A stretch of 64,000 bases of DNA from Chitinophagaceae bacterium IBVUCB1 (GTDB lineage Bacteria > Bacteroidota > Bacteroidia > Chitinophagales > Chitinophagaceae), in the NCBI GenBank assembly GCA_002127285.1, contig NFUW01000002.1, positions 1-64,000 on the forward strand. Direction: 5' to 3'. Shown here one piece after another: positions 1 to 64,000 of the stretch (position 1 is the first letter of the stretch; the number at the start of each line of letters is the position of its first letter). The notes under the pieces are model-generated. The model ran no database searches. It was not told the DNA's origin and saw only the letters and a list, made by a program, of their open reading frames with translations. Made by a program: the position numbers and the translations under genes.

Positions 1-2
1 CT

Positions 3-113
<111 letters not shown>

Positions 114-122
114 TTTATTTAC

Positions 123-155
123 AATCCCCGTTAGTATTTGCTAACGGGGATTTTT
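123..155 (+). terminator. Rho-independent terminator of the rRNA operon
   Basis: A perfect 12-bp inverted repeat (AATCCCCGTTAG at 123-134, partner at 141-152) encloses a 6-nt loop and runs into a T-rich tract, 10 bp after the 5S gene. Confidence 0.93.
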
Positions 156-213
156 GGTTTATTACCATAGAATAGATGAGTGAATAAAAAACCTATCTTC
201 GATAAATCTAACT

Positions 214-1380
214 ATGAAATCCTGTTTGGTATTGTTACTGATATGTATATCATCAAATAGTTTGATGAGCCAACCATACTATCTTAGCAAACGCAGTATG
301 TTTGAATGTCCTAAAGTTGCAAAATCAGCTTCTGTTGCTTTCGTAGGGTTTATGCAAAATCAACAATTTGATTCCGCACAAATTGTATTAAAAAATTGGA
401 CTCAGAAATGCGGCATTTGCGAACCTATATTAAGAGCAAATGTTATTCTTGCAATAGCTACCAATAGACCAATAGATTCTTTTATTAACGAAGAAAATAT
501 GAGATTGATATATGATTATCAACGTAGAGGAAGGATAATTGAAAACAGAAGTGCTGAAGATAATAGTATTTACCAATGGAATTGGGGGTATGTGCCAATA
601 GGTATGGAGTTTGATAGCTTTACAATCAGTTATTTTAGAGAAATTAAGGTAAGAAAGCAAGATAATAGTTTAGAGTACTTGTTGAGTAGCATATATAGTA
701 ATACTAACGATGACATGTATATAGCACTGCAAAAGCAAGAGTATAAAGAAACTTCTTTAGCAAAAGAATATTACAAGCTTGTAAATAAGTATATTAATAA
801 GCCAGATTTCAATATGGCTTTTCTTGCAGGGATATGGATACCGACGGGAGGGATTGCAAAACTGGGTTTACATCCTGATGTAGGTGTGCAGTTAGGTAGT
901 AAATATCGTAAAGTAAGTATTGATATGACGATTATGTTCAAGTTTGGAAACTCCCCAAATCCTTACTATGCTACTCGTGTCCGTTCGGACAAGTCAACAG
1001 TGCTTACTGATAATTTCTTTGGTGCGTATATGGGTATTGATGTAGGGAAAGACATTTGGCGAAAGAATAATAAAGAGTTGCAAATGTTGTTTGGCGCTGG
1101 TGTGGACGGCTTTGATGCTTTGGAAGCTGATACGATAAGAAATTTGAAAGCTGAATCTACTTGGACGTACAATATAAATACAGGTATAGGTTATAGGTAT
1201 TATATAAATAACTGGACCTATGTAGGTATGCGTGTTAAATACAACATTGTAGACTATGCGTTGAATGGGGTCATAAACTTTAACGGGCATCCAATAACCT
1301 TAACGTTTTGTATTGGTGGATTAAGTAACAAAAATAAACGTCATGGACTCGAGTATTTAAAGTATAGCTGGAAGCGATAG
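214..1380 (+). CDS. Secreted/outer-membrane hypothetical protein
   Basis: The 388-aa product starts with a signal peptide (hydrophobic LVLLLICISS stretch, likely cleavage after LMSQ). Residues 20-190 are helical and contain three cysteines in a C-x(n)-CGIC pattern. From about residue 200 on, alternating aromatic and glycine-rich strands (for example YRYYINNWTYVGMRVKY) look like a small outer-membrane beta-barrel. No family was recognised. The gene stands alone behind the rRNA terminator and runs convergently towards the carboxypeptidase-regulatory-domain gene. Export is well supported; the barrel is inference from strand periodicity only. Confidence 0.75.
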   Translation: MKSCLVLLLICISSNSLMSQPYYLSKRSMFECPKVAKSASVAFVGFMQNQQFDSAQIVLKNWTQKCGICEPILRANVILAIATNRPIDSFINEENMRLIYDYQRRGRIIENRSAEDNSIYQWNWGYVPIGMEFDSFTISYFREIKVRKQDNSLEYLLSSIYSNTNDDMYIALQKQEYKETSLAKEYYKLVNKYINKPDFNMAFLAGIWIPTGGIAKLGLHPDVGVQLGSKYRKVSIDMTIMFKFGNSPNPYYATRVRSDKSTVLTDNFFGAYMGIDVGKDIWRKNNKELQMLFGAGVDGFDALEADTIRNLKAESTWTYNINTGIGYRYYINNWTYVGMRVKYNIVDYALNGVINFNGHPITLTFCIGGLSNKNKRHGLEYLKYSWKR

Positions 1381-1410
1381 AAAAAATGCGGCAAGTACTG
1401 TACAATAAAC

Positions 1411-2058
1411 CTAAAACTTATTCTTCTTCCTAAAGTCACCACGCTTCCATGCTTCAAAAAACTCTCCCCATGCCAGTGGGTTGAACACGTTGGATGGGCG
1501 TGCCTGTCCGTAGTACACTGCGTTTTGCGATTGTATTTGCTGATAGGTTGCTTGGTTTTCTCTGCCATCGCGGGGCAGGCTGTATGCAAGTGCGCGCAGC
1601 ATCAGGCCGTTGGTATTGCGGCGGGCTATCTCGTATTTATCGTCGGGTATGTTCCAGTGTTTGAAAGCATAGTCAAATTGCTCTCTGGATGGCAATGGCC
1701 GGATGATGGTTTCGGGCAGGTAGAAGGTGTCTTGTACCATTAACTGTATCAGCGAAAAATAATGCCCTTTAATATCTCTGGGTATTACAAAATCTTTCTC
1801 TCTAAAACCTACTTCCGAAAAATGCAAAGTATCTCCCTTGTATGCTACGATAGAAAACACACCCATCTCGCTGGATTCAACGCCTCTGTTTTTGCCCTTT
1901 ACCAGCACCACCACATTGGGTACTGCGCGCAGACTATCAGCCGTCATCGTTACGCCGTTTATCTGTATTATATCTTCACTAATCTGTGCGTGTACGGATG
2001 ATGATATGGTGAGGGCTATACATAGCAGCCAGATACAATATCTATAGCAATTATTCAT
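1411..2058 (-). CDS. Secreted protein with carboxypeptidase-like regulatory domain
   Basis: The 215-aa exported protein begins MNNCYRYC with a hydrophobic signal segment ending SSVHAQ. Residues about 25-110 have the CarboxypepD_reg-like (beta-sandwich) pattern: IQINGVTMTADSLRAVPNVVV, then a GVFSIVAYKGDTLHFSEVGF block. In Bacteroidota this domain is common on TonB receptors and on free periplasmic proteins. The C-terminal half is helical and unassigned. The ATG at 2058 was chosen over the in-frame TTG at 2067. The gene is divergent from mrp and nothing shows a specific partner. Function is unknown beyond the envelope location. Confidence 0.75.
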   Translation of the reverse strand: MNNCYRYCIWLLCIALTISSSVHAQISEDIIQINGVTMTADSLRAVPNVVVLVKGKNRGVESSEMGVFSIVAYKGDTLHFSEVGFREKDFVIPRDIKGHYFSLIQLMVQDTFYLPETIIRPLPSREQFDYAFKHWNIPDDKYEIARRNTNGLMLRALAYSLPRDGRENQATYQQIQSQNAVYYGQARPSNVFNPLAWGEFFEAWKRGDFRKKNKF

Positions 2059-2164
2059 ACCATCCAAAGTTAAGTTACTTTCATGTCATCTCTATACATC
2101 GTAGTATAATGTATATGCAATAGGCATATCAGTATTATTTTAGGCAAAGAAAGCCTGTATGGTT

Positions 2165-2172
2165 TATTTTTG
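2165..2172 (+). promoter_or_regulatory. -7 promoter box of mrp
   Basis: TATTTTTG matches the Bacteroidota primary sigma -7 consensus TAnnTTTG exactly, 34 bp before the mrp ATG. No convincing -33 TTTG is present. Confidence 0.6.
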
Positions 2173-2206
2173 CACACTTACCATATAGTATTAACAAAGG
2201 TTTAGT

Positions 2207-3307
2207 ATGATAACGAAAGAAGCGGTTATAAAGGCGTTGAGTAATGTGCAGGAGCCCGATTTGGGCAAGGATCTGGTAACGCTCAACATGGTGCAGGATG
2301 TAGCTATTGATGGCAAAAACGTGTCATTCACCGTAGTGCTGACGACACCTGCCTGCCCGCTGAAGGAGATGATTGAAAAAGCCTGCATCAATGCCATACA
2401 CTTGCTGGTAGATAAGGAAGCAGTGGTAAAGGTAAATCTGACGGCGAATGTAGGCTCTAACAGAAAGGATAATAAGGCGGTTCTATCGGATGTTAAAAAC
2501 ATCATTATGGTAGCATCGGGCAAGGGCGGTGTTGGTAAATCTACCATATCCGTAAACCTTGCATTGGGTTTGGCGCAAGAGGGTGCGAAAGTAGGATTGC
2601 TGGATGCGGATATATATGGCCCGTCCATCCCCATCATGCTGGGTATGCGCGATGAGCGACCTAAGATGATGGACGTAAACGGGAAAGGTATGATAGTGCC
2701 GATAGAGCGTTATGGTATCAAAGCCATGTCTATCGGTTTGCTGGTAGATGAAAAGCAGGCGGTGATATGGCGTGGCCCGATGGCAAGCTCTGCCTTGAAG
2801 CAATTTATATCAGACGTATATTGGGGCGAGCTGGACTATCTGATAATAGACCTGCCACCCGGCACGGGCGATGTGCACCTGACATTGGTACAGGCAGTAC
2901 CTGTAACGGGTGCTGTAGTAGTATCTACCCCGCAGGCTGTTGCAGCAGCTGATGCAAAGAAAGCCATCATCATGTTCAAACAGCCGAACATCAATATACC
3001 CATACTGGGTATAGTAGAAAACATGGCATACTTTACGCCGGCAGAGCTGCCCGAAAATAAATACTACATATTTGGCAAAGGTGGCGCGCAGCAAATGGCA
3101 CAACAGTTTGAACTGCCCTTTCTTGGCGAAGTACCTCTGGTGCAAAGCATACGCGAGGGTGGCGACAGGGGCATACCAGCCATTATGGATGATGAATCAC
3201 TGACGAAAGAAATATTTACCAACCTGACACAAACGGTAGCGAGGAATATATCTATACGCAATGCCAATTTAGAGCCTACTAAAGTGGTAGAGATAACACA
3301 TTACTAA
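2207..3307 (+). CDS. mrp: Iron-sulfur cluster carrier protein, Mrp/ApbC P-loop ATPase
   Basis: The 366-aa protein has the usual two-domain layout: an N-terminal MIP18/DUF59 domain (residues 1-80, with the TTPACPL motif whose Cys is conserved in the family) and a C-terminal ParA/Mrp ATPase with deviant Walker A GKGGVGKST near residue 105, switch DADIYGPS and DLPPGTGD. Family members bind Fe-S clusters and hand them to apoproteins in the cytosol. The C-terminal CxxC found in many ApbC proteins is absent; the site reads YFTPAELPENKYYIFG, a form I recall from Bacteroidota. The gene has its own promoter and ends with a 4-bp tail overlap on the convergent small gene. Confidence 0.93.
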   Translation: MITKEAVIKALSNVQEPDLGKDLVTLNMVQDVAIDGKNVSFTVVLTTPACPLKEMIEKACINAIHLLVDKEAVVKVNLTANVGSNRKDNKAVLSDVKNIIMVASGKGGVGKSTISVNLALGLAQEGAKVGLLDADIYGPSIPIMLGMRDERPKMMDVNGKGMIVPIERYGIKAMSIGLLVDEKQAVIWRGPMASSALKQFISDVYWGELDYLIIDLPPGTGDVHLTLVQAVPVTGAVVVSTPQAVAAADAKKAIIMFKQPNINIPILGIVENMAYFTPAELPENKYYIFGKGGAQQMAQQFELPFLGEVPLVQSIREGGDRGIPAIMDDESLTKEIFTNLTQTVARNISIRNANLEPTKVVEITHY

Positions 3308-3627
3308 TCAGGAAAATTATATCGTACGCCATTCGCTTCAATATACTCGCGGATGCGCTGTATGATAAGTTCGCCGTCTGTGGTACGGGCTATGATTAAT
3401 ACATCGTAGTCTGTGCCTGTATAGTTGGCTAATGCTGCTTTCGCATCGTCTGTTTGGTTGTATGCTTCTATAAACACATCGCAGTCTGCGCGCTCAAAAG
3501 GTGCTGTAGCTACATGCAATACTTCGCAATGCTGCGCTTCGTGGGTATGTATTATTAGTTCCGTGCCTTCAAGGTCTTCAAAGTCTTCACAAATTTCTAT
3601 TGTCTGCTCGTATGTAAATGCGTTCAT
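3304..3627 (-). CDS. Small acidic hypothetical protein
   Basis: The 107-aa cytosolic protein is rich in Asp/Glu (EICEDFEDLEG, HTHEAQHCEVLH), with no signal peptide or membrane segment. ATG at 3627 (MNAFTYEQ) was chosen because the upstream in-frame codons lie inside the symporter gene. It begins 7 bp after the symporter stop and is probably the last gene of that unit. The tail TTDGELIIQRIREYIEANG suggests an alpha/beta fold, but I recognise no family and assign no function. Confidence 0.7.
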   Translation of the reverse strand: MNAFTYEQTIEICEDFEDLEGTELIIHTHEAQHCEVLHVATAPFERADCDVFIEAYNQTDDAKAALANYTGTDYDVLIIARTTDGELIIQRIREYIEANGVRYNFPD

Positions 3628-3634
3628 TATATTT

Positions 3635-5326
3635 CTATTCTGTATGTACTTCTTTTTTATGTATAATTGATATGCCACTGCTGATGAGCATTACCAATAT
3701 AGCTCCTATTACATTCAGCCACAAAAAGGATACTGCATCTGCCATATAAATAACCACTACAATAGCCTCTGTAACGATGGCTGCTATAAACACTGCTCTG
3801 CCCTGTATCTTTTTTATATAAAATGCTACAAGGAATATGCCAAGTATGCAGCCATAAAATAAAGAGCCTAAAATATTGACTGCCTCTATAAGCGAACCCA
3901 TGCGTGTGGCAAACATGGCTACCGCTATGCAGAAGATGCCCCAGCCCAATGTATGCAGCCTGCCCAGTGCCAGTTGTTTCTTTTCGCTTATCGGTTCAGT
4001 ATTGTTCAGCAATTGCAAATCTATCAGTGAAGAGGATGCCAATGAATTGATAGCTGCCGAGATAGAACCCCAAGAAGCAAGGAATATGACTGCAAACAGT
4101 AAGCCCACCAATCCTTTTGGCAGATTGTGTTGCACAAAATACAGAAAGATATAATTGGTGTCGTTGGCATCTTTGCTATAGCCATATTTTGTTATCCTGC
4201 TTTTTACAGTATCTCTGATGGCTTGCAGGTTGTGTTGTGTTTGCATAAAAGCAGCTAACTGCTTTTCATCAACTTGCATATGTGTTTTGCGTGCTTGTGC
4301 CATTGATGTGGCCTGCGCCTGATATGCAGTATGCAGGGTGGTGTACTCTGCCTCGAGCGTTGCTAACTCCGCAGGGCGGGTAGCTTTGTATGTCTGGTAT
4401 GCACTGTCGTTGAAGTAGAGCGGGGCGGGCTTGAAACTGTATAATGCGAATAGTAACGCGCCTATCAGTAATATACCAAACTGCATCGGTATTTTTACGA
4501 TGCCATTCATCAGTAGCCCTGTGCGGCTTTCGGTGGTGTCTTTTGCAGTGATGTACCGCCCTACCTGACTTTGGTCTGTACCAAAATAGGAGAGCGAGAG
4601 AAAGAATCCGCCGATGATGCCACTCCAGATATTATACTTGTCTTTCCAGTCGAAAGTAGTAGTTATCACATTCAATTTGCCCGACTTGCCGGCTACGTAG
4701 AGCGCATCGCCCATACCCATGCCTGTTGGCAAATTATCTACCACCAGATAGCCTGCGATAGCTATGGCTGCTAATATGATGAGGAATTGCAGCTTTTGTG
4801 TGTGAGCAACAGCCTTTGCGCCACCACTGTAGGTATAGATAATAAGCAATCCGCCCGTGATGATGTTGGTGAGATAAATATTCCAGCCCATGATGGATGA
4901 CAGGATGATGGATGGTGCATAGATGCTGATACCTGTTGACAGTCCGCGCGATAATAGAAAGAGTATGGATGTTAGTACCCTTGTTTTGCGGTCGAAACGT
5001 GTTTCGAGATATTCATACGCGGTATATACATTCAGCTTTTGAAAGATGGGGATGAACGTAATACTGATAACCACCATCGCTATCGGCAGCCCGAAGTAGT
5101 ATTGCACAAAGCGCATACCATCTGTATATGCCTGCCCCGGTGCCGATAGAAAAGTAACCGCGCTGGCCTGCGTAGCCATTATGCCCAGCAGCACTACATA
5201 CCATGGCATATTTTTATCTGCCAGCAGATAGGTTTTGCTACCATGTTGGTTGCGCCCCTTGTACACACCATAAGCTATGATGCCGACGAGGGTAGCGAAT
5301 AATATGCCCCAGTCGAGTGTACTCAT
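3635..5326 (-). CDS. Sodium:solute symporter family transporter
   Basis: The 563-aa membrane protein has about 13 hydrophobic helices and SSS-family features: N-terminal STLDWGILFATLVGI, GKTYLLADKNMPW-like loop, QASAVTFLSAPGQAYTDG and TDQSQVGRY. These carriers couple Na+ entry to solute uptake; the substrate cannot be read from sequence. A stretch of about 100 residues after the eighth or ninth helix (TYKATRPAELATLEAEY onward) is hydrophilic and probably coiled-coil. ATG at 5326 overlaps the TGA of a 34-aa upstream peptide (ATGA), so the longer frame starting at 5377 is rejected. The unit starts with a PIG-L hydrolase, suggesting that the solute is a product of that enzyme (inference). Confidence 0.9.
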   Translation of the reverse strand: MSTLDWGILFATLVGIIAYGVYKGRNQHGSKTYLLADKNMPWYVVLLGIMATQASAVTFLSAPGQAYTDGMRFVQYYFGLPIAMVVISITFIPIFQKLNVYTAYEYLETRFDRKTRVLTSILFLLSRGLSTGISIYAPSIILSSIMGWNIYLTNIITGGLLIIYTYSGGAKAVAHTQKLQFLIILAAIAIAGYLVVDNLPTGMGMGDALYVAGKSGKLNVITTTFDWKDKYNIWSGIIGGFFLSLSYFGTDQSQVGRYITAKDTTESRTGLLMNGIVKIPMQFGILLIGALLFALYSFKPAPLYFNDSAYQTYKATRPAELATLEAEYTTLHTAYQAQATSMAQARKTHMQVDEKQLAAFMQTQHNLQAIRDTVKSRITKYGYSKDANDTNYIFLYFVQHNLPKGLVGLLFAVIFLASWGSISAAINSLASSSLIDLQLLNNTEPISEKKQLALGRLHTLGWGIFCIAVAMFATRMGSLIEAVNILGSLFYGCILGIFLVAFYIKKIQGRAVFIAAIVTEAIVVVIYMADAVSFLWLNVIGAILVMLISSGISIIHKKEVHTE

Positions 5327-5427
5327 TGCCAGTGTTGAGTAAATAGATAATACAACACCACCTGTGCCAGCAGGCATAGTAATACAAGCGTGTATCGGAG
5401 TGTCCAGTTGTGCTTTGTGCCTGCCAT
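5323..5427 (-). CDS. 34-aa single-helix membrane peptide coupled to the symporter
   Basis: This short frame starts with ATG 2 bp after the PIG-L stop (TAA 5430-5432) and ends in TGA overlapping the symporter ATG (ATGA at 5323-5326). The product begins MAGTKHNWTLRYTLV, continues through one hydrophobic helix of about 18 residues and ends YYLFTQHWQ, with basic residues on the N side and aromatic residues at both membrane edges. The tight packing of PIG-L, peptide and SSS is what is expected of a translationally coupled operon member. It may be a small transporter subunit or simply a coupling cistron; no family was recognised. Confidence 0.65.
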   Translation of the reverse strand: MAGTKHNWTLRYTLVLLCLLAQVVLYYLFTQHWQ

Positions 5428-5429
5428 AT

Positions 5430-7892
5430 TTATTTACCCGCGTTCAGCATATTCAGCAGCAAGCGTATCGCACCCTTATTGCCCGCAGGTAGCTGCCTGA
5501 AAAATGCGAGTGATGTATAAATATAATGCCCTTTGCCGTAAGGTGCATACAGTGTGCTGCCATCCATTGGCTTCTCGCCCGTGTCGTTCATACGGAAGAG
5601 GGGTTTGTATTTATCATCCCATTTGCCTGCAAAATACAGTCCCCGCTCCTGTACCCATCCGGCAAAATCCTCGTTGGTTATTTTATTAGGACTGTTCAGT
5701 ATTTTATGTGCAGACTCCAGTATCGTTATTGCGGCATCTTCTTCCGTTACGCGCTGGTTGGCAAGTGTCAGCGGGTAAGGTCCCACATTGGTAGTAGCCA
5801 TATCTTGCAGTGTATTGTATTGCATCACCAGTGTGCCTCCGTTTTGCACGTATTGGTTCAGTACATGCATCCAGTAGTTCATCCGTTTTTCGGTATTGAT
5901 AATGCGCACACCTGTAAGTATGGCATCGTATTTTTTCAGTCGGTCTACTGTCATGTCCTGTTCGTTCAGTACATCTACCTGCAGACCTGCCAGCCTTAGT
6001 ATGTCTGCCACATTATCGCCCGCGCCTTGCAGGTAGCCAATGCGCTTTACATTGCTTTTCCAATTGCCGCGCAATACTTTGGCATAGGCGGTAGTAAAAT
6101 ATTGCAACGTAGGCAGGTGTTCGTATTTTATGATGTGCTGTTTGCGGTTGTTATACAGGTTCTTGCCCATCAATCCTGCAAACAGGTAGAAGTCGCTATC
6201 GGTATTTGTTCTGTCGAGATAATCTTTACCAAAGCTGGCTTTAATAACCGTATCAATGCCTTTTTTCAGGCTTAGTTTTTTTACAAGATAGGTCATGCTT
6301 TCACTGTATATCAGCAGCCCTACACTGTCCATGTCTTTGAAAGGGTGTATCCGCACGCTTGCTTGTACGCTGCCATCGGGCTGCACAATGGTGAGCCCCG
6401 TAGTAAACTCTACCGATGCATCGGGCACTATGCGTAGCGGCTCTATAACATCGCCATGTGTAGGGTCCAGTTTTTTGTATGATAAGGGTACGTTGATATA
6501 AAACAGATTACCCGCAATATCTATTTGCACTTTAGTATATAGTGTATGTGGTGTAGTAGGGTAGCCTATCAATGTATCGTCGGGTACTTTAAAGTGTCCG
6601 TTGTCGTTATTGCCATCCATCAGCCAGTAAGGCTCTGTATAGGCAGCGTCTTTGGGGATGATTATTTTTCTTTCAAAGGTTAAGAGGCTGTCTTTACCAA
6701 GCCTTAGGTTCATGGCAGTATCTTCCTGCAGCCATTGTATGCCGCGCAAGGTAGCGGGTATATTGCTGCGGGCTATGATGCGCATGGTAAAGGCTAATGC
6801 TTCGCCCCGCGTTGCTTCTGCCTGCTTTGTATATACCTCTGCCATCAGCCCGCTGCAATGCAGTATGGTGGCATCCAGGTCTTTCAGCTTTTGCGTACGC
6901 CAGTAGTTGTTCTTGACTGTAGTTATTTCTTTGCGCAGTGCAAGCAATGCTTTCAGCGATTTTTCGGGATGGTTAAAGTCATACGCATCGAGGATAGCTT
7001 GTACCTGCCCGCCTATTTCTGCCCTGCCTACACGCCCCCAAGTAATGTCTATGCCATCAAACAGGGAAGTTTTTATACTATCTCCCGCTACCAGTTTAAA
7101 ATATTCGGTTTGCACACCGGGTGTGCTCGGTGTGCCCGCACCCTGACTGCGGTGAATGCTGCGGCTGATGCCTGCCAGTTCGCCATAGCCCATACCTATA
7201 TTGGGGCTGTATTGCCCGACTGATAGTTTGAACTGGTCGTCTGCCGTTGTGTTTCTGTCTCCAAAGCGGAATGAATTGAACAATACACGCTTTGGCTGCC
7301 ATGCTTTGCAGTGCTGTAGTTGTTCGGTATATTTTGTTTTATCGCCGCTATGCTTCCATGCTTCCTCTGCAAGTATAGCCGATGCAGCGTGCTGGCCATG
7401 CCCCGCGTTGGCATTGGGCGGAAAGCGGCATATCACCACATCGGGGCGGAATTTGCGATATATCCATACCACATCTTTTGTCAGCAGTTCCTTATCCCAG
7501 TGCTTAAAAGTTTCATCGTAGTTTTTTGAAAAGCCAAAGTCTATGGCACGGGTAAAGTACTGTCCCGCACCATCCATTTTGCGGGCTTCCAGCAGTTCGT
7601 GTGTGCGTATCAAACCGAGTGCCGCGCCTTGCTCATTGCCCAGTATGTTCTGCCCGCCATCGCCGCGTGTCAGCGATAGGTAAGCGGTGTTGATATGCTG
7701 GTCGTTTACCAGCCATGCCAGCAGGCGTGTGTTTTCATCATCGGGGTGTGCGGCTAGGTACAGCACATTTACAAGGTTGTTTAGCTGTGCTATTTCGTGG
7801 TATATCTGTGTGCTGGTTGCAGGGCGTACCTGCTGTGCCTGTGTGTATGTAGCAAATAGGGTAATTGTGCTGATGGCAAATAGCTTCTTCAT
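5430..7892 (-). CDS. Secreted PIG-L (LmbE-like) deacetylase family protein
   Basis: The 820-aa protein has a signal peptide (MKKLFAISTITLFATYTQAQ) and an N-terminal PIG-L/LmbE domain. The zinc-binding AAHPDDENTR motif lies near residue 47, followed by SLTRGDGGQN, the RTHELLEARK block and the GHGQHAA histidine motif. Family enzymes remove acetyl or other acyl groups from amino sugars and related conjugates using Zn. The region after residue 330 carries beta-sandwich-like sequence and a C-terminal ThuA/glutamine-amidotransferase-like segment (DILRLAGLQVDVLNEQD, GGTLVMQYN). The length is usual for the large Bacteroidota form. It leads the operon with the 34-aa peptide, symporter and acidic protein, which suggests periplasmic deacylation followed by uptake. 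Confidence 0.9.
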   Translation of the reverse strand: MKKLFAISTITLFATYTQAQQVRPATSTQIYHEIAQLNNLVNVLYLAAHPDDENTRLLAWLVNDQHINTAYLSLTRGDGGQNILGNEQGAALGLIRTHELLEARKMDGAGQYFTRAIDFGFSKNYDETFKHWDKELLTKDVVWIYRKFRPDVVICRFPPNANAGHGQHAASAILAEEAWKHSGDKTKYTEQLQHCKAWQPKRVLFNSFRFGDRNTTADDQFKLSVGQYSPNIGMGYGELAGISRSIHRSQGAGTPSTPGVQTEYFKLVAGDSIKTSLFDGIDITWGRVGRAEIGGQVQAILDAYDFNHPEKSLKALLALRKEITTVKNNYWRTQKLKDLDATILHCSGLMAEVYTKQAEATRGEALAFTMRIIARSNIPATLRGIQWLQEDTAMNLRLGKDSLLTFERKIIIPKDAAYTEPYWLMDGNNDNGHFKVPDDTLIGYPTTPHTLYTKVQIDIAGNLFYINVPLSYKKLDPTHGDVIEPLRIVPDASVEFTTGLTIVQPDGSVQASVRIHPFKDMDSVGLLIYSESMTYLVKKLSLKKGIDTVIKASFGKDYLDRTNTDSDFYLFAGLMGKNLYNNRKQHIIKYEHLPTLQYFTTAYAKVLRGNWKSNVKRIGYLQGAGDNVADILRLAGLQVDVLNEQDMTVDRLKKYDAILTGVRIINTEKRMNYWMHVLNQYVQNGGTLVMQYNTLQDMATTNVGPYPLTLANQRVTEEDAAITILESAHKILNSPNKITNEDFAGWVQERGLYFAGKWDDKYKPLFRMNDTGEKPMDGSTLYAPYGKGHYIYTSLAFFRQLPAGNKGAIRLLLNMLNAGK

Positions 7893-7911
7893 ATCGGCTG
7901 TGAAAAATAAA

Positions 7912-7935
7912 CCCGCAGTATATGATTACTGCGGG
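7912..7935 (-). terminator. Terminator downstream of the DUF2911 genes
   Basis: A perfect 9-bp stem (CCCGCAGTA / TACTGCGGG) with a 6-nt loop; on the minus strand it is followed by TTTATTTTT. It separates the DUF2911 gene from the PIG-L gene. Confidence 0.75.
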
Positions 7936-7985
7936 CAATGAAATTAACTAAAATATAAGCATGTATAAAGCATGCCTGTTATGTT

Positions 7986-8828
7986 TTATGGTTTTTTATA
8001 GCTGTTTATCAGTTTTGTCATATTATTGACATATTCCGCTTCAAAAGCAGAACCCTTAGCGGCTTCCATTGCTTTGTTGGCAGCAGCGATGGCAGCATCT
8101 TTATTACCCATCTTCTGCGCTATGCGTGCTTTCAGGCTCCACATCCAGAAGGCTTTGGGGTTGGCTTCCAGTGCCTTATCTACATATATGGTAGCTTTAT
8201 CAAGGTGTTGGTTTGTTTCGTAATAATAATTAGCAGCCTGATAGTAAGGGATGGTAGGATTGTTGATGGATTTATCTATAGACGCGTTCAGGCGTTCTTC
8301 GTTATTGGCTTTAACGGGTATTATGACTTTTGTTTTTTCCCAAGTCAGCTCTATGTTGCAAGTGCTGTATGTGATGTTGCTTATGTTGATGGTAAACGTC
8401 TGTACGTTTTTGTCTAATGCTTTGGGTGCTACTTTGAAGCGTGCCACGTCGTCTGCCTTATCATAGCCTGCATTGCCCCAATTGCCTACGCCTTTGTTCA
8501 GGATGATTTCCCACTCCGTAGCACCAGGGATGGTGTACAAAGCGTATTCACCTGCTTTCAGCGTTTGCCCGCCGATGGTTACTTCTTCACCAAATTTTAC
8601 TTTGGTAGCAGAGTTGGCACCTGTGCGCCATACATTGCCAAAGGCAACCAGTTCGCCGAATATTTTGCGTCCGCGCATAGACGGGCGGCTATATGATACC
8701 TCGATGCTGGATGTAGAAAACTCCTGCGTCAGTTTTGAAGTAGGGCTCAGTGAAGGCAGCTTCAGTTCCTGTGCCTGTACCGATACCGATAATAATGCGG
8801 CGATTGCCAATAGACTTAATTGTTTCAT
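7986..8828 (-). CDS. DUF2911 domain protein with TPR-like C-terminus
   Basis: The 280-aa exported protein starts MKQLSLLAIAALLSVSVQAQ (ATG at 8828; the longer frame begins upstream of the signal peptide). Residues 25-165 carry the DUF2911 signature: IEVSYSRPSMRGRKIFG, VWRTGANSATKVKF and LKAGEYALYTIPG. Residues 185-280 contain helical pairs of TPR type (NYYYETNQHLDKATIYVDKALEANPKAFW). DUF2911 proteins are common Bacteroidota envelope proteins of unknown function. A paralogue lies 85 bp upstream on the same strand, and the two may be co-transcribed. Confidence 0.88.
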   Translation of the reverse strand: MKQLSLLAIAALLSVSVQAQELKLPSLSPTSKLTQEFSTSSIEVSYSRPSMRGRKIFGELVAFGNVWRTGANSATKVKFGEEVTIGGQTLKAGEYALYTIPGATEWEIILNKGVGNWGNAGYDKADDVARFKVAPKALDKNVQTFTINISNITYSTCNIELTWEKTKVIIPVKANNEERLNASIDKSINNPTIPYYQAANYYYETNQHLDKATIYVDKALEANPKAFWMWSLKARIAQKMGNKDAAIAAANKAMEAAKGSAFEAEYVNNMTKLINSYKKP

Positions 8829-8913
8829 ATATATGTTTTTACAACGTGCCAAAAGTACGGCTATTATAGTACAGGCTGTTCTAAAAATACAATAGGGGTA
8901 TATCTTCTGTTTA

Positions 8914-10011
8914 TCAGGAATTGATGTCTTTGTTTTCTTTAAGCATAGCTGTCATTCGTTCAATAGCTTTGCGGCTATTATCGTCGGGGGCTTTGGCTTT
9001 TGCTTTGTCGCAGAAGCTTAATGCCTTTTTATAATCGCCAACTGCAGAGCAGCCACGCATCATGCCAACAAGTGTTACGAAGTTGTCGGGGTTTTTCTTA
9101 TAGTTTAATTCAAATATTTCTCGGGCTTTTTTCATTTCTTTTTCACGGAGTAAGGTTCTGCCATAGCTGTTCATTTCTGCCATGCTGAACCGTATAACGC
9201 TGGCTGCCATCAGGCTGTCAGCTTCTCGTTTTCTGTTCAGTTGCAGTAATACTCTGCGCTGCAGGTTGATACCAAAGAAAGTAGGGACTATCCTGCTGCC
9301 TTGTCTGGCATATTCCAGCGCTTTATCCAGCATGATATTATTATCAAGGTAATAACCGGCAGCCTCGAAGTAAGCATTGGGATTGAACGTTTTCTGCCCG
9401 TTCATTTCTCTTTCAATACTTGCCAGTTGCAGTTTTTGCAGTTGAGTAGATACGGTAAAAGGTATGGATAATTTGTCCCATGTTAGGGCAATCTCCGCAC
9501 TGCTGTCTGTTTGATTTCGAAAACTGTACGTCAGCCTTTCGGTTGTATATTGTTCTGATACAGGCTTTACGTTTACCCTCAGCGCGTCCTCGTTCGCATC
9601 GTAGAAATAACTGCCCCAGCCTTCCGTACTGTTAGAGAATATAACGATGCTATTATCTGCCCCGTAAGCAATGTGCAACCCATATTTGCCTGCTTTCAAC
9701 GGTTTGCCTTCTACCATCACGTCTGTAGAAAATTCTATAATTGTATTTTCATTTGCGCCGGCGCGCCATGGGATGTTTCTGGGTTTACCAAAACTGGCAT
9801 CTGCCATAAAGCCCTCATGCACAACGCTGCCCCATACTTTGCCATCTCTGCCCCTTAGCCCCGGACGCCCATAGCTGATTTTTACATCCGTTATACCAAT
9901 AGTTTCTCCAATAGTAGCTTTTACGCTTCCGCCGTTTGCCGGCATAGTTAATTGCGCGTTCGTTGCAAAGACGGAAAGCATACAGCATACGACTGATAAT
10001 ATCTTTTTCAT
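8914..10011 (-). CDS. DUF2911 domain protein, longer paralogue
   Basis: The 365-aa protein has a signal peptide (MKKILSVVCCMLSVFATNAQ), then the same DUF2911 core as its downstream neighbour: ISYGRPGLRGRDGKVWGSVV, IPWRAGANENTIIEF and LKAGKYGLHIAYG. The C-terminal 170 residues are TPR-like helices, with more repeats than the shorter copy (KALEYARQGSRIVP, KKAREIFELNYKKNPDNF, KKALSFCDKAKAKAPDD). Tandem location and a shared two-domain plan indicate an old duplication followed by strong divergence. Function is unknown. Confidence 0.88.
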   Translation of the reverse strand: MKKILSVVCCMLSVFATNAQLTMPANGGSVKATIGETIGITDVKISYGRPGLRGRDGKVWGSVVHEGFMADASFGKPRNIPWRAGANENTIIEFSTDVMVEGKPLKAGKYGLHIAYGADNSIVIFSNSTEGWGSYFYDANEDALRVNVKPVSEQYTTERLTYSFRNQTDSSAEIALTWDKLSIPFTVSTQLQKLQLASIEREMNGQKTFNPNAYFEAAGYYLDNNIMLDKALEYARQGSRIVPTFFGINLQRRVLLQLNRKREADSLMAASVIRFSMAEMNSYGRTLLREKEMKKAREIFELNYKKNPDNFVTLVGMMRGCSAVGDYKKALSFCDKAKAKAPDDNSRKAIERMTAMLKENKDINS

Positions 10012-10133
10012 GTTATTGATTTGCAGCCAAAGCTATGGGTATGCCATTGCAGATATGTACCCCGATAGGGGTGATTAGGTTTTTTTAGGCTTTGGTAATA
10101 ACTGCGTTATTTTGCGGCATAAATACAGATACG

Positions 10134-10430
10134 ATGAACCACAACGTAAATCTTGCCATACAAGTGTTGCCCGTACACCTGCCGCAGCCCGAAGCTTATG
10201 CTATTGTAGATGCCGCCATAGACTGCATCAAAGCATCGGGGTTGCAGTATGTTGTTTGCCCCTTTGAAACAGTGATAGAAGGGTCGTATGAGCAAGTAAT
10301 GAAACTGGTAGATGATATACAAACGGCTTGCAACGGTGCAGGCGCACAATCGCTGCTGATAAACATGAAGCTGCAACGCAGCTTTGTAAAAGACATAGCC
10401 ATAGACGATAAGATAGGTAAGTACAAATAA
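10134..10430 (+). CDS. Thiamine-binding protein (MTH1187/YqgV, DUF77 family)
   Basis: The 98-aa cytosolic protein has a ferredoxin-like fold pattern. It shows the family N-terminus LAIQVLPVHLPQPEAYAIVD, a central GLQYVVCPFETVIEG (the conserved xxTxIEG block) and LVDDIQTACNGAGA. Members bind thiamine or hydroxymethylpyrimidine and form small homo-oligomers. ATG at 10134 (MNHNVN) fits the family start better than the frame opening at 10092. It sits directly before pyrF, which has its own -7 box, so the two are neighbours rather than a clear operon. Confidence 0.8.
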   Translation: MNHNVNLAIQVLPVHLPQPEAYAIVDAAIDCIKASGLQYVVCPFETVIEGSYEQVMKLVDDIQTACNGAGAQSLLINMKLQRSFVKDIAIDDKIGKYK

Positions 10431-10436
10431 TGCGAT

Positions 10437-10444
10437 TACATTTG
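10437..10444 (+). promoter_or_regulatory. -7 promoter box of pyrF
   Basis: TACATTTG is an exact TAnnTTTG match, 20 bp before the pyrF ATG. A -33 element is not clear. Confidence 0.55.
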
Positions 10445-10464
10445 CAGCCCAATCTGTTTGTATT

Positions 10465-11265
10465 ATGAACCGTGCGCAGCTTGTAAGCGAAATAAAAAGA
10501 AAGAAATCTGTATTGTGTGTAGGGCTGGATACCGACCTGAAAAAAGTACCCGCGCACCTGTTTGCAGACGAAGACCCCGTTTTTGCTTTCAACAAAGCCA
10601 TTATAGATGCTACGAAAGACTACACGGTAGCATATAAAATAAATACCGCGTTTTACGAAGCGCAGGGATTGAAAGGGTGGGTGAGTCTTGAGAAGACACT
10701 CAATTATATACCCAAAGATATTTTTACAATAGCCGATGCCAAGCGTGGCGATATTGGCAATACCGCAGAGCAGTACGCGCATACATTTTTTAAGACATAT
10801 CCTTTTGATAGCGTAACGGTAGCACCCTATATGGGTAAAGACAGTGTACAGCCCTTTATGCAGTTCGACGGGCATTGGGCGATTGTACTCGGCCTTACAT
10901 CCAATGCGGGCAGTGCCGATTTTCAGCTACAACAAAGCGGCGATGAATTGCTCTATGAAAAAGTGCTGAAAACAGTAGCAGGCTGGGGTACGCCAGACAA
11001 CCTGATGTTTGTAATAGGCGCAACCCGCAAAGAGCAACTGCAACATGTGCGCCAAATGCTGCCGCATCATTTCTTCCTCATTCCAGGTGTGGGTGCGCAG
11101 GGCGGCGATGTGCCTACCGTTTGCGAAAACGCGCTGAACGCCGACGGGGGCATACTCATCAACGTATCTCGCGCGGTGATATTTGCAAGCAGTGGCGAAG
11201 ACTTTGCCGCTAAAGCAGCCGAAGCCGCTAAAGATTATCAGCAGCAAATGGCAGCTTATTTGTAA
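10465..11265 (+). CDS. pyrF: Orotidine 5'-phosphate decarboxylase
   Basis: The 266-aa TIM-barrel enzyme converts orotidine monophosphate to UMP in pyrimidine synthesis. The catalytic D-x-K-x-x-D motif is DAKRGD at residues 91-96. CVGLDTDLKKVP at the N-terminus and the phosphate-gripping FLIPGVGAQGGD near residue 210 are also present. Length and the N-terminal RKKSVLCVGLD mark the longer class (about 270 aa, subfamily 2). The DUF2851 gene follows after 30 bp. Confidence 0.95.
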   Translation: MNRAQLVSEIKRKKSVLCVGLDTDLKKVPAHLFADEDPVFAFNKAIIDATKDYTVAYKINTAFYEAQGLKGWVSLEKTLNYIPKDIFTIADAKRGDIGNTAEQYAHTFFKTYPFDSVTVAPYMGKDSVQPFMQFDGHWAIVLGLTSNAGSADFQLQQSGDELLYEKVLKTVAGWGTPDNLMFVIGATRKEQLQHVRQMLPHHFFLIPGVGAQGGDVPTVCENALNADGGILINVSRAVIFASSGEDFAAKAAEAAKDYQQQMAAYL

Positions 11266-11295
11266 TTTGATGGTTGTATAATACACCATCATCCC

Positions 11296-12570
11296 ATGCA
11301 GGAAAAACTACTGCAATTTATTTGGCAATACAGCCTGTATCGCCCCGCAGGTTTGCAAACTACTACTGGCGAACCCATAGTGGTGGTACGCACCGGCAGG
11401 TATAACACCAATGCCGGCCCCGACTTTCTGGATGCGCGCATACGTGTAGGCGGCACATTGCTTGCGGGTCATGTAGAACTGCACATAAACCATACCGACT
11501 GGCAGAAGCATGGGCATCAGCACGACGAAGCTTACAAAAATGTGATACTGCATGTAGTATATAACTACGACGGTGGCAACGGTGCTGCCAACACACCTGT
11601 ACTGGAACTGCGCGATGCGATACTGCCCGATGTGGTAAGCAAACACGCCGCACTAATGGCGCAGGCACAGCCCATACCATGCGCATCGCAACTGCATATG
11701 GTAAAGGACATAACCAAAGAAGGCTGGCTAACGCGCGTACTGGCCGAACGGTGGGAAGATAAGCAAGTAGCATGGCGCGGACTACTGGATAGCAGCGCAG
11801 GCGATTGGCGAAACCTGCTCTACTGGCGCATGGCAGCCAATTTCGGTTTCAAGCTGAATGCGGATGTATTTCTGGAATTGGCACAGTCTATACCACACAA
11901 TGTATTTGCCAAAGGTGGCAGCCTGCTGCAAACAGAAGCCGTACTGTACGGACAGGCAGGTATGCTGGATGCTGACTTTACAGACGAATATCCTAATCAG
12001 CAAAAGAAAGAATACCAATACATAAAGCAGAAGTATGGGCTAACGCCACTACCAGCCCATAGGTGGAAGTATCTGCGGCTGCGCCCAGCCAACTTCCCTA
12101 CCATACGCATAGCGCAGTTTGCGGCATTGGTGCATCAGTCGTTCCACTTGTTTTCTCAGATAGCAGCTACCAATAGTGTACAGGAAATATTGCCTTTGCT
12201 GGATGTAACAGCCAGTGCATATTGGGACAATCATTATCGGTTTGACGAACTCACGGACAAGACAGTGCCCAAACGTTTGGGCACATCATCCATTCACAAT
12301 ATCATCATCAACACCATAGCACCTATACGCTACCTGTATGCACAGGCACATGGTACAGACAGGGAGCAAGAGCGTGCCCTGCAATTACTGGATGAACTAC
12401 CCGCAGAGAAAAACCACATCATAAGCCAATATGCCGATGCAGGCTGGAAAGCAATAAACGCCGCGCAGGGGCAGGCGTTTATTCAATTATATAATAACTA
12501 TTGCAGCAAAAAACGGTGCTTGGAATGTGCAGTAGGTTTAAGCCTGCTCAAATCATCCCCACACGAATGA
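11296..12570 (+). CDS. DUF2851 family protein
   Basis: The 424-aa cytosolic protein is recognised by its DUF2851 opening: MQEKLLQFIWQYSLYRP, VRTGRYNTNAGPDFLDARI and GHVELHINHTDWQKHGHQHD. The latter resembles the beta-sheet core of a nuclease-like fold, but no activity is established for the family. The C-terminal half is helical and ends with the cysteine motif YCSKKRCLECAVG, which could bind a metal. The length is typical. Its last 18 bp overlap the tail of the convergent OsmC gene. It is probably expressed with pyrF. Confidence 0.88.
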   Translation: MQEKLLQFIWQYSLYRPAGLQTTTGEPIVVVRTGRYNTNAGPDFLDARIRVGGTLLAGHVELHINHTDWQKHGHQHDEAYKNVILHVVYNYDGGNGAANTPVLELRDAILPDVVSKHAALMAQAQPIPCASQLHMVKDITKEGWLTRVLAERWEDKQVAWRGLLDSSAGDWRNLLYWRMAANFGFKLNADVFLELAQSIPHNVFAKGGSLLQTEAVLYGQAGMLDADFTDEYPNQQKKEYQYIKQKYGLTPLPAHRWKYLRLRPANFPTIRIAQFAALVHQSFHLFSQIAATNSVQEILPLLDVTASAYWDNHYRFDELTDKTVPKRLGTSSIHNIIINTIAPIRYLYAQAHGTDREQERALQLLDELPAEKNHIISQYADAGWKAINAAQGQAFIQLYNNYCSKKRCLECAVGLSLLKSSPHE

Positions 12571-12960
12571 GATCGTTTCTTTCAGATCGGGGTGCAGGCT
12601 CTTGGCTACGGGGCAGGTGTGTGCCGCACGTTCTAACACCAATTTTTCCTTCTCGGTATAAGCTTTGCCTGCCGGCATTGTGATGTGTACTTTTATCTCG
12701 CCAATGCGGCGGGGGTCAGCTACCATTATCTTTTCTACTTCACACTCCGTGCCGTCTATATCTATACCATGTGTATCGCCCGCTATAGCCATCGTGGTAA
12801 CGATGCAGGCAGCTAATGCGGTGGCTACGAGGTCGGTTGGCGAAAATCGTTCTCCCTTGCCCCTGTTGTCTGTAGGTGCATCCGTTTCTATCACCGAGCC
12901 CGAGCGCAGGTGGGTACATTCTGTCCTGAAATTGCCTGTATATACTACTTTCGATGTCAT
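12553..12960 (-). CDS. OsmC-family peroxiredoxin-like protein
   Basis: The 135-aa protein carries the OsmC fold signature. The redox cysteines are Cys52 (TALAACIVTTMAI) and Cys116 (AAHTCPVAKSLHP), preceded by RFSPTDLVATALA. The pair reduces organic hydroperoxides in characterised members. The N-terminal arginine-containing strand is also present, and the length is usual for the YhfA/OsmC subgroup. It is convergent with DUF2851 and divergent from the outer-membrane gene at 13011. Confidence 0.92.
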   Translation of the reverse strand: MTSKVVYTGNFRTECTHLRSGSVIETDAPTDNRGKGERFSPTDLVATALAACIVTTMAIAGDTHGIDIDGTECEVEKIMVADPRRIGEIKVHITMPAGKAYTEKEKLVLERAAHTCPVAKSLHPDLKETISFVWG

Positions 12961-13010
12961 GTATCGTTTTTTGTGTTAAATTTACGATGTATCGTTCATA
13001 GAAAACCAAT

Positions 13011-13841
13011 ATGACAGGAAACATAAAATGGTTGCTGGCTTCGGCTATGTTGTTGGTAACAGGTAATGCCATAGCACAGGGTAGCGGCTCCAACAGCCTG
13101 AATATCAATAGTGCGCCATTGGTAGATAAATCGAAGATGGTGAAAAAGCCCAAGCCATTGCGTACCGAACTGAGTGGCGGCTTAAGGCTGAACTCTGACG
13201 GGTGGGGGGTATTTGTAGATAAAGGCTGGGTACGCAGCGAAGAGCGCTACAGCGATTTGTTTTATAATATAAGATTGTTCCAGATAGAGTTTAGTGAAAG
13301 AAAGCATCCCAAGGAAGCTAAACGTACTACCAGACTAAACGTAAACAGTACTGAAAATCCTGCTCCTTTTATTTATGGTAAAATCAACAATTTTTACTCA
13401 TTCAAGTTGGGCTATGGTAATAGAAAGCTAATTGCTGGTAAGCCCGAACCGGGTACTGTTTCTGTTCATTGGGTTTATTTGGGTGGTATTACATTGGGTT
13501 TGCTAAAACCATATTATATAGAGGTAGTGCAAGCAGGTACGTCAGCAATAGAGACCATCAAGTACTCAGAAGCTCAAAAAAATCAATTTACAGACGACAG
13601 GCTTATTATCGGAAGTGCTGGCTTTTCGCAGGGTTTAGGAGAGTTACAGGTGGTGCCGGGCATTCATTTTAAAACAGCCTTACATTTCGACTTCGCAGCA
13701 ACTAAGCATAGCAAATTGGCTATAGAAACAGGTACTAATATCGAATATTATACAAGTTCTATTCCTATGATGGTTAATCAAAAAGAAACAGCATATTTCA
13801 TAAATGTATATGCAGCCTTGCAATTTGGCAAAAGATGGTAA
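13011..13841 (+). CDS. Outer-membrane beta-barrel hypothetical protein
   Basis: The 276-aa exported protein (signal peptide ends GNAIAQ) is followed by a polar linker and then barrel-like strands with aromatic girdles (LRTELSGGLRLNSDGWGVFVD, NNFYSFKLGYGN, HFKTALHFDFA). It ends with an aromatic-tipped strand, NVYAALQFGKRW. This is a frequent Bacteroidota architecture with no assigned function. It lies 64 bp before lipA; no link with lipoylation is evident. Confidence 0.75.
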   Translation: MTGNIKWLLASAMLLVTGNAIAQGSGSNSLNINSAPLVDKSKMVKKPKPLRTELSGGLRLNSDGWGVFVDKGWVRSEERYSDLFYNIRLFQIEFSERKHPKEAKRTTRLNVNSTENPAPFIYGKINNFYSFKLGYGNRKLIAGKPEPGTVSVHWVYLGGITLGLLKPYYIEVVQAGTSAIETIKYSEAQKNQFTDDRLIIGSAGFSQGLGELQVVPGIHFKTALHFDFAATKHSKLAIETGTNIEYYTSSIPMMVNQKETAYFINVYAALQFGKRW

Positions 13842-13905
13842 GCATTGTAACTTGCATCCCTGATACACACCCATTAGGTGTAAAGAATAAGAAGTATTTA
13901 GCATT

Positions 13906-14838
13906 ATGCAGGAATTACCGGTAATAAGTGTAGTAGAAAACAGTAAGGAAACAAAGGTAAAAAAGCCTAACTGGCTGCGTGTGAAGCTGCCAACGGGTGA
14001 GGGTTATCGCCATGTGCGCAATCTGGTGGATACGCACAAACTGCATACGATATGTGAAAGCGGCAATTGCCCCAATATGGGCGAATGCTGGGGCGAGGGT
14101 ACTGCCACCTTTATGATACTGGGCAATATCTGTACGCGTTCCTGCGGTTTTTGCGCTGTAGCTACAGGTCGTCCAGAGCCTGTTGATTGGGACGAACCAC
14201 AGCGTGTGGCTGAAGCCATACACCTGATGAGCGTAAAGCATGCGGTAATAACATCTGTAGACCGAGACGAATTGAAAGACGGCGGCTCTGTGATATGGGC
14301 GAATACTATAAATGCAGTGCGTGTATTGAACCCGGATACTACATTAGAAACACTGATACCAGATTTTAAGGGCGAATGGGACAATCTGCAACGCATTATA
14401 GATGTAGCACCGGAGGTCGTGTCTCATAACATGGAAACGGTAGAGAGCATGACGCGCAAAGTGCGCATACAGGCCAAATACCACCGCAGTCTTGAAGTGC
14501 TGCGCCGCCTGAAAGATGGGGGTATGCGTACCAAAAGCGGCCTGATGCTGGGGATTGGCGAAAAGCCCGAAGAAATATTGCAAACCATGCGCCACCTTGC
14601 AGATAACGGGCTGGATGTACTGACACTGGGGCAATACCTGCAGCCAACACAAAAGCACTTGCCCGTAATACGCTTTGTACACCCCGACGAGTTTGCACAC
14701 TACCGCGAGGAAGGCTACAAGATGGGATTTGACTATGTAGAAAGCGGCCCGCTGGTGCGCTCATCTTACCACAGCGAACGCCATGTAATAAAAGGTGAAG
14801 GCAGGGGTAAATGGGAGGCAGAGAAAGTTAGGGTATAG
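13906..14838 (+). CDS. lipA: Lipoyl synthase
   Basis: The 310-aa radical-SAM enzyme inserts two sulfurs into octanoyl-E2 or octanoyl-GcvH to make lipoyl groups. Both Fe-S sites are intact: the auxiliary cluster [12 protein letters not shown] (C-x4-C-x5-C) and the radical-SAM CTRSCGFC (C-x3-C-x2-C). The C-terminal RSSYHSE gives the conserved serine that ligates the auxiliary cluster. Also visible are [13 protein letters not shown] and LMLGIGE. The length is normal. No lipB is adjacent. Confidence 0.97.
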
Positions 14839-14857
14839 GTTGATATATACATCTTTT

Positions 14858-15907
14858 ATGAAAAAGCTATTACTATCCCTTACATGCTTGTTTCTAAGTA
14901 TGTCTAAGACTACTGCTGTAAATTTCGATAACTCCTTTTACACGATATTCTGCAAAGAATACAATAGTCAGATAGCATCAGGTAAAAAATATATTGAAGC
15001 GTTAAATGTAACGTCTTTAAAAATGTTTTCTTTTGAGAATGATGCCTTTAAAAATTGGGTGCAAACAGAGCATGCGAAAGACAATAAAGCTACAGATGAA
15101 GTTTTGACGAAAGAAATTGTCTATTTGGTACTTAATAAATTTATTGACAACGAGTTTTTGCAATGTGGGTATGAAATCAATAAATATGAAAAGCAGCTAT
15201 CGTTTTTTGTTAAATATATATGTGATTGTACGGACAATAAAATGAAAGGTTTCAGCAACTATGAGAAAGGTAATAAGCAAGCAATAGTTATAAATGCTTG
15301 TATGAAAGAACTTGTTGCTGATTCCGCAAGTATTCGCATATTAGAAAGTGGTGAGCCTTTCAGCAAGTCTCAGGAGTTAATAAATTGCGGAGGATTATAT
15401 CTCTTTTCAAAATGTTCATTCTTTAGAAATAGCTTGATTGATAATGAATACGCATTTTTTTTCAGTTATAGAAAACGTGATGTTTTTGAAAAAAGAATGA
15501 ATTTGAATAAAGAAATAAATAATGGTATTCTTCATGGTAGAGTTCAGTATGCGAAGCCATTGTTTATTGAAGATAAAGTTTATAGCTCTACGTTAGAAGA
15601 GTGGAAAAAGTGTAGTAAAGAATTGACAAGGTATAAGTCAAATAAGCACATAAAAGACATTAGTGGGTCTGGGGATGAATTGATTACTACATGGATGATT
15701 AATCCGGGTAGCAAAGCAATTGTATTGTTTCAATTAAGTTATAGCCTTAAATGGGTTGCAGGTAAACCCTACATCACAAATACCAAGTATATACCCGCAA
15801 CATTCGTAAAGGATAAGCAAGTATATATTGACAGGAGTACCGTCATTCCAAGCGATGAAGGAATTATATCCTCTGATGCGCCACCTGAAATGGAACTTTT
15901 AAAATAA
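14858..15907 (+). CDS. Secreted hypothetical protein
   Basis: The 349-aa protein begins with a signal peptide (MKKLLLSLTCLFLSMSKTTA); ATG at 14858 was chosen because the frame opening at 14795 lies inside lipA. The rest is Lys/Asn/Ile-rich and AT-rich in codon use compared with lipA, with paired cysteines (KYICDCTD, NCGGLYLFSKC) that could form disulfides. No domain was recognised. Its different base composition and position before a repeat-rich gap make it look like an accessory gene. Confidence 0.65.
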   Translation: MKKLLLSLTCLFLSMSKTTAVNFDNSFYTIFCKEYNSQIASGKKYIEALNVTSLKMFSFENDAFKNWVQTEHAKDNKATDEVLTKEIVYLVLNKFIDNEFLQCGYEINKYEKQLSFFVKYICDCTDNKMKGFSNYEKGNKQAIVINACMKELVADSASIRILESGEPFSKSQELINCGGLYLFSKCSFFRNSLIDNEYAFFFSYRKRDVFEKRMNLNKEINNGILHGRVQYAKPLFIEDKVYSSTLEEWKKCSKELTRYKSNKHIKDISGSGDELITTWMINPGSKAIVLFQLSYSLKWVAGKPYITNTKYIPATFVKDKQVYIDRSTVIPSDEGIISSDAPPEMELLK

Positions 15908-15960
15908 AAGGAAACGGTGTTATTCATATTAGTCTCTGCAGTGTCTCTTGCAAAGGGCAC

Positions 15961-16126
15961 GGCGGTATTTATACATTACCGCCCCATCGGGGCACAAGCT
16001 TTGTAGCATATATTTAATACAAAGTTCAGCCCTGTAGGGGCTGGACTTTGTAAAAATTGTTTCGTCCCGATGGGACGAATATGTTTTTTGAAACTTTTGC
16101 TACAAAACTTTCGTTCCTACGGAACG
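15961..16126. repeat. Cluster of short palindromic (REP-like) hairpins
   Basis: Five inverted repeats stand in a row in the gap between 15908 and 16242. They are GGCGGTA/TACCGCC (15961-15983), GCCCC-ATC-GGGGC (15981-15993), a 13-bp stem with one wobble (16020-16050), TTCGTCCC-GAT-GGGACGAA (16061-16079) and CGTTCC-TAC-GGAACG (16112-16126). Four share a C-rich/G-rich stem around a 3-nt ATC/GAT or GTA/TAC loop while the stem bases differ. They resemble Bacteroidota REP sequences. No gene was seen in this gap. Confidence 0.75.
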
Positions 16127-16148
16127 TTTAATTATGAACTTTTGTTAT

Positions 16149-16224
16149 GTGCCGTCAGGAAGTACTTCCTGACGGTTCGCGTTGGTTTGTGTTGTTACTG
16201 TCAGTAGGTAACTCCTGACAGCAC
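16149..16224 (+). repeat. Two-hairpin dispersed repeat, copy 1
   Basis: A 76-bp unit bounded by GTGC and GCAC. Hairpin 1 (16152-16175) is a perfect 24-bp palindrome built on CCGTCAGGAAGT. A 22-bp spacer (16176-16197, TCGCGTTGGTTTGTGTT core) follows. Hairpin 2 (16198-16221) is an imperfect palindrome beginning CTGTCAG and ending CTGACAG. The same unit is found inverted at 31705-31779, with the spacer conserved as well. Confidence 0.8.
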
Positions 16225-16242
16225 GGGTAAAAGATACCTGAC

Positions 16243-16662
16243 TCACTTCTTCAGCTTTTTCTTCTCATCTTTATAGGTTGCGCTTATTAGCTTTTGCAGC
16301 AAGTTGGTATCTACATCGCTCAGCTTGTTGATGTATATGCAGGCTTTGCTGGTTTTGTGCTTGCCCAGTTTGCTGAGCAGGGCTTCGTATTTATCAAAGT
16401 CTTGTGTGATGTACAGCGTCAGGTTTTGCTTGCGTGGCGAAAAACCGATGAGGCACATATCTGCCTCGTGGCCGCTATCATATTTATAATGATACTGGTC
16501 GAAGCCGACGATGGCAGTACCCCACATCACAGGCTCATGCCCTGTAGCTTTGCGCATCATTTCAATAATAGCCAGTGCATCCGCACGTTTGCGCTCCTCT
16601 GGCAGTGCATTGATAAATGCCATTACATCACCATCGTTCTTTTTAGTTTTTATCTCTGCCAT
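16243..16662 (-). CDS. DUF1801 domain protein (YdhG-like)
   Basis: The 139-aa cytosolic protein has a DUF1801 pattern: DVMAFINALPEERKRADALAIIEMM, then EPVMWGTAIVGFDQYHYKY, MCLIGFSPRKQNLTLYI and GKHKTSKACIYINKLSDVD. Family members are small proteins related to the phage-tail/YdhG fold and are of unclear role. ATG at 16662 (MAEIKTK) was chosen over a TTG at 16674. It follows tspO after 8 bp and is probably co-transcribed with it. The tail is very lysine-rich (KDEKKKLKK). Confidence 0.88.
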   Translation of the reverse strand: MAEIKTKKNDGDVMAFINALPEERKRADALAIIEMMRKATGHEPVMWGTAIVGFDQYHYKYDSGHEADMCLIGFSPRKQNLTLYITQDFDKYEALLSKLGKHKTSKACIYINKLSDVDTNLLQKLISATYKDEKKKLKK

Positions 16663-16670
16663 CAGTATTG

Positions 16671-17132
16671 TCAATTATTAAAATATGCATAGCCATTCAG
16701 CGTAGTAGCAATGATAAGCCATATCAGATAAGGCAACATCAGCAAGCCCCATGTGCCTTTGTGGCTAAAGCCCCACCATGCAAACCATGCCACCAGTAGC
16801 GTAAGCGCGCTGATAACTATCAACCCTGCACCCATCATATGCCATCTGAAGAAGATGGGGTTCCACATCACATTCAGCAGAAATTGTAATGCAAAGAGCC
16901 AGTATAATGCAGGGTGTGTTTTGTAAGTATGTGTGCCGGATGCATGCCACATAAATACCGAATAGCAAAGCATGATGGTAGTCCATGCGGCGCCGAATAC
17001 CCAGCCGGCAGGTGTCCACGGGGCTTTGTTTAGTGATTGATACCATTGGTTGGTAGCAGGATTGCCCAGCAGCAGACCACCGATACCTAATGCGCCAAAG
17101 TTGATGAGTAAAAAGATGAGCAGCCTTATCAT
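16671..17132 (-). CDS. tspO: TspO/MBR family tryptophan-rich sensory protein
   Basis: The 153-aa integral membrane protein has five hydrophobic helices. Family landmarks are LNKAPWTPAGWVFGAAWTT, the YSVFMWHASG segment, LQFLLNVMWNPIFF and a Trp-rich LLVAWFAWWGF. TspO proteins bind porphyrins and other tetrapyrroles and are linked to stress and photo-oxidation responses. The length is typical. It is the first gene of a two-gene unit with the DUF1801 protein. Confidence 0.93.
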   Translation of the reverse strand: MIRLLIFLLINFGALGIGGLLLGNPATNQWYQSLNKAPWTPAGWVFGAAWTTIMLCYSVFMWHASGTHTYKTHPALYWLFALQFLLNVMWNPIFFRWHMMGAGLIVISALTLLVAWFAWWGFSHKGTWGLLMLPYLIWLIIATTLNGYAYFNN

Positions 17133-17189
17133 GTAATGAATATGTGTTACAATAAAGCTACGAAATATTGTACACGAACAGGTGGGCTG

Positions 17190-17885
17190 CTAACGGATTT
17201 GATAACCTAATGACACTCCCGTGTTTTGCAACCTGACGGACGAGCCTGCATTGTCGGGTTTTACACGTACATCATACAGGCTGCTTTCATGAAACAGGCC
17301 TATGCTGTATCGTTGCTTTACTACAAAGCGCAGTTGCAGCTTCATGGCTACGTCAAGTCCTGTAACGTCATAGGAGTTTTGTGTGTTACCGTACTTAGAT
17401 GGAGATATTTTTCCATTCACTGGAAATCTGGAGCCCTCTGCAGATATTAATTCGTTGTTGCTATAGTTCTTATAGTCATAGCGCATATACCCCTTTAAAA
17501 AAAAGTTATATTGAAGGCCACCATCAAACCACACGCTGTTTCTTTTTCTTTGCATTACCCTGAAAGAAGCCATCAGGGGCACCGATAAATAATGCATCCT
17601 GAAGTTTGTAGTGTAATACAGCTTATCTTTTCCAAAGTCTTCTTTTTTTACTGTGTTGTATCCTCTTATAGAGTATCCTAACCCTGTACGTATTGCAAGT
17701 GCTTTTTTAATTGGTATGTCAATATATAAACCGGTATTCGGGCGTATGATAGGTAGGTATTTGGAGTTTGTATTTCGGGCATAGGTATAATTAGCTGCCA
17801 TGCCCAATTCGATATTTGTACGAACCTGAGCATACAGAACCCTGGGCAATGCACAAAATAATATGAAGAGTCTTAACCGTCTCAT
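17190..17885 (-). CDS. Outer-membrane beta-barrel protein (PorT-like superfamily)
   Basis: The 231-aa exported protein has a signal peptide (MRRLRLFILFCALPRVLYAQ) followed by about eight amphipathic strands: NIELGMAANYTYA, AIRTGLGYSIRGYN, FRMHYLSVPLMASF and MKLQLRFVVKQRYSIGLF, ending in GVSLGYQIR. The YLSVPL block is typical of the OMP_b-brl family found throughout Bacteroidota. The function is not known. It is divergent from the TonB receptor gene, with the regulatory array between them. Confidence 0.8.
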   Translation of the reverse strand: MRRLRLFILFCALPRVLYAQVRTNIELGMAANYTYARNTNSKYLPIIRPNTGLYIDIPIKKALAIRTGLGYSIRGYNTVKKEDFGKDKLYYTTNFRMHYLSVPLMASFRVMQRKRNSVWFDGGLQYNFFLKGYMRYDYKNYSNNELISAEGSRFPVNGKISPSKYGNTQNSYDVTGLDVAMKLQLRFVVKQRYSIGLFHESSLYDVRVKPDNAGSSVRLQNTGVSLGYQIR

Positions 17886-17996
17886 ATTTGCAATACTATG
17901 ATGTACAAGGTGAATTTGGTGTTAAATGATACCGCATATAAAAACATGACAATGGGCGGACAATTAAGCTGTTTGCTTGTGTATAGTAGACCGATG

Positions 17997-18057
17997 TTAA
18001 CATTGCCGTAACATTAAGTTAATATTCAGTAAACCTATACTTAACATTGCCGAAACC
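17997..18057 (+). promoter_or_regulatory. Array of PhoP/PhoB-box-like half-sites
   Basis: Six TTAACA-like hexamers occur with close to 11-bp spacing: TTAACA (17997), GTAACA (18008), TTAATA (18019), GTAAAC (18029), TTAACA (18041) and GAAACC (18052). A 16-bp block TTAACATTGCCG(T/A)AAC occurs twice, 44 bp apart. Direct repeats of TT(A/C/T)ACA every 11 bp are the known binding pattern of Bacillus PhoP, and PhoB boxes also have 11-bp periodicity. The array ends 20 bp before the -7 box, where a -33 element would stand. Confidence 0.55.
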
Positions 18058-18077
18058 TACATGCGGGATATCAAAAC

Positions 18078-18085
18078 TACTTTTG
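18078..18085 (+). promoter_or_regulatory. -7 promoter box of the TonB receptor gene
   Basis: TACTTTTG is an exact TAnnTTTG match 19 bp before the ATG at 18105. There is no TTTG at -33; the repeat array occupies that place, as expected of an activator-dependent promoter. Confidence 0.6.
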
Positions 18086-18104
18086 CGCTCAATAATAAAT
18101 ATGT

Positions 18105-20969
18105 ATGCGTATTAAGTTTTTAACTACTGTGTTAACTGTTTTATTGGGTCTTTTAGCATCCTCTGCTGTATATGCGGCAAAGATATCCGGTATTGTAACG
18201 GATGAAAAGAATGAACCCATAATCGGAGCTATTGTTGTATTGAAAGGAGCAGAAAAAGGCGCACAGACAGATGAAGAAGGCAGGTACGAGATAACGGGGG
18301 TAGAAGATGGTACATATGAGATGGTATTTTCTATGGTGACATATAAGAAAGTATTAAAAACTGTTACTGTTGTAAAAGGTAAAGACTTGGTAGTGGATGC
18401 TGTACTGAAAGAAGAGGGTAAAAACCTGACAGAAGTAACAGTAAAAACCAACAAGCTGACTAATACTGAAAACGCTGTGTTGATGGAAATACGCAAAAGT
18501 AATACCATCGTTAGTGGTATCAGTTCTCAGCAAATACAAAAGACAATGGATAGAAACGCCGCCGATGTGGTAAGACGTGTGCCAGGGGTTACTATTAATG
18601 ACGATCGCTTCATTATGGTACGTGGTTTGAATGACAGATACAATAACGTATGGTTGAATGACGCGGCAGCTCCTAGTAGCGAAGTAGATAAAAAATCATT
18701 TTCTTTTGATGTTATCCCAAGCGGACAGATAGATAGGATAATGGTGTATAAAACACCTGCACCGGAATTGCCGGGCGATTTTGCCGGTGGTATGGTGAAA
18801 CTATACACTACATCAATACCTGATAGAAATACATATACAGCAGGTATTTCTGTTTCTACAAGGCAATATTCTACTGGCACAAACTTTAACTATAATCAGC
18901 CTTCAAAAACAGACTGGCTTGGATTTGATGACGGTAAAAGATCGTTGCCTGCAGGTTTGCCATCTGAAGGCATCAAGAAATCAAACCCTGATATAGCTAA
19001 TATCACCAAATCCTTCTCAAACGAAGAATGGATAATAAAACAAAAGACACTATCGCCTGATATGCGTTTCAATGCATCTGCTTCAAATATTTTCAATATA
19101 AAGTCGCTGCGCATTGGTAATACATTTGCTGTTAATTATAGCAATACTTCTACCAATTTCACAGTTGATCGCTACGATTGGGACTCTACAACTTTTATGA
19201 ACTTGTACAGAGATACATTGTCGGTGAATAATCGAAGTGTAGCATTGCTCGAAAACCTTGCAGTTGGTTGGGGTAATAATAAAATTGAATTCAAAAACCT
19301 GTACAATCAAGTAGGCAGGGCTGCTGTAACTGTCAGGAATAACCTGAACAATGAAACGGATAGCATCAATGAATACCCTAATGAAAGAAACTATATTATG
19401 GAGTATGAAAGCCGTGCTATATACAGTACACAGCTTATTGGTACACATAAAAGCAGGGACGATAACCGAAAATACACTTGGGCTATGGGTTATACAAACC
19501 TGTTTAGAAATCAACCTGACCTTAGGCGTATTAGGTATGTAAAGACAAAGGAAGAAGAAGATTCATCTTATTCAGCTGCAGTACCATCCGGTACTCCCGA
19601 TATCAATAATGGTGGTGGCAGGATTTTTGCAAGGTTGAATGAGAATGTTTACAGTTTTAGCCATCAATACAGTATGCAGAACATTCGAATAGGTAACTAC
19701 AAATTTGAAGCGTCTGCGGGGAACTATATAGAATATAAGCAACGTAGCTATAGCATGAGGCAATTTGGTTATACTCTAAGAACTGCTGGAAATCCAAATG
19801 CAGGCAGGTTGAAAAGGCTGCCATTAGGTCAAATATTTGCAGAAGAAAATTTAGGTGGTCAAAACCAATTCAGAATTGAAGAAGCTACTAATGACTACGA
19901 CAAATATGATGCTTCTAATATGCTTATTGCAGGTTTTGTGGCACTGAAGCTACCGGTAGGAAATCGAGTAAGCATATATGGAGGTGCAAGGTATGAGTAT
20001 AATGACTATAAATTGACTGCTTCACTTAATCAGGTAGCACAAACGCCCCAGATTATTACTAAATATTTGTTGCCTTCAGTTAACGCCAGTTACAATATTA
20101 CAGATAAAAGCCTGGTGCGCGTAGCATACGGAATGACGCTCAACAGACCTGAATTCAGAGAAAATTCACCATTTTATTTCTATGATATGGAAAACCGTTG
20201 GGGTGTAAAAGGTGCTATGTTCCCTTCAATTGTAAACCCTAAAGGCGATACCTTGGATGTAGCGGAGATACATAATATAGATGCAAGGTGGGAATGGTAT
20301 CCATCATCTGGCGAAATGATACAGGCTGGTGTTTTTTATAAAGATATAAAGAACCCTATACAGCAAGTAATATCTGTACCAACAGGCGATGCGAGAGAAT
20401 ATACGTTTGCTAACTATAAAAGTGGTTATACATACGGTGTAGAATTCGATGTTCGAAAAAACCTTGACTTTGCTGATAAGTGGTTGAATACTGATTTCTT
20501 CAGAAACTTCAATTTTGTAGGTAATGCTGCATTTATGAAGAGTGAGGTAATACCAATTGAAACAGCGCAGACCGATGCCACTCCATTGCAAGGCCAGTCG
20601 CCATATATGTATAATGGTGGGCTTTTTTACCAAAATGATAGTCTGAACCTGCAAGCTACCTTAGTTTATAATGTGTTTGGCCCGAGGATATTCGTTTTAG
20701 GACAAACCAAGAACCAAACAGGTAATGTATGGGAGCTTCCTTTCCACTCGTTAGACTTAGTTTTATCAAAGCGTTTCTTTAAACATTACACATTCACATT
20801 TGGTGTACAAAACCTGCTTAACTCATTTACCAGGCAGTTTCAGGATACCAATTTTGATAATAAGGTTAAAAACCACGATAGCATAATGGATGCTTCTGTT
20901 AACGATAGACCTATAAACGTCTTCAGAATGGGTAGGTACTACACCATGGGTATTAAAGTGCGTTTTTAG
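18105..20969 (+). CDS. TonB-dependent outer-membrane receptor
   Basis: The 954-aa protein has a signal peptide (to AVYAA) and a carboxypeptidase-like regulatory domain (residues 26-110, ISGIVTDEKNEPIIGA). A TonB plug domain follows (about 140-240, DVVRRVPGVTINDDRFIMVRG, LPGDFAGGMVKLYT), then a 22-strand barrel ending in the outer-membrane C-terminal phenylalanine (MGIKVRF). It would import a substrate across the outer membrane using TonB-ExbBD energy. No SusD partner is next to it, so it is not a standard glycan-utilisation pair. A secreted T9SS protein follows after 98 bp. The upstream hexamer array suggests phosphate-responsive control (inference). Confidence 0.95.
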   Translation: MRIKFLTTVLTVLLGLLASSAVYAAKISGIVTDEKNEPIIGAIVVLKGAEKGAQTDEEGRYEITGVEDGTYEMVFSMVTYKKVLKTVTVVKGKDLVVDAVLKEEGKNLTEVTVKTNKLTNTENAVLMEIRKSNTIVSGISSQQIQKTMDRNAADVVRRVPGVTINDDRFIMVRGLNDRYNNVWLNDAAAPSSEVDKKSFSFDVIPSGQIDRIMVYKTPAPELPGDFAGGMVKLYTTSIPDRNTYTAGISVSTRQYSTGTNFNYNQPSKTDWLGFDDGKRSLPAGLPSEGIKKSNPDIANITKSFSNEEWIIKQKTLSPDMRFNASASNIFNIKSLRIGNTFAVNYSNTSTNFTVDRYDWDSTTFMNLYRDTLSVNNRSVALLENLAVGWGNNKIEFKNLYNQVGRAAVTVRNNLNNETDSINEYPNERNYIMEYESRAIYSTQLIGTHKSRDDNRKYTWAMGYTNLFRNQPDLRRIRYVKTKEEEDSSYSAAVPSGTPDINNGGGRIFARLNENVYSFSHQYSMQNIRIGNYKFEASAGNYIEYKQRSYSMRQFGYTLRTAGNPNAGRLKRLPLGQIFAEENLGGQNQFRIEEATNDYDKYDASNMLIAGFVALKLPVGNRVSIYGGARYEYNDYKLTASLNQVAQTPQIITKYLLPSVNASYNITDKSLVRVAYGMTLNRPEFRENSPFYFYDMENRWGVKGAMFPSIVNPKGDTLDVAEIHNIDARWEWYPSSGEMIQAGVFYKDIKNPIQQVISVPTGDAREYTFANYKSGYTYGVEFDVRKNLDFADKWLNTDFFRNFNFVGNAAFMKSEVIPIETAQTDATPLQGQSPYMYNGGLFYQNDSLNLQATLVYNVFGPRIFVLGQTKNQTGNVWELPFHSLDLVLSKRFFKHYTFTFGVQNLLNSFTRQFQDTNFDNKVKNHDSIMDASVNDRPINVFRMGRYYTMGIKVRF

Positions 20970-20996
20970 TCGTTTACAATTCCTTAATATACAAGT

Positions 20997-21029
20997 AACC
21001 CCAGATTAACACTACGCTAATCTGGGGTT
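20997..21029 (+). terminator. Hairpin between the TonB receptor and the T9SS protein
   Basis: A perfect 12-bp stem (AACCCCAGATTA at 20997-21008, partner 21018-21029) with a 9-nt loop. The following tract is only moderately T-rich, so this may be a partial terminator or an mRNA-stabilising hairpin that lowers the ratio of the second gene. Confidence 0.6.
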
Positions 21030-21067
21030 AATATTTGAGACCTACTTTCGCAATCAAATCATACAAT

Positions 21068-22936
21068 ATGAAAAAACTTTTCTTCTTAGCTATTCTCTTA
21101 TTAACAGTTGCCGTACGCACGTATGCATACCAAACTGTAACAGTACAAGGTGAAATAACTTCAAACACAACATGGACAAATGACAAACAGTATCTGTTGA
21201 AAGGATATGTGTATGTTACAGCCGGTGCTACCCTTACAATCGAAGCAGGCACATTTATACGCGGCGATAAGGCTACAAAGGGTGCCTTAATCATTGAACG
21301 AGGTGCAAAAATTATTGCAAATGGTACTGCCGATAAGCCTATCGTATTTACTTCAAACGAAGAACAAGGAAGCCGTACATATGGCGACTGGGGTGGTGTT
21401 ATCATCTGTGGTAAAGCACCTGTAAACTGGTCTGCTAATGAAGCACAAGTAGAAGGTGGTCCACGTTCTTTCTATGGTGGTTCAGACCCTGCAGATAACA
21501 GCGGTTCTATGTCTTATGTACGTATTGAATTTGGTGGTATCGCATTCTCACCAAATAATGAAGTAAATAGCCTGACGCTTTGTGGTGTTGGTAGCGGCAC
21601 GCAAATAGACCATATACAAGTAACAAGCGGTGGCGATGATGGTTTTGAGTTTTTTGGTGGTACTGTAAACGCTAAGTACCTGATATCTGTTGGTCACGTA
21701 GATGATGATTTTGATAGCGATAACGGCTGGAGTGGTAAAGTGCAGTTCTTCGTTGCGCAAAAAGATCCCAACGTAGCAGATATTAGCGGTTCTAAAGCTA
21801 TAGAATCTGATAGCTACCTGGCTGGTACTGTTGATGGCAAAACCGATAATTCAAAAGCTACAAAAGCCGTGATGTCAAATGGTACACTCATAGGCCCTGT
21901 TGTTACCCCTACTTCTACAGCATTCGACGTTACACAACAAACTGCGGGTGTTCACATTCGTCGTGGTAGTGCATTAAGTGTTATGAACACTGTAATCGCA
22001 GGTTTTGCAGCAGGTCTGTTGCTTGATGAATCTTCATCTTCTTTTGGCTCTACTACTGCAAACATTGGTAGCGGTTTGATGGAATTTAAATCAAACATCA
22101 TTGCCGGTACTTCTACTATTTGTACACCTCCGGGCGCACCAAACAGGAATGTAGTGTTTGTAATAAACGGTGCCCGTTCACTCACACCTACATGTACCAA
22201 TGCAGACTCTGCTACTACTGGTAACACTAACTTTAGTCCATACACAGGTCCTTTTTCTTATATACAAGACCCTGCTTCAGGAAACTTCCAATATGCTGCA
22301 TTTACCAGTACCGTACAATTGCAAGATCCATTTGACCAAACAAATCCTAACTTCTTCCCTAAAAGTGCATCTCCTATAGTTTATAACAGCAGGGCGCTGC
22401 CAGGTTATATCCCTGCAGGTACATTCCCAGGAAACGTATATCCTTTTGATTGTTCAAAAGCTATCAACACGGATACATCAAATAGGTTTACGAGCTACAA
22501 TGCACCAACTGTTGTGCCTAACTTTACTTCTACAAAAACAAGTGATGCATTCTTTACTAAGACTAATTATGTAGGTGCTTTTGGTTGTGCCGGTGATAAT
22601 TGGATGTCTAAATGGACAAACTTTGATCCTAACAATACATTCTACGATTATACAGTATCAGTTGAAAAAGTAGAAACAAGCATACAAACGGCTACTGTAT
22701 ATCCCAATCCTGCTACTACGAATGCCTATGTAAACATCGCACTAAAAGAAAATACAGATGTGCAAATTTCTTTAGTTGATATGACAGGTCGTAAAGTACA
22801 GGATATATTTAGTGGTAAAGCAAACGGTACACAAACATATGCAGTGAACCTTATGAGTGTAACTGCAGGTATGTACTTTATCAATGTTGTCACTCCAGAT
22901 GCTCAAAAAAATATCAAGCTTTCTGTAGTGAAATAA
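21068..22936 (+). CDS. T9SS-exported protein with beta-helix-like N-terminal region
   Basis: The 622-aa protein has a signal peptide (MKKLFFLAILLLTVAVRTYA); ATG at 21068 was chosen over a TTG at 21035. The N-terminal 280 residues are a repetitive parallel-beta pattern (LKGYVYVTAGATLTIEAGTF, GALIIERGAKIIANGTADK) with Asp clusters (GHVDDDFDSDNGW) that could bind Ca2+. The last 75 residues are a type A sorting domain beginning VYPNPATTNAYVN and ending NIKLSVVK. Proteins of this kind are often paired with TonB receptors that lack SusD. The protein is probably at the cell surface or released; its ligand is unknown. Confidence 0.88.
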   Translation: MKKLFFLAILLLTVAVRTYAYQTVTVQGEITSNTTWTNDKQYLLKGYVYVTAGATLTIEAGTFIRGDKATKGALIIERGAKIIANGTADKPIVFTSNEEQGSRTYGDWGGVIICGKAPVNWSANEAQVEGGPRSFYGGSDPADNSGSMSYVRIEFGGIAFSPNNEVNSLTLCGVGSGTQIDHIQVTSGGDDGFEFFGGTVNAKYLISVGHVDDDFDSDNGWSGKVQFFVAQKDPNVADISGSKAIESDSYLAGTVDGKTDNSKATKAVMSNGTLIGPVVTPTSTAFDVTQQTAGVHIRRGSALSVMNTVIAGFAAGLLLDESSSSFGSTTANIGSGLMEFKSNIIAGTSTICTPPGAPNRNVVFVINGARSLTPTCTNADSATTGNTNFSPYTGPFSYIQDPASGNFQYAAFTSTVQLQDPFDQTNPNFFPKSASPIVYNSRALPGYIPAGTFPGNVYPFDCSKAINTDTSNRFTSYNAPTVVPNFTSTKTSDAFFTKTNYVGAFGCAGDNWMSKWTNFDPNNTFYDYTVSVEKVETSIQTATVYPNPATTNAYVNIALKENTDVQISLVDMTGRKVQDIFSGKANGTQTYAVNLMSVTAGMYFINVVTPDAQKNIKLSVVK

Positions 22937-22961
22937 GTATGTACTTAGCATAGTATTATTG

Positions 22962-22993
22962 AAAAGGAGATTAGCATTACTAATCTCCTTTTT
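22962..22993. terminator. Bidirectional terminator between convergent genes
   Basis: A 13-bp stem (AAAAGGAGATTAG with partner CTAATCTCCTTTT) around a CATTA loop, flanked by A-runs and T-runs on both sides. It lies exactly between the T9SS protein and the convergent M28 peptidase stop. Confidence 0.9.
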
Positions 22994-24732
22994 TAGTTGG
23001 CAAACACCATCCTGTTGGTTTGCAGCGGCTTGCCATCTACCACCAGTGTATAGGTATATACGCCCGTAGCATTGTAGCCATGCTCATATATCACCTCGTT
23101 GATGCCTGCCTTTAATTGTATAGGCAGTTGTTTGATGGTGCGCCCTTGCAGGTCTGTAATGCTGATGTGTGCTTTGCTGTAGGTAAATGCCTGCTGCACA
23201 CGCACGCTTATCATCGTTTTTTCGTCAAACGGGTTGGGGATGTTTTGTAGCAGTTCTATGTTATTATCATTGGCAAGGGTGTTGTTTACCGACAGCTTGC
23301 CCATCTGCTCGCCCGAAAAAAGGCTCTCGATGCCATTGGCATCTACTGCCGCTATGCTTACTATATTATTGGTTTGCGGCAGGTTGGGTATAGTGCATAA
23401 TTTGGTGCTGAAGGTGTATACGGAATCCCAGTCGTTGCCCGTGCTGCGCACGGCTACGCGGTAGCTGCCATAGCCAATGGCATCGGTAATGCTGATGCTG
23501 ATGTCGTTGCTACCCTGCGATGGCAGGTAGGTAAAATTGAATGATGGTGTCTTAACCCCCTGCGCAGCCATAGCGGTTGCATTGCCGTTGATGGTGGCAT
23601 TGCGGGCAAGATAGCGCAGGTTTACAAACAGGCTGTCTATTATCGTATCGCCATTGGTATCTACGCCCAGTATATCGTCGGATGTATGTTGCCTGTCGTC
23701 GTAGCCTGCGGCGGTTACATCGGCATTGCCATGCTCGTTGGCAGATGTAAAGCGCATGGCAGCAAAGCCGTTCCTGCGAAAAGGTATATGGTCGCCACCA
23801 CGCCCCGTTCGGTCTTCATCCGTCATGATGTGTATGCCCATGGGTATGGCTGCGGTAGGCAGCAACATCTCTTTATACTCCAGTTTTATGTAGCGCGCCA
23901 GTTGCTTGTGCATGGAGTTGAACCCGCCGAAAGAGAAGAGGCGTACGTGCGTACTGTCCACTTCATTGAAGCCGGGGCAGCTTGGCGGTGATGATGTTTT
24001 GCCGCATAGCACACCACCTATCACATCATTATTCAGCACAGCTTTTATTTTGATGCCTTTCTGTACAGCATAGTCAGCAAATGCTTCAGCACCTGCCAGC
24101 CCCTGCTCTTCGCCCGTAATGGCTACGAATACGATGGTGTTTTTGAAAGTGTATTTGCTCATCACCCTTGCCAGTTCCATCACTAATGCTGTGCCACTGC
24201 CATTGTCTTCCATACCCTCTGCCACGCAGGATGTATCGCATAGCCCCGCGCATCGGCTGTCTATATGCGCTTCTATTATCACAATAGATTTATCCGTTGT
24301 ATCGCTGCCGGGCAGTACAGCCATCACATTGCTGTGGCGGGTAATGCCGCATATGTCGAGGTCGAATTGCAGGTAGCTTACCACCAGCCTGTTATCGTTT
24401 TGAGTGCTGAATTGCTGAAACTTGTTATACACCCATCGCCGTGCAGCGCCTATACCCTTGGTGGCAGAGATTGTATCGCTGCCCGTATTGCGGTTTTTGA
24501 AGCTGCGCAGGCCATGCAGGTACGCCAGCAGCGAGTCTGTTGATATACGGTTGCTGATGTCTGCACTGATAGTAGCGGGGTTGGCAATGACATTGGCAGC
24601 CGCATAGCTGGCAGGATTGTAGTTGCCCAGCATCACCTGTTCTGCTATGGCGTTGGTAGACAGCATATTGGTTTGCGCCCATGCCATGCAGGGAAATAAC
24701 AATGTAGCCGCAAGGCTGTAGAGTTTTGACAT
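22993..24732 (-). CDS. Secreted M28-family metallopeptidase with T9SS tail
   Basis: The 579-aa protein begins MSKLYSLAATLLF (ATG at 24732; the GTG two codons upstream is not needed). The M28 zinc-aminopeptidase domain covers about 110-400. The metal ligands and catalytic residues are in IIEAHIDS, MEDNGSG, ITGEEQGLAGAEAF, NNDVIGG and RGGDHIPF. A fibronectin-like segment follows, then a type A sorting domain beginning LLQNIPNPFDEKTMISV. It probably acts at the cell surface, releasing N-terminal amino acids from peptides. The two-zinc ligand set appears complete. Confidence 0.93.
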   Translation of the reverse strand: MSKLYSLAATLLFPCMAWAQTNMLSTNAIAEQVMLGNYNPASYAAANVIANPATISADISNRISTDSLLAYLHGLRSFKNRNTGSDTISATKGIGAARRWVYNKFQQFSTQNDNRLVVSYLQFDLDICGITRHSNVMAVLPGSDTTDKSIVIIEAHIDSRCAGLCDTSCVAEGMEDNGSGTALVMELARVMSKYTFKNTIVFVAITGEEQGLAGAEAFADYAVQKGIKIKAVLNNDVIGGVLCGKTSSPPSCPGFNEVDSTHVRLFSFGGFNSMHKQLARYIKLEYKEMLLPTAAIPMGIHIMTDEDRTGRGGDHIPFRRNGFAAMRFTSANEHGNADVTAAGYDDRQHTSDDILGVDTNGDTIIDSLFVNLRYLARNATINGNATAMAAQGVKTPSFNFTYLPSQGSNDISISITDAIGYGSYRVAVRSTGNDWDSVYTFSTKLCTIPNLPQTNNIVSIAAVDANGIESLFSGEQMGKLSVNNTLANDNNIELLQNIPNPFDEKTMISVRVQQAFTYSKAHISITDLQGRTIKQLPIQLKAGINEVIYEHGYNATGVYTYTLVVDGKPLQTNRMVFAN

Positions 24733-24791
24733 ACCCACCTATTTTAAGATATAGTAATGTATGAAAAATTCTTAATACAGGCAGCAACTTA

Positions 24792-26099
24792 TCAGGCTAC
24801 GGGTAGCGATATGTAGAAATTGGTTTGCACATCGGGGCGGCTGTCAAACCATATCTGCCCGTTTTGCAGTTCTATATATTCTTTGCACAATACCAGCCCC
24901 AGCCCGATGCCTTTTTCCTTATTGGTGCCGTAGGTAGATTGTATCTTAAGTGAGAAGATTTCTTTCTGCTGCTCTTCGGGTATGCCCTTGCCACTATCGC
25001 TGATGCATAGCTGCACGGTATTGCCAGAGAGCTTACTATGTATAGATATTTTGCCGAAAGAGGGTGTGAATTTAATGGCATTATTCAGCAGGTTGCGCAC
25101 TACCAGTTGCAGCATGTCTTCATCGCAAACGGCTACGGCTTCTTTATCAATATCGTTTGAGAAACTGATGTCTTTTTGCGACGCGATGGCGTGTTGCGTG
25201 TTGATGGTGCCTGCCAATACATTAAACAGGTTGTGCGGTTTCAGCTTAGCATTCACGCCTTCCATCTGCGTTTTAGACCATGACAAAAGATTAAACAACA
25301 GGTCGGACGTGTTTTTGGTAAGCGATACCAGTTCTTTCTCGGCTACCTTTCTTTCTTTTTCTTCCAGTATGTCGAATGATAGCAATTCCAGATAGCTCTG
25401 TATGGTATTAAGCGGGCTGCGCAGGTCGTGAGATACGATGGAGAACAATTTATTTTTCTCTTCATTCACTTTGGCAAGCACCACGTTTTGCTCTTCAATA
25501 GCTATCGTCTTTTCGGTAGAGGATGCTTTTTCTATTTCGTAATTCGACTTGATGAACCCCAATGCTACATAAGAGAAAAAGAGCATGAGCATGTAGGTGA
25601 CGGTAATGTCTATACAGCGTTGCGTTTCATTAGTATAGTTTTCAACAATCAGGTGCGGATAATAGTAGTCAACCGTCAGTAGCAGCATCACGGTAGTGAA
25701 ATGCAGTATGGTCCAAAGCCAGTAAGAACTGCGGTTGTAAATAGCAATGAGGAATATATACGAAAGGAAAAAAGCAAGTATGGTAGGCCCGTTGATGCCC
25801 GAATTAAAGAAATAATTGACAGACAAAAACACATAGGATAGCACAGCGAAAATGATACGGCTGATATAAAAACGCTTTTTGAAACGGGATATATAGTACA
25901 GGTATATCTGCAATGCCATGATGCATGCGGTAAATAACAACACCTGCCATGGGTAGCCCAGCAAATAGTTGATAGGTAACGACACCGTGATAGCTATCAG
26001 GGCTATGATGCTGATGATGTTGAACATCCTGTTTTCCAGCGAAAAATCCTCGTAGCTGCCAGCAAGCTGCCATGCAAGGTTTTTTAATCGAGTTCTCAA
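24792..26099 (-). CDS. Orphan membrane sensor histidine kinase
   Basis: The 435-aa kinase has six or so transmembrane helices in residues 25-185 and a short coiled linker. The HisKA box is FSIVSHDLRSPLNTI with His224. The ATPase domain has an N-box (LLNNAIKFTP), DSGKGIPEEQ and GIGLGLVLCKEY. The sensor part is membrane-embedded with little periplasmic sequence. No response regulator is adjacent. The frame opens at TTG (26099) two codons after a stop; the first ATG is at residue 25, which would cut the conserved FSLENR segment, so the start is uncertain. Confidence 0.9.
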   Translation of the reverse strand: MRTRLKNLAWQLAGSYEDFSLENRMFNIISIIALIAITVSLPINYLLGYPWQVLLFTACIMALQIYLYYISRFKKRFYISRIIFAVLSYVFLSVNYFFNSGINGPTILAFFLSYIFLIAIYNRSSYWLWTILHFTTVMLLLTVDYYYPHLIVENYTNETQRCIDITVTYMLMLFFSYVALGFIKSNYEIEKASSTEKTIAIEEQNVVLAKVNEEKNKLFSIVSHDLRSPLNTIQSYLELLSFDILEEKERKVAEKELVSLTKNTSDLLFNLLSWSKTQMEGVNAKLKPHNLFNVLAGTINTQHAIASQKDISFSNDIDKEAVAVCDEDMLQLVVRNLLNNAIKFTPSFGKISIHSKLSGNTVQLCISDSGKGIPEEQQKEIFSLKIQSTYGTNKEKGIGLGLVLCKEYIELQNGQIWFDSRPDVQTNFYISLPVA

Positions 26100-26165
26100 A
26101 TGCTATATGTTACTGATGATAAAGATAATACCTGCCACGGATAATTATAATCAGTAATTTTTATA

Positions 26166-26927
26166 TCAACGTTCGCCCAGCATACTTATGGGCTTCATAC
26201 GTTTGCGTTTTTTCAGTTTAAAGCCCTCAATGCCGTATGTATTGATGTGTGCCATCGCCTCTGCCACACTATCGGTGTACAGAAACAGGTCTGTATCCAT
26301 ATCCGATATGGTTTTGTTTTTTACCATGCTTTGTATATGTGTGTAGAGGTCTTTATGATATTCCTTACCCATCAGCACTACGGGAAATTTCTGAAACTTG
26401 CCCGTTTGTATCAGGGTAATGGCTTCAAAAAACTCATCGAGCGTGCCATAACCGCCCGGCATCACAATAAAGCCGTAAGAGTATTTGCTAAGCAGCGTTT
26501 TGCGAACAAAGAAATAGTCGAAATCTACCCAGTGGTCCAGATAAGGATTGGGTTTTTGCTCGTGCGGCAGTATAATGTTGCAACCTACGGATACGCCCCC
26601 TGCCTCTTTCGCCCCTCTGTTGGCAGCTTCCATAATGCCGGGGCCACCGCCCGTCATCACGGTAAAGCCAAGCCCTGCCAGTTGGCTGCCTACTTCTCTT
26701 GCCAGTTCGTAATACGGATGATCTTCTTTGAAACGCGCGGAGCCGAATACCGTAACGCAGGGCCCTACAAAGTGCAGTTTGCGAAAGCCATGTATAAACT
26801 GCCTTACTACCTTCAGCAAAAAAGTAAATTCCTTCCACCGCGATTGTGGCCCTTCCAGAAAAACGGCTTCTTTGCCGGAGCCTATGGGCGTAAAATGCTT
26901 TTCGTGATTATTGTTTGTTCCGTTCAT
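26166..26927 (-). CDS. LOG-family Rossmann-fold protein (TIGR00730)
   Basis: The 253-aa cytosolic protein has the nucleotide-binding GSAR start, the TGGGPGIMEAANRGA motif and the LOG signature PGGYGTLDE. Characterised relatives hydrolyse nucleoside 5'-monophosphates (cytokinin-ribotide phosphoribohydrolases or AMP/GMP nucleosidases). It belongs to the longer form with an N-terminal extension (HEKHFTPIGSGKEAVFLEGP) and a basic tail (FKLKKRKRMK). ATG at 26927 was taken rather than the TTG at 26936. There is no operon partner. Confidence 0.9.
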   Translation of the reverse strand: MNGTNNNHEKHFTPIGSGKEAVFLEGPQSRWKEFTFLLKVVRQFIHGFRKLHFVGPCVTVFGSARFKEDHPYYELAREVGSQLAGLGFTVMTGGGPGIMEAANRGAKEAGGVSVGCNIILPHEQKPNPYLDHWVDFDYFFVRKTLLSKYSYGFIVMPGGYGTLDEFFEAITLIQTGKFQKFPVVLMGKEYHKDLYTHIQSMVKNKTISDMDTDLFLYTDSVAEAMAHINTYGIEGFKLKKRKRMKPISMLGER

Positions 26928-26998
26928 AAATAACAAATCCCTGCAACTAAGTTACAAGGATTTGTCTTTCAACCCACATTATTACACTTATGCTACTA

Positions 26999-27634
26999 TT
27001 ACCACTGAACGGTCATATAATCCGCATATCCCGTTGTGCCAGCCATTACTATATATCCTACCTTGCTGCCGTTCAGGTTTTGTGCCGCTATCTCAAACAG
27101 TTTTACACCATTTACATATCCTATCCAGTAACCGCCGTCCTGTTCAAATTCTATATTGTTCCATCCGTTTACAATCGCGCTGTTGTATTGCCAGTCCAGC
27201 AATGTCTTAACGCCTGTATTGGCATTGCCCTCTTTATACAGAGCAAAATAGCCCTGATCGTCCAGAAACAGGGAATAACCGTAGTCGTTGTTAGATACGC
27301 CAAATACCAAACCCATCGCGTAGTTGGACTGTATGCGCGTTTGTATCAGAAAGTTTCGGTTCACATTCAGCCCTGTGTTGATGGCTACCGTGTTAGTACC
27401 ATCGTTATCGGGGTTGTACACATATTTCAGTTGCCCGTTTGCCACTTTTACATACGCATCGTTGGAAGGGTCTGCAAACGACCAGTTGTATGCATCTGCA
27501 TCAAAGTTGTCGTCAAAAATGTTTTGATAACCTACAGGTGTAGTGGGGTTGGTATTGTAGTATTCATTTTTGACACAGGCAGAAAAAAGAACTGCCGTTG
27601 CCAGTATCAGTGTTATGTATTGTAAGCGTTTCAT
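26999..27634 (-). CDS. Lipoprotein with a lectin-like beta-sandwich domain
   Basis: The 211-aa protein starts MKRLQYITLILATAVLFSAC, a clear lipobox with Cys20. ATG at 27634 was chosen; the longer frame to 27805 crosses the divergent cupin start. The mature part (DDNFDADAYNWSFADPSND, IQTRIQSNYAMGLVFG, WNNIEFEQDGGYWIGYVNG) has the strand order of concanavalin-type/DUF1080-like domains that bind sugars. It is probably anchored in the outer membrane or facing the periplasm. Function is inferred from fold impression only. Confidence 0.75.
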   Translation of the reverse strand: MKRLQYITLILATAVLFSACVKNEYYNTNPTTPVGYQNIFDDNFDADAYNWSFADPSNDAYVKVANGQLKYVYNPDNDGTNTVAINTGLNVNRNFLIQTRIQSNYAMGLVFGVSNNDYGYSLFLDDQGYFALYKEGNANTGVKTLLDWQYNSAIVNGWNNIEFEQDGGYWIGYVNGVKLFEIAAQNLNGSKVGYIVMAGTTGYADYMTVQW

Positions 27635-27748
27635 ATCGTTGCGTTGATTACACTGTATAAGGCAACAAGTATGCCTGTTGTGTGCCAATACTTTCGGCCA
27701 TTTGGCATTTAACACGGTTATAACATACCTTAGCACAAACAATAAACG

Positions 27749-28258
27749 ATGCAAAACCCGCGCACAGCAAGCTACTGGAAAGAAAAACTGCAAATGATAA
27801 GCCATGTAGAAGGCGGCGCGTATAAAGAAACCTATCGTGCTGCTTTAACATTTCCTCAACAGGTATTGACGCCGGAACATCAGGGTGCGCGCAATGCATC
27901 TACGGCTATTTACTTTCTGCTGCAGTATGGAGAGTTCTCCGCTTTTCACCGTATCGCTTCAGACGAGATGTGGCATTACTACGATGGTACAAGCCTGTAT
28001 ATATACGAGATAAAGCCCGATGGCAGCCTGCATATTCATAAACTGGGGCTGGATGTGGAAGCAGGCGAACAACCACAAGTGCTGATACCCGCGGGCAGTT
28101 GGTTCGCATCGAGGGTAGAGGCGCAGGACGGGTATTGCCTGTGCGGCTGTACGGTATCACCGGGCTTCGACTTCACCGATTTTGAACTCGCAACAAAAAG
28201 CGTGTTGCAGCAACAGTATCCGCAACACGCCGATGTGATAGCAACACTTACCCGTTAG
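27749..28258 (+). CDS. Cupin protein, DUF985 family
   Basis: The 169-aa protein has the DUF985 (cupin_5) pattern: LQMISHVEGGAYKETYR, STAIYFLLQYGEFSAFHRIASDEMWHYYDG, then LIPAGSWFASRVE and GCTVSPGFDFTDFEL. These proteins have a double-stranded beta-helix with a possible metal or small-molecule pocket; no reaction is established. Its tail overlaps the convergent gene by 4 bp. Confidence 0.9.
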   Translation: MQNPRTASYWKEKLQMISHVEGGAYKETYRAALTFPQQVLTPEHQGARNASTAIYFLLQYGEFSAFHRIASDEMWHYYDGTSLYIYEIKPDGSLHIHKLGLDVEAGEQPQVLIPAGSWFASRVEAQDGYCLCGCTVSPGFDFTDFELATKSVLQQQYPQHADVIATLTR

Positions 28259-28800
28259 TCTTTGCTGCTGCCTTTAAACTGGTGGTGCGTTTCTCTGAAC
28301 AATACATTGAACGTAGTGAGCGAACCGTAGATAGCCGTAATGTATTGCTGCATATCTACTTTCTCTTCGTCTGTCAATACCTTGTGGGCATTTATTTTTT
28401 GTTCTATCAGGCGCAGCCTGTCGCGCACCATTACTATTTTATGAAAGAAGGTTTCGATAGGTACTTCTTTTTCCTGCAAGCCTGCCTCGCCCGGCTTTAG
28501 TATCAGTGTACCATTGTTCCAGCGGTTGCCCATTGGTACCAGTTGCATCTCGTGCAGGCGACGTTCCAGTATATTATCCAATGCCTGCTCTATATCCGTC
28601 AGTGTGATGCCGTTGCTGCTGCCATCGCTGCCCGCTTCAGTTGCCTGCAATACTTTCAGTTCATAATCTTTATTGATGCTTTTGGTGCCGTTTTGCGATT
28701 TGAACCATATCGTATAGGTTTCGCTGGCTGCATCTACTACCACGCCCTTGCCAAAATGCGGATGCTCTACCCGCGAGCCGATGCCTAAGTTTGTTTCCAT
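28255..28800 (-). CDS. Conserved Bacteroidota hypothetical with Tudor-like N-terminus
   Basis: The 181-aa cytosolic protein opens GIGSRVEHPHFGKGVVVD, a motif shared with the C-terminal Tudor-like domain of UvrD/PcrA helicases. In UvrD/PcrA that domain contacts RNA polymerase. A long helical part follows (IEQALDNILERRLHEMQLVP, VMVRDRLRLIEQKINAH). It could be a nucleic-acid or RNA-polymerase associated protein, but this rests on one short motif. It is convergent with the cupin gene. Confidence 0.7.
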   Translation of the reverse strand: METNLGIGSRVEHPHFGKGVVVDAASETYTIWFKSQNGTKSINKDYELKVLQATEAGSDGSSNGITLTDIEQALDNILERRLHEMQLVPMGNRWNNGTLILKPGEAGLQEKEVPIETFFHKIVMVRDRLRLIEQKINAHKVLTDEEKVDMQQYITAIYGSLTTFNVLFRETHHQFKGSSKD

Positions 28801-28929
28801 ACGCTAATATACTATAAAACACTACACGCATTGGCGGGCAATGCTTTGTTTAGCTATCGGTTAATGCCTTGTTAAGCACGTCGCATATTGTTGTTAAGCG
28901 TGTTTAATACTGGTGTTACCGGCTTATAA

Positions 28930-28953
28930 ACGACCCGTTAAACGGGTCGTTTT
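28930..28953 (+). terminator. Terminator-like hairpin in a divergent gap
   Basis: ACGACCCGTT pairs perfectly with AACGGGTCGT, followed by TTTTGTTT. The surrounding genes point away from each other, so neither needs a terminator here. It may end a short transcript from 28801-28930, or simply insulate the PID-CTERM promoter that starts 2 bp later. Confidence 0.6.
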
Positions 28954-28954
28954 G

Positions 28955-28987
28955 TTTGCAGTGTACCCTTGCTACGCAGCATATTTG
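28955..28987 (+). promoter_or_regulatory. Promoter of the PID-CTERM/exosortase unit
   Basis: TTTG at 28955-28958 and CATATTTG at 28980-28987 (one mismatch to TAnnTTTG) are separated by 21 bp, the normal Bacteroidota -33/-7 spacing. Transcription would start near 28993, giving a leader of about 45 nt. Confidence 0.6.
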
Positions 28988-29039
28988 TGTCGTCTGTAAG
29001 ACAAAAACCAATTCGTTTACCATTTTAAAAAAAGTAGAA

Positions 29040-29237
29040 ATGAAAAAACAAATCATGCTGACGGCAACGTTTGTATTGGTAGCAGTAGCGGCAATAGCAC
29101 AAACCCCTGCGGAATGTGTACCCGTAGATGGCGGGCTGAGCCTGCTGGTAGCGGCAGGTGTTGCGGGCTATAGCGCGAAGAAAGTTGCTGAAAAGAAAAA
29201 GCAAGCCAAGGATAATACGCAAACAAACGATAAGTAG
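29040..29237 (+). CDS. PID-CTERM-type sorting substrate, minimal 65-aa protein
   Basis: The product starts with a signal peptide (residues 1-20, cleavage after AIA). Residues 28-48 are a C-terminal sorting signal: PVDGG, then a hydrophobic helix (LSLLVAAGVAGY), then a Lys-rich tail (AKKVAEKKKQ). This tripartite P(I/V)DGG-helix-basic form is what I know as PID-CTERM in Bacteroidota. Only seven residues (QTPAECV) lie between the signal peptidase site and the motif, so the mature protein has almost no cargo. It precedes the exosortase gene by 7 bp, which identifies the likely processing enzyme. ATG at 29040 was chosen by the signal peptide. Confidence 0.82.
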   Translation: MKKQIMLTATFVLVAVAAIAQTPAECVPVDGGLSLLVAAGVAGYSAKKVAEKKKQAKDNTQTNDK

Positions 29238-29244
29238 TTTTCGT

Positions 29245-29769
29245 ATGGTCGCACAGACAGTCAGGTTATATCGTGAGCTGCCTATTGGTGTCAGGCAGTT
29301 TTTAATGAAATCTCTCCTCATGCTTTCGGGGTGGCTTGCGATATACCATTTGCTCTTGAAGCCGCTGCGCTTTCCTGACAGGCAGTTGACGCAACTGGTA
29401 ATAAACAGTACGGTGTACCTGCTGAATGCTTTTGGGCTGGATGCCACCAGCAAAGGGTTATGGGTGTACATCGGCAACAAATTCACAGTAGGTGTGGCAG
29501 ATCAGTGCAACGGGCTGGAGCTGATGGTATTGTTTGTTGGTTTTCTGCTGGCTATTCATGGCAGCATCAAATCAAAGCTATGGTACATCTTTGCAGGCAC
29601 GCTGCTTATCTACGTGCTGAATGTACTGCGCTGCGCGGGGCTGGCGTATATGAACCTGATAGATGCGCCGCTGACAGACTTCGCTCATCACTACGCTTTC
29701 AAGCTGGTGATATATGCCGTCATCTTCCTGATGTGGTATGTTTATAGTAAAAAACACAAGGCACAATAA
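29245..29769 (+). CDS. Exosortase/archaeosortase family transpeptidase
   Basis: The 174-aa membrane protein has about five helices and the three expected catalytic residues: Cys88 in VADQCNGLELMV, Arg129 in LNVLRCAGLAYM, and His148/His149 in FAHHYAFKLVIY. Exosortases cut C-terminal sorting signals on the outer face of the inner membrane and pass the protein to an acceptor. ATG at 29245 was chosen; the frame opening at 29158 runs through the substrate gene. The length is short, as in Bacteroidota single-domain exosortases. The stop lies 1 bp from the stop of the convergent ABC permease gene. Confidence 0.88.
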   Translation: MVAQTVRLYRELPIGVRQFLMKSLLMLSGWLAIYHLLLKPLRFPDRQLTQLVINSTVYLLNAFGLDATSKGLWVYIGNKFTVGVADQCNGLELMVLFVGFLLAIHGSIKSKLWYIFAGTLLIYVLNVLRCAGLAYMNLIDAPLTDFAHHYAFKLVIYAVIFLMWYVYSKKHKAQ

Positions 29770-29770
29770 T

Positions 29771-30976
29771 CTATTCATTGCCCCGCAGCGATGCGAATAT
29801 AGCTTTGCTCACAAAGCTTATCAGCACACCCGCGCTCAATAGCAAGGCAGCCCATACCCATATGCCGGGTGTGTTAGGTAATGTAAGCCCCATGGGCAAT
29901 AACTGCGCCGCGGCTATACCCTGTGCCGCAATGGCCACGATGGCTGCCATGCCCAGTGCCACACATATAAGCGGCACAAAACGCCTGAGCATAAACATGG
30001 CAAGGTAGCGGGGGCTGTAACCCATCAGTAATAACAGTGACAGGGATTGCCTTGCTTTTGCAATCGTCAGTTCTATAAACAGGATGAATACCAGCGTGCC
30101 CATACCCATCAGCAAGATGGCGAGTATACCCGTGCCCGATGCCACGGCCTCTATCACGCTGCGCATTTTGTTCCATCTCAGTTGTTCGCTATTCGTTGTA
30201 TAATTGTTCTTCTTCAAAAAATCGGAAAAGCGTTTGTCGCTCGGGTCTTTTACTTTCAATATCAGCCTTGATGGGGCAATGGGTGTAGTGGGTGCAAAGG
30301 TTTTGTTGCCGTATTCTATAAATGATTGCGGTACAAGTACGGAACTGATACGGTCGCTGAAGCCCACAACGCGCCCTGTATAATGCTCTGTATATATGCC
30401 TCGCCCGATGGTAAGGTCGAACGCGAGGGCTTGTATGGTAGATTGCGATAACTGCGGCAGGTTTTGGCTAAGGGCAAAGCCGTAGTTGTACAGGTTCAGA
30501 AAATCGGACGATAGGATGATGGGTATCTGCGTATTGCCTGGCTCCCATACCCAGCCAAACGGCGTATTGTCCATAAACCTGTCGGGCACGGCTTCCAGAA
30601 ACATATCTGTGGCAAAGCCATTGGCAATGCTGAGCGATGCATACACGGGAAACCTGTTGGATACCAGCATACCCACATCCTGCACCTGCGGTGCGGCACT
30701 TACAGCTTCTATTTCTCTGGGCGTATACAGCGATGCGTTTTTCTTACCCATCGTCTCGTTGGTTATCTGTTTGCCAATGGTGAGGAACGTGCTGCCGAGG
30801 CTATCATTACTGGCACTGCCATTCAGTATCAGGCTGAAGTTCCACCATATCATCACGGCTACCAGCAGCAGGGTAGTGCCTGCAAACAAGGCTACCAGCG
30901 ATAGCCAGAGCCTGTTGTTACTGCGGTGGCGTAGCAGCAGTTTACTTACCAGTTTCGATTGTTTCAGGGGTTTCAT
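29771..30976 (-). CDS. ABC transporter permease, FtsX/MacB type
   Basis: The 401-aa protein has one N-terminal helix (LWLSLVALFAGTTLLLVAVM), a periplasmic domain of about 220 residues and three C-terminal helices (ILAILLMGMGTLVFILFIEL, FVPLICVALGMAAIVAI, WAALLLSAGVLISFV). This is the MacB/LolC/FtsX topology, which usually moves lipoproteins, lipids or signals by mechanotransmission rather than solutes. The gene overlaps the ATPase gene by 4 bp, so the pair is one operon. The substrate is unknown. Confidence 0.88.
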   Translation of the reverse strand: MKPLKQSKLVSKLLLRHRSNNRLWLSLVALFAGTTLLLVAVMIWWNFSLILNGSASNDSLGSTFLTIGKQITNETMGKKNASLYTPREIEAVSAAPQVQDVGMLVSNRFPVYASLSIANGFATDMFLEAVPDRFMDNTPFGWVWEPGNTQIPIILSSDFLNLYNYGFALSQNLPQLSQSTIQALAFDLTIGRGIYTEHYTGRVVGFSDRISSVLVPQSFIEYGNKTFAPTTPIAPSRLILKVKDPSDKRFSDFLKKNNYTTNSEQLRWNKMRSVIEAVASGTGILAILLMGMGTLVFILFIELTIAKARQSLSLLLLMGYSPRYLAMFMLRRFVPLICVALGMAAIVAIAAQGIAAAQLLPMGLTLPNTPGIWVWAALLLSAGVLISFVSKAIFASLRGNE

Positions 30977-31617
30977 AACAGCAGCTTGCGGGTGTAGGTG
31001 AAGTAATTGTTGTCATCAAGGTCGGCAAGCAGTATGCCTGCTTTGTTCATCTCTGCTACCTCGCTTATGAGTAATATAGCACGCTGCCTGTTGGCATGGT
31101 CCAGATGGCTGAAGGGTTCGTCCATTATCAGCCATTCAAAAGGCTGCAACAGAGAACGTACTATGGCTACACGCTGCTGCTCGCCATACGATAGCTTGCC
31201 TGCTAGGCTGTCCATTTTATGCCTGATACCGAGGCGTTCCATCCATTTTTCGGCATCATGTTCGCTGACGGTATTGGTGAGCCTGCGTTTCACTTCCAGA
31301 TTTTCCCATGTAGTCAGTTCGGGAAACAGGCGCATATCCTGTAATATAACACTGACGGATGAGGCGCGTAACTGCGATAGCTGCTCGGGGTTTATTTCCT
31401 GCATTTTAAAAGCACTCCACCGTATGCTGCCCTCATAGTCTTTTCGCAGGCCGCAGAGGAAGTGTATGAGCGTGGTTTTGCCCGTGCCGGATGGTGCCTG
31501 AATGAATATCTTTTCGCCGCTGTTGAATTGCAGTTGCTGCCCCCATACCCGCGAGTGGTATTCGCTAATCTTATCCCGCATGGGGATGGGTACGATATGG
31601 TCTATGCTGAGGCGCAA
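30973..31617 (-). CDS. ABC transporter ATP-binding protein
   Basis: The 214-aa ATPase has Walker A APSGTGKTTLIH near residue 41, a Q-loop (ILQDMRLFPEL), the signature LSYGEQQRVAIVRSLL, Walker B WLIMDEPFSHLD and a final switch region. It is short and of the LolD/MacB class, matching its permease partner downstream. The frame opens at TTG (31617) with no better ATG before residue 13; TTG keeps the conserved LSIDHIVPIP segment. The start is therefore tentative. Confidence 0.92.
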   Translation of the reverse strand: MRLSIDHIVPIPMRDKISEYHSRVWGQQLQFNSGEKIFIQAPSGTGKTTLIHFLCGLRKDYEGSIRWSAFKMQEINPEQLSQLRASSVSVILQDMRLFPELTTWENLEVKRRLTNTVSEHDAEKWMERLGIRHKMDSLAGKLSYGEQQRVAIVRSLLQPFEWLIMDEPFSHLDHANRQRAILLISEVAEMNKAGILLADLDDNNYFTYTRKLLL

Positions 31618-31704
31618 GCGTATTGATTCAGGATGCTAATATAATAGTTCTGCAGAAACATTAGTTGTGCTGAGTGGAGTTGTCTGCTCTGGTCGCATTT
31701 ATAT

Positions 31705-31779
31705 GTGCTGTCAGGAGTTTCTCCTGACAGCTATAACACGAACCATCGCGAGCCTGTCAGGAGAAACTCCTGACGGCAC
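31705..31779 (-). repeat. Two-hairpin dispersed repeat, copy 2 (inverted)
   Basis: A 75-bp unit bounded by GTGC and GCAC. Hairpins CTGTCAGGAG-TTT-CTCCTGACAG (31708-31730) and CTGTCAGGAG-AAA-CTCCTGACGG (31754-31776) flank a 23-bp spacer whose reverse complement contains TCGCGATGGTTCGTGTT, matching copy 1 at 16149-16224. The gap 31618-31848 holds no gene. Confidence 0.82.
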
Positions 31780-31799
31780 ATGAAATAATCCACAACGCA

Positions 31800-31830
31800 A
31801 AAACACCCCGCAGACGCAGGGTGTTTTTTC
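31800..31830. terminator. Terminator of the T9SS protein gene at 31849
   Basis: AAAACACCC (31800-31808) pairs with GGGTGTTTT (31819-31827), with T-runs on both strands. It lies 19 bp beyond the minus-strand stop. Confidence 0.8.
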
Positions 31831-31848
31831 TATTTCTCTACAATGATG

Positions 31849-32595
31849 TCATGGTGCTGCGTCGAGTTTGTGATTAAGCATTAGAAGCCCGTTTTGTGTT
31901 ATGCTCAAAATATATGTGCCGCGTGGCAATGTTTCTATATTAATAGCATTATGCCCTGTGGCAGCATCGGCAACCAGCAGCTTACTGCCTGCCATATCGC
32001 AGATGTGTATGTTTGCTTTGCCTGAAAGGTTCGGTATGTCTATATTGATAGTTTTGCCCGCAGGGTTTGGGTAGATGCGCACATTGCTCATAGTGGCACA
32101 TGGTACACTTGTTGCCTGCATAGAATTGTATATGACATATACTATGGCACTATCTGCGGGGTTGTTCTCGTCGTAGAAAGTATAGGCTACCAAGTCTTTG
32201 GTGGGTGTGTGTGTAGTCGCCAAATACCTGTAGTGCCCAGAAAAGCTGCTATCTGTTTTGCCACCCTGCAGGTTGACAAAACCAGGTGCTGTATAGATAC
32301 TTGATGTGTAGCACATACCAGCAAAACAAATACTATGCTCTGCTGTGCTGCTGTATGTTAGTTCTCTTTTCCTCGCTTTTAGGACTATCTGATTGCTATT
32401 AATGTTATGGATAAAGAAATAGCTTGACATTTCAGTATAAGGCGGCTTTTGTCCTGGCTCAGGAATTACTATAACTGTATCTCCGTTTTTTGTAATGCCA
32501 TTTCTGTCTTTAATAAGAATGCCTTGTGCGTTGGCACTATTCAACATCAGGAAGCAGATGCAGAACGTAAATAACCAGTAGCTTTTCCTGTACAT
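31849..32595 (-). CDS. T9SS-exported protein, small
   Basis: The 248-aa protein has a signal peptide (MYRKSYWLFTFCICFLMLNSANAQ), a beta-rich region of about 145 residues without a recognised domain (two cysteines in CFAGMCYTS) and a type A sorting domain from NVRIYPNPAGKTINIDIP to the end. It lies 33 bp after the serine hydrolase gene on the same strand and may be co-transcribed. Function unknown; export by T9SS is well supported. Confidence 0.8.
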   Translation of the reverse strand: MYRKSYWLFTFCICFLMLNSANAQGILIKDRNGITKNGDTVIVIPEPGQKPPYTEMSSYFFIHNINSNQIVLKARKRELTYSSTAEHSICFAGMCYTSSIYTAPGFVNLQGGKTDSSFSGHYRYLATTHTPTKDLVAYTFYDENNPADSAIVYVIYNSMQATSVPCATMSNVRIYPNPAGKTINIDIPNLSGKANIHICDMAGSKLLVADAATGHNAINIETLPRGTYILSITQNGLLMLNHKLDAAP

Positions 32596-32628
32596 GGTAA
32601 TATATATTTAATGTATGAAGTTAGCGGT

Positions 32629-33996
32629 TTACTCTTTGATAAATTTCATAGTTATGTGCTCGTCATCTGTCGTCAGGCGCAGTACATAATTACCCTGTGG
32701 TAATTGTTCTGCATCTACCATGTTATTATTAACTGACTGTTGCAATATCTGCCTGCCAGTCATATCGTACACTGTTGCTATAGCAGCGCTTTTCAATCCT
32801 TTGATGTATAGCTTTTTGCCTACAGGGTTGGGGTAGATGCTGACGGCGGGTTTTGCCTCTGCGCCTGCAATGGCTGCTGTTGGCAGCTTTATCAGGTAAC
32901 GGTGCAATGGTGTCAGTATGCGGCTGAATAGCAAGCTGTTGTTGATGCTATCCTGATTGGAGAGCAGGGTGATGCAGATGCCGCTGAGTGAGTCGCGAAA
33001 GTTTTCGTTTATATAACCAAAGCAGGTTCCGCCGTGGCAATAACCTACTCGCCCGTTGATACTGGCATACCTGAATACGCCCAACCCGTAGCGATTGGCA
33101 CCGCCACCCATAGATACGGTTGTACGCAGTTCTTCGAGCGATGTGTTGTTGACGATGCGCCCGTTCATCAGGTCGTCCCAAAAACGAACATTATCCTCTG
33201 CGGTAGATACGATGCCGCCTGCCGCGCCTGCCATACTTTGGAAAGCGGTATTGTCGTAGTTATAATCTACCTGTATATCTTCCAGCTTCATACCGCCCGA
33301 TGCGTTTACCGACCACCCGTGTGGTATGTAACCCGTTGCGGGTTCTTGCGGAAATAATATGGTTTTGTTGTAGTTGCGTGGTGTCAGTATGCGGTTGCGC
33401 AGGGCGGTTTCATAAGGTACGTTCAGCACCTTGCTGATAATCATGCCTGCCAGTATATAGCCCGAATTGCTGTAGTCCCAGCCCATGCCGGGGGTAAAGG
33501 TAGGTGTAGCGATGTATTGCAATATGTCTTCGGGTTTCCATAATTTGGTATAATCGGCATTGAGGGCAGCAGAGAAAGCGGGGTTGTTTGTAAAGTTGTA
33601 GATGCCGCTGGTATGGTTCAGCATCTGGCGGATGGTTACTTTGCCGTTTACATTAGGTATGTTTTGCAGCCATGTGCCGATGCTGTCGTCAAGGTCCAGC
33701 TTGCCTTCTTCCTGCAATTGCAGCAGTATGGCTGCGGTGAATGTTTTGGTATTGCTGCCTATGGGCTGCCATGTATCGGGTGTAATCTTCACGGCATCGT
33801 GCGATACGCCGTAGCTGCCTTTCCACACACCCATGCCTGGTATCAGTACTGCCGCCGTTACGCCTTTTACTTTGTTTTTGGCGCAGGCACTATCCAGCAG
33901 GTATTGCAGGTGGTTGGCAAATGCGGGTGGTATCTGCGCATAGCTGCTTTGCAGGCTATACAGCAGTACGATGATTGCAAGTAGTAGTTTTCTCAT
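32629..33996 (-). CDS. Secreted beta-lactamase-fold serine hydrolase with T9SS tail
   Basis: The 455-aa protein has a signal peptide and a class C beta-lactamase/DD-peptidase-like domain at residues 25-370: the SxxK motif in IGSNTKTFTAA, the YxN motif in WDYSNSGYILAGM and an HGG triad (VGYCHGGTCFGY). A type A sorting domain begins SIYPNPVGKKLYIKG. Related proteins include D-aminopeptidases, esterases and beta-lactamases. The conserved active site suggests an active hydrolase, but the substrate cannot be told. Surface exposure via T9SS argues against a role in cytoplasmic wall recycling. Confidence 0.9.
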   Translation of the reverse strand: MRKLLLAIIVLLYSLQSSYAQIPPAFANHLQYLLDSACAKNKVKGVTAAVLIPGMGVWKGSYGVSHDAVKITPDTWQPIGSNTKTFTAAILLQLQEEGKLDLDDSIGTWLQNIPNVNGKVTIRQMLNHTSGIYNFTNNPAFSAALNADYTKLWKPEDILQYIATPTFTPGMGWDYSNSGYILAGMIISKVLNVPYETALRNRILTPRNYNKTILFPQEPATGYIPHGWSVNASGGMKLEDIQVDYNYDNTAFQSMAGAAGGIVSTAEDNVRFWDDLMNGRIVNNTSLEELRTTVSMGGGANRYGLGVFRYASINGRVGYCHGGTCFGYINENFRDSLSGICITLLSNQDSINNSLLFSRILTPLHRYLIKLPTAAIAGAEAKPAVSIYPNPVGKKLYIKGLKSAAIATVYDMTGRQILQQSVNNNMVDAEQLPQGNYVLRLTTDDEHITMKFIKE

Positions 33997-34170
33997 GTCG
34001 TGTTGATTTTATGCTGATACAAAACAATACTACCTGCTACGGCTATGCAAATTTATTAGACAAACCCGTTCGTTTTTTCGATGAAATGGGGGCGATGTAT
34101 TTTGTCGAAGCAATGGGGCTTTTTGTCTAAAACGCTATTGTGTTAGGTAGAATATTACTTACTTGCAGTC

Positions 34171-35250
34171 ATGAAATTGTCTGCCAAACTAATGAGTGTA
34201 CTAACCAACCGCATCGTGCGGAATGTGCTCTTCTGGCTGGCTATGATATACATTGTATGGAACAACGACCGCAGCAATAAGATATTTCCCGCATCGGTAT
34301 ATATTACGGGTATAGCCATTACTACATCGCTGCTGATGCTTTATACCTACATCAACAACCTGTGGCTGATGCCCGCCTATATGCGTGCCAAAAAATACTG
34401 GGCTTATACATGGCGCGCCGCATTGCTCACCTTATTCATTGCTACGGCATTTGTACTGGCTGTCAAGGCACTCATCATCCGCTACCCGCAGCTTAGCATA
34501 CACCACATCAGCATCTTTTCTACCGTTGTAGATACATCGCGCGTTTTGGAGCAGATACTGTACGAAATAAACGCTGCCTACTGGGGGCTTATCGTATGGC
34601 TGTTTTTAATGAGCACTGCATGGTATATGAACGATTATGCCCGCCAACGCCAACTGCTGGAAGCTACGCAACGCAAGCAGATGGAAACGGAACTGCATTT
34701 TCTGAAAAATCAGGTGAACCCACATTTTCTTTTCAATACGCTGAACAATCTGTATGGCCTATCGCTGAAGAAAGCAGATAACACACCCGAAGCTATTTTG
34801 CGCCTGTCGTCTATACTGCGCTATATGCTATACGAGATCAATAGCGAGCGTGTGCCTTTTGATAAAGAGAAAGAAGTGATGCGCGCGTATATAGAACTGG
34901 AACTGCTGCGACTGCCGCAGGGGCAGGATTTTAAATTCTGCGTAGAGGCAGATAAAGAATACTTAGTGCCGCCGCTGCTGTGGCTGCCCGTATTGGAAAA
35001 TATTTTTAAACACGCCACCCGTGTCATTACCGATGTTTATTTTATAGATTTTGCCGTAGTGGTGCAGGATGACGTGCTGAGCATACGCTCTCGCAATAAT
35101 TATAAAGAGGGTAGCCATGGCAACGGGCATGGTGGTATTGGCATTGCCAACCTGCGCAAGCGGCTGCAACTACTATACCCCGATAAGCACAGCATACACA
35201 CTGCACCAGAGGGCGATGCTTATGTAGTGGATATAAGCGTAGAACTATAA
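34171..35250 (+). CDS. LytS/YpdA-type sensor histidine kinase
   Basis: The 359-aa protein has four transmembrane helices in the first 155 residues, a coiled linker and the His_kinase (PF06580) domain with QVNPHFLFNTLNNLYGLSL; His185 is the phosphorylated residue. The ATPase part ends GGIGIANLRKRLQLLYP. It is 10 bp upstream of a LytTR response regulator, its obvious partner. Such pairs sense envelope or nutrient signals in Bacteroidota. There is no extracellular sensor domain. Confidence 0.93.
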   Translation: MKLSAKLMSVLTNRIVRNVLFWLAMIYIVWNNDRSNKIFPASVYITGIAITTSLLMLYTYINNLWLMPAYMRAKKYWAYTWRAALLTLFIATAFVLAVKALIIRYPQLSIHHISIFSTVVDTSRVLEQILYEINAAYWGLIVWLFLMSTAWYMNDYARQRQLLEATQRKQMETELHFLKNQVNPHFLFNTLNNLYGLSLKKADNTPEAILRLSSILRYMLYEINSERVPFDKEKEVMRAYIELELLRLPQGQDFKFCVEADKEYLVPPLLWLPVLENIFKHATRVITDVYFIDFAVVVQDDVLSIRSRNNYKEGSHGNGHGGIGIANLRKRLQLLYPDKHSIHTAPEGDAYVVDISVEL

Positions 35251-35260
35251 ACAATAACCC

Positions 35261-35962
35261 ATGCGGATACTGATAACAGACGACGAGCCCATAGCGCAAG
35301 ACATACTGGAAACCTATATTAGCAAGATACCCGGCATGCAACTGGCAGGCAAGTGCCGCAATGCCATTGAAGCATACCGCATACTGAGCAGCCAGCCTGT
35401 AGATGTATTGCTACTGGATATTAATATGCCTGAAATAACAGGTATGGATTTTATAAAATCACTAAAGGCACCGCCTCTGGTGATATTTACAACTGCCTAT
35501 ACCGAATACGCTATTGAAAGCTACGAACTGAACGCGATAGATTATTTACTGAAACCCATATCGTTTGAACGTTTTTTGAAAGCCATACAAAAAGCAAACG
35601 ATGTATGGCAGCATCAACAGCCTGCTACCAAAACGCCCGACAATACGGTGTTTATAAAAGCAGATGGTAAGCTGGTACGTATAGACCTGACACAACTGCT
35701 GTATGCAGAAGCCCTGCGCGACTACATACAACTACATACCACAGACGGCAAAAAACTGATACACTGCACCATGAAGAGCCTTGAAGAAACACTGGCTCCT
35801 TATGCGCACTTCATCCGTGTGCAAAAATCATACATCGTAAACATACAGTACATAACAGAGGCTGATGGTAATACACTGTACATAAAAGGGCAACCCGTAT
35901 CTATTGGCAATACATACAAGGAACAAGTGCTGGCTGTACTGAATAAGTACAGGCTGGTGTAA
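35261..35962 (+). CDS. LytTR-family response regulator
   Basis: The 233-aa regulator has a receiver domain (acidic pocket ITDDEP, phospho-acceptor Asp53 in LLLDINMPEITGMDF, Lys in LLKPISFERF) and a C-terminal LytTR DNA-binding domain (FIKADGKLVRIDLTQLLYAEAL, HFIRVQKSYIVNI). It is the partner of the preceding histidine kinase. LytTR regulators bind imperfect direct repeats; I did not find a clear target in the window. Confidence 0.94.
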   Translation: MRILITDDEPIAQDILETYISKIPGMQLAGKCRNAIEAYRILSSQPVDVLLLDINMPEITGMDFIKSLKAPPLVIFTTAYTEYAIESYELNAIDYLLKPISFERFLKAIQKANDVWQHQQPATKTPDNTVFIKADGKLVRIDLTQLLYAEALRDYIQLHTTDGKKLIHCTMKSLEETLAPYAHFIRVQKSYIVNIQYITEADGNTLYIKGQPVSIGNTYKEQVLAVLNKYRLV

Positions 35963-35983
35963 ATATTGAATACAAAACAGACT

Positions 35984-36139
35984 ATGATAAGCAGGCAAAT
36001 GTATATATGGAGCGTACTAAACGCATTGATATTGGGTTATGCCATCAATGATTTGATACACTATAAAAAGCCAGGCATAGCTTTTGCAGTAGCGATGGTT
36101 TCCATAGCCATACAAAGCTACAGGATGAAGAAGAAATAG
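35984..36139 (+). CDS. 51-aa membrane protein behind the two-component pair
   Basis: The short frame starts ATG 21 bp after the LytTR stop. The product (MISRQMYIWSVLNALILGYA at the start) has two hydrophobic stretches separated by NDLIHYKKPG and a basic end (YRMKKK). This is a plausible two-helix hairpin protein. Its position suggests membership in the kinase/regulator operon, perhaps as a target or a modulator. There is no homology evidence, so the call rests on coding-like composition, hydrophobicity and position. Confidence 0.5.
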   Translation: MISRQMYIWSVLNALILGYAINDLIHYKKPGIAFAVAMVSIAIQSYRMKKK

Positions 36140-36221
36140 ATTCTGTCGGGTTCAGTTTGTAAATGGTTCTCATGCTTAATCTTTAATGATTTATTCAATA
36201 AAAAAATCAGTAAATTTAGGT

Positions 36222-37997
36222 ATGATAACACGCCTATTTGATTTTGTAGCAAAGCGGGTGGCAGAAGAACCCGAAGCAGTGATGCTGGCAGGTAAGGAAA
36301 ACGGTGCTTACCGCACCTACACCTGCCGCGAATGTTGGGACATAGCCGCTAAGCTTTGTGGCGGGCTGTTGTCTTTGGGCATACGCAACGAGGTGCTGCA
36401 GCCCGAACAGCAAGAGAAGATAGCACTCATATCGCCCAACAGGCCGGAGTGGCTGATGACCGACCTTGCCGTGCAGCAAACAGGCGCGGTGCTAACGCCG
36501 CTCTACCCCACCATCAGCCCGCACGATTTGGTGTATGTGCTGAACGAGGCAGAAGTGCGCATCATCTTTATTGCCAATGCAGATATGTATGAGCGATTTA
36601 AAGACGCCTTTTCTCAAGTGCCTACTTTACAGCACATCTTTTCTTACGACCAGATACAGGGCGTTACCAACTGGAAAGAACTGATAGATAAAAAACTGCA
36701 ACCCGACCAAAGCATCATCAACCGCATAACGGGCGATACACTGGCAACCATCATCTACACATCTGGCACAACGGGCAACCCCAAGGGCGTAATGCTGCGC
36801 CACGACAACATCGTAAGCAATGTGCTCGATTGTGAATGTGAATTCTGGTTTGCAGTCAAAGGCGACAGGTCGCTCAGCTTTCTGCCGCTCAACCATATTT
36901 TTGAAAAAATGGTGAGCTACATCTACCTCAACGCGGGCGTATCTATCTACTATGCAGAAAGCATGGATACCATTGGCGAAAACCTGAAAGAAGTAAAGCC
37001 CATCGTCTTTACCACCGTGCCACGCCTTCTGGAGAAAGTGTACGAAAAAATACTGGCAAAGGGCATGGAACTGAAGGGTATTAAACGTGCGTTGTTTTTC
37101 TGGGCGCTCAATCTCGGTTTTCAGTACGACAATGCTAAGCAGGGCAGCCTGTGGTACCGTATGCAGCTATGGCTTGCCAACAAACTGATATTTAAAAAAT
37201 GGAGAGAGGCACTGGGCGGCAATGTAAAAGCCATCGTAACGGGGGCTGCTGCCTGCCAGCAAAGGCTGATACGAGTATTCTCTTCTGCACATATAACCAT
37301 CATGGAAGGCTACGGGCTTACCGAAACATCGCCCGTAATATCTGTAAACAAATATCGTAGCGAAGACCGCCGTGTAGGCACCATTGGCACGGTGATACAA
37401 AACGTAGCCGTGAAACTGGCAGCAGATGGCGAGATATGGTGCAAAGGGCGCAACGTGATGATGGGCTACTATAAAAATCCACAGCTGACGGCAGAGGCAA
37501 TAGATGCCGATGGCTGGTTTAAAACGGGCGATATAGGCGAATGGGTAGAAGAACGTTTTTTGAAAATAACAGACCGTAAGAAAGAAATATTCAAGACGGC
37601 GGGCGGCAAATATGTAGCACCGCAGGTGGTAGAGAACAAGATGAAAGAAAGCACTTTTATAGAGCAGATAATGGTGATAGGCAACGGGCGCAAGTTTGTG
37701 AGTGCGCTGATAGTGCCTGCCTTTATACATATTCGCAAATACCTGCAAGACCACGATACACCCGCACCCGATAGCAACAAGGCATTGATACAGCTACCCG
37801 AAGTAAAAGAACTGGTACAGAAACAGATAGACAAATTCAACCCGCTATTCAGCCATCCCGAGCAGATAAAGAAATTTGCACTGCTGCCCCACGAGTGGAC
37901 CATAGACGGCGGCGAAATGACCCCCACCATCAAACTAAAACGCAAAGTAATAGAACAGAAATACGCAGGTGTGATAGAGGGGATGTATGGGGAGTAG
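36222..37997 (+). CDS. fadD: Long-chain acyl-CoA synthetase (AMP-binding family)
   Basis: The 591-aa cytosolic enzyme activates fatty acids to acyl-CoA through an acyl-adenylate. The P-loop IIYTSGTTGNPKGVML, the EGYGLTETSPVI motif, TGDIGEW and the DRKKEIFKTAGGKYVAP hinge with the catalytic lysine region are all present. It is the ~600-aa FAA1-like class common in Bacteroidota. ATG at 36222 (MITRLFDFV) fits the family start; an in-frame ATG at 36186 is the alternative. The gene stands alone. Confidence 0.92.
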   Translation: MITRLFDFVAKRVAEEPEAVMLAGKENGAYRTYTCRECWDIAAKLCGGLLSLGIRNEVLQPEQQEKIALISPNRPEWLMTDLAVQQTGAVLTPLYPTISPHDLVYVLNEAEVRIIFIANADMYERFKDAFSQVPTLQHIFSYDQIQGVTNWKELIDKKLQPDQSIINRITGDTLATIIYTSGTTGNPKGVMLRHDNIVSNVLDCECEFWFAVKGDRSLSFLPLNHIFEKMVSYIYLNAGVSIYYAESMDTIGENLKEVKPIVFTTVPRLLEKVYEKILAKGMELKGIKRALFFWALNLGFQYDNAKQGSLWYRMQLWLANKLIFKKWREALGGNVKAIVTGAAACQQRLIRVFSSAHITIMEGYGLTETSPVISVNKYRSEDRRVGTIGTVIQNVAVKLAADGEIWCKGRNVMMGYYKNPQLTAEAIDADGWFKTGDIGEWVEERFLKITDRKKEIFKTAGGKYVAPQVVENKMKESTFIEQIMVIGNGRKFVSALIVPAFIHIRKYLQDHDTPAPDSNKALIQLPEVKELVQKQIDKFNPLFSHPEQIKKFALLPHEWTIDGGEMTPTIKLKRKVIEQKYAGVIEGMYGE

Positions 37998-38050
37998 GAT
38001 TTTCTTCTTACTTGTCTAATTGTGTTTTAGAGGATGCCAAATATTGTTGT

Positions 38051-38650
38051 CTATTTTTTGCCGTACTCGTCTTCAAGAGTATTTAACAAGGCTGTATTTT
38101 CGTCTTCATAAGTTTCTATAAATATTTGCTGTAGTGTTCCAGATAATTTAGAAAACAGTTCACTTAAATTTAGCTTCCAATCACCATCGTTTTTGTAAAA
38201 AGTCAGATATATTCCTGTTTTTTTATTGCGTGTCGATATATATGCTATTGCAAAACTCTTATCTATCACTATGGTATCTATCTGCAAATGAATGATAGTT
38301 TCTTTACTTATTAAGCCAATATCAACTGAATGTTCAAATAGTTTTCTGCCATTAAATTGAATCAGTGAATCATTATTAATAAGAAATTTCGATGTTAATA
38401 CAGTTACTTTTTCTAAAAATGGAAGTGCAACTATTTTATTGCTGTCGTAGTTAATAATATAATACATGATACTGTCATAAAATTCAATCGTCTTACTATC
38501 AATACATTGAATAGCTTTTGCACCATCACTTTCTATTGCAGCTTGCTTGTATTGGTTGAAGCACGCCTTGATTTGCTTTTTATCCTCAGTTTGTTTACAA
38601 CCTCCAACAAACAATAAAACCACCAATAATATTGAAACGGTCTTTAGCAT
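38051..38650 (-). CDS. Lipoprotein of unknown function
   Basis: The 199-aa protein has a lipobox (LLFVGGC, Cys18). The mature part resembles small periplasmic NTF2/DUF4878-like folds in layout (helix ACFNQYKQAAIESDGAKAIQC, then strands such as ISTRNKKTGIYLTFYKNDGDWKLN), but this is an impression. It is AT-rich compared with its neighbours and lies between the acyl-CoA synthetase gene (convergent) and a repeat-rich gap. Lipid anchoring is well supported. Confidence 0.72.
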   Translation of the reverse strand: MLKTVSILLVVLLFVGGCKQTEDKKQIKACFNQYKQAAIESDGAKAIQCIDSKTIEFYDSIMYYIINYDSNKIVALPFLEKVTVLTSKFLINNDSLIQFNGRKLFEHSVDIGLISKETIIHLQIDTIVIDKSFAIAYISTRNKKTGIYLTFYKNDGDWKLNLSELFSKLSGTLQQIFIETYEDENTALLNTLEDEYGKK

Positions 38651-38680
38651 TCAATAAATGTAGAATATAGTATTAATTTA

Positions 38681-38880
38681 TCAAAAGGTAAATACTCCTC
38701 TCGTCCTCGTTTTTAACGAGGATGCTAAGGCATAGCGTTTCCAACGCGAATGGTAGCCCCTCCAACCCATGCTTGCAGCTTGGCAGGCTCCCCCAAGGGG
38801 AGGCTTTTCATGCAGTGTAATTCTTTTAACGGCTAAGACGCTAAGGCGCAAAGAAAATCGCACTAAGAAAAAAGTCCCCT
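38681..38880. repeat. Repeat-rich gap: hairpins and a dispersed element
   Basis: The gap 38651-38889 holds no gene. It contains TCCTCGTT/AACGAGGA (near 38704-38722), GCGTTTCCAACGC, a dispersed element on the minus strand (about 38755-38809, TGCCAAGCTGCAAGCATGGG core) that recurs at 56021-56077, and CGGCTAAGACGCTAAGGCGC (38831-38850), of a form I recall as common in Bacteroidota intergenic DNA. Confidence 0.7.
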
Positions 38881-38889
38881 TCAGGGTAT

Positions 38890-39954
38890 TTAGGGGTTAA
38901 CCCTCACTGTCTTCTCGCCCCTTACTGCCATCCTGCCAATCGGTTCAATAAAGCCATCTAATCCATTTGCCTTGAACAATGCCACCACTTCATCTACACT
39001 ATCGGGTGCCACGCTTATCAGCAGTCCGCCATTGGTTTGCGGGTCGGGCAGCAGGTTGAAAGCGTGCATCACATCTACACCCGCTTCAAAGCCTACCTGT
39101 TGGCTATAGCTGTTCCAGTTTCGATAAGTAGCATCGGGTACTATGCGCTGTGTAAGGTATTCCTTTACGCCGTCCAATACTTGTATTTTGTTGTAAAATA
39201 GTTCTGCACCCAAGCCACTGCCATCCGCCATTTCTATCAAATGCCCCAATAAACCGAAGCCCGTAACATCCGTCATGGCATGTACACCATCTATCTTGCC
39301 AAGTGCTTCGCCAATGTGGTTCAGCTTGCTCATTTGCGCTATCATTACAGGCAGCAAATCGGGTGTCAGCATACCACGTTTTTGCGCGGTAGATAATATG
39401 CCTGCCCCCAATGGTTTAGTGAGGAATAACATATCGCCCTCTTTGGCCGTATTGTTGCGTTTCAGGTTTGCTATGGGTACTATCCCCGTTACCGCCAGCC
39501 CGAAGATGGGTTCGGTACTATCTATGCTATGCCCGCCTGCAAGGGGAATACCCGCCGCATCGCAGGTAGCCCTGCCACCTGCTATCACTTGCTGTGCTAC
39601 TTCAGCAGGTAGTTTTTCTACAGGCCAACCAAGTATGGCTATGGCCATCAAAGGCTTACCACCCATGGCATATACATCGCTGATGGCATTGGCGGCTGCT
39701 ATGCGCCCGTAGTCGTATGCGCTATCTACAATGGGCATAAAAAAATCGGTGGTAGATATGAGTGCTGTACCGTTGCTAAGGTCGTACACCGCGGCATCGT
39801 CTTTGCTATCATTGCCCACTAACAATTGCGAACCTGTAAACGCTGTTGTTTGCCCTTGCAGTATCTGTTCCAGTACGGCGGGTGCTATTTTGCAGCCGCA
39901 GCCTGCACCGTGGCTGTATTGTGTCAGTTTTATATCCTGTATCGTATTATCCAT
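38890..39954 (-). CDS. selD: Selenide, water dikinase (selenophosphate synthetase)
   Basis: The 354-aa enzyme makes selenophosphate from selenide and ATP. The N-terminal QYSHGAGCGCKIAP motif contains the catalytic cysteine (a Cys form, no in-frame TGA for selenocysteine) and lysine, followed by the ATP-binding GNDSKDDAAVYDL and STTDFFMPIVD. The full AIRS-like two-domain fold is present (TDVTGFGLLGHL, PDPQTNGGLLIS). It overlaps the selU gene by 8 bp, so selenophosphate here is meant at least for tRNA selenouridine. No selA, selB or selC was seen in the window. Confidence 0.96.
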   Translation of the reverse strand: MDNTIQDIKLTQYSHGAGCGCKIAPAVLEQILQGQTTAFTGSQLLVGNDSKDDAAVYDLSNGTALISTTDFFMPIVDSAYDYGRIAAANAISDVYAMGGKPLMAIAILGWPVEKLPAEVAQQVIAGGRATCDAAGIPLAGGHSIDSTEPIFGLAVTGIVPIANLKRNNTAKEGDMLFLTKPLGAGILSTAQKRGMLTPDLLPVMIAQMSKLNHIGEALGKIDGVHAMTDVTGFGLLGHLIEMADGSGLGAELFYNKIQVLDGVKEYLTQRIVPDATYRNWNSYSQQVGFEAGVDVMHAFNLLPDPQTNGGLLISVAPDSVDEVVALFKANGLDGFIEPIGRMAVRGEKTVRVNP

Positions 39955-40975
39955 TTTGTCTTATGCTATTGGCTACCAGTATGGCATTGGTTGCAGCGTT
40001 TGTGTTGCTGCTTGTTATTGTGCGTATCGTATCGGGGCTGCGTTCTTGCAGTCCTTTTTTATATTGCTTGTCGTAATATTTTAGCAGTATGGCAAAGCTG
40101 TCTGTATAATTATCTTCCAGCAAATGGTTGATGGCTGTTTTTGTTTCGAGCGGGCCTAATCTTTTTTGTATGCGCATTGTGGCATTCACTAATTGCTCTT
40201 TATCCTTTTTGCTATAGCCCGCTACTATGTATTGCAGCCTTTCTTCAAAAGGCACATCTAAAAAACACACCATCGATTGCCGCATTTGCTTCCAAAGGGC
40301 ATGGGGTATGTTTACGTGCCCTACACGCTGGCTTTCATCTTCCAGCCATATAGTATTGCCTGCATGAGCCATCAGTTGCAGTGCCAGTTTGTTTTCAAAC
40401 ATTTCCTGCGATGGCTGCGGTACACCATCCATCGCACCGAATGCAGAACCTCTATGCCCTGCAATGGCTTCAAGGTCTATGATGCTACCATTCATTTTAT
40501 GCAGCACTTCCGTTTTGCCGCTACCGGTGTAGCCGCCTATGATGTTGAAAGTATATGGCTGCGAAAACTGCTCCAGCATTTTGTTGCGAAACGCTTTGTA
40601 TCCGCCCGCAAGTGTATATACTTTAAAGCCATACAAATCGAGCAGCCACGCTACGCCCGCGCTTCGCATACCGCCACGCCAACAATGCACCAACACGGTT
40701 TTGTCTTCCCTGCCTTGCAGCCATGCTTCTGCCTGTTCTACCATTGCCCGCATTTTAGTGCCGTAATAGTCCAACCCTATTTTGATGGCAGCTTCCCTGC
40801 TTTGCTGTTTATAAGCAGTGCCTACTATTTTTCTTTCTTCGTCGTTAAATAACGGCAGGCTGTATGCATCGGGTATGTGTGCATGGTTGTATTCGCTCGG
40901 GCTGCGTACATCTATTACAATGTGTTGCTTTGCCTGTTGCAGAAAGTCGTCTATGTTCAGCCTTGTAATAGCCAT
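39947..40975 (-). CDS. selU: tRNA 2-selenouridine synthase
   Basis: The 342-aa enzyme (SelU/MnmH/YbbB) replaces sulfur by selenium in 2-thiouridine at the wobble position of tRNA, through a geranyl intermediate. The rhodanese domain has the active Cys in LVHCWRGGMRSAG. It is followed by the P-loop GGYTGSGKTEVLH and the conserved AGHRGSAFG segment. It is the first gene of the selU-selD pair, with a -7 box 5 bp before the ATG, so the message is probably leaderless. Confidence 0.96.
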   Translation of the reverse strand: MAITRLNIDDFLQQAKQHIVIDVRSPSEYNHAHIPDAYSLPLFNDEERKIVGTAYKQQSREAAIKIGLDYYGTKMRAMVEQAEAWLQGREDKTVLVHCWRGGMRSAGVAWLLDLYGFKVYTLAGGYKAFRNKMLEQFSQPYTFNIIGGYTGSGKTEVLHKMNGSIIDLEAIAGHRGSAFGAMDGVPQPSQEMFENKLALQLMAHAGNTIWLEDESQRVGHVNIPHALWKQMRQSMVCFLDVPFEERLQYIVAGYSKKDKEQLVNATMRIQKRLGPLETKTAINHLLEDNYTDSFAILLKYYDKQYKKGLQERSPDTIRTITSSNTNAATNAILVANSIRQNG

Positions 40976-40980
40976 TGTGC

Positions 40981-40988
40981 CAAAGGTA
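40981..40988 (-). promoter_or_regulatory. -7 promoter box of selU-selD
   Basis: On the minus strand TACCTTTG (exact TAnnTTTG) ends 5 nt before the selU ATG, placing the transcription start within about 0-4 nt of the start codon. Confidence 0.55.
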
Positions 40989-41078
40989 TAAAAACTTGCG
41001 GCTGTAATTCACCCCAAAATCACCCTGCTGCACTGTAGTTAAGATGGTAATTTTATGTCGTAATACAGTCAACTTACT

Positions 41079-41210
41079 ATGTCAGATAATAATAAAAAAT
41101 CGTTAAAGGATATGGCGTTAAAACATCCCTTCGTTGTAGTTTTTGCAGCCATTGTCATTGCATACAGTGGTTATCTTTTCGGTCAATGGCTGTATCAGGC
41201 ATTGCATTAA
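41079..41210 (+). CDS. 43-aa single-helix membrane protein
   Basis: The short frame starts ATG at 41079 and ends TAA at 41208-41210. The product has a polar, Lys-rich N-terminus (MSDNNKKSLKDMALKHPF), one hydrophobic helix (VVVFAAIVIAYSGYLFG) and a short aromatic tail. The N-in/C-out charge pattern is sensible for a small inner-membrane protein. It is divergent from selU and convergent with the phosphatase gene, leaving only 12 bp to the latter. No family was recognised. Confidence 0.5.
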   Translation: MSDNNKKSLKDMALKHPFVVVFAAIVIAYSGYLFGQWLYQALH

Positions 41211-41222
41211 TTAAATACCTGT

Positions 41223-43037
41223 TTACCGCATGATGGAAAATCCGGCGGTTTGCTCTATACCTCGTACATACACTTTCAGCAGTAGCTGCTGATTGGCAGG
41301 TAATCTGGAAATATCTATAGATGTACTACCCCCATTGTCTGTTTTTGAAGTGGTAGATTGTAAGGTTTGCCCCGTTAGCGAAATAATATTTATCGTTACA
41401 TCCATACTTGCAGCATCCGGCAACACAAGGTTCAATACATCATTGCCTGGTACAGGGTATAATTTAATATTTTGCTTATTGTGCTGTGCAATGTTTGCCG
41501 GAAACACCTTGACGGCTATCGTGTCTTGCAGGCAGGTATTGGTTGCGCTGTCTTTTACGGTATAGGTAGTATTGGCTGCCGGGCTTACTACAATTTGCCG
41601 GTTGGCAGCAGCATTGCTCCATGTATAGCCACCAAGCCAGCTTGCCCGCAGGTTGATGCTGTTGCCTTGTGCTATATAAACAGTGTCTCTTCTGTTTACA
41701 TCTTTCATGATGGTAAATTTATCGGCTATCACACCATCTTGCCTGATGAATCTGGCATCCAGTCTGTTGTCTTCAATTTCCAGCATCAGCATACCACCAT
41801 CGTTATAGGCAAATGGCAGCGCATTGTGCGGATAGCCTGCCTGCACACTGCCACTTGCGCCGGCACTGCCTGCTACTACATATACCGTGCCGTGCTGGTA
41901 TTTGCCCGACTTGTATGTGTATGGGCAAGATTGCGTACTACCATCGTACCTGCCGCTCGATGAATCTCTGGTATGGCTTGCTTTGCTAAAGCTGTTTTCA
42001 TTGCCGTAGTAGCCATTCAGCAAGTAAGAGCGTTCGTAGTTGTGACTATGGCCGCATAGTATCAGGTCAACCCCGTTGCGCTCCAGTATCTGTATAAATT
42101 TTTCGCGAAAAGCAACAAGGTCATTTTCAGTATCGCTGTTATGGCTGCCCATCGTGTAGGGCGGGTGGTGCCAATAGGCAATAGTCCATTTTTTTGTATT
42201 GGCGGCAAGGTCAGCTTTTATCCATTGCACCTGTGTGCCGTTCGTATCATACAGTCGTGTAGTGCCGGCATCTTCTTCTCCGTAAGAGTCGAGTGATAAG
42301 AAGTGTATATTGCCCCAGTCGTACGAATAGTATGCCTCGTTATTGGATGCAATACCCCCGCTTTGCCCGCCCGTTGGTACGGTAAAGATGTCGTAGTAAG
42401 CGATGTTATGGTCGTCTTGTCTTGCTGCATTGTTCGCATATTCGTGGTTGCCAGGTGCGGGAAACAGGATGTGGTTTTTGAGGATACTGTTTTCATAAGG
42501 CATAAAAAAGCCCGTTGTATATTCAGCATCCGTGCCGTTGGGGTATGCATTGTCGCCCAGCAAAAGCATCAGGTCTGCAGCTGCCAGGCCGTTGTTCTGC
42601 AAATAGTTTTGATACCTTGCCAGCGAGTTCGTTTGGTAATTATTGTCATTGCGTCCGCAGTCTCCGAATACGGCTGCTGTTATTTTTCTCTTACTGCTGT
42701 CTGCAGGTGCAGTTACAAAAAAGTTTTGTGCGTCTCCCTGCAATACAAGGCTTGTAGTGCCCGTGGTATAATAGTATTTGGTATTAGGATTCAGCCCAGA
42801 TACTTGTATGATGTGTTCTGTTACGTTGTTGTTATCCGTTACACTGATGGGATAGCTGCCTGCAGTAGTGCCAATGCCAACACGGGAGTCGGTAGGTACA
42901 TCCGTTCTCCATCTGATGGTGATGGACGTTTTGCTGCCTGCCTGCAGGTACGGTCCTCTTGTAATGTTTTGCCCTGCACATACAAACGGTATAAAGATGA
43001 CAACACAACAGATTAATTTCCTGAATAGTATTTGCAT
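41223..43037 (-). CDS. Secreted purple acid phosphatase with T9SS tail
   Basis: The 604-aa protein has a signal peptide, a fibronectin-like purple acid phosphatase N-terminal domain (NITRGPYLQAGSKTSITIRW) and a metallophosphoesterase domain. All five purple-phosphatase motifs are present: GDCG, GDNAY (with the tyrosine ligand), GNHE, the WHHP histidine and GHSH. A type A sorting domain closes the protein (IKLYPVPGNDVLNLVLP). It should release phosphate from organic esters at the cell surface. No TTAACA array was seen upstream, so joint control with the TonB receptor at 18105 is not supported. Confidence 0.93.
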   Translation of the reverse strand: MQILFRKLICCVVIFIPFVCAGQNITRGPYLQAGSKTSITIRWRTDVPTDSRVGIGTTAGSYPISVTDNNNVTEHIIQVSGLNPNTKYYYTTGTTSLVLQGDAQNFFVTAPADSSKRKITAAVFGDCGRNDNNYQTNSLARYQNYLQNNGLAAADLMLLLGDNAYPNGTDAEYTTGFFMPYENSILKNHILFPAPGNHEYANNAARQDDHNIAYYDIFTVPTGGQSGGIASNNEAYYSYDWGNIHFLSLDSYGEEDAGTTRLYDTNGTQVQWIKADLAANTKKWTIAYWHHPPYTMGSHNSDTENDLVAFREKFIQILERNGVDLILCGHSHNYERSYLLNGYYGNENSFSKASHTRDSSSGRYDGSTQSCPYTYKSGKYQHGTVYVVAGSAGASGSVQAGYPHNALPFAYNDGGMLMLEIEDNRLDARFIRQDGVIADKFTIMKDVNRRDTVYIAQGNSINLRASWLGGYTWSNAAANRQIVVSPAANTTYTVKDSATNTCLQDTIAVKVFPANIAQHNKQNIKLYPVPGNDVLNLVLPDAASMDVTINIISLTGQTLQSTTSKTDNGGSTSIDISRLPANQQLLLKVYVRGIEQTAGFSIMR

Positions 43038-43180
43038 TTCTTAGTTGTTTGGCTTTGTTGTTATATCAATTGGCTGGGTTTAAAAATAATATATAAGCCT
43101 GCTGCCACCTGCGAAATGATATTGCCGCATATAAATTACTAAATATATAGTTACAATGTACTTTCAGTCAAATATTGTAT

Positions 43181-43222
43181 AAAGCAAAGAAGGCATACAT
43201 TTTTGTATGCCTTCTTTGCTTT
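43181..43222. terminator. Terminator of the DUF5362-like gene
   Basis: A perfect 19-bp stem (43181-43199 with 43204-43222) around a short T-rich loop, ending in A/T runs on both strands, 13 bp beyond the minus-strand stop. Confidence 0.9.
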
Positions 43223-43234
43223 GATTAAATGTTA

Positions 43235-43687
43235 TCAGCTATTCATTGCTCCGATAACACCACCCATTATGGCGAATAAAAATATCAATGCATATAATGC
43301 AATAACGATTATCATCAATACACCCATATATACAAACATACCTTTCTTATAACCGATGGCTCTATTAAACAATTCAGTGTCTGCGTTATTAATTGCAGGT
43401 TTTATCAATACAGAGTATTTGTATAATGCATAAGTTGGGTAGAAATACAACGCAGCAATTAACAGGTAAATTAATGTAAATCCAATGCCACTCATAGCAC
43501 CTATTGCTGTGCCACCTAATGCTGTTGTCATAATTGAGCCCATAAATAAGCCAAGAAGTATCATAAGTCCAATCATGACAAATCCTACAATAGCCAAAAA
43601 CTTGGTCCACCTTGTCATTTCCATGTAGATGGCCTTGCCTGTTTCGTCTATTACTAATCGGTTGTTTGTATCGGTATAGTTTTCCAT
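43235..43687 (-). CDS. DUF5362-like small membrane protein
   Basis: The 150-aa protein begins MENYTDTNNRLVIDETGKAI (ATG at 43687; the longer frame reads back into the proS terminator). It has four hydrophobic helices, the first after EMTRWTKFLAIVGFVMIGLMIL. The layout (short soluble N-terminus, TM pair, Tyr-rich loop LYFYPTYALYKYS, TM pair) matches the DUF5362 family in Bacteroidota. The role is unknown. It is downstream of proS but separated from it by a terminator. Confidence 0.8.
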   Translation of the reverse strand: MENYTDTNNRLVIDETGKAIYMEMTRWTKFLAIVGFVMIGLMILLGLFMGSIMTTALGGTAIGAMSGIGFTLIYLLIAALYFYPTYALYKYSVLIKPAINNADTELFNRAIGYKKGMFVYMGVLMIIVIALYALIFLFAIMGGVIGAMNS

Positions 43688-43729
43688 AGATTTTTCTTTT
43701 CCGCAAAATATCAATATTTGTGAAACAAA

Positions 43730-43753
43730 AAAAGCACACCATAGTGTGCTTTT
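43730..43753 (-). terminator. Terminator of proS
   Basis: AAAAGCACAC-CATA-GTGTGCTTTT; on the minus strand the stem is followed by a run of T residues, about 50 nt after the proS stop. Confidence 0.88.
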
Positions 43754-43802
43754 CAAAAAGTAAATCATCAGAATTCCTTAATGCAATTAATCCTGATTAA
43801 GG

Positions 43803-45281
43803 TTAGTAAGCCCTTGCAAATAATACCCTTTGTGTCGATGGTTTGCCTGTCAGTACACATGCTCCGGCTTCCTGCTCATTGTTCAGTGGTATGCAGCGTA
43901 TCGTAGCTTTTGTTAGTTCTTTTATTTTGTCTTCCGTTTCGGGTGTACCATCCCAGTGCGAAGACACAAAACCACCCTTTTCATCCAGCGTTTTCACAAA
44001 TGCATCCCAGCTATCAACCTTTGTAATGTTTTCGTTGCGGAAGCTGAGTGCTTTGTTATACATATTGTTTTGTATCTCTTCCAGCAGGGTAGCTACGTGT
44101 CCCGTCAGTCCATCCAGCGATACGGATGCTTTTGTCTTTTCGTCTCTGCGGGCTACTTCGGCTACATTATTCTCAAGGTCTCGCGCGCCCAGTGCTATGC
44201 GCACGGGTACGCCACGCAGTTCGTATTCTGCAAACTTCCATCCGGGGCGTGTAGTGTCGTCATTGTCATACTTCACACGTATGCCTTGTGCACGCAGTTC
44301 TTTTACCAATGCGTTTGCTTTGTCGTCTATCTTTTGCCTTGCCTCTGCATCCTTGTTATAGATAGGTACTATTACTACCTGCAAAGGTGCTATGCGGGGT
44401 GGCATCACCAAACCTTCGTCATCGCTATGTGCCATTATCAGTGCACCTATCAGGCGGGTAGATACGCCCCATGATGTAGCCCACACGTATTCTACATTAT
44501 TATTCTTATCTGCAAATTTCACATCAAACGCTTTGGCGAAGTTCTGCCCCAAAAAATGTGATGTACCTGCCTGCAATGCCTTGCCGTCTTGCATCAGTGC
44601 TTCTATGCAATAAGTGTCTTCTGCACCTGCAAATCTTTCGTTGGCTGTTTTTACACCTTTTATTACTGGCAGTGCCATGTATTCTTCTACAAATTTGGCA
44701 TACACATCCAGCATCTGTTCCGTTTCGGCAATAGCTTCTTCTTTAGTAGCGTGCGCGGTGTGCCCTTCTTGCCACAGAAACTCTGCCGTGCGTAGAAACA
44801 GGCGCGTACGCATCTCCCAACGCACCACATTAGCCCATTGGTTCACCAGTATCGGCAAGTCGCGGTAAGACTGTATCCATCCTTTGTATGTACTCCATAT
44901 AATCGTTTCAGACGTAGGGCGTACTATCAGTTCTTCTTCCAGTTTGGCTTCTGGGTCTACAATTACACCGTTGCCGTTGGGGTCGTTCTTCAGGCGGTAG
45001 TGTGTTACTACTGCGCACTCTTTGGCAAAGCCCTCAACGTGCGATGCCTCTTTGCTCAAATAGCTTTTTGGTATAAATAACGGGAAATAGGCATTCTGAT
45101 GCCCTGTTTCCTTAAACATTTTGTCCAATACATCGCGCATATTTTCCCATAGTGCAAAGCCATAGGGCTTTATCACCATGCAGCCGCGCACGTCAGAGTG
45201 TTCTGCCAATCCCCCCTTCAGCACAAGGTCGTTATACCATTGTGCGTAGTCCTGTTTACGAGATGTTAAATTATCTGCCAT
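43803..45281 (-). CDS. proS: Prolyl-tRNA synthetase, archaeal/eukaryotic-like type
   Basis: The 492-aa class II synthetase charges tRNA-Pro. Motif 2 and neighbours are visible: [44 protein letters not shown], then [20 protein letters not shown] and [14 protein letters not shown] (motif 3). The anticodon-binding domain ([10 protein letters not shown]) and the zinc-domain-like C-terminus ([10 protein letters not shown], ending FARAY) define the short form without the bacterial editing insertion. Bacteroidota commonly use this type. It has a good promoter and its own terminator. Confidence 0.96.
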
Positions 45282-45320
45282 AAGTCGTTTGGCACGCTTT
45301 TCGTTGCCTTTTTAGTGGCG

Positions 45321-45328
45321 CAAATGTA
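45321..45328 (-). promoter_or_regulatory. -7 promoter box of proS
   Basis: On the minus strand TACATTTG (exact consensus) stands 39 nt before the proS ATG, in a 77-bp gap shared with the divergent Trp/Gly-rich gene. Confidence 0.55.
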
Positions 45329-45358
45329 CTAATTTCACTAAGCAAAATTCATATAAAG

Positions 45359-46675
45359 ATGAAACGCTTTCTTTTAACAGGCATAGTATTGATGAGTATG
45401 GCAGGTGCTACGGTGTATGCACAGCAGTACGATGATGACATATACACCACAAGCAGGGATGCGCGCCGTAAAGCAAAAGCGGAGAAAAAAGCGCAGGAAG
45501 AATATCAACGCCAGCAAGAGGAAGAAGCTGCTGCCCGTCGTGCTCAGGAAGAGCGCAATGGTGGTAGTAACTACAACGATGGCTCTTATGCAGGCGAAGA
45601 AACATATATAGATTACGACGACGATTCTTATTACAGCAATCGGTTCAATCGTTTTGGTACAGGGGCATTTTATAATCCGTATTGGTGGTACGACCCTTGG
45701 TACAATCCTTATTGGGGCTGGGGCCCGGGATGGGGTTGGGGTATGAACCCCGGCTGGTCTGTAGGTATGGGCTGGGGTGGTGGTCCTTACTGGTCGTCTT
45801 ACTGGGGATGGAATAACTGGTATGGCTATGGCGGCTTCAATTGCTGGGGCGGCGGTGGCTGGGGTGCAGGCCCCGGCTGGGGCTGGAACAACTGGGGTTG
45901 GGGCGGTGGCTTCTACAACGGTTATTGGGATGGCTACTATACCGGACTGAACAATGGTGCTGGCTTCCGCAACGTAAGCTACGGTCCGCGTACTTCGTTT
46001 AACAGGAACTATAGTAATATGCGTGCTAACAACAACCTGCGTCAGGCAGGCAGCACACAAATGGCGCAACAACGCTCTACCATGAACAATGGTGGCGTTC
46101 AGCGCGGCGTACCTACGCGCGGTGGTAATACAGCCGTTCAGCGTGGTGCCGAAACACCCATGCGTGGCGGTAATACAGGTACAACAGCCCCGTCGCGCAA
46201 TATGCGTGGTAATAATGGTGCTGTAATGGAAAGAGATAACGGCAATAATATCGGCAATGCAGAAAGGCCTGTAAGGTCTCGCGGTACATACAACGAAGGT
46301 AATGTGCAGGAGGCAAGACCGATGCGTGGTAGCGACCGTAACTATGGTAACGGACAAGTGGCAGAAGAAGGAAGGCCTATGCGTAGCGAACCCAACCGCT
46401 TTGAGCAAAGCCGCCCGCAGCGTTTTGAACAACCAAGAAACGAACAGCCTGCACGCAACTACGAGCAACCAAGAAACAGCCAGCCATCGCGCAGCTACGA
46501 GAATAATGGCGGCGGGCGTAGCTGGGGCGGAGGCAACAGTGGTGGCGGACGCAGTTTTGGTGGTGGTAACAGTGGTGGCGGCGGCGGTAGCCGTGGTGGC
46601 GGCTTCGGTGGCGGATCTGGTGGTGGTGGCGGTAGCCGTGGTGGTGGTTTTGGTGGCGGCGGTGGCCGCAGATAA
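45359..46675 (+). CDS. Exported Trp/Gly/Tyr-rich low-complexity protein
   Basis: The 438-aa protein has a signal peptide (to VYAQQ) followed by distinct zones. A charged coiled-coil zone runs at 30-65 (RKAKAEKKAQEEYQRQQEEE), an acidic patch at 80-92 (YIDYDDDSYY), then an extreme Trp/Gly/Pro/Tyr zone at 100-195 (NPYWWYDPWYNPYWGWGPGW). An Asn/Arg/Met-rich zone with MRGGN-type repeats and a Gly/Arg/Ser tail with RGGGFGGG repeats complete it. Proteins of this kind recur beside proS and an OmpP1-type gene in Bacteroidota and are sometimes mislabelled as prolyl-tRNA synthetase. It may be a matrix or adhesive protein. No enzymatic domain is present. Confidence 0.8.
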   Translation: MKRFLLTGIVLMSMAGATVYAQQYDDDIYTTSRDARRKAKAEKKAQEEYQRQQEEEAAARRAQEERNGGSNYNDGSYAGEETYIDYDDDSYYSNRFNRFGTGAFYNPYWWYDPWYNPYWGWGPGWGWGMNPGWSVGMGWGGGPYWSSYWGWNNWYGYGGFNCWGGGGWGAGPGWGWNNWGWGGGFYNGYWDGYYTGLNNGAGFRNVSYGPRTSFNRNYSNMRANNNLRQAGSTQMAQQRSTMNNGGVQRGVPTRGGNTAVQRGAETPMRGGNTGTTAPSRNMRGNNGAVMERDNGNNIGNAERPVRSRGTYNEGNVQEARPMRGSDRNYGNGQVAEEGRPMRSEPNRFEQSRPQRFEQPRNEQPARNYEQPRNSQPSRSYENNGGGRSWGGGNSGGGRSFGGGNSGGGGGSRGGGFGGGSGGGGGSRGGGFGGGGGRR

Positions 46676-46689
46676 GATGTTTTTTTAAC

Positions 46690-46713
46690 AGCGGCAGTAG
46701 CGATACTGCCGCT
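46690..46713 (+). terminator. Terminator after the Trp/Gly-rich gene
   Basis: AGCGGCAGTA-GCGA-TACTGCCGCT, a perfect 10-bp stem followed by GCTATTTTAGTT, 15 bp beyond the stop codon. Confidence 0.85.
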
Positions 46714-46854
46714 GCTATTTTAGTTAAACTGTTCTTAATTCAAATATCCCCTTTTAACATAGGCATAGCATTTGATTGCAGATATTTGTTATGCTTATAT
46801 TAAACAATCACAATTTTTAATTGTCTTTTATTCAATCATAAGAAATCCGTTTTT

Positions 46855-48405
46855 ATGAATATCCGCAATTATATCGTAGCTACTACCTTGTTGCTATTCG
46901 CAACAAATAACATTCTCTATGCACAAGACGAAACAGATGCTTTGCGTTTCTCTTACCTGCAACCACAGGGCACGGCACGCTCTATGGCTATTGGCGGAGC
47001 GTTGGGTGCATTGGGCGGAGACTTTACATCACTGAGTGTAAACCCCGCAGGCATTGGCGTGTACAGGCGTTCAGAGTTTACATTCACACCATCCATCAAG
47101 CTGAATAATATAAACGGTACATACCTAAGCGAGCAGCGCGATGATAGTCGTACACGTTTTACCATCAATAATCTCGGCGTTGTTTTTACCAGCGCGGCAG
47201 AGGGCAAGCGTTACGAGCGCAGCAAATGGAAATCGGTATCGTTTGGTATCGGCATCAACAGGCTTGCAGATTTCAATCAGAATTACACCTATGGTGGCAG
47301 GATGAATATTAATACAAATGATAACAATTCATCATCGGGCGCAGAGGTATTTTCTATAGATGCCAATAAGTTTCCCGGAGATGTAAATAATCAAGGCGCA
47401 TCGGGTACGCCTGCTTATTTAGGTTATCAAAGCTATTTGTTAGATACAGGAGCCAATGGATATTTTCCTGTTACATTCAATACCTCTGCTGTTAACCAAC
47501 AACGTACTGTAGTGCAGCGTGGGGGTATTTCTGAAACAGCTATTTCACTTGGGGGCAATTATGAAGAAAAGCTGATGTTGGGTGCTACATTGGGCATCAC
47601 ATCACTACGATATAACAGGGAGATAAACTACGAAGAACGCGATGCGACAAACAATGCAAATAACTACTTTGATAATTTCAACTATCGCGAAACGCTGGAT
47701 ATACGCGGTAGCGGTGTGAACCTGAAACTGGGTATGATATACAAACCCATAGATGCCATTCGTATAGGCGCAGCTATACATACGCCAACGCTCTATAACC
47801 TGAAAGATGAATTGAATAAATCAATAACTACTAATACTGAAAACTTTAAAAACGAATTAGGGGTTGGCGGTTCGCCCATTACAACGGTAGATGCACCACT
47901 GAATCTGTATGAATATTCATTAGTAACGCCATGGCGTGCCGTATTAAGTGCTGCCGGTATTTTTGGCAAGTATGGCTTCATCAGTGTAGATTATGAATAT
48001 GTAGATTATGCATCTGCCCGTTTCAGCTTTGACGGAGCCGACCGTAGTTTGCAAAACAATATCAACCAGTCTATCCGCAATACTTATACGGGTGCATCCA
48101 ACCTGCGTGTAGGTCTTGAGGGCAGGATAGATCAAATATCGCTGCGTTTGGGTGTAGGCTACTATGGCAGCCCTTACAAAAATGCCAACTACAATGCCGA
48201 CCGCATAGATATATCGGCTGGTATCGGCTTCCGTACAGAAAGCTGGTTTATAGACCTCGGTTTTATAAACAGCCAAAGCGAAGTGCGCGAACAGCCCTAT
48301 TCGCTGGACCCTACAGCGGCAGGTTATGCCAACGTAATAGTGCCAACCGCCATACTGCAAAACAGCTTCAACAATGCAGCCCTCACATTCGGGGTTAAGT
48401 TTTGA
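46855..48405 (+). CDS. OmpP1/FadL/TodX-family outer-membrane transporter
   Basis: The 516-aa protein has a signal peptide (ends NILYAQ) and the FadL-like opening: ALRFSYLQPQGTARSMAIGG, ALGALGGDFTSLSVNPAGI and YRRSEFTFTPS. A long barrel follows, ending NSFNNAALTFGVKF with the terminal phenylalanine. FadL-type channels take up hydrophobic compounds by lateral diffusion. The divergence from E. coli FadL is normal for Bacteroidota members. It is separated from the Trp/Gly-rich gene by a terminator and ends at a terminator. Confidence 0.87.
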   Translation: MNIRNYIVATTLLLFATNNILYAQDETDALRFSYLQPQGTARSMAIGGALGALGGDFTSLSVNPAGIGVYRRSEFTFTPSIKLNNINGTYLSEQRDDSRTRFTINNLGVVFTSAAEGKRYERSKWKSVSFGIGINRLADFNQNYTYGGRMNINTNDNNSSSGAEVFSIDANKFPGDVNNQGASGTPAYLGYQSYLLDTGANGYFPVTFNTSAVNQQRTVVQRGGISETAISLGGNYEEKLMLGATLGITSLRYNREINYEERDATNNANNYFDNFNYRETLDIRGSGVNLKLGMIYKPIDAIRIGAAIHTPTLYNLKDELNKSITTNTENFKNELGVGGSPITTVDAPLNLYEYSLVTPWRAVLSAAGIFGKYGFISVDYEYVDYASARFSFDGADRSLQNNINQSIRNTYTGASNLRVGLEGRIDQISLRLGVGYYGSPYKNANYNADRIDISAGIGFRTESWFIDLGFINSQSEVREQPYSLDPTAAGYANVIVPTAILQNSFNNAALTFGVKF

Positions 48406-48424
48406 TAAGGATATTAAATGATTT

Positions 48425-48457
48425 AAAAAAGCAGCAGTATATACTGCTGCTTTTTTT
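48425..48457 (+). terminator. Terminator after the OmpP1-type gene
   Basis: An A-run, GCAGCAGTATATACTGCTGC self-complementary stem and a T7 run, 20 bp beyond the stop. Confidence 0.92.
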
Positions 48458-48500
48458 ATAAATAATGCTATTTTCATTGTTGCACAATGCAGCAGTACCT

Positions 48501-49241
48501 ATGGATTTCGATTTCGAGGCATTGTATGCCCAATACAGTAACGTCGACTTGTTAAAAATAACACGTCAAACTGATAAGTATCAGCCTGCTGCCATTGCTG
48601 CTGCCAATACCATATTACAACAAAGAGAAGTAACACAACAGGAGATTGATGAGGTAGATGCTTTTTTCAGAGAACCTATTGTTAAGGAACATTATAAAAA
48701 GCACATCCGCTTTGGTTTAGAAGATAGAATTGCGGAGTTCGTCAATCCTTACTCAAACACAATGACACGTGTTAACCCAAAATTGTGGTGGCGCATCATG
48801 CTCTTGTATTTAGCATGGATAATTATTGAAACATCTTACGATAGTTATCTGCTCGCTATCGAAATGTGGGGAATGATGGGCCCGCTTGAGTTATTAAAAC
48901 TAATAGACCCGTTGTATTCTGTGTTGGTATTTTATCTGATATTGAAACGAGCCAGTTGGGGGTGGATTTTATTATTCGTATCTACTGGTATTTTAGTAAT
49001 GAGTGCCATGTATTGGTTGTTAAAATACAGGTTGATTTTCTATGAAAATTCGTCTCTTTTGCTTGGTGCTGTTATGTTTTTGATTGTAAGGATTACATTA
49101 CTATTCTTTATGTGGAAAGAAGATATTGCAAACTATTTCAAGGTTACTCAAACCATTAAACGAAATGTGATAAAGTTTTTTGGTTTCCTGATACTCCTAT
49201 TCTTTTTGATTTGGCTATTTACAGTTAAACCAATGATATAA
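48501..49241 (+). CDS. Membrane hypothetical protein
   Basis: The 246-aa protein begins MDFDFEALYAQYSNVDLLKI (ATG at 48501; the frame from 48465 starts within the terminator tail). About 95 residues of soluble helical sequence (YQPAAIAAANTILQQREVTQQ) are followed by five hydrophobic helices. The N-terminal block resembles the short helical leader seen on many Bacteroidota membrane proteins that begins with a YxxYSxxELL-like motif. The role is unknown and there is no operon partner. Confidence 0.75.
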   Translation: MDFDFEALYAQYSNVDLLKITRQTDKYQPAAIAAANTILQQREVTQQEIDEVDAFFREPIVKEHYKKHIRFGLEDRIAEFVNPYSNTMTRVNPKLWWRIMLLYLAWIIIETSYDSYLLAIEMWGMMGPLELLKLIDPLYSVLVFYLILKRASWGWILLFVSTGILVMSAMYWLLKYRLIFYENSSLLLGAVMFLIVRITLLFFMWKEDIANYFKVTQTIKRNVIKFFGFLILLFFLIWLFTVKPMI

Positions 49242-49275
49242 ATATTAGCTAATATGCTGTTAAGAGTTCCTTCCC

Positions 49276-49297
49276 GTCCACTATTTACATAGTGGAC
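49276..49297. repeat. Isolated hairpin
   Basis: GTCCACTA-TTTACA-TAGTGGAC, a perfect 8-bp stem between convergent genes with no T-run on either strand, so it is more likely a palindromic repeat than a terminator. Confidence 0.55.
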
Positions 49298-49354
49298 ACT
49301 CAATTACAAATGGCAGCTTTTGTTGATGTTCACTTAATTGCTTGTAACCAAACG

Positions 49355-50866
49355 CTACTGCACGGTAAATATTTTTACAGATCGTTCATTGCCTGCTTGT
49401 ATGCTCAGGTAATATGTGCCTGGACATAGTACTTCTTTTGTTTCGTACTCTGCAACACCATTGTGAATAATTAGCTGTTTTCTCTGTAAAATTTGCCCTT
49501 GAATATTGCTGATTTCAATTATGCCCGAAGTGGCACTATGGTTTGTCACTACCTTAATTGTAAAAGAGCCATTATTCGGGTTGGGGTATATAGTGCTTGT
49601 TAGTATTTCATTCTTATTGTTTACGGATACCGGAAAGCAAATGATTTTAGAAATAGTGCCGGCAGTATCTGTAGGGGCGAAATTATGTACCGTAAGTGTA
49701 TGGTTTGAAGTAGTAATGTTAATGTTAGATAAATTAGGAGTAGTGCTACCGCTTGATGTTGCGAATAGGGTGTCTTGGCAATTTAGCTTTCCGTTACTGT
49801 CGGTATTAATAAAAACAATACCATCCTCAGATGTTGGTAGTTTGGTATGTCCCAATAACGAATAACTGCTGTTGCTATTTTGTTTAATGCAAGACAAGAT
49901 GAGCGATGTGTTTGCATTGCCATATGCTTTGCACCAATTTACAGTGCCTGCTGCATTGGTTTTTACAGCAAACAGCAAAGAGTTGATAGTATCTGCAGGG
50001 TTGGGAAAAACGCTACCAACAGTCGCTGTCCCGCCATCATTTGTCCCAATACTATATATACTTTGAGTTCTGAATACAGAGCCGGCAGTTGAAATTAAAT
50101 TAACAGAAACCACGGTGCCGTTTGTGTCAAGTTTATATATACTTGCTATGCGGTCTTCTATTTGGCTGGTCAGTATATATCCGCCTGTACTAACGGCTAA
50201 ATGTACACCACTTTCATTTTCATTTGTAGTAGACGAAGACAAGTCTTTAGCCCATACTGTATTGCCTGTACTGTTTACTTTGTAAAGAAGTGTTTTGCGT
50301 TGTGTAGCTGATTTGCTTACACCTGTTATTACATAGCCGGTATCTTTTGTTGTTATAATGTCAGTAGCATTGATGCCATTTGTTGTAGTATATTTTTTTA
50401 CCCACGTTGTATCTCCCAGCTTATTAGTCTTAATAAGTATAATATTATTACTATCATTGACAGCGATGATATAACCTGAGTCTACTGTTTGTTTAATAGA
50501 TACACCGATTGTGGCATTAGAAGATATATATGCTTTAGCCCCTAAAAAACTGCCATTCTTGCTGGTTCTTACGAATATAGGAGATGGTGTACCCACTCCA
50601 TAGCTGTTTGTAGAGCCTGTATAAGCATAACTGCTATCATATGCTTGGCAAATGCGTGTTGACTGCAAATACAAATAGTATTTACTCCATTGCGTATTGC
50701 CAATACCATCAAATTTCACCATATTCGAAGTAATAAACCCGCCATCATAAGTAGGTATTGCACTGATGCTTGTTTGTATCTTGGCAGGCGATGTAAACTT
50801 GTAGAAACTTTGAGCAGAACAATGTACAGTTATAAATAAAGCAATAAAAGCAAAGAGTTTTTTCAT
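49355..50866 (-). CDS. T9SS-exported beta-propeller-like protein
   Basis: The 503-aa protein has a signal peptide (MKKLFAFIALFITVHCSAQ; ATG at 50866). The body contains about six repeats of 45-50 residues of the form D-x-G-Y-I-(I/L)-(T/A)-x, then LLYKVNSTGNTVWAKDL-type strands (TVDSGYIIAVNDSNNIILIK, TKDTGYVITGVSKSATQRK, VSTGGYILTSQIEDRIASIY). These suggest a beta-propeller. A type A sorting domain begins TIYPNPNNGSFTIKVV. Surface or secreted location; ligand unknown. Confidence 0.83.
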   Translation of the reverse strand: MKKLFAFIALFITVHCSAQSFYKFTSPAKIQTSISAIPTYDGGFITSNMVKFDGIGNTQWSKYYLYLQSTRICQAYDSSYAYTGSTNSYGVGTPSPIFVRTSKNGSFLGAKAYISSNATIGVSIKQTVDSGYIIAVNDSNNIILIKTNKLGDTTWVKKYTTTNGINATDIITTKDTGYVITGVSKSATQRKTLLYKVNSTGNTVWAKDLSSSTTNENESGVHLAVSTGGYILTSQIEDRIASIYKLDTNGTVVSVNLISTAGSVFRTQSIYSIGTNDGGTATVGSVFPNPADTINSLLFAVKTNAAGTVNWCKAYGNANTSLILSCIKQNSNSSYSLLGHTKLPTSEDGIVFINTDSNGKLNCQDTLFATSSGSTTPNLSNINITTSNHTLTVHNFAPTDTAGTISKIICFPVSVNNKNEILTSTIYPNPNNGSFTIKVVTNHSATSGIIEISNIQGQILQRKQLIIHNGVAEYETKEVLCPGTYYLSIQAGNERSVKIFTVQ

Positions 50867-50966
50867 TGTATGCGGTTGAACATGAAACAAGATAAACCAA
50901 ATTAATTTGACCTGACAGTTAATATATAGACATTAGAATAAATGTATTGGTTGGCTTTTATTGTTC

Positions 50967-50993
50967 GTGCTGTCAAAACTTACCTACAAGCAG
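50967..50993 (-). repeat. Degenerate hairpin-repeat copy
   Basis: 27 bp match the reverse complement of hairpin 2 of the 16149-16224 repeat at 21 positions (GTGCTGTCA and TTACCTAC kept), but the stem is broken. It lies in the gap 50867-51118, which holds no gene. Confidence 0.4.
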
Positions 50994-51065
50994 AAACCTG
51001 CCCTGAAAACAACCCCTGCCTTCATTCTGAGGAAAAATAGAAAATGATTGGCTGCCATTCAGCTA

Positions 51066-51100
51066 TTTTTCCCCTCCCCCTTGGGGGGAGGCAGGGAGGA
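51066..51100. repeat. C/G-rich palindromic repeat before parE
   Basis: CCCCTCCCCCTTGGGGGGAG (51071-51090) is a hairpin-forming element with trailing GCAGGGAGGA. A related C/G-rich arm (CTCCCCTTGGGGGAG) forms part of the dispersed element near 38790. It is read as PLPLGG in the spurious upstream extension of parE. Confidence 0.65.
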
Positions 51101-51111
51101 GGCTATATTTG
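51081..51111 (+). promoter_or_regulatory. Promoter of parE and the pentapeptide gene
   Basis: TTG at 51081-51083 and TATATTTG (exact -7 consensus) at 51104-51111 are 20 bp apart, the normal spacing. The TTG lies inside the C/G-rich repeat. Only 7 nt separate the -7 box from the ATG at 51119, so the transcript probably has almost no leader. Confidence 0.65.
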
Positions 51112-51118
51112 CACCCGT

Positions 51119-53011
51119 ATGGCAGAACAGAACCAATATACCGAAGATAGCATCCGCTCGCTCGACTGGCGCGAACATATACGCCTGCGCCCCGGCATGT
51201 ACATAGGCAAGCTCGGCGATGGCAGCAGTGTGGACGATGGTATCTATGTATTGCTGAAAGAAGTAGTGGACAACTGTATAGACGAATACACCATGGGCTA
51301 TGGCAAGCGGGTAGAGGTGAGCATAGACAAAGGCACTGTTACCGTGCGAGACTATGGGCGCGGCATACCTCTTGGCAAAGTAGTAGATGTGGTGAGCAAG
51401 ATAAATACGGGTGCTAAGTACGATAGCAAAGCATTTCAAAAATCGGTGGGGCTGAACGGTGTAGGTACAAAAGCGGTAAATGCACTCAGCAATTATTTTA
51501 AAGTAACTGCCTACCGCGATGGCAAGATGAAGACGGCAGAGTTTGAGCGTGGTGAGTTGACCAAAGAACACAAAGAAACAGCAACAACCGAAGCCAACGG
51601 TACGCTTGTCAGCTTCACGCCCGATGATTCAGTATTCAAGCACTATCATTTTATACACGACTATATCGAAAATCAGGTATGGAATTATTGCTTCCTGAAT
51701 GCGGGCTTGCAAATAAACCTGAACGGTAAAAACTATGTATCTAAAAACGGCCTGCTCGATTTGTTGCAACGCAAAACCAACCCCGATAGCTGCCGTTATC
51801 CCATCGTACACCTGAAGGGCGATGATATAGAAGTAGCCCTCACCCATACGGGCGATTATGGTGAGGATATATATTCCTTCGTCAACGGGCAGCATACTAC
51901 GCAGGGTGGTACGCATCAGGCAGCGTTCAGAGAAGCGTTTGTAAAAGTCATCCGCGATTTTTATAAGAAAGACTACGATGCCGCCGATGTACGCCAGAGC
52001 ATTTGCGCTGCTATATCCGTACGTGTGCAGGAGCCCGTATTCGAGAGCCAGACAAAAACAAAATTGGGTTCGCTGACGGTATCAGAGGGCGGGCAGAGCA
52101 TGAAGGCATTTGTCTTGGAATTTCTTTCAAAAGAGTTAGATAATTTTCTGCATAAAAACCCCGCTACTGCCGATGCGCTGAAGAAACGTATAGAGCAAAG
52201 CGAGCGCGAACGCAAAGAACTATCGGGCATACGCAAGCTGGCCAACGAGCGTGCCAAAAAAGCTAACCTGCACAACAAAAAACTACGCGATTGCCGCATC
52301 CATCTTAACGACGATGTACCTAATAAAGGCAAAGAAGAGTTTCAGCAAAAGCAATTGGAAAGCACCATCTTTATAACCGAGGGTGATAGTGCCAGTGGTA
52401 GCATCACCAAGAGCCGCAATGTAGAGTCTCAAGCGGTGTTCAGCCTTCGTGGTAAGCCACTCAACTGTTATGGCCTTACCAAAAAAGTGGTGTACGAAAA
52501 CGAGGAATTCAACCTGCTGCAGCACGCGCTCAATATTGAAGAAGGCATGGATGGGCTGCGCTACAACAATATAGTGATAGCAACCGATGCCGATGTGGAT
52601 GGTATGCACATCCGCCTGCTGATAATGACGTTCTTCCTGCAATTCTTCCCCGATTTGGTGAAGAACGGGCATGTGTATATACTGGAAACACCCCTCTTCC
52701 GTGTGCGAAACAAGCAGAAGACCATCTATTGCTATACCGACGAAGAACGCCGCAAAGCCATTGCAGCGCTTGGCAGCAAACCCGAGATAACACGCTTCAA
52801 AGGATTGGGCGAGATAAGCCCAGAAGAGTTTGCCCAGTTTATAGGCGATGATATGCGCAAAGAACCCGTATTGCTTGGGCAGGAAGCGCAGATACAAAAA
52901 CTGCTGGAATACTACATGGGCAAAAACACCCCAGACCGCCAGCGCGATATTATAGACAACCTGCGGGTAGAAAAAGATTTGGCAGAAGAGGTAGGGGCAG
53001 TTATAGAGTAA
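51119..53011 (+). CDS. parE: DNA topoisomerase IV subunit B (ParE/GyrB family)
   Basis: The 630-aa GHKL ATPase subunit has [37 protein letters not shown] and [14 protein letters not shown] (ATP lid). The TOPRIM motifs are [17 protein letters not shown] and [11 protein letters not shown]. It is the short form, about 630 aa, typical of Bacteroidota topoisomerase IV rather than GyrB. The subunit hydrolyses ATP to drive strand passage together with ParC, which is not adjacent. ATG at 51119 (MAEQNQY) was chosen; the in-frame ATG at 51044 would add repeat-encoded sequence and lies upstream of the promoter. Confidence 0.94.
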
Positions 53012-53023
53012 TGAGCTATTGCA

Positions 53024-53593
53024 ATGAGCGGATATTACAAAGATGAGACGTTTACCTGTGTTAGCTATGCAGGCAGCGACATAGCGGGCAATGAATACGA
53101 AAACTGCCTGTTTAAAGATTGTGCGTTTGCAGGTGCCGACCTTAGTAAATGTTCGTTTGCAGACTGCGGATTTGATAACTGCGACTTAAGCAACGTAAGG
53201 CTGAAACAAACCACGCTGAGCAATGCCCGCTTTACAAACTGTAAAATGCTGGGTATTGTATTCGCAGATTGTAACCCTTTTCTCCTTTCATTCAGTTTCA
53301 ACGATTGCAACCTGAGTTATGCCTCCTTCTACAAACTCAAAGTGCATGGTACAAAGTTTGCCAACTGCCATCTGCAAGAGGCAGACTTTACAGAAACGGA
53401 TTGCACAAGTGCATCGTTTGACGGATGCAACCTGATGGGTGCCATGTTCGATAATACGATACTCGAAAAAGCAGACCTGCGTACCGCCATCGGTTTTACC
53501 ATCAACCCGCAAACCAACCGCATCAGCCAAGCCATGTTTTCCATCTATGGTTTACAAGGATTGCTACATCAGTACGATATTGTTGTGGAGTAA
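53024..53593 (+). CDS. Pentapeptide-repeat protein, Qnr-like
   Basis: The 189-aa protein is made almost entirely of A(D/N)LxF-type pentapeptides (NCLFKDCAFAGADLSKCSF, FTNCKMLGIVFADC, NLSYASFYKLKVHGTKF, ADFTETDCTSASFDGCNL). It should fold as a right-handed quadrilateral beta-helix. A break at FADCNPFLLSFSFNDC and a C-terminal helical segment (SQAMFSIYGLQGLLHQYDIVV) follow the plan of Qnr and MfpA proteins, which mimic DNA and protect gyrase or topoisomerase IV from quinolones. It starts 12 bp after parE and is most likely in the same transcript. Function is inferred. Confidence 0.88.
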   Translation: MSGYYKDETFTCVSYAGSDIAGNEYENCLFKDCAFAGADLSKCSFADCGFDNCDLSNVRLKQTTLSNARFTNCKMLGIVFADCNPFLLSFSFNDCNLSYASFYKLKVHGTKFANCHLQEADFTETDCTSASFDGCNLMGAMFDNTILEKADLRTAIGFTINPQTNRISQAMFSIYGLQGLLHQYDIVVE

Positions 53594-53648
53594 CAGCATA
53601 TCAGCCGGTATAAACCATCAGTCTATAGTTAGTTACTATCTTTATATA

Positions 53649-53975
53649 ATGAACATAGAACAACTACGCGACTATGCCATCAGCCTGCCCGATGTTACGG
53701 AAGGTTTTCCCTTTGGCGAAACTGTATTAGTATTCAAAGCAGGCGGCAAAATGTTTCTGCTCGTACCGCTCGATACCGAAACCCTGCAATTCAATGTAAA
53801 GTGCGACCCCGAACGTGCTATCCAACTACGGGAAGAATACCCCTGCATCATCCCCGGCTACCACATGAGCAAAATTCACTGGAACACCATCATAGTTGAC
53901 GGCACCCTCACCACCAAACAACTAAAAGAAATGGTACTTGATAGCTACAACCTGATAATGAAGAAAAAGAAGTGA
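53649..53975 (+). CDS. MmcQ/YjbR family protein
   Basis: The 108-aa protein begins MNIEQLRDYAISLPDVTEGFP (ATG at 53649; the frame from 53439 overlaps the pentapeptide gene out of phase). The family pattern is complete: PFGETVLVFKAGGKMFLLVP, FNVKCDPERAIQLREEYP, PGYHMSKIHWNTI and LKEMVLDSYNLIMKK. The fold resembles the CyaY/MotA-C DNA-binding-like fold. The biological role is not established. It is downstream of the parE operon after 55 bp and may be part of it. Confidence 0.92.
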   Translation: MNIEQLRDYAISLPDVTEGFPFGETVLVFKAGGKMFLLVPLDTETLQFNVKCDPERAIQLREEYPCIIPGYHMSKIHWNTIIVDGTLTTKQLKEMVLDSYNLIMKKKK

Positions 53976-53986
53976 TGGTTTAATCA

Positions 53987-55465
53987 TCATTTCAGCTTAG
54001 ATATAGTTGTTTCAATCTTATTGTTTAGTTCTTGAATTTTCGCATCGTATATATCGGTTTCCTCACTTACTTTTTTATAAAGTAATTCATAGCACTGTAT
54101 TCTGAGTGCTACATATTCTTTTAATACATTATTAACCTCACGAGCTTTATTATTGGGTGCTATTTTTTCGTTCTCTACTAAAATCTTTTCGCACTCTTTC
54201 CAATAATAGATACCCCTGTTTTGTATTTCATTAAGCATAGTTTCTTTTGAGCTGCTATTGGGCGAAGTATATATTTCTAATGCCATAGACTCCATAGTCG
54301 TGAACCGCTCCATGTTTTTAGCAAAAGTTTCAGCTGCATTGATATATGCTTCATCACTGTTGTGTGTAGCCTTAAATGTAATAGGTACTGAAACGCCGAT
54401 TAATATTGTGGCTGCAATAGTTGTTATGATGCTTGTTTGTTTATTGTCAGGGTGCTTTATGCTACTGTAGTACGCGTAGCCTAATAATACGCCGCCTATC
54501 AATCCACCTATGTGTCCGGCATTATCAACTCCTTCTTTTAAACCATTCAATAGATTATATCCTACGAATATTGCGATACTAGGTAAAATCGCTTTCCTGC
54601 TTGCCTTGTCTATCAGGTTGGTAGTAAGCATTGCTAAGAAGACCCCGTAAAGCCCGAATATGGCACCAGATGCGCCAGCACTTACAACATCAGGGTGAAT
54701 ATATAGGCTTAATAAACTGGAAGTAATGCCAGTAAGAATATAGCATGCTAGGAATTTCCATTTGCCAAGTAAGGGTTCCAAAAACAAACCAATGTAGATA
54801 AGCCCATACATATTCATCAATAGGTGAATGATGCCTATATGTATATAGGCGCATGTGAAAATTCTCCACCATTGCCCGTTCAATGTTCCTGAACCGTAAT
54901 TGCCGCCCCACAGATATATGTCGTCGGCTTCAGGTGCAATGATGTGAACGCCTGAAATGGCCATAGCTACAAAAACCAGAATGTTCAGTATTATCAGAAT
55001 AGGTGTCACATAATAGCCTTCTCTTGGTATGAATATTCCAAGTAAACCACCCCCTTTTTCAAACTTTGCATACTTCTCTGCAGAGAGAATATCTTCTGAA
55101 TCGATAAAGCTATTTAGTTCTTGCAATGCTTGTTCTGTTCCTTCTTCAGTTAGTATGCTTTCTATTTCCCTGTACTTGTCAATAAATAAATCTGCATTTT
55201 TTTTATTCTTTCCCCAATCATGTAATTGACTGCCTAATGTTTCACTCTTAATATAAATGATATCATTCTCTATCCTGATAGTCACTTCTTCGTTGCCGCT
55301 ACTCATCTTAAATGGGGTATAGGCAATGATGCCACTCTTGCTTATATACTTGATATCCCATTCTAGTTGTTTTATTGTCTCATAACTTGCGGCTAAAAAT
55401 TTTTCTTCGGATATATTATTAGCAGGGATTTCAGTTTTATGTTTTGTTCCTATTCTGAGTTTCAT
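53987..55465 (-). CDS. Rhomboid-family intramembrane serine protease
   Basis: The 492-aa protein has a soluble N-terminal domain (about 1-150, KIKYISKSG-like strands, ESILTEEGTEQALQELNS helix) followed by a seven-helix rhomboid core. The catalytic serine is in SAGASGAIFGLYG and the histidine in DNAGHIGGLIGG; the HLLMNMYGL and WRIFTCAYIHIG landmarks are also present. Residues about 345-492 form a last helix and a long C-terminal coiled tail (NNKIETTISKLK). ATG at 55465 was chosen over the TTG at 55486. The target proteins are unknown. Confidence 0.92.
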   Translation of the reverse strand: MKLRIGTKHKTEIPANNISEEKFLAASYETIKQLEWDIKYISKSGIIAYTPFKMSSGNEEVTIRIENDIIYIKSETLGSQLHDWGKNKKNADLFIDKYREIESILTEEGTEQALQELNSFIDSEDILSAEKYAKFEKGGGLLGIFIPREGYYVTPILIILNILVFVAMAISGVHIIAPEADDIYLWGGNYGSGTLNGQWWRIFTCAYIHIGIIHLLMNMYGLIYIGLFLEPLLGKWKFLACYILTGITSSLLSLYIHPDVVSAGASGAIFGLYGVFLAMLTTNLIDKASRKAILPSIAIFVGYNLLNGLKEGVDNAGHIGGLIGGVLLGYAYYSSIKHPDNKQTSIITTIAATILIGVSVPITFKATHNSDEAYINAAETFAKNMERFTTMESMALEIYTSPNSSSKETMLNEIQNRGIYYWKECEKILVENEKIAPNNKAREVNNVLKEYVALRIQCYELLYKKVSEETDIYDAKIQELNNKIETTISKLK

Positions 55466-55799
55466 AAGTAATGATATATAGCACAATATATGATTTTGGA
55501 ATAATAATTCATCGCTATCCTTGTCCCCCCCTAGTTCAAATATTATTACAGTAAATAGTGTGGTAAAATAACACTAAGCCGTATTATATCTTTCAAGCCT
55601 TCTTATAGAATTTAAGAATACAACAACAGACAAGTACCCTGCATGGGCCTGCCTGCCGCAGGGATTTAAGTTAATATTTAATGCTTACAGAAACTTGAAA
55701 AAATATAATCTTACCGCTTTCATGGAAGTTTTTTGTGGAAAAAATTACATCAGTTAATCGAAGCCCGTTGCTTGGCAGTACAGTAGCAATGCAGCATAA

Positions 55800-55900
55800 T
55801 AGATAGCCCCCAAAGGACTTTCTGTCATTGTCCTTTGGCAGCTTTTCTTTGTTTCTTTCTTTTGCTGCCAAAAGAAAGAAAGGAAGCGTGGGCAAGAGCA
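55800..55900. repeat. Dispersed repeat with a 9-bp hairpin in the gap 55466-56001
   Basis: TTTGGCAGC (55834-55842) pairs with GCTGCCAAA (55864-55872) around a T/C-rich loop. It is of a type I recall from many Bacteroidota intergenic regions, where it is often read as a small LLAAKERNKEK-like frame. The rest of this 536-bp gap also contains CCCTGC/GCAGGG at about 55637-55664. I see no gene in it. Confidence 0.55.
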
Positions 55901-55960
55901 TAGCAAATACTCGTACTATGTACTCACATTATGTAGATGAGTATTTAACCATTTTATTTG

Positions 55961-55968
55961 TATATTTG
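55961..55968 (+). promoter_or_regulatory. -7 promoter box of the terminase-like gene
   Basis: TATATTTG is an exact consensus match 33 bp before the ATG at 56002, supporting transcription that includes that start. No clear -33 TTTG. Confidence 0.5.
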
Positions 55969-56001
55969 CTATAATAAATTAACCTTAAAAACTATCAAAA
56001 A

Positions 56002-57051
56002 ATGGACTTAACTATCACAGAAAACTCCTCCCCCTTTAAGGAAGCTTGCCAAGCTGTAAGCATGGGTTGGGATGGGTTAAAACCTCTGCACCAAACATTC
56101 ATCACCCACTACCTGCACACGCGCGATAAAAGACAGGCATACAAGCAAACCTACCCCCACGTTGCCGATGGCAACAGCCTGCGCTCTGCTGCCAACAGAT
56201 TGTACAAACAATTGCAACCGCATATTGCACATTTAGAACAACGTGCAACCGCGTTGGCTATGGACGAGTTGCTGGCTGCAACAAAAGAACAGATAAAAAC
56301 AGAGCTATGCAGTATGGAACGCCGCAGGCAGGAACTGGCAAAGATCATAACGGGGCAGATGCGTGTAAAGCGCCACATCCGCCTGCGCGACCGTATTGTA
56401 GAAGTATATGATGATGTAAGCCCCGCCGCCCTCATCCGCGCCATAGACCTTGATAGCCGCCTTGCTGCCAACAAGTACAAAGAGAAGCTTGAAACAAAGA
56501 AGCCGCAAGATAAAGCTCCCCTCCTGTTTTTAGGAGGGGATGCTGCCATGACTGCGGAGCAGGTAATGGCAGCGGGGGTGGTTAAACCAGACCCGCCGCT
56601 TGAAGAATTGCTGAAGCAATACCCCTATGGAGATGCTTACTGGATGGGCAGGTGCATACGTGTGCCTGCAAAAGATGTAGAACGCCTCGGCTTCGATACG
56701 CTGGACGATGGTGTGCCGTACCTCAACAACAACCTGACAGACGAGTATCACAAACTGCGCATACAGCGAGAGATGGATTACCTTAAAGAACACCAGCCCG
56801 CCGTTTATCAGGATATACTCATCAAGTCGAAAGAGAAGATTCACTATCAGGATGTGTATGAAGAGGAAACACCCGCCGAGCCTGTCATTACAGAACCTAC
56901 CACCGAAGAACTATGGAAACAATACCTTGTTGCCGATAGCAACACTCGCCGCCTGCCTGCATCAGACCGCGATGCCAAAGAACGCTGGTTCAAACTGATA
57001 CCCCGCAAGCAGCAGCTAAAACTGATAGAAGTTTACAGCAAAACGGGATAG
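56002..57051 (+). CDS. Orphan protein with terminase-small-subunit-like domain
   Basis: The 349-aa protein has a segment at residues 28-85 (LHQTFITHYLHTRDKRQAYKQTYP, NSLRSAANRLYKQLQPHIAHLEQ) laid out like the helix-turn-helix start of phage terminase small subunits. The rest is helical with a middle segment (PYGDAYWMGRCIRVP) of unknown type. No portal, large terminase or capsid genes are nearby, so it is an orphan. Residues about 7-26 and 170-180 are encoded by dispersed repeats and may not be functional. An alternative start is the ATG at 56062 inside the repeat. Codon use is like the chromosome. Confidence 0.7.
   Translation: MDLTITENSSPFKEACQAVSMGWDGLKPLHQTFITHYLHTRDKRQAYKQTYPHVADGNSLRSAANRLYKQLQPHIAHLEQRATALAMDELLAATKEQIKTELCSMERRRQELAKIITGQMRVKRHIRLRDRIVEVYDDVSPAALIRAIDLDSRLAANKYKEKLETKKPQDKAPLLFLGGDAAMTAEQVMAAGVVKPDPPLEELLKQYPYGDAYWMGRCIRVPAKDVERLGFDTLDDGVPYLNNNLTDEYHKLRIQREMDYLKEHQPAVYQDILIKSKEKIHYQDVYEEETPAEPVITEPTTEELWKQYLVADSNTRRLPASDRDAKERWFKLIPRKQQLKLIEVYSKTG
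56021..56077 (+). repeat. Dispersed element inside the 5' end of a gene
   Basis: This segment matches the element at about 38755-38809 in the other orientation, with a 25-bp stretch around GCCAAGCTG and AAGCATGGGTTGG differing at only two positions. It encodes EACQAVSMGWDG, while the intergenic copy would read GACQAASMGWRG in the same phase. Confidence 0.75.
56518..56539 (+). repeat. Hairpin inside a coding sequence
   Basis: CCCCTCCT-GTTTTT-AGGAGGGG, a perfect 8-bp stem within the terminase-like gene, encoding PLLFLGGD. A stem this strong in a reading frame suggests an inserted palindromic repeat. Confidence 0.6.
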
Positions 57052-57186
57052 ATAATATCTATCTGCTGCCCGCATCATTCAATAATGATAAACTATGTTT
57101 GGTATTCAGAAGCATCGTAGCTTTGCGGCGCATTTATATCTTTCATCGGGCACTATGCCTGTCATAGTGCTGCAAAACATACAACG

Positions 57187-58503
57187 ATGGCAACATCCGC
57201 AAATCGCCAATCGGACAGCTCATCAAGGCTTATAATACTTGGTGCAGGCTTTGCAGGCTTGCAGCTTGCTAAAAAACTCAGAAACTCGGGCTACCATATC
57301 ACGCTGATAGACCAATACAATTATCATCAGTTTCAGCCCTTGTTTTATCAGGTAGCCACAGCGCGCCTCGAGCCGAGTTCCATTTCGTTTCCGCTTCGCA
57401 AAATTTTTCAGCGCAGCAAAAATGTACGTGTTCGCAATACCAAAGTAAGAGAAGTAAACACGGCGGAACAAAAAGTTGTAACAGAAGACGGTGTTTTTCA
57501 ATATGATGTATTAGTAATTGCAACGGGCTGCACAACCAATTTCTTTGGTAATAAAAATCTGGAACAGTATGCATACCCCATGAAGTCAACCACAGAAGCC
57601 ATTACATTGCGAAACCGTATTCTGCTCAATTTTGAAGATGCGCTCAATGCTGCACCGGATGCGTTGGAAGAGATAATGAATATAGTGGTTGTAGGCGGCG
57701 GCCCTACGGGTGTAGAATTGTCCGGTTCGTTGGCAGAGTTGAAGAAGAATATTCTGCCACGCGATTATCCTGATATGGATTTCAGCAAGCTGAACGTGTA
57801 CTTGCTGGAAGGTAGCCCCAATACACTATCGGCCATGAGCGCAGCCTCTCAGCACACATCCCAAACCTACCTTGAAAACATGGGTGTACAAGTATGGGTT
57901 AATGCCGTTGTGCAAGATTATGACGGGCATACCGTAGTGTTGAAAGATGGCAGGCAGATAAAGACGCGCAACCTGATATGGGCTGCAGGTATTACAGGCA
58001 ATGTGCCCGCCGGTATCTCTAAAGAAGTATTGGCACGTGGCAATCGCATCAAAGTAGATCAGTGCAATAGGGTGGTGGGTATGCAAAATGTATATGCCAT
58101 CGGCGATATAGCCTATATGGAAACACCTGAATGGCCCAATGGTCATCCGCAAATGGCTAATGTGGCAGGTAAGCAGGCCACGCATCTGGCAACAAATCTG
58201 CAAGCAATAAAAAACGGCAACAAAACGAAACAATTCCGCTACAAACTGCCCGGCACCATGGCTACGGTAGGCAAGCGAAAGGCAGTGGTAGATTTACCTT
58301 TTATCAGTTTTCAGGGTGTGGTTGCATGGCTGTTTTGGATGTTCCTGCACCTGATGCTGATACTGAATGCAAAGAACAAGCTCATCATTTTTATCAACTG
58401 GGCTATCAGCTATTTCACCAATGATACTACGCTACGGCTGATACTCATGCCAACCCGCAAGCAGGTGGAGATGGCAAAGCAGCATCATTCAATAGAAGAG
58501 TAG
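57187..58503 (+). CDS. ndh: Type II NADH dehydrogenase (NDH-2)
   Basis: The 438-aa flavoprotein has the FAD motif LIILGAGFAGLQLAKKL, YNYHQFQPLFYQVATA, the NAD-binding IVVVGGGPTGVELSGSLAE, and the C-terminal FAD motif NVYAIGDIAY. A hydrophobic C-terminal part (VVAWLFWMFLHLMLIL, LIIFINWAISYF) anchors it to the inner membrane. It oxidises NADH and reduces quinone without pumping protons. Length is normal. The gene stands alone. Confidence 0.93.
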   Translation: MATSANRQSDSSSRLIILGAGFAGLQLAKKLRNSGYHITLIDQYNYHQFQPLFYQVATARLEPSSISFPLRKIFQRSKNVRVRNTKVREVNTAEQKVVTEDGVFQYDVLVIATGCTTNFFGNKNLEQYAYPMKSTTEAITLRNRILLNFEDALNAAPDALEEIMNIVVVGGGPTGVELSGSLAELKKNILPRDYPDMDFSKLNVYLLEGSPNTLSAMSAASQHTSQTYLENMGVQVWVNAVVQDYDGHTVVLKDGRQIKTRNLIWAAGITGNVPAGISKEVLARGNRIKVDQCNRVVGMQNVYAIGDIAYMETPEWPNGHPQMANVAGKQATHLATNLQAIKNGNKTKQFRYKLPGTMATVGKRKAVVDLPFISFQGVVAWLFWMFLHLMLILNAKNKLIIFINWAISYFTNDTTLRLILMPTRKQVEMAKQHHSIEE

Positions 58504-58512
58504 CTCTTTATT

Positions 58513-58863
58513 TTAATGTGCAGTTCTGCGCTTGCGGTTCATCCAACTGATGCCGAATAGCAAAGCGGCAACAAACAGTGGGCCGGAAATAGCAACAACC
58601 CAATCGGGGTGATTGAGTGTTAGGCTAATGTAGAAGATGGCTAATGCGCTGTAAGCTACCACACCTACCATCTCCCAACGCCATGCGGCTATCAGTACGA
58701 TGAGCAGAACAGCAGTAGGTATCAGGTGCAATGCCAGTTCAGTTACAAAGGCAGTTGCATCACCCGTGTATTGCACATCAAGAGCAAAGAGTGTGATGAA
58801 GATGGTGAGTAATATGCCAAATACTCTGGGTGCCCAATAGGCAGTTTTTTGTAGTGTATTCAT
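58513..58863 (-). CDS. Small four-helix membrane protein
   Basis: The 116-aa protein has four hydrophobic segments (VFGILLTIFITLFALDV, LIPTAVLLIVLIAAW, VGVVAYSALAIFYISL, VVAISGPLFVAALLFGISW) and a basic end (NRKRRTAH). It is an integral inner-membrane protein by composition. I do not recognise a characterised family. Convergent with ndh, 9 bp apart. Confidence 0.75.
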   Translation of the reverse strand: MNTLQKTAYWAPRVFGILLTIFITLFALDVQYTGDATAFVTELALHLIPTAVLLIVLIAAWRWEMVGVVAYSALAIFYISLTLNHPDWVVAISGPLFVAALLFGISWMNRKRRTAH

Positions 58864-58947
58864 ATAGCTCTTTAATTTAAGGGGGATAATAGAGCAGAAT
58901 GGGTATTGTAAAAATACAGCACCCTAATCAAATACAATGTTAAAGTG

Positions 58948-59658
58948 CTAAGAAATGCCTATCTGCCTTACCAATGCTCGCTTGGCAACGGGCAGCAGTG
59001 TTTCATCAAGTGGCACGGGTAGCGGGTGTTCAATACTGAATACCGCAGGGTTGGGTAGTGTGCGTATAGCCCTGATGATATCTAGCTTGATGCTTTCGTA
59101 TGTATTAGCTATGCTGTTTTGCCAAGTGTCTATATAATGCAGCCTGATGCTACGGTAGCGGTCGTTCTTATGTTCAAAAAGAGAGATGGTGTAGTTGTAG
59201 GCGCGGGTTTCACTATAGTTGCCGTAGCGTATCAGTACATAGCCCTCGTTTTTGTATAGCGGCACAATGCCTACAGGCTCTATGCGTAGTTGCTTCTCTA
59301 TCTGCTCGTATAGTTCCGCACCGTTATCAAGTGTTGGCTTCATTTGTGCCAGCGCGTACTGAACGATGTTTTCAAGCTCTTGCATTATGGCATTGTCTTG
59401 CAGCATCTCTTCGTACACCAGTTCCAGCTTTTGCAGGTTCAGGTTGCTCAGTTGTTTGGGAAAGCTATCCTGCATCAGTTTTTTATGCTCTTTGAAATTC
59501 AGCAGGTTGTTGTAATGAAAGACGACGTCTGCCAGTTGCGGGTATAGCTTGTGTTGGTTGAAATATTGGTTCACCTCTTGCAGATAAGCCAGCAGTTTGT
59601 ATTTCTGTAGCTCAAAGTCTATATACCCTTCCATAAACCATGTTTCGCTCAGTTTCAT
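58948..59658 (-). CDS. Conserved cytosolic hypothetical protein
   Basis: The 236-aa protein has no signal peptide or membrane helix and starts MKLSETWFMEGYIDFELQKYKLLAYLQEV. The N-terminal half is helical (NQYFNQHKLYPQLADVVFHY), the C-terminal half alternates strand and helix (YVLIRYGNYSETRAYNYTISLFEHK, LHYIDTWQNSIANTYESIKLDI). The regular sequence with few charged runs suggests a single folded domain. I recognise the type as one common to Bacteroidota genomes but have no function for it. Confidence 0.72.
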   Translation of the reverse strand: MKLSETWFMEGYIDFELQKYKLLAYLQEVNQYFNQHKLYPQLADVVFHYNNLLNFKEHKKLMQDSFPKQLSNLNLQKLELVYEEMLQDNAIMQELENIVQYALAQMKPTLDNGAELYEQIEKQLRIEPVGIVPLYKNEGYVLIRYGNYSETRAYNYTISLFEHKNDRYRSIRLHYIDTWQNSIANTYESIKLDIIRAIRTLPNPAVFSIEHPLPVPLDETLLPVAKRALVRQIGIS

Positions 59659-59756
59659 GTCTTACAGATTTTGTTACCTAATATACATCATCAAACCAAG
59701 TGCCACAACAGGTGGGTATTGTAATACACATGTTAAAAGTGAGTGTGGATAAATGA

Positions 59757-59781
59757 ACATGCCCGGCTATGCCGGGCATGT
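59757..59781. terminator. Terminator of the CHU_C protein gene
   Basis: ACATGCCCGG and CCGGGCATGT form a 10-bp stem with a 5-nt loop, 23 bp beyond the minus-strand stop; the following run is moderately T-rich. Confidence 0.72.
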
Positions 59782-59803
59782 GTAAATAATAATTGAGTGT
59801 GGT

Positions 59804-62743
59804 TTATCTTACTAAAGTAACATTGCCTTGTTTGGTAAAACGTCGGCCTGTTGGGGTTACAGCATCTATGGTGTATACATATACACCCAGTGGTTGTGCT
59901 TCACCATTCATAGTGCCATCCCATCCTTTGTTGATGTCAGTAGTCTCAAATACTTTCTGTCCCCAACGGTTGTAGATGGTGAAGCTCTTTAGCGTGGCAT
60001 CACCGCGACGCAGTACTTTGAATGTACCATTGTTAGTGCCGGGGCTGAATGCGTTAGGAAGATCCAGTATGCTTTCTGGAGATACGAATACAGTTATGGA
60101 ATCGCTGGTGCTACAGCCATTTTCTGTTGTACCTGTTACCAAGTATTTTGTATTCACTTCTGGTTTTACTTTCGGGTTCGATACATCTGCTTTGTTCAGC
60201 CCCAGTGGCGGAAACCATGCAAAGTAGCTGCAGTTGCCCTGAGGGTCTATCTGATAGCTTTCGCCGGGGTATATCCTTACAGAATCGGGCAGGAACAAAC
60301 GTGCCGCCGGGTGGACTACTACTTTTACAGATGCTGTATCATAACAACCATTTACATCTACTGCATATACAGTATATCGTTGTGTAGATGTTGGGTTGAC
60401 AATCGGATTCGCGACTAGTGAGTTGTTTATTCTTACATCTGGCATCCATTTAAAAGACTTAAGCCCATTACCGCTAACTGAAAGCGTGGCAGTATTACCT
60501 GGGCAGATGGCGGTATCACCTTTTGCTGTTACAAAGTCTCCCGGGAATACAGTCAGTAATACAGAATCGGAAGAAGTACAGTTGGCAAGCGGGCTACGTG
60601 CTGTCAGTGTCAGCATGGTAGTTTGTTGTGCCTTGAATATGGGGCTTGCTATCTTGTTATTATCTAATGATGCTCCAGGTGTCCATGTAAGGTCGAATTT
60701 AAAATTCGCCGGTGTAATATTGCCTGTTAGCTTCATTGTATCATTTTGGCACATTTCAGCATCGTCATTTACAACTACAAACGGGTTGGGCTCCACTTCT
60801 ACATCAACTTCGGCTATGCTGTCTTTGGTACAACCCGGGTAGGATGCTTTTATATAGTAGGTGTTTTTGCCTAAAGGTGCTGGTGTAATAACAGGGTTCA
60901 TTATATTTGGGTCGCTGAATTGCCCCGCACCATTTGCAGCACTCCATGTATATATGTAGCGCGAGTCGCCGGTAATGTTTGGCGTGAAGCTGGCTCCCTC
61001 ACATACAGCAGTGTCGTTTGTGAGCAATGTAAATCCGTTCAGTACATCTACTTTAACGGTATCCTTACTTTTACATTTATTAATGCTCGATGATATAGTA
61101 ACGGTATATGTTACAGTCGTTTTTGGAGTAGAAGCAGGGGTGTTAAAAGTATCATTATCAAGGTAAGTAGCCGGAGACCATTTGGTGCTGTAAATAACAC
61201 CCGGAAGCGGTGCAAGGCCCAGATTTAGCTTTACTGTATTGCCCGGGCAGGTAGTAATGTCTGCTATCGGATTGAAGGCAATACCCTGCAATACACCAAC
61301 CACAACTGTGTCTTTGTTGTTTAAGCAAAATGGGTTGATAGTGGACGTTACGGTATAAGTAGTGCTAACAGCAGGTGTGGCTACAGGGTTGGGGCAGTTG
61401 GTGCAGCTAAGGCTTGTAATCGGTGAGCCGCCGGGTAATACTGACCATACATAATTGCCTCCTCCGGATACATTTAGATAGGCAGTTTCATTGGGACATA
61501 TATTGGTGTCTATTACTGCTTTTGTTGCTCCCCATATATATATTGGGATGGTGTACGAATAATAAAGCATGATGCCGGGAGGTTTGCAGGTTGAGTCTTT
61601 AACCGTAACTATCAGGTTTTTAGAGCCTACATCTGTAGGGCCGGGTGTCCATGAAAAGCTGCCGTTGATAGTATCACTCAACTGACCAGTATAGCTTGTT
61701 GTAGCAGCAGGTATTGAAAAGTTTTTATTGTCTTCTGCTATCAATATAGATGCTGTGTCTGAAGAAGTGATGCGATAAGTAAAGTTGAGATTTTGATTGA
61801 TGCAACCTTCTACCCTGCCCCCGGGCCCCATATTGGTTGCGTTAATAGTCATAATAGGCGGGGTAGTACTGCAATTAAGTACTTGTACCTGCACATCTCG
61901 CATGATGTATCCTATTAGCGTACCATTGCGATATTCCCGAACTCTTGTAGTAAGGGCATGCGCACCTTGCAAGGTAGCGGTAAAGTTCATCTGCCCAGTA
62001 GCCCCGTTGATGGAGAATGAATTATTGGTCTGAAAAGGATTGCTTGGTATGCTATACCCGGGTGTACCACCTAAAAAAGTAATGTTAACGCCTGGTCCGC
62101 AACCGGGGCCAAGCATTGGGTTTATAACATCGCTTACCAATGAGTCTCCGTTAGGGTCTATTGCACCGTTATTATATGAATAAGGTGTATTGATACATAC
62201 ATAAGGGATAGGCTTTACAGAAAAGAAGGGAGATGAATTGCCCTGAAACTGTGTATTGTTAAAGGTAGTTTCTACGTACAAGTCTGTTTGCGGTACGTTC
62301 ATGCTTGGGTTTCGGGCAAATATTGAACCTGAAAAGCGCCACTTTGTACATCTGCTGGGCAATTGTATGATGGCAGAATACCACCACTCCTGATAGCCCG
62401 GCAGTGTTGAACTGGGGTCTTGACAAGTAGTAGGGAAAGCTGAGCAGCCTGCTGATACAGGCGATCCATTAACACCCCCGCCTGGCAACACGCCCGTCCA
62501 CGGTAGCATGGTTACTGTTTGCTGAAAGCTATTGCACGAGTCTGTCATGCATAATGGTACATTGCCCGGTTGTGCAGCTCCACGGCAGTCTCTGTAAAAT
62601 TTAAAGAATACCCTGTAGGTAGAGTCTGCAATAAACTCGTAGATGATTTCTGCACCGGCTGCGTGCGATGCGACTGCTTTTTGTGGTTTTGTACTCATTA
62701 ATACAATGGCCAGCAGTACAAATAGAATGTGTTGGTTTTTCAT
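59804..62743 (-). CDS. Large surface protein with CHU_C (T9SS type B) tail
   Basis: The 979-aa protein has a signal peptide (ends KAVASHAA) and an N-terminal region of about 250 residues with cysteine pairs. Several Ig/PKD-like repeats follow with the recurring pattern DTxVCPGxTxxLxVSG / PxxxTTYTVT (for example NICPNETAYLNVSGGGNYVW, TTCPGNTVKLNLGL, AICPGNTATLSVSGNGLKSF). The gliding-motility-associated C-terminal domain ends it: LPNAFSPGTNNGTFKV, FTIYNRWGQKVFET and KGWDGTMNGEAQPLGVYVY. Such proteins are exported by T9SS and attached to the surface, often as adhesins or gliding components. Confidence 0.92.
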   Translation of the reverse strand: MKNQHILFVLLAIVLMSTKPQKAVASHAAGAEIIYEFIADSTYRVFFKFYRDCRGAAQPGNVPLCMTDSCNSFQQTVTMLPWTGVLPGGGVNGSPVSAGCSAFPTTCQDPSSTLPGYQEWWYSAIIQLPSRCTKWRFSGSIFARNPSMNVPQTDLYVETTFNNTQFQGNSSPFFSVKPIPYVCINTPYSYNNGAIDPNGDSLVSDVINPMLGPGCGPGVNITFLGGTPGYSIPSNPFQTNNSFSINGATGQMNFTATLQGAHALTTRVREYRNGTLIGYIMRDVQVQVLNCSTTPPIMTINATNMGPGGRVEGCINQNLNFTYRITSSDTASILIAEDNKNFSIPAATTSYTGQLSDTINGSFSWTPGPTDVGSKNLIVTVKDSTCKPPGIMLYYSYTIPIYIWGATKAVIDTNICPNETAYLNVSGGGNYVWSVLPGGSPITSLSCTNCPNPVATPAVSTTYTVTSTINPFCLNNKDTVVVGVLQGIAFNPIADITTCPGNTVKLNLGLAPLPGVIYSTKWSPATYLDNDTFNTPASTPKTTVTYTVTISSSINKCKSKDTVKVDVLNGFTLLTNDTAVCEGASFTPNITGDSRYIYTWSAANGAGQFSDPNIMNPVITPAPLGKNTYYIKASYPGCTKDSIAEVDVEVEPNPFVVVNDDAEMCQNDTMKLTGNITPANFKFDLTWTPGASLDNNKIASPIFKAQQTTMLTLTARSPLANCTSSDSVLLTVFPGDFVTAKGDTAICPGNTATLSVSGNGLKSFKWMPDVRINNSLVANPIVNPTSTQRYTVYAVDVNGCYDTASVKVVVHPAARLFLPDSVRIYPGESYQIDPQGNCSYFAWFPPLGLNKADVSNPKVKPEVNTKYLVTGTTENGCSTSDSITVFVSPESILDLPNAFSPGTNNGTFKVLRRGDATLKSFTIYNRWGQKVFETTDINKGWDGTMNGEAQPLGVYVYTIDAVTPTGRRFTKQGNVTLVR

Positions 62744-63158
62744 ATGTGCTGTCTTTTAGTGTGGCAAATGTTGATGCTATGCCTCACCATAAAATAGACT
62801 ATGTAACGATATTGTCAGTTGGGTTTTAATGACAAAAATTGTTAATTAGTTTTTGTACTAAAAGTTAAAAAATGAAACTAAAATATTGCTTTAGTATGTT
62901 TCGGTTTATATCGTTTAGCGTTGTATTAACCAATAGCTATTCTATTTGTTGGGTTGTTGGTGTGGCTGTTCATACTGATAGTTAATAAAGAGTTGGTTGA
63001 TGCACTGGTAGCAAGAGTACTATGATTATGATAGACTTAACTATCTACTAACTCTGCAAGCTGCTGCACATTAAGAACAGGTTGTTATCTGCCTGGAGGA
63101 AAATGCTGATAGCATATAAAAGGAATAGGGGCATTTTCTTAACTTTATTAGTCAATCG

Positions 63159-63243
63159 CAAATCTGGAGATTTGTTGCCTGTGCGAAGTAGTTGAAAACT
63201 ACGCCGAACGGGGATTGTATATGTCAGGAGGTAAGTGCTGACA
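63159..63243. repeat. Three hairpins in the gap before the recombinase remnant
   Basis: CAAATCT-GG-AGATTTG (63159-63174), a stem containing GTAGTT-GAA-AACTAC (63183-63204) and TGTCAGGAGGTAAGTGCTGACA-type palindrome (63222-63243). The last resembles hairpin 2 of the two-hairpin repeat at 16198-16224. The preceding gap from 62744 to 63158 is AT-rich and I see no supported gene in it. Confidence 0.6.
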
Positions 63244-63257
63244 GTACATTAAAATAC

Positions 63258-63280
63258 AAAAGCCCGTTGAGGGGCTTTTT
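63258..63280 (+). terminator. Terminator-like hairpin
   Basis: AAAAGCCC-GTTGA-GGGGCTTTTT with a T5 run on the plus strand. No gene ends just upstream on that strand, so its transcript is unknown. Confidence 0.5.
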
Positions 63281-63360
63281 ATGCATATAATGCGGAGAAA
63301 GAGGGACAACTTTCGAATAATTTAGTTGGCTCATTAAAGGCTATTTGTGAGTTTTATTAA

Positions 63361-63481
63361 TGGTTCGAGTCCAAACAGGATCACAAAATATGAAAGCCAC
63401 TGAATTTCAGTGGCTTTTTGCTTTAATTTCATTTTCTCATTCGTATAAGCTATTCATTTTTAATAGCAAGCTGGTTCGAGT
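63361..63481 (+). repeat. tRNA T-arm-like sequence repeated 111 bp apart
   Basis: TGGTTCGAGT occurs at 63361-63370 and again at 63472-63481. GGTTCGAGTCC is the usual T-arm of a tRNA, but no acceptor, D or anticodon arm can be built around either copy. A terminator (AAAGCCACTGAA stem, 63393-63419) follows the first copy. The pair looks like the 3' ends of a tRNA gene left by integration events. Confidence 0.45.
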
Positions 63482-63518
63482 ACTAAGAGGGTAACCTCTT
63501 GGGATAAATCTAAATAAT

Positions 63519-63719
63519 TTAGGTTAGTCCCATTTTTTTGACTGCTAACCTCTTGCTAATCAGGCATAAAAGTTCCACCGCTTCATTGATCCTCGTGGTT
63601 CGAAAATCGAACCCGTCAAAAGTCATTTTTTCTGTGAAAATAGAATCGATTTTTTTTCTATTGGTAAACAGTTCCATTTTCATATCGTACATCCAAGTTA
63701 GATAAGTTGCTAATAACAC
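63519..63719 (-). pseudogene. C-terminal remnant of a site-specific serine recombinase
   Basis: The 66-codon frame starts at GTG with a stop close upstream. Residues 20-60 (NRKKIDSIFTEKMTFDGFDFR and the following TTRINEAVELLCLISKRL) resemble the conserved extreme C-terminus of Bacteroidota recombinase/resolvase-family proteins (PEK-x-x-F-[DE]G-x-x-x-RT-x-x-[IL]N). Nothing of the catalytic or recombinase domains precedes it; only the last ~50 residues remain. It lies next to the T-arm-like repeats, as expected of a decayed integrated element. Confidence 0.55.
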
Positions 63720-63846
63720 TACCCATTAACGATTTAATACTATTTGTGTCATTTACTGAGGTCGTCAGGTGGCTCTAGCTTTTTTGTTCTTCGGGTTCAG
63801 TCTTATATTATCATGTAATCATTAGCGTCTATATCACCGCTAACAA

Positions 63847-64000
63847 CTACCCAATACCCATCTGTCTGGCTATACGTAACATGCCCGTGGTATTTTTTGC
63901 ATTTAATTTTTGTAGCAGGTTATAACGATGTGTTTCTACAGTACGCAAGCTAATGAAAAGCCTATCGGCAATCTCCTGGTTGTTTAGTTCTTCCATTATT
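63847..64000 (-). CDS. LuxR-family response regulator, C-terminal end (partial)
   Basis: The last 51 codons of a gene that continues beyond the right edge. The reading frame gives NNQEIADRLFISLRTVETHR, then YNLLQKLNAKNTTGMLRIA and a TAG at 63847-63849. This is the second half of the LuxR/NarL helix-turn-helix: recognition helix SLRTVETHR and the following dimerisation helix. The N-terminal receiver is out of view. No neighbour in the window points to its kinase. Confidence 0.88.
   Translation of the reverse strand, partial: IMEELNNQEIADRLFISLRTVETHRYNLLQKLNAKNTTGMLRIARQMGIG

Follow-up and report, generated by a model that had tools for sequence, protein, structure and literature searches.

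A short PID-CTERM-like protein encoded directly before an XrtX-like exosortase in Chitinophagaceae bacterium IBVUCB1

The window analysed here is a stretch of 64,000 nucleotides from Chitinophagaceae bacterium IBVUCB1 (contig NFUW01000002.1, positions 1 to 64,000). On its forward strand, a gene for a 65-aa protein (29040–29237, stop included) lies directly before a gene for a 174-aa exosortase (29245–29769), and the gap between the two ORFs is 7 bp, exactly the distance given in a preliminary description of this DNA. The translated small ORF has the layout MKKQIMLTATFVLVAVAAIA-QTPAECV-PVDGG-LSLLVAAGVAGYSA-KK..., in keeping with the signal peptide, 7-residue spacer and P(V)DGG-helix-Lys tail read from it earlier, and the coordinates and lengths given there for the two ORFs are exact. 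The signal peptide MKKQIMLTATFVLVAVAAIA (29040–29099, forward strand as are all parts of the pair), delimited by eye at A20, has a mean hydropathy of 2.2 over residues 4–20, and an AxA precedes Gln21. It is followed by the short mature segment QTPAECV of 7 residues (29100–29120), whose Cys26 is kept in 3/3 orthologs, and by the PVDGG motif (29121–29135), the presumed recognition or processing site, which corresponds to positions 1–5 of the PID-CTERM profile NF046080. The next 14 residues, LSLLVAAGVAGYSA (29136–29177), make up a short Gly/Ala helix of hydrophobic character that extends up to the first Lys, and a Lys-rich C-terminal tail (29178–29234) follows. A mature product with this layout has to be a short peptide, and the proposal that the sorting signal makes up nearly the whole of it holds. 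Whether as a peptide anchor, a signal or an acceptor primer, the roles suggested for it earlier would be hypothetical ones.

The match of the 65-aa protein to NF046080 reaches 24.2 bits (E 2e-5), under the curated cut-off of 26 bits, and covers only profile positions 1–16; in the genome-wide PID-CTERM search the protein scores 25.1 bits against the same cut-off. It possesses the PID-CTERM feature set, namely a signal peptide (by eye), PxDGG, a hydrophobic helix and a basic C-terminus. No match to the C-terminal T9SS type A domain (TIGR04183/PF18962) is found on this protein, and the near-invariant Pro-Glu-Pro motif of PEP-CTERM is absent from it, the motif in that place being PVDGG. Together with its syntenic orthologs, the NF046080 match identifies it as a PID-CTERM-like exosortase substrate. 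The motif occurs in 0 ORFs of 60 block shuffles of the window.

The 174-aa protein matches the exosortase/archaeosortase superfamily models TIGR04178 (57.3 bits; cut-off 23) and PF09721 (42.5 bits; cut-off 25.7), and its best subfamily is XrtX with 138.9 bits, followed by XrtF with 82 and XrtY with 64 bits. The cut-off of the XrtX model NF046081, 170 bits, is not reached by this protein, nor is it reached in any of 197 Chitinophagaceae genomes. The cut-off therefore appears narrow for this family, and for the same reason the pair is named XrtX-like and PID-CTERM-like here. Residues 88, 129, 148 and 149 are Cys, Arg, His and His, as had been noted for the active-site set. Cys88 (29506–29508), the presumed nucleophile, and Arg129 (29629–29631) are invariant in 48 sequences, as is His148 of the His148-His149 pair (29686–29691), with His149 kept in at least 90% of them; Cys88, Arg129 and His148 are also invariant across 15 XrtX/XrtY proteins. 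An AlphaFold2 model of the enzyme is a helical membrane bundle with a mean pLDDT of 92.5, and no solved structure was found for it by sequence or fold comparison. In a tree, the window enzyme and its ortholog from Chitinophagaceae bacterium LGM1 group together as a well supported lineage of their own within the XrtX clade, apart from the XrtY group. By its sequence, the enzyme is an exosortase, and it would be expected to carry out tag cleavage or transpeptidation.

Although a genome-contig search with a single protein returned no relatives, an alignment-based contig search did, the closest named ones being LGM1 (L229/L137) and a Flavipsychrobacter MAG (L230). Both have the gene order of the window, with a small-gene ortholog of 64/65 aa, and in the three orthologs the small gene is directly upstream of the exosortase gene with a gap of at most 7 bp. 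Among the three ortholog pairs of the small gene, dN is 0.085–0.131 and dS 1.18–1.65 (dN/dS about 0.07–0.10), and the differences fall mostly at third codon positions. Both genes of the pair are syntenic in the two relatives and under strong purifying selection, so that the 65-aa frame is neither missing nor unconserved beside the orthologous exosortase. A chance ORF is ruled out by dN/dS and the block shuffles. The intergenic region in front of the pair (28801–29039, forward strand), presumably a promoter or leader, is partly conserved in the alignment of the three orthologs.

An ABC permease gene convergent with the exosortase gene ends at 29771. The tail-to-tail arrangement at 1 bp described earlier is thus correct, but the label 'LolD/MacB class' does not extend to the permease; it derives from the ATPase, since the permease has no Pfam match. 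As a partner of the pair, the ABC transporter was rejected, because it is convergent, kept only within local synteny and not present in the other XrtX operons compared. General synteny accounts for the position of the ABC genes next to the pair, and no further tie between them was found. Two adjoining T9SS type A cargo proteins are encoded farther on at 31849–32595 and 32629–33996 (reverse strand), of which the latter resembles a serine beta-lactamase-type hydrolase.

PID-CTERM proteins were found in 59 of the 197 Chitinophagaceae genomes, with open frames of at most 144 aa among the matches listed, and in 57 genomes of a 395-genome phylum sample, where the frames listed are of 31–200 aa with one long exception. 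This exception (L209:4615-7536, reverse strand; an open frame of 995 aa with a protein of 973 aa), the candidate for a PID protein with cargo, is an unrelated multi-pass membrane protein ending in PIDGEV; with its PIDGEV-helix-basic tail it is possibly the substrate of another exosortase. The PVDGG-type motif is common, with few variants, to 93 collected PID proteins. In 92 of them, with the cleavage site placed by a simple rule, a median of 11 residues precedes the motif. The spacing between DGG and the first basic residue is 13 in 86 of the proteins and 14 in the other 6; in the window protein it is 14. Among the matches listed, PID-CTERM proteins are essentially always tag-only. The preliminary description had set this locus against exosortase substrates that normally carry a large exported domain; its view of a PID-CTERM-like substrate beside its own exosortase stands, but being 'cargo-less' is not special to the locus, because the PID-CTERM family itself is short throughout. 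PID-like variants with PLNEG or PLNGG lie directly before XrtX genes at L165:3397-3621 and L170:4524-4847, which suggests a motif wider than the NCBIfam model.

Among exosortase relatives from named genomes, a PID gene is directly upstream in 34 of 80, and in none of the 20 lowest-ranked loci (L289–L308; mostly Flavobacterium and Salinimicrobium). One contig carrying a Bacteroidota-type exosortase (L292, CALPPA020000033.1) is titled as a Klebsiella pneumoniae MAG and is probably a mislabelled bin. In Segetibacter (L249), a Chitinophagaceae MAG (L258), an Algibacter MAG (L263) and Hyunsoonleella aquatilis (L288), the genes form an operon of a giant T9SS protein, a PID protein, XrtX and a membrane protein, an arrangement that spans Chitinophagaceae and Flavobacteriaceae. 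In most XrtX loci this membrane protein of about 130 aa adjoins or overlaps the XrtX gene (L242:6495-6902, with counterparts in the four operons just named); none of the three scanned exceeds the cut-off of an NCBIfam model. It is missing from the window and LGM1 pairs, and beside the window pair there is neither a T9SS giant nor this membrane gene. The genome itself has three exosortases: that of the window, an XrtX-like one at C2:336k, which has two short PID-like genes with it and a membrane gene downstream, and, at C1:1096k (L014:7436-8023), an XrtY-like one that has no PID gene directly upstream. Near the second XrtX, degenerate, Cys-rich PID sequences with PLEGAA for PLDGG are seen at L012 ~8960-9300 (C2:337.0k) and L136:5754-5981.

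When PID genes beside an exosortase and without a giant in front are taken as an exosortase-linked class, a Cys no more than 12 residues from the motif is present in 13/29 of these versus 4/52 of the giant-linked PIDs (p 1.6e-4), a split that was seen after the fact and serves as a lead. The 65-aa protein has one near-motif Cys, Cys26, as in the exosortase-linked class, and the window pair resembles this minority, richer in Cys.

Most PID genes are found in another setting. Neighbourhoods of the 93 PID genes gave 88 upstream and 85 downstream neighbours, and the T9SS domain TIGR04183 ends 66 of the former versus 8 of the latter (Fisher 2e-19). The background is about 5%, since the window's own genome has 137 matches to the T9SS type A sorting domain above cut-off over an estimated 3,000 or so genes. 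Of 64 large upstream proteins, 61 are connected by homology in the part that precedes the T9SS domain, here called the giant module. Two giants scanned over their whole length show no Pfam or NCBIfam family across the shared module, and its predicted fold (pLDDT 49) is unusable. Only four places in the window's own genome match the module, and a PID gene comes after each of the best two; these giants (L012:2521-5688, forward strand, C2:330-334k; L013:6202-10233, reverse strand, C2:1411-1415k), with the PID-CTERM gene directly after each, contain many degenerate 'NGNPAISYYD...W' repeats. PID genes are often at contig ends, where assemblies break, a pattern to be expected of genes next to repetitive or multi-copy giants.

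Across the 197 genomes, PID occurs with XrtX/Y in 51 and alone in 8, with the exosortase alone in 10 (Fisher 2e-28, shared ancestry ignored), and PID occurs with the giant module in 56 and without it in 3 (Fisher 1e-23, shared ancestry likewise ignored). Within exosortase loci alone, the linkage of module and PID is not significant (11/13 vs 26/47, p 0.10). In distant Bacteroidota families, PID genes again lie, as judged by eye, behind proteins with T9SS-like tails. The giants are not obligatory and the PID-XrtX pair can exist alone, because one genome listed as 100% complete (G134) has PID and XrtX without the giant module; four others (G006, G107, G178 and G079) have XrtX and giants and no recognisable PID. 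No published description of a link between PID-CTERM and T9SS giants was found in the literature searched, though NCBI family notes may contain one, and neither a relevant paper naming XrtX or PID-CTERM nor an experiment on either was found there. The strongest support for a functional link to the giants would be gene order, and the strongest counterpoint the window locus itself.

The best explanation of these data, given a probability of roughly 0.6, is that the pair, a separate lineage of the XrtX/PID-CTERM group, unites an exosortase with a tag-only substrate dedicated to it, and that in most loci the peptide would act in trans as an accessory of T9SS giants. This role is the likeliest because in most loci the peptide gene comes after a T9SS giant, a position suggesting that most family members assist a T9SS surface protein, although the window locus has no giant. 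Since exosortases are viewed as transpeptidase-like (PMC1569441), a route of export, tethering, cutting and transfer can be proposed. Sec would export the 65-aa precursor, the signal peptide would be removed, and the Gly/Ala helix and Lys tail would tether the precursor in the inner membrane. Cys88 would then attack near PVDGG to form an acyl-enzyme with an outward peptide of roughly 10 residues, which the exosortase would hand to an envelope acceptor, so that a short peptide in modified form would remain in the periplasm or envelope. There, the peptide could help T9SS giants in trans to be attached, delivered or assembled. As a member of the exosortase-adjacent class, the window copy may serve giants whose genes lie in other parts of the genome, or it may have a separate role. 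A more specific form of this proposal, tentative and rather doubtful as a whole, would have the exosortase join the peptide to an envelope glycolipid as an in-trans anchor or assembly factor, coupling exosortase processing to T9SS, with the window pair as a specialised, giant-independent offshoot carrying Cys peptides.

The operons of giants and PID genes could also be read without any conjugation. The peptide would then be a tether or licensing factor that keeps a partner, for example the exosortase itself or a T9SS giant, at the inner membrane until cleavage frees this partner. The position of PID genes directly behind giants and a mature part too short for a working domain agree with such a switch, but it is unlikely, because transfer is expected over mere cleavage from an enzyme thought to be transpeptidase-like (PMC1569441), and the binding partner would have to be supposed. 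Less probable still is a short Cys-containing or acidic peptide freed by the exosortase as an extracellular or envelope signal: the tag-only architecture, the retention of Cys26 in three orthologs and the post hoc excess of near-motif Cys in exosortase-linked PIDs would suit it, whereas the residues preceding the motif are highly variable, a receptor or export gene was not found beside the pair, and giants in the same operon are unexpected for a signal. That the small protein instead acts on the exosortase, as an assembly partner or a priming first substrate and not as an exported product, would fit its tag-only form, its place immediately upstream in the three orthologs and the genome with PID and XrtX that lacks the giant module, but is improbable to a similar degree, as most PID genes are far from exosortase genes and beside giants instead.

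A tag-only substrate with an adjoining enzyme offers a minimal system in which to prove exosortase action and to find what the peptide becomes attached to, and so bears on what the exosortases of Bacteroidota act on and what they are for. The PID-giant operon link, seen in two families, would unite two surface-protein pathways treated as separate.

Among named systems, XrtX/PID-CTERM (NF046081, NF046080) is the closest: the window pair shares the exosortase subfamily, PxDGG, the short helix, the basic tail and the signal peptide, but scores under the cut-offs (138.9/170 and 24.2/26), has a helix spacing of 14 rather than 13, and, unlike the usual loci, has no adjoining membrane gene or T9SS giant. 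The 'PExPT-CTERM protein, target of XrtJ' (TIGR04200, a 57-position model) is a precedent for a small substrate dedicated to one exosortase and differs in its motif and in its enzyme subfamily; this model matches a related PID protein weakly (E 7e-4), and we know of no T9SS context for it. PEP-CTERM/EpsH shares the Sec signal, the C-terminal tripartite tag and the membrane Cys/Arg/His enzyme, but its motif is PEP (PMC1569441). PEP-CTERM proteins are diverse, mostly in single-gene operons, and associated with EPS loci (PMC1569441), whereas PID proteins are tag-only, and most of their genes follow a T9SS giant in an operon. XrtF of Flavobacterium johnsoniae, with its associated gene, is likewise a Bacteroidota exosortase and represents the second-best model match (82 bits); its mutants lose surface colonisation and biofilm, and its substrate is not known (PMC10936215), unlike the window enzyme with its adjoining PID-CTERM-like protein. 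The Flavobacterium exosortase loci found here also differ from the window in having no upstream PID genes. The parts of the window pair belong to named kinds, and the link of PID proteins to T9SS giants is the less expected result.
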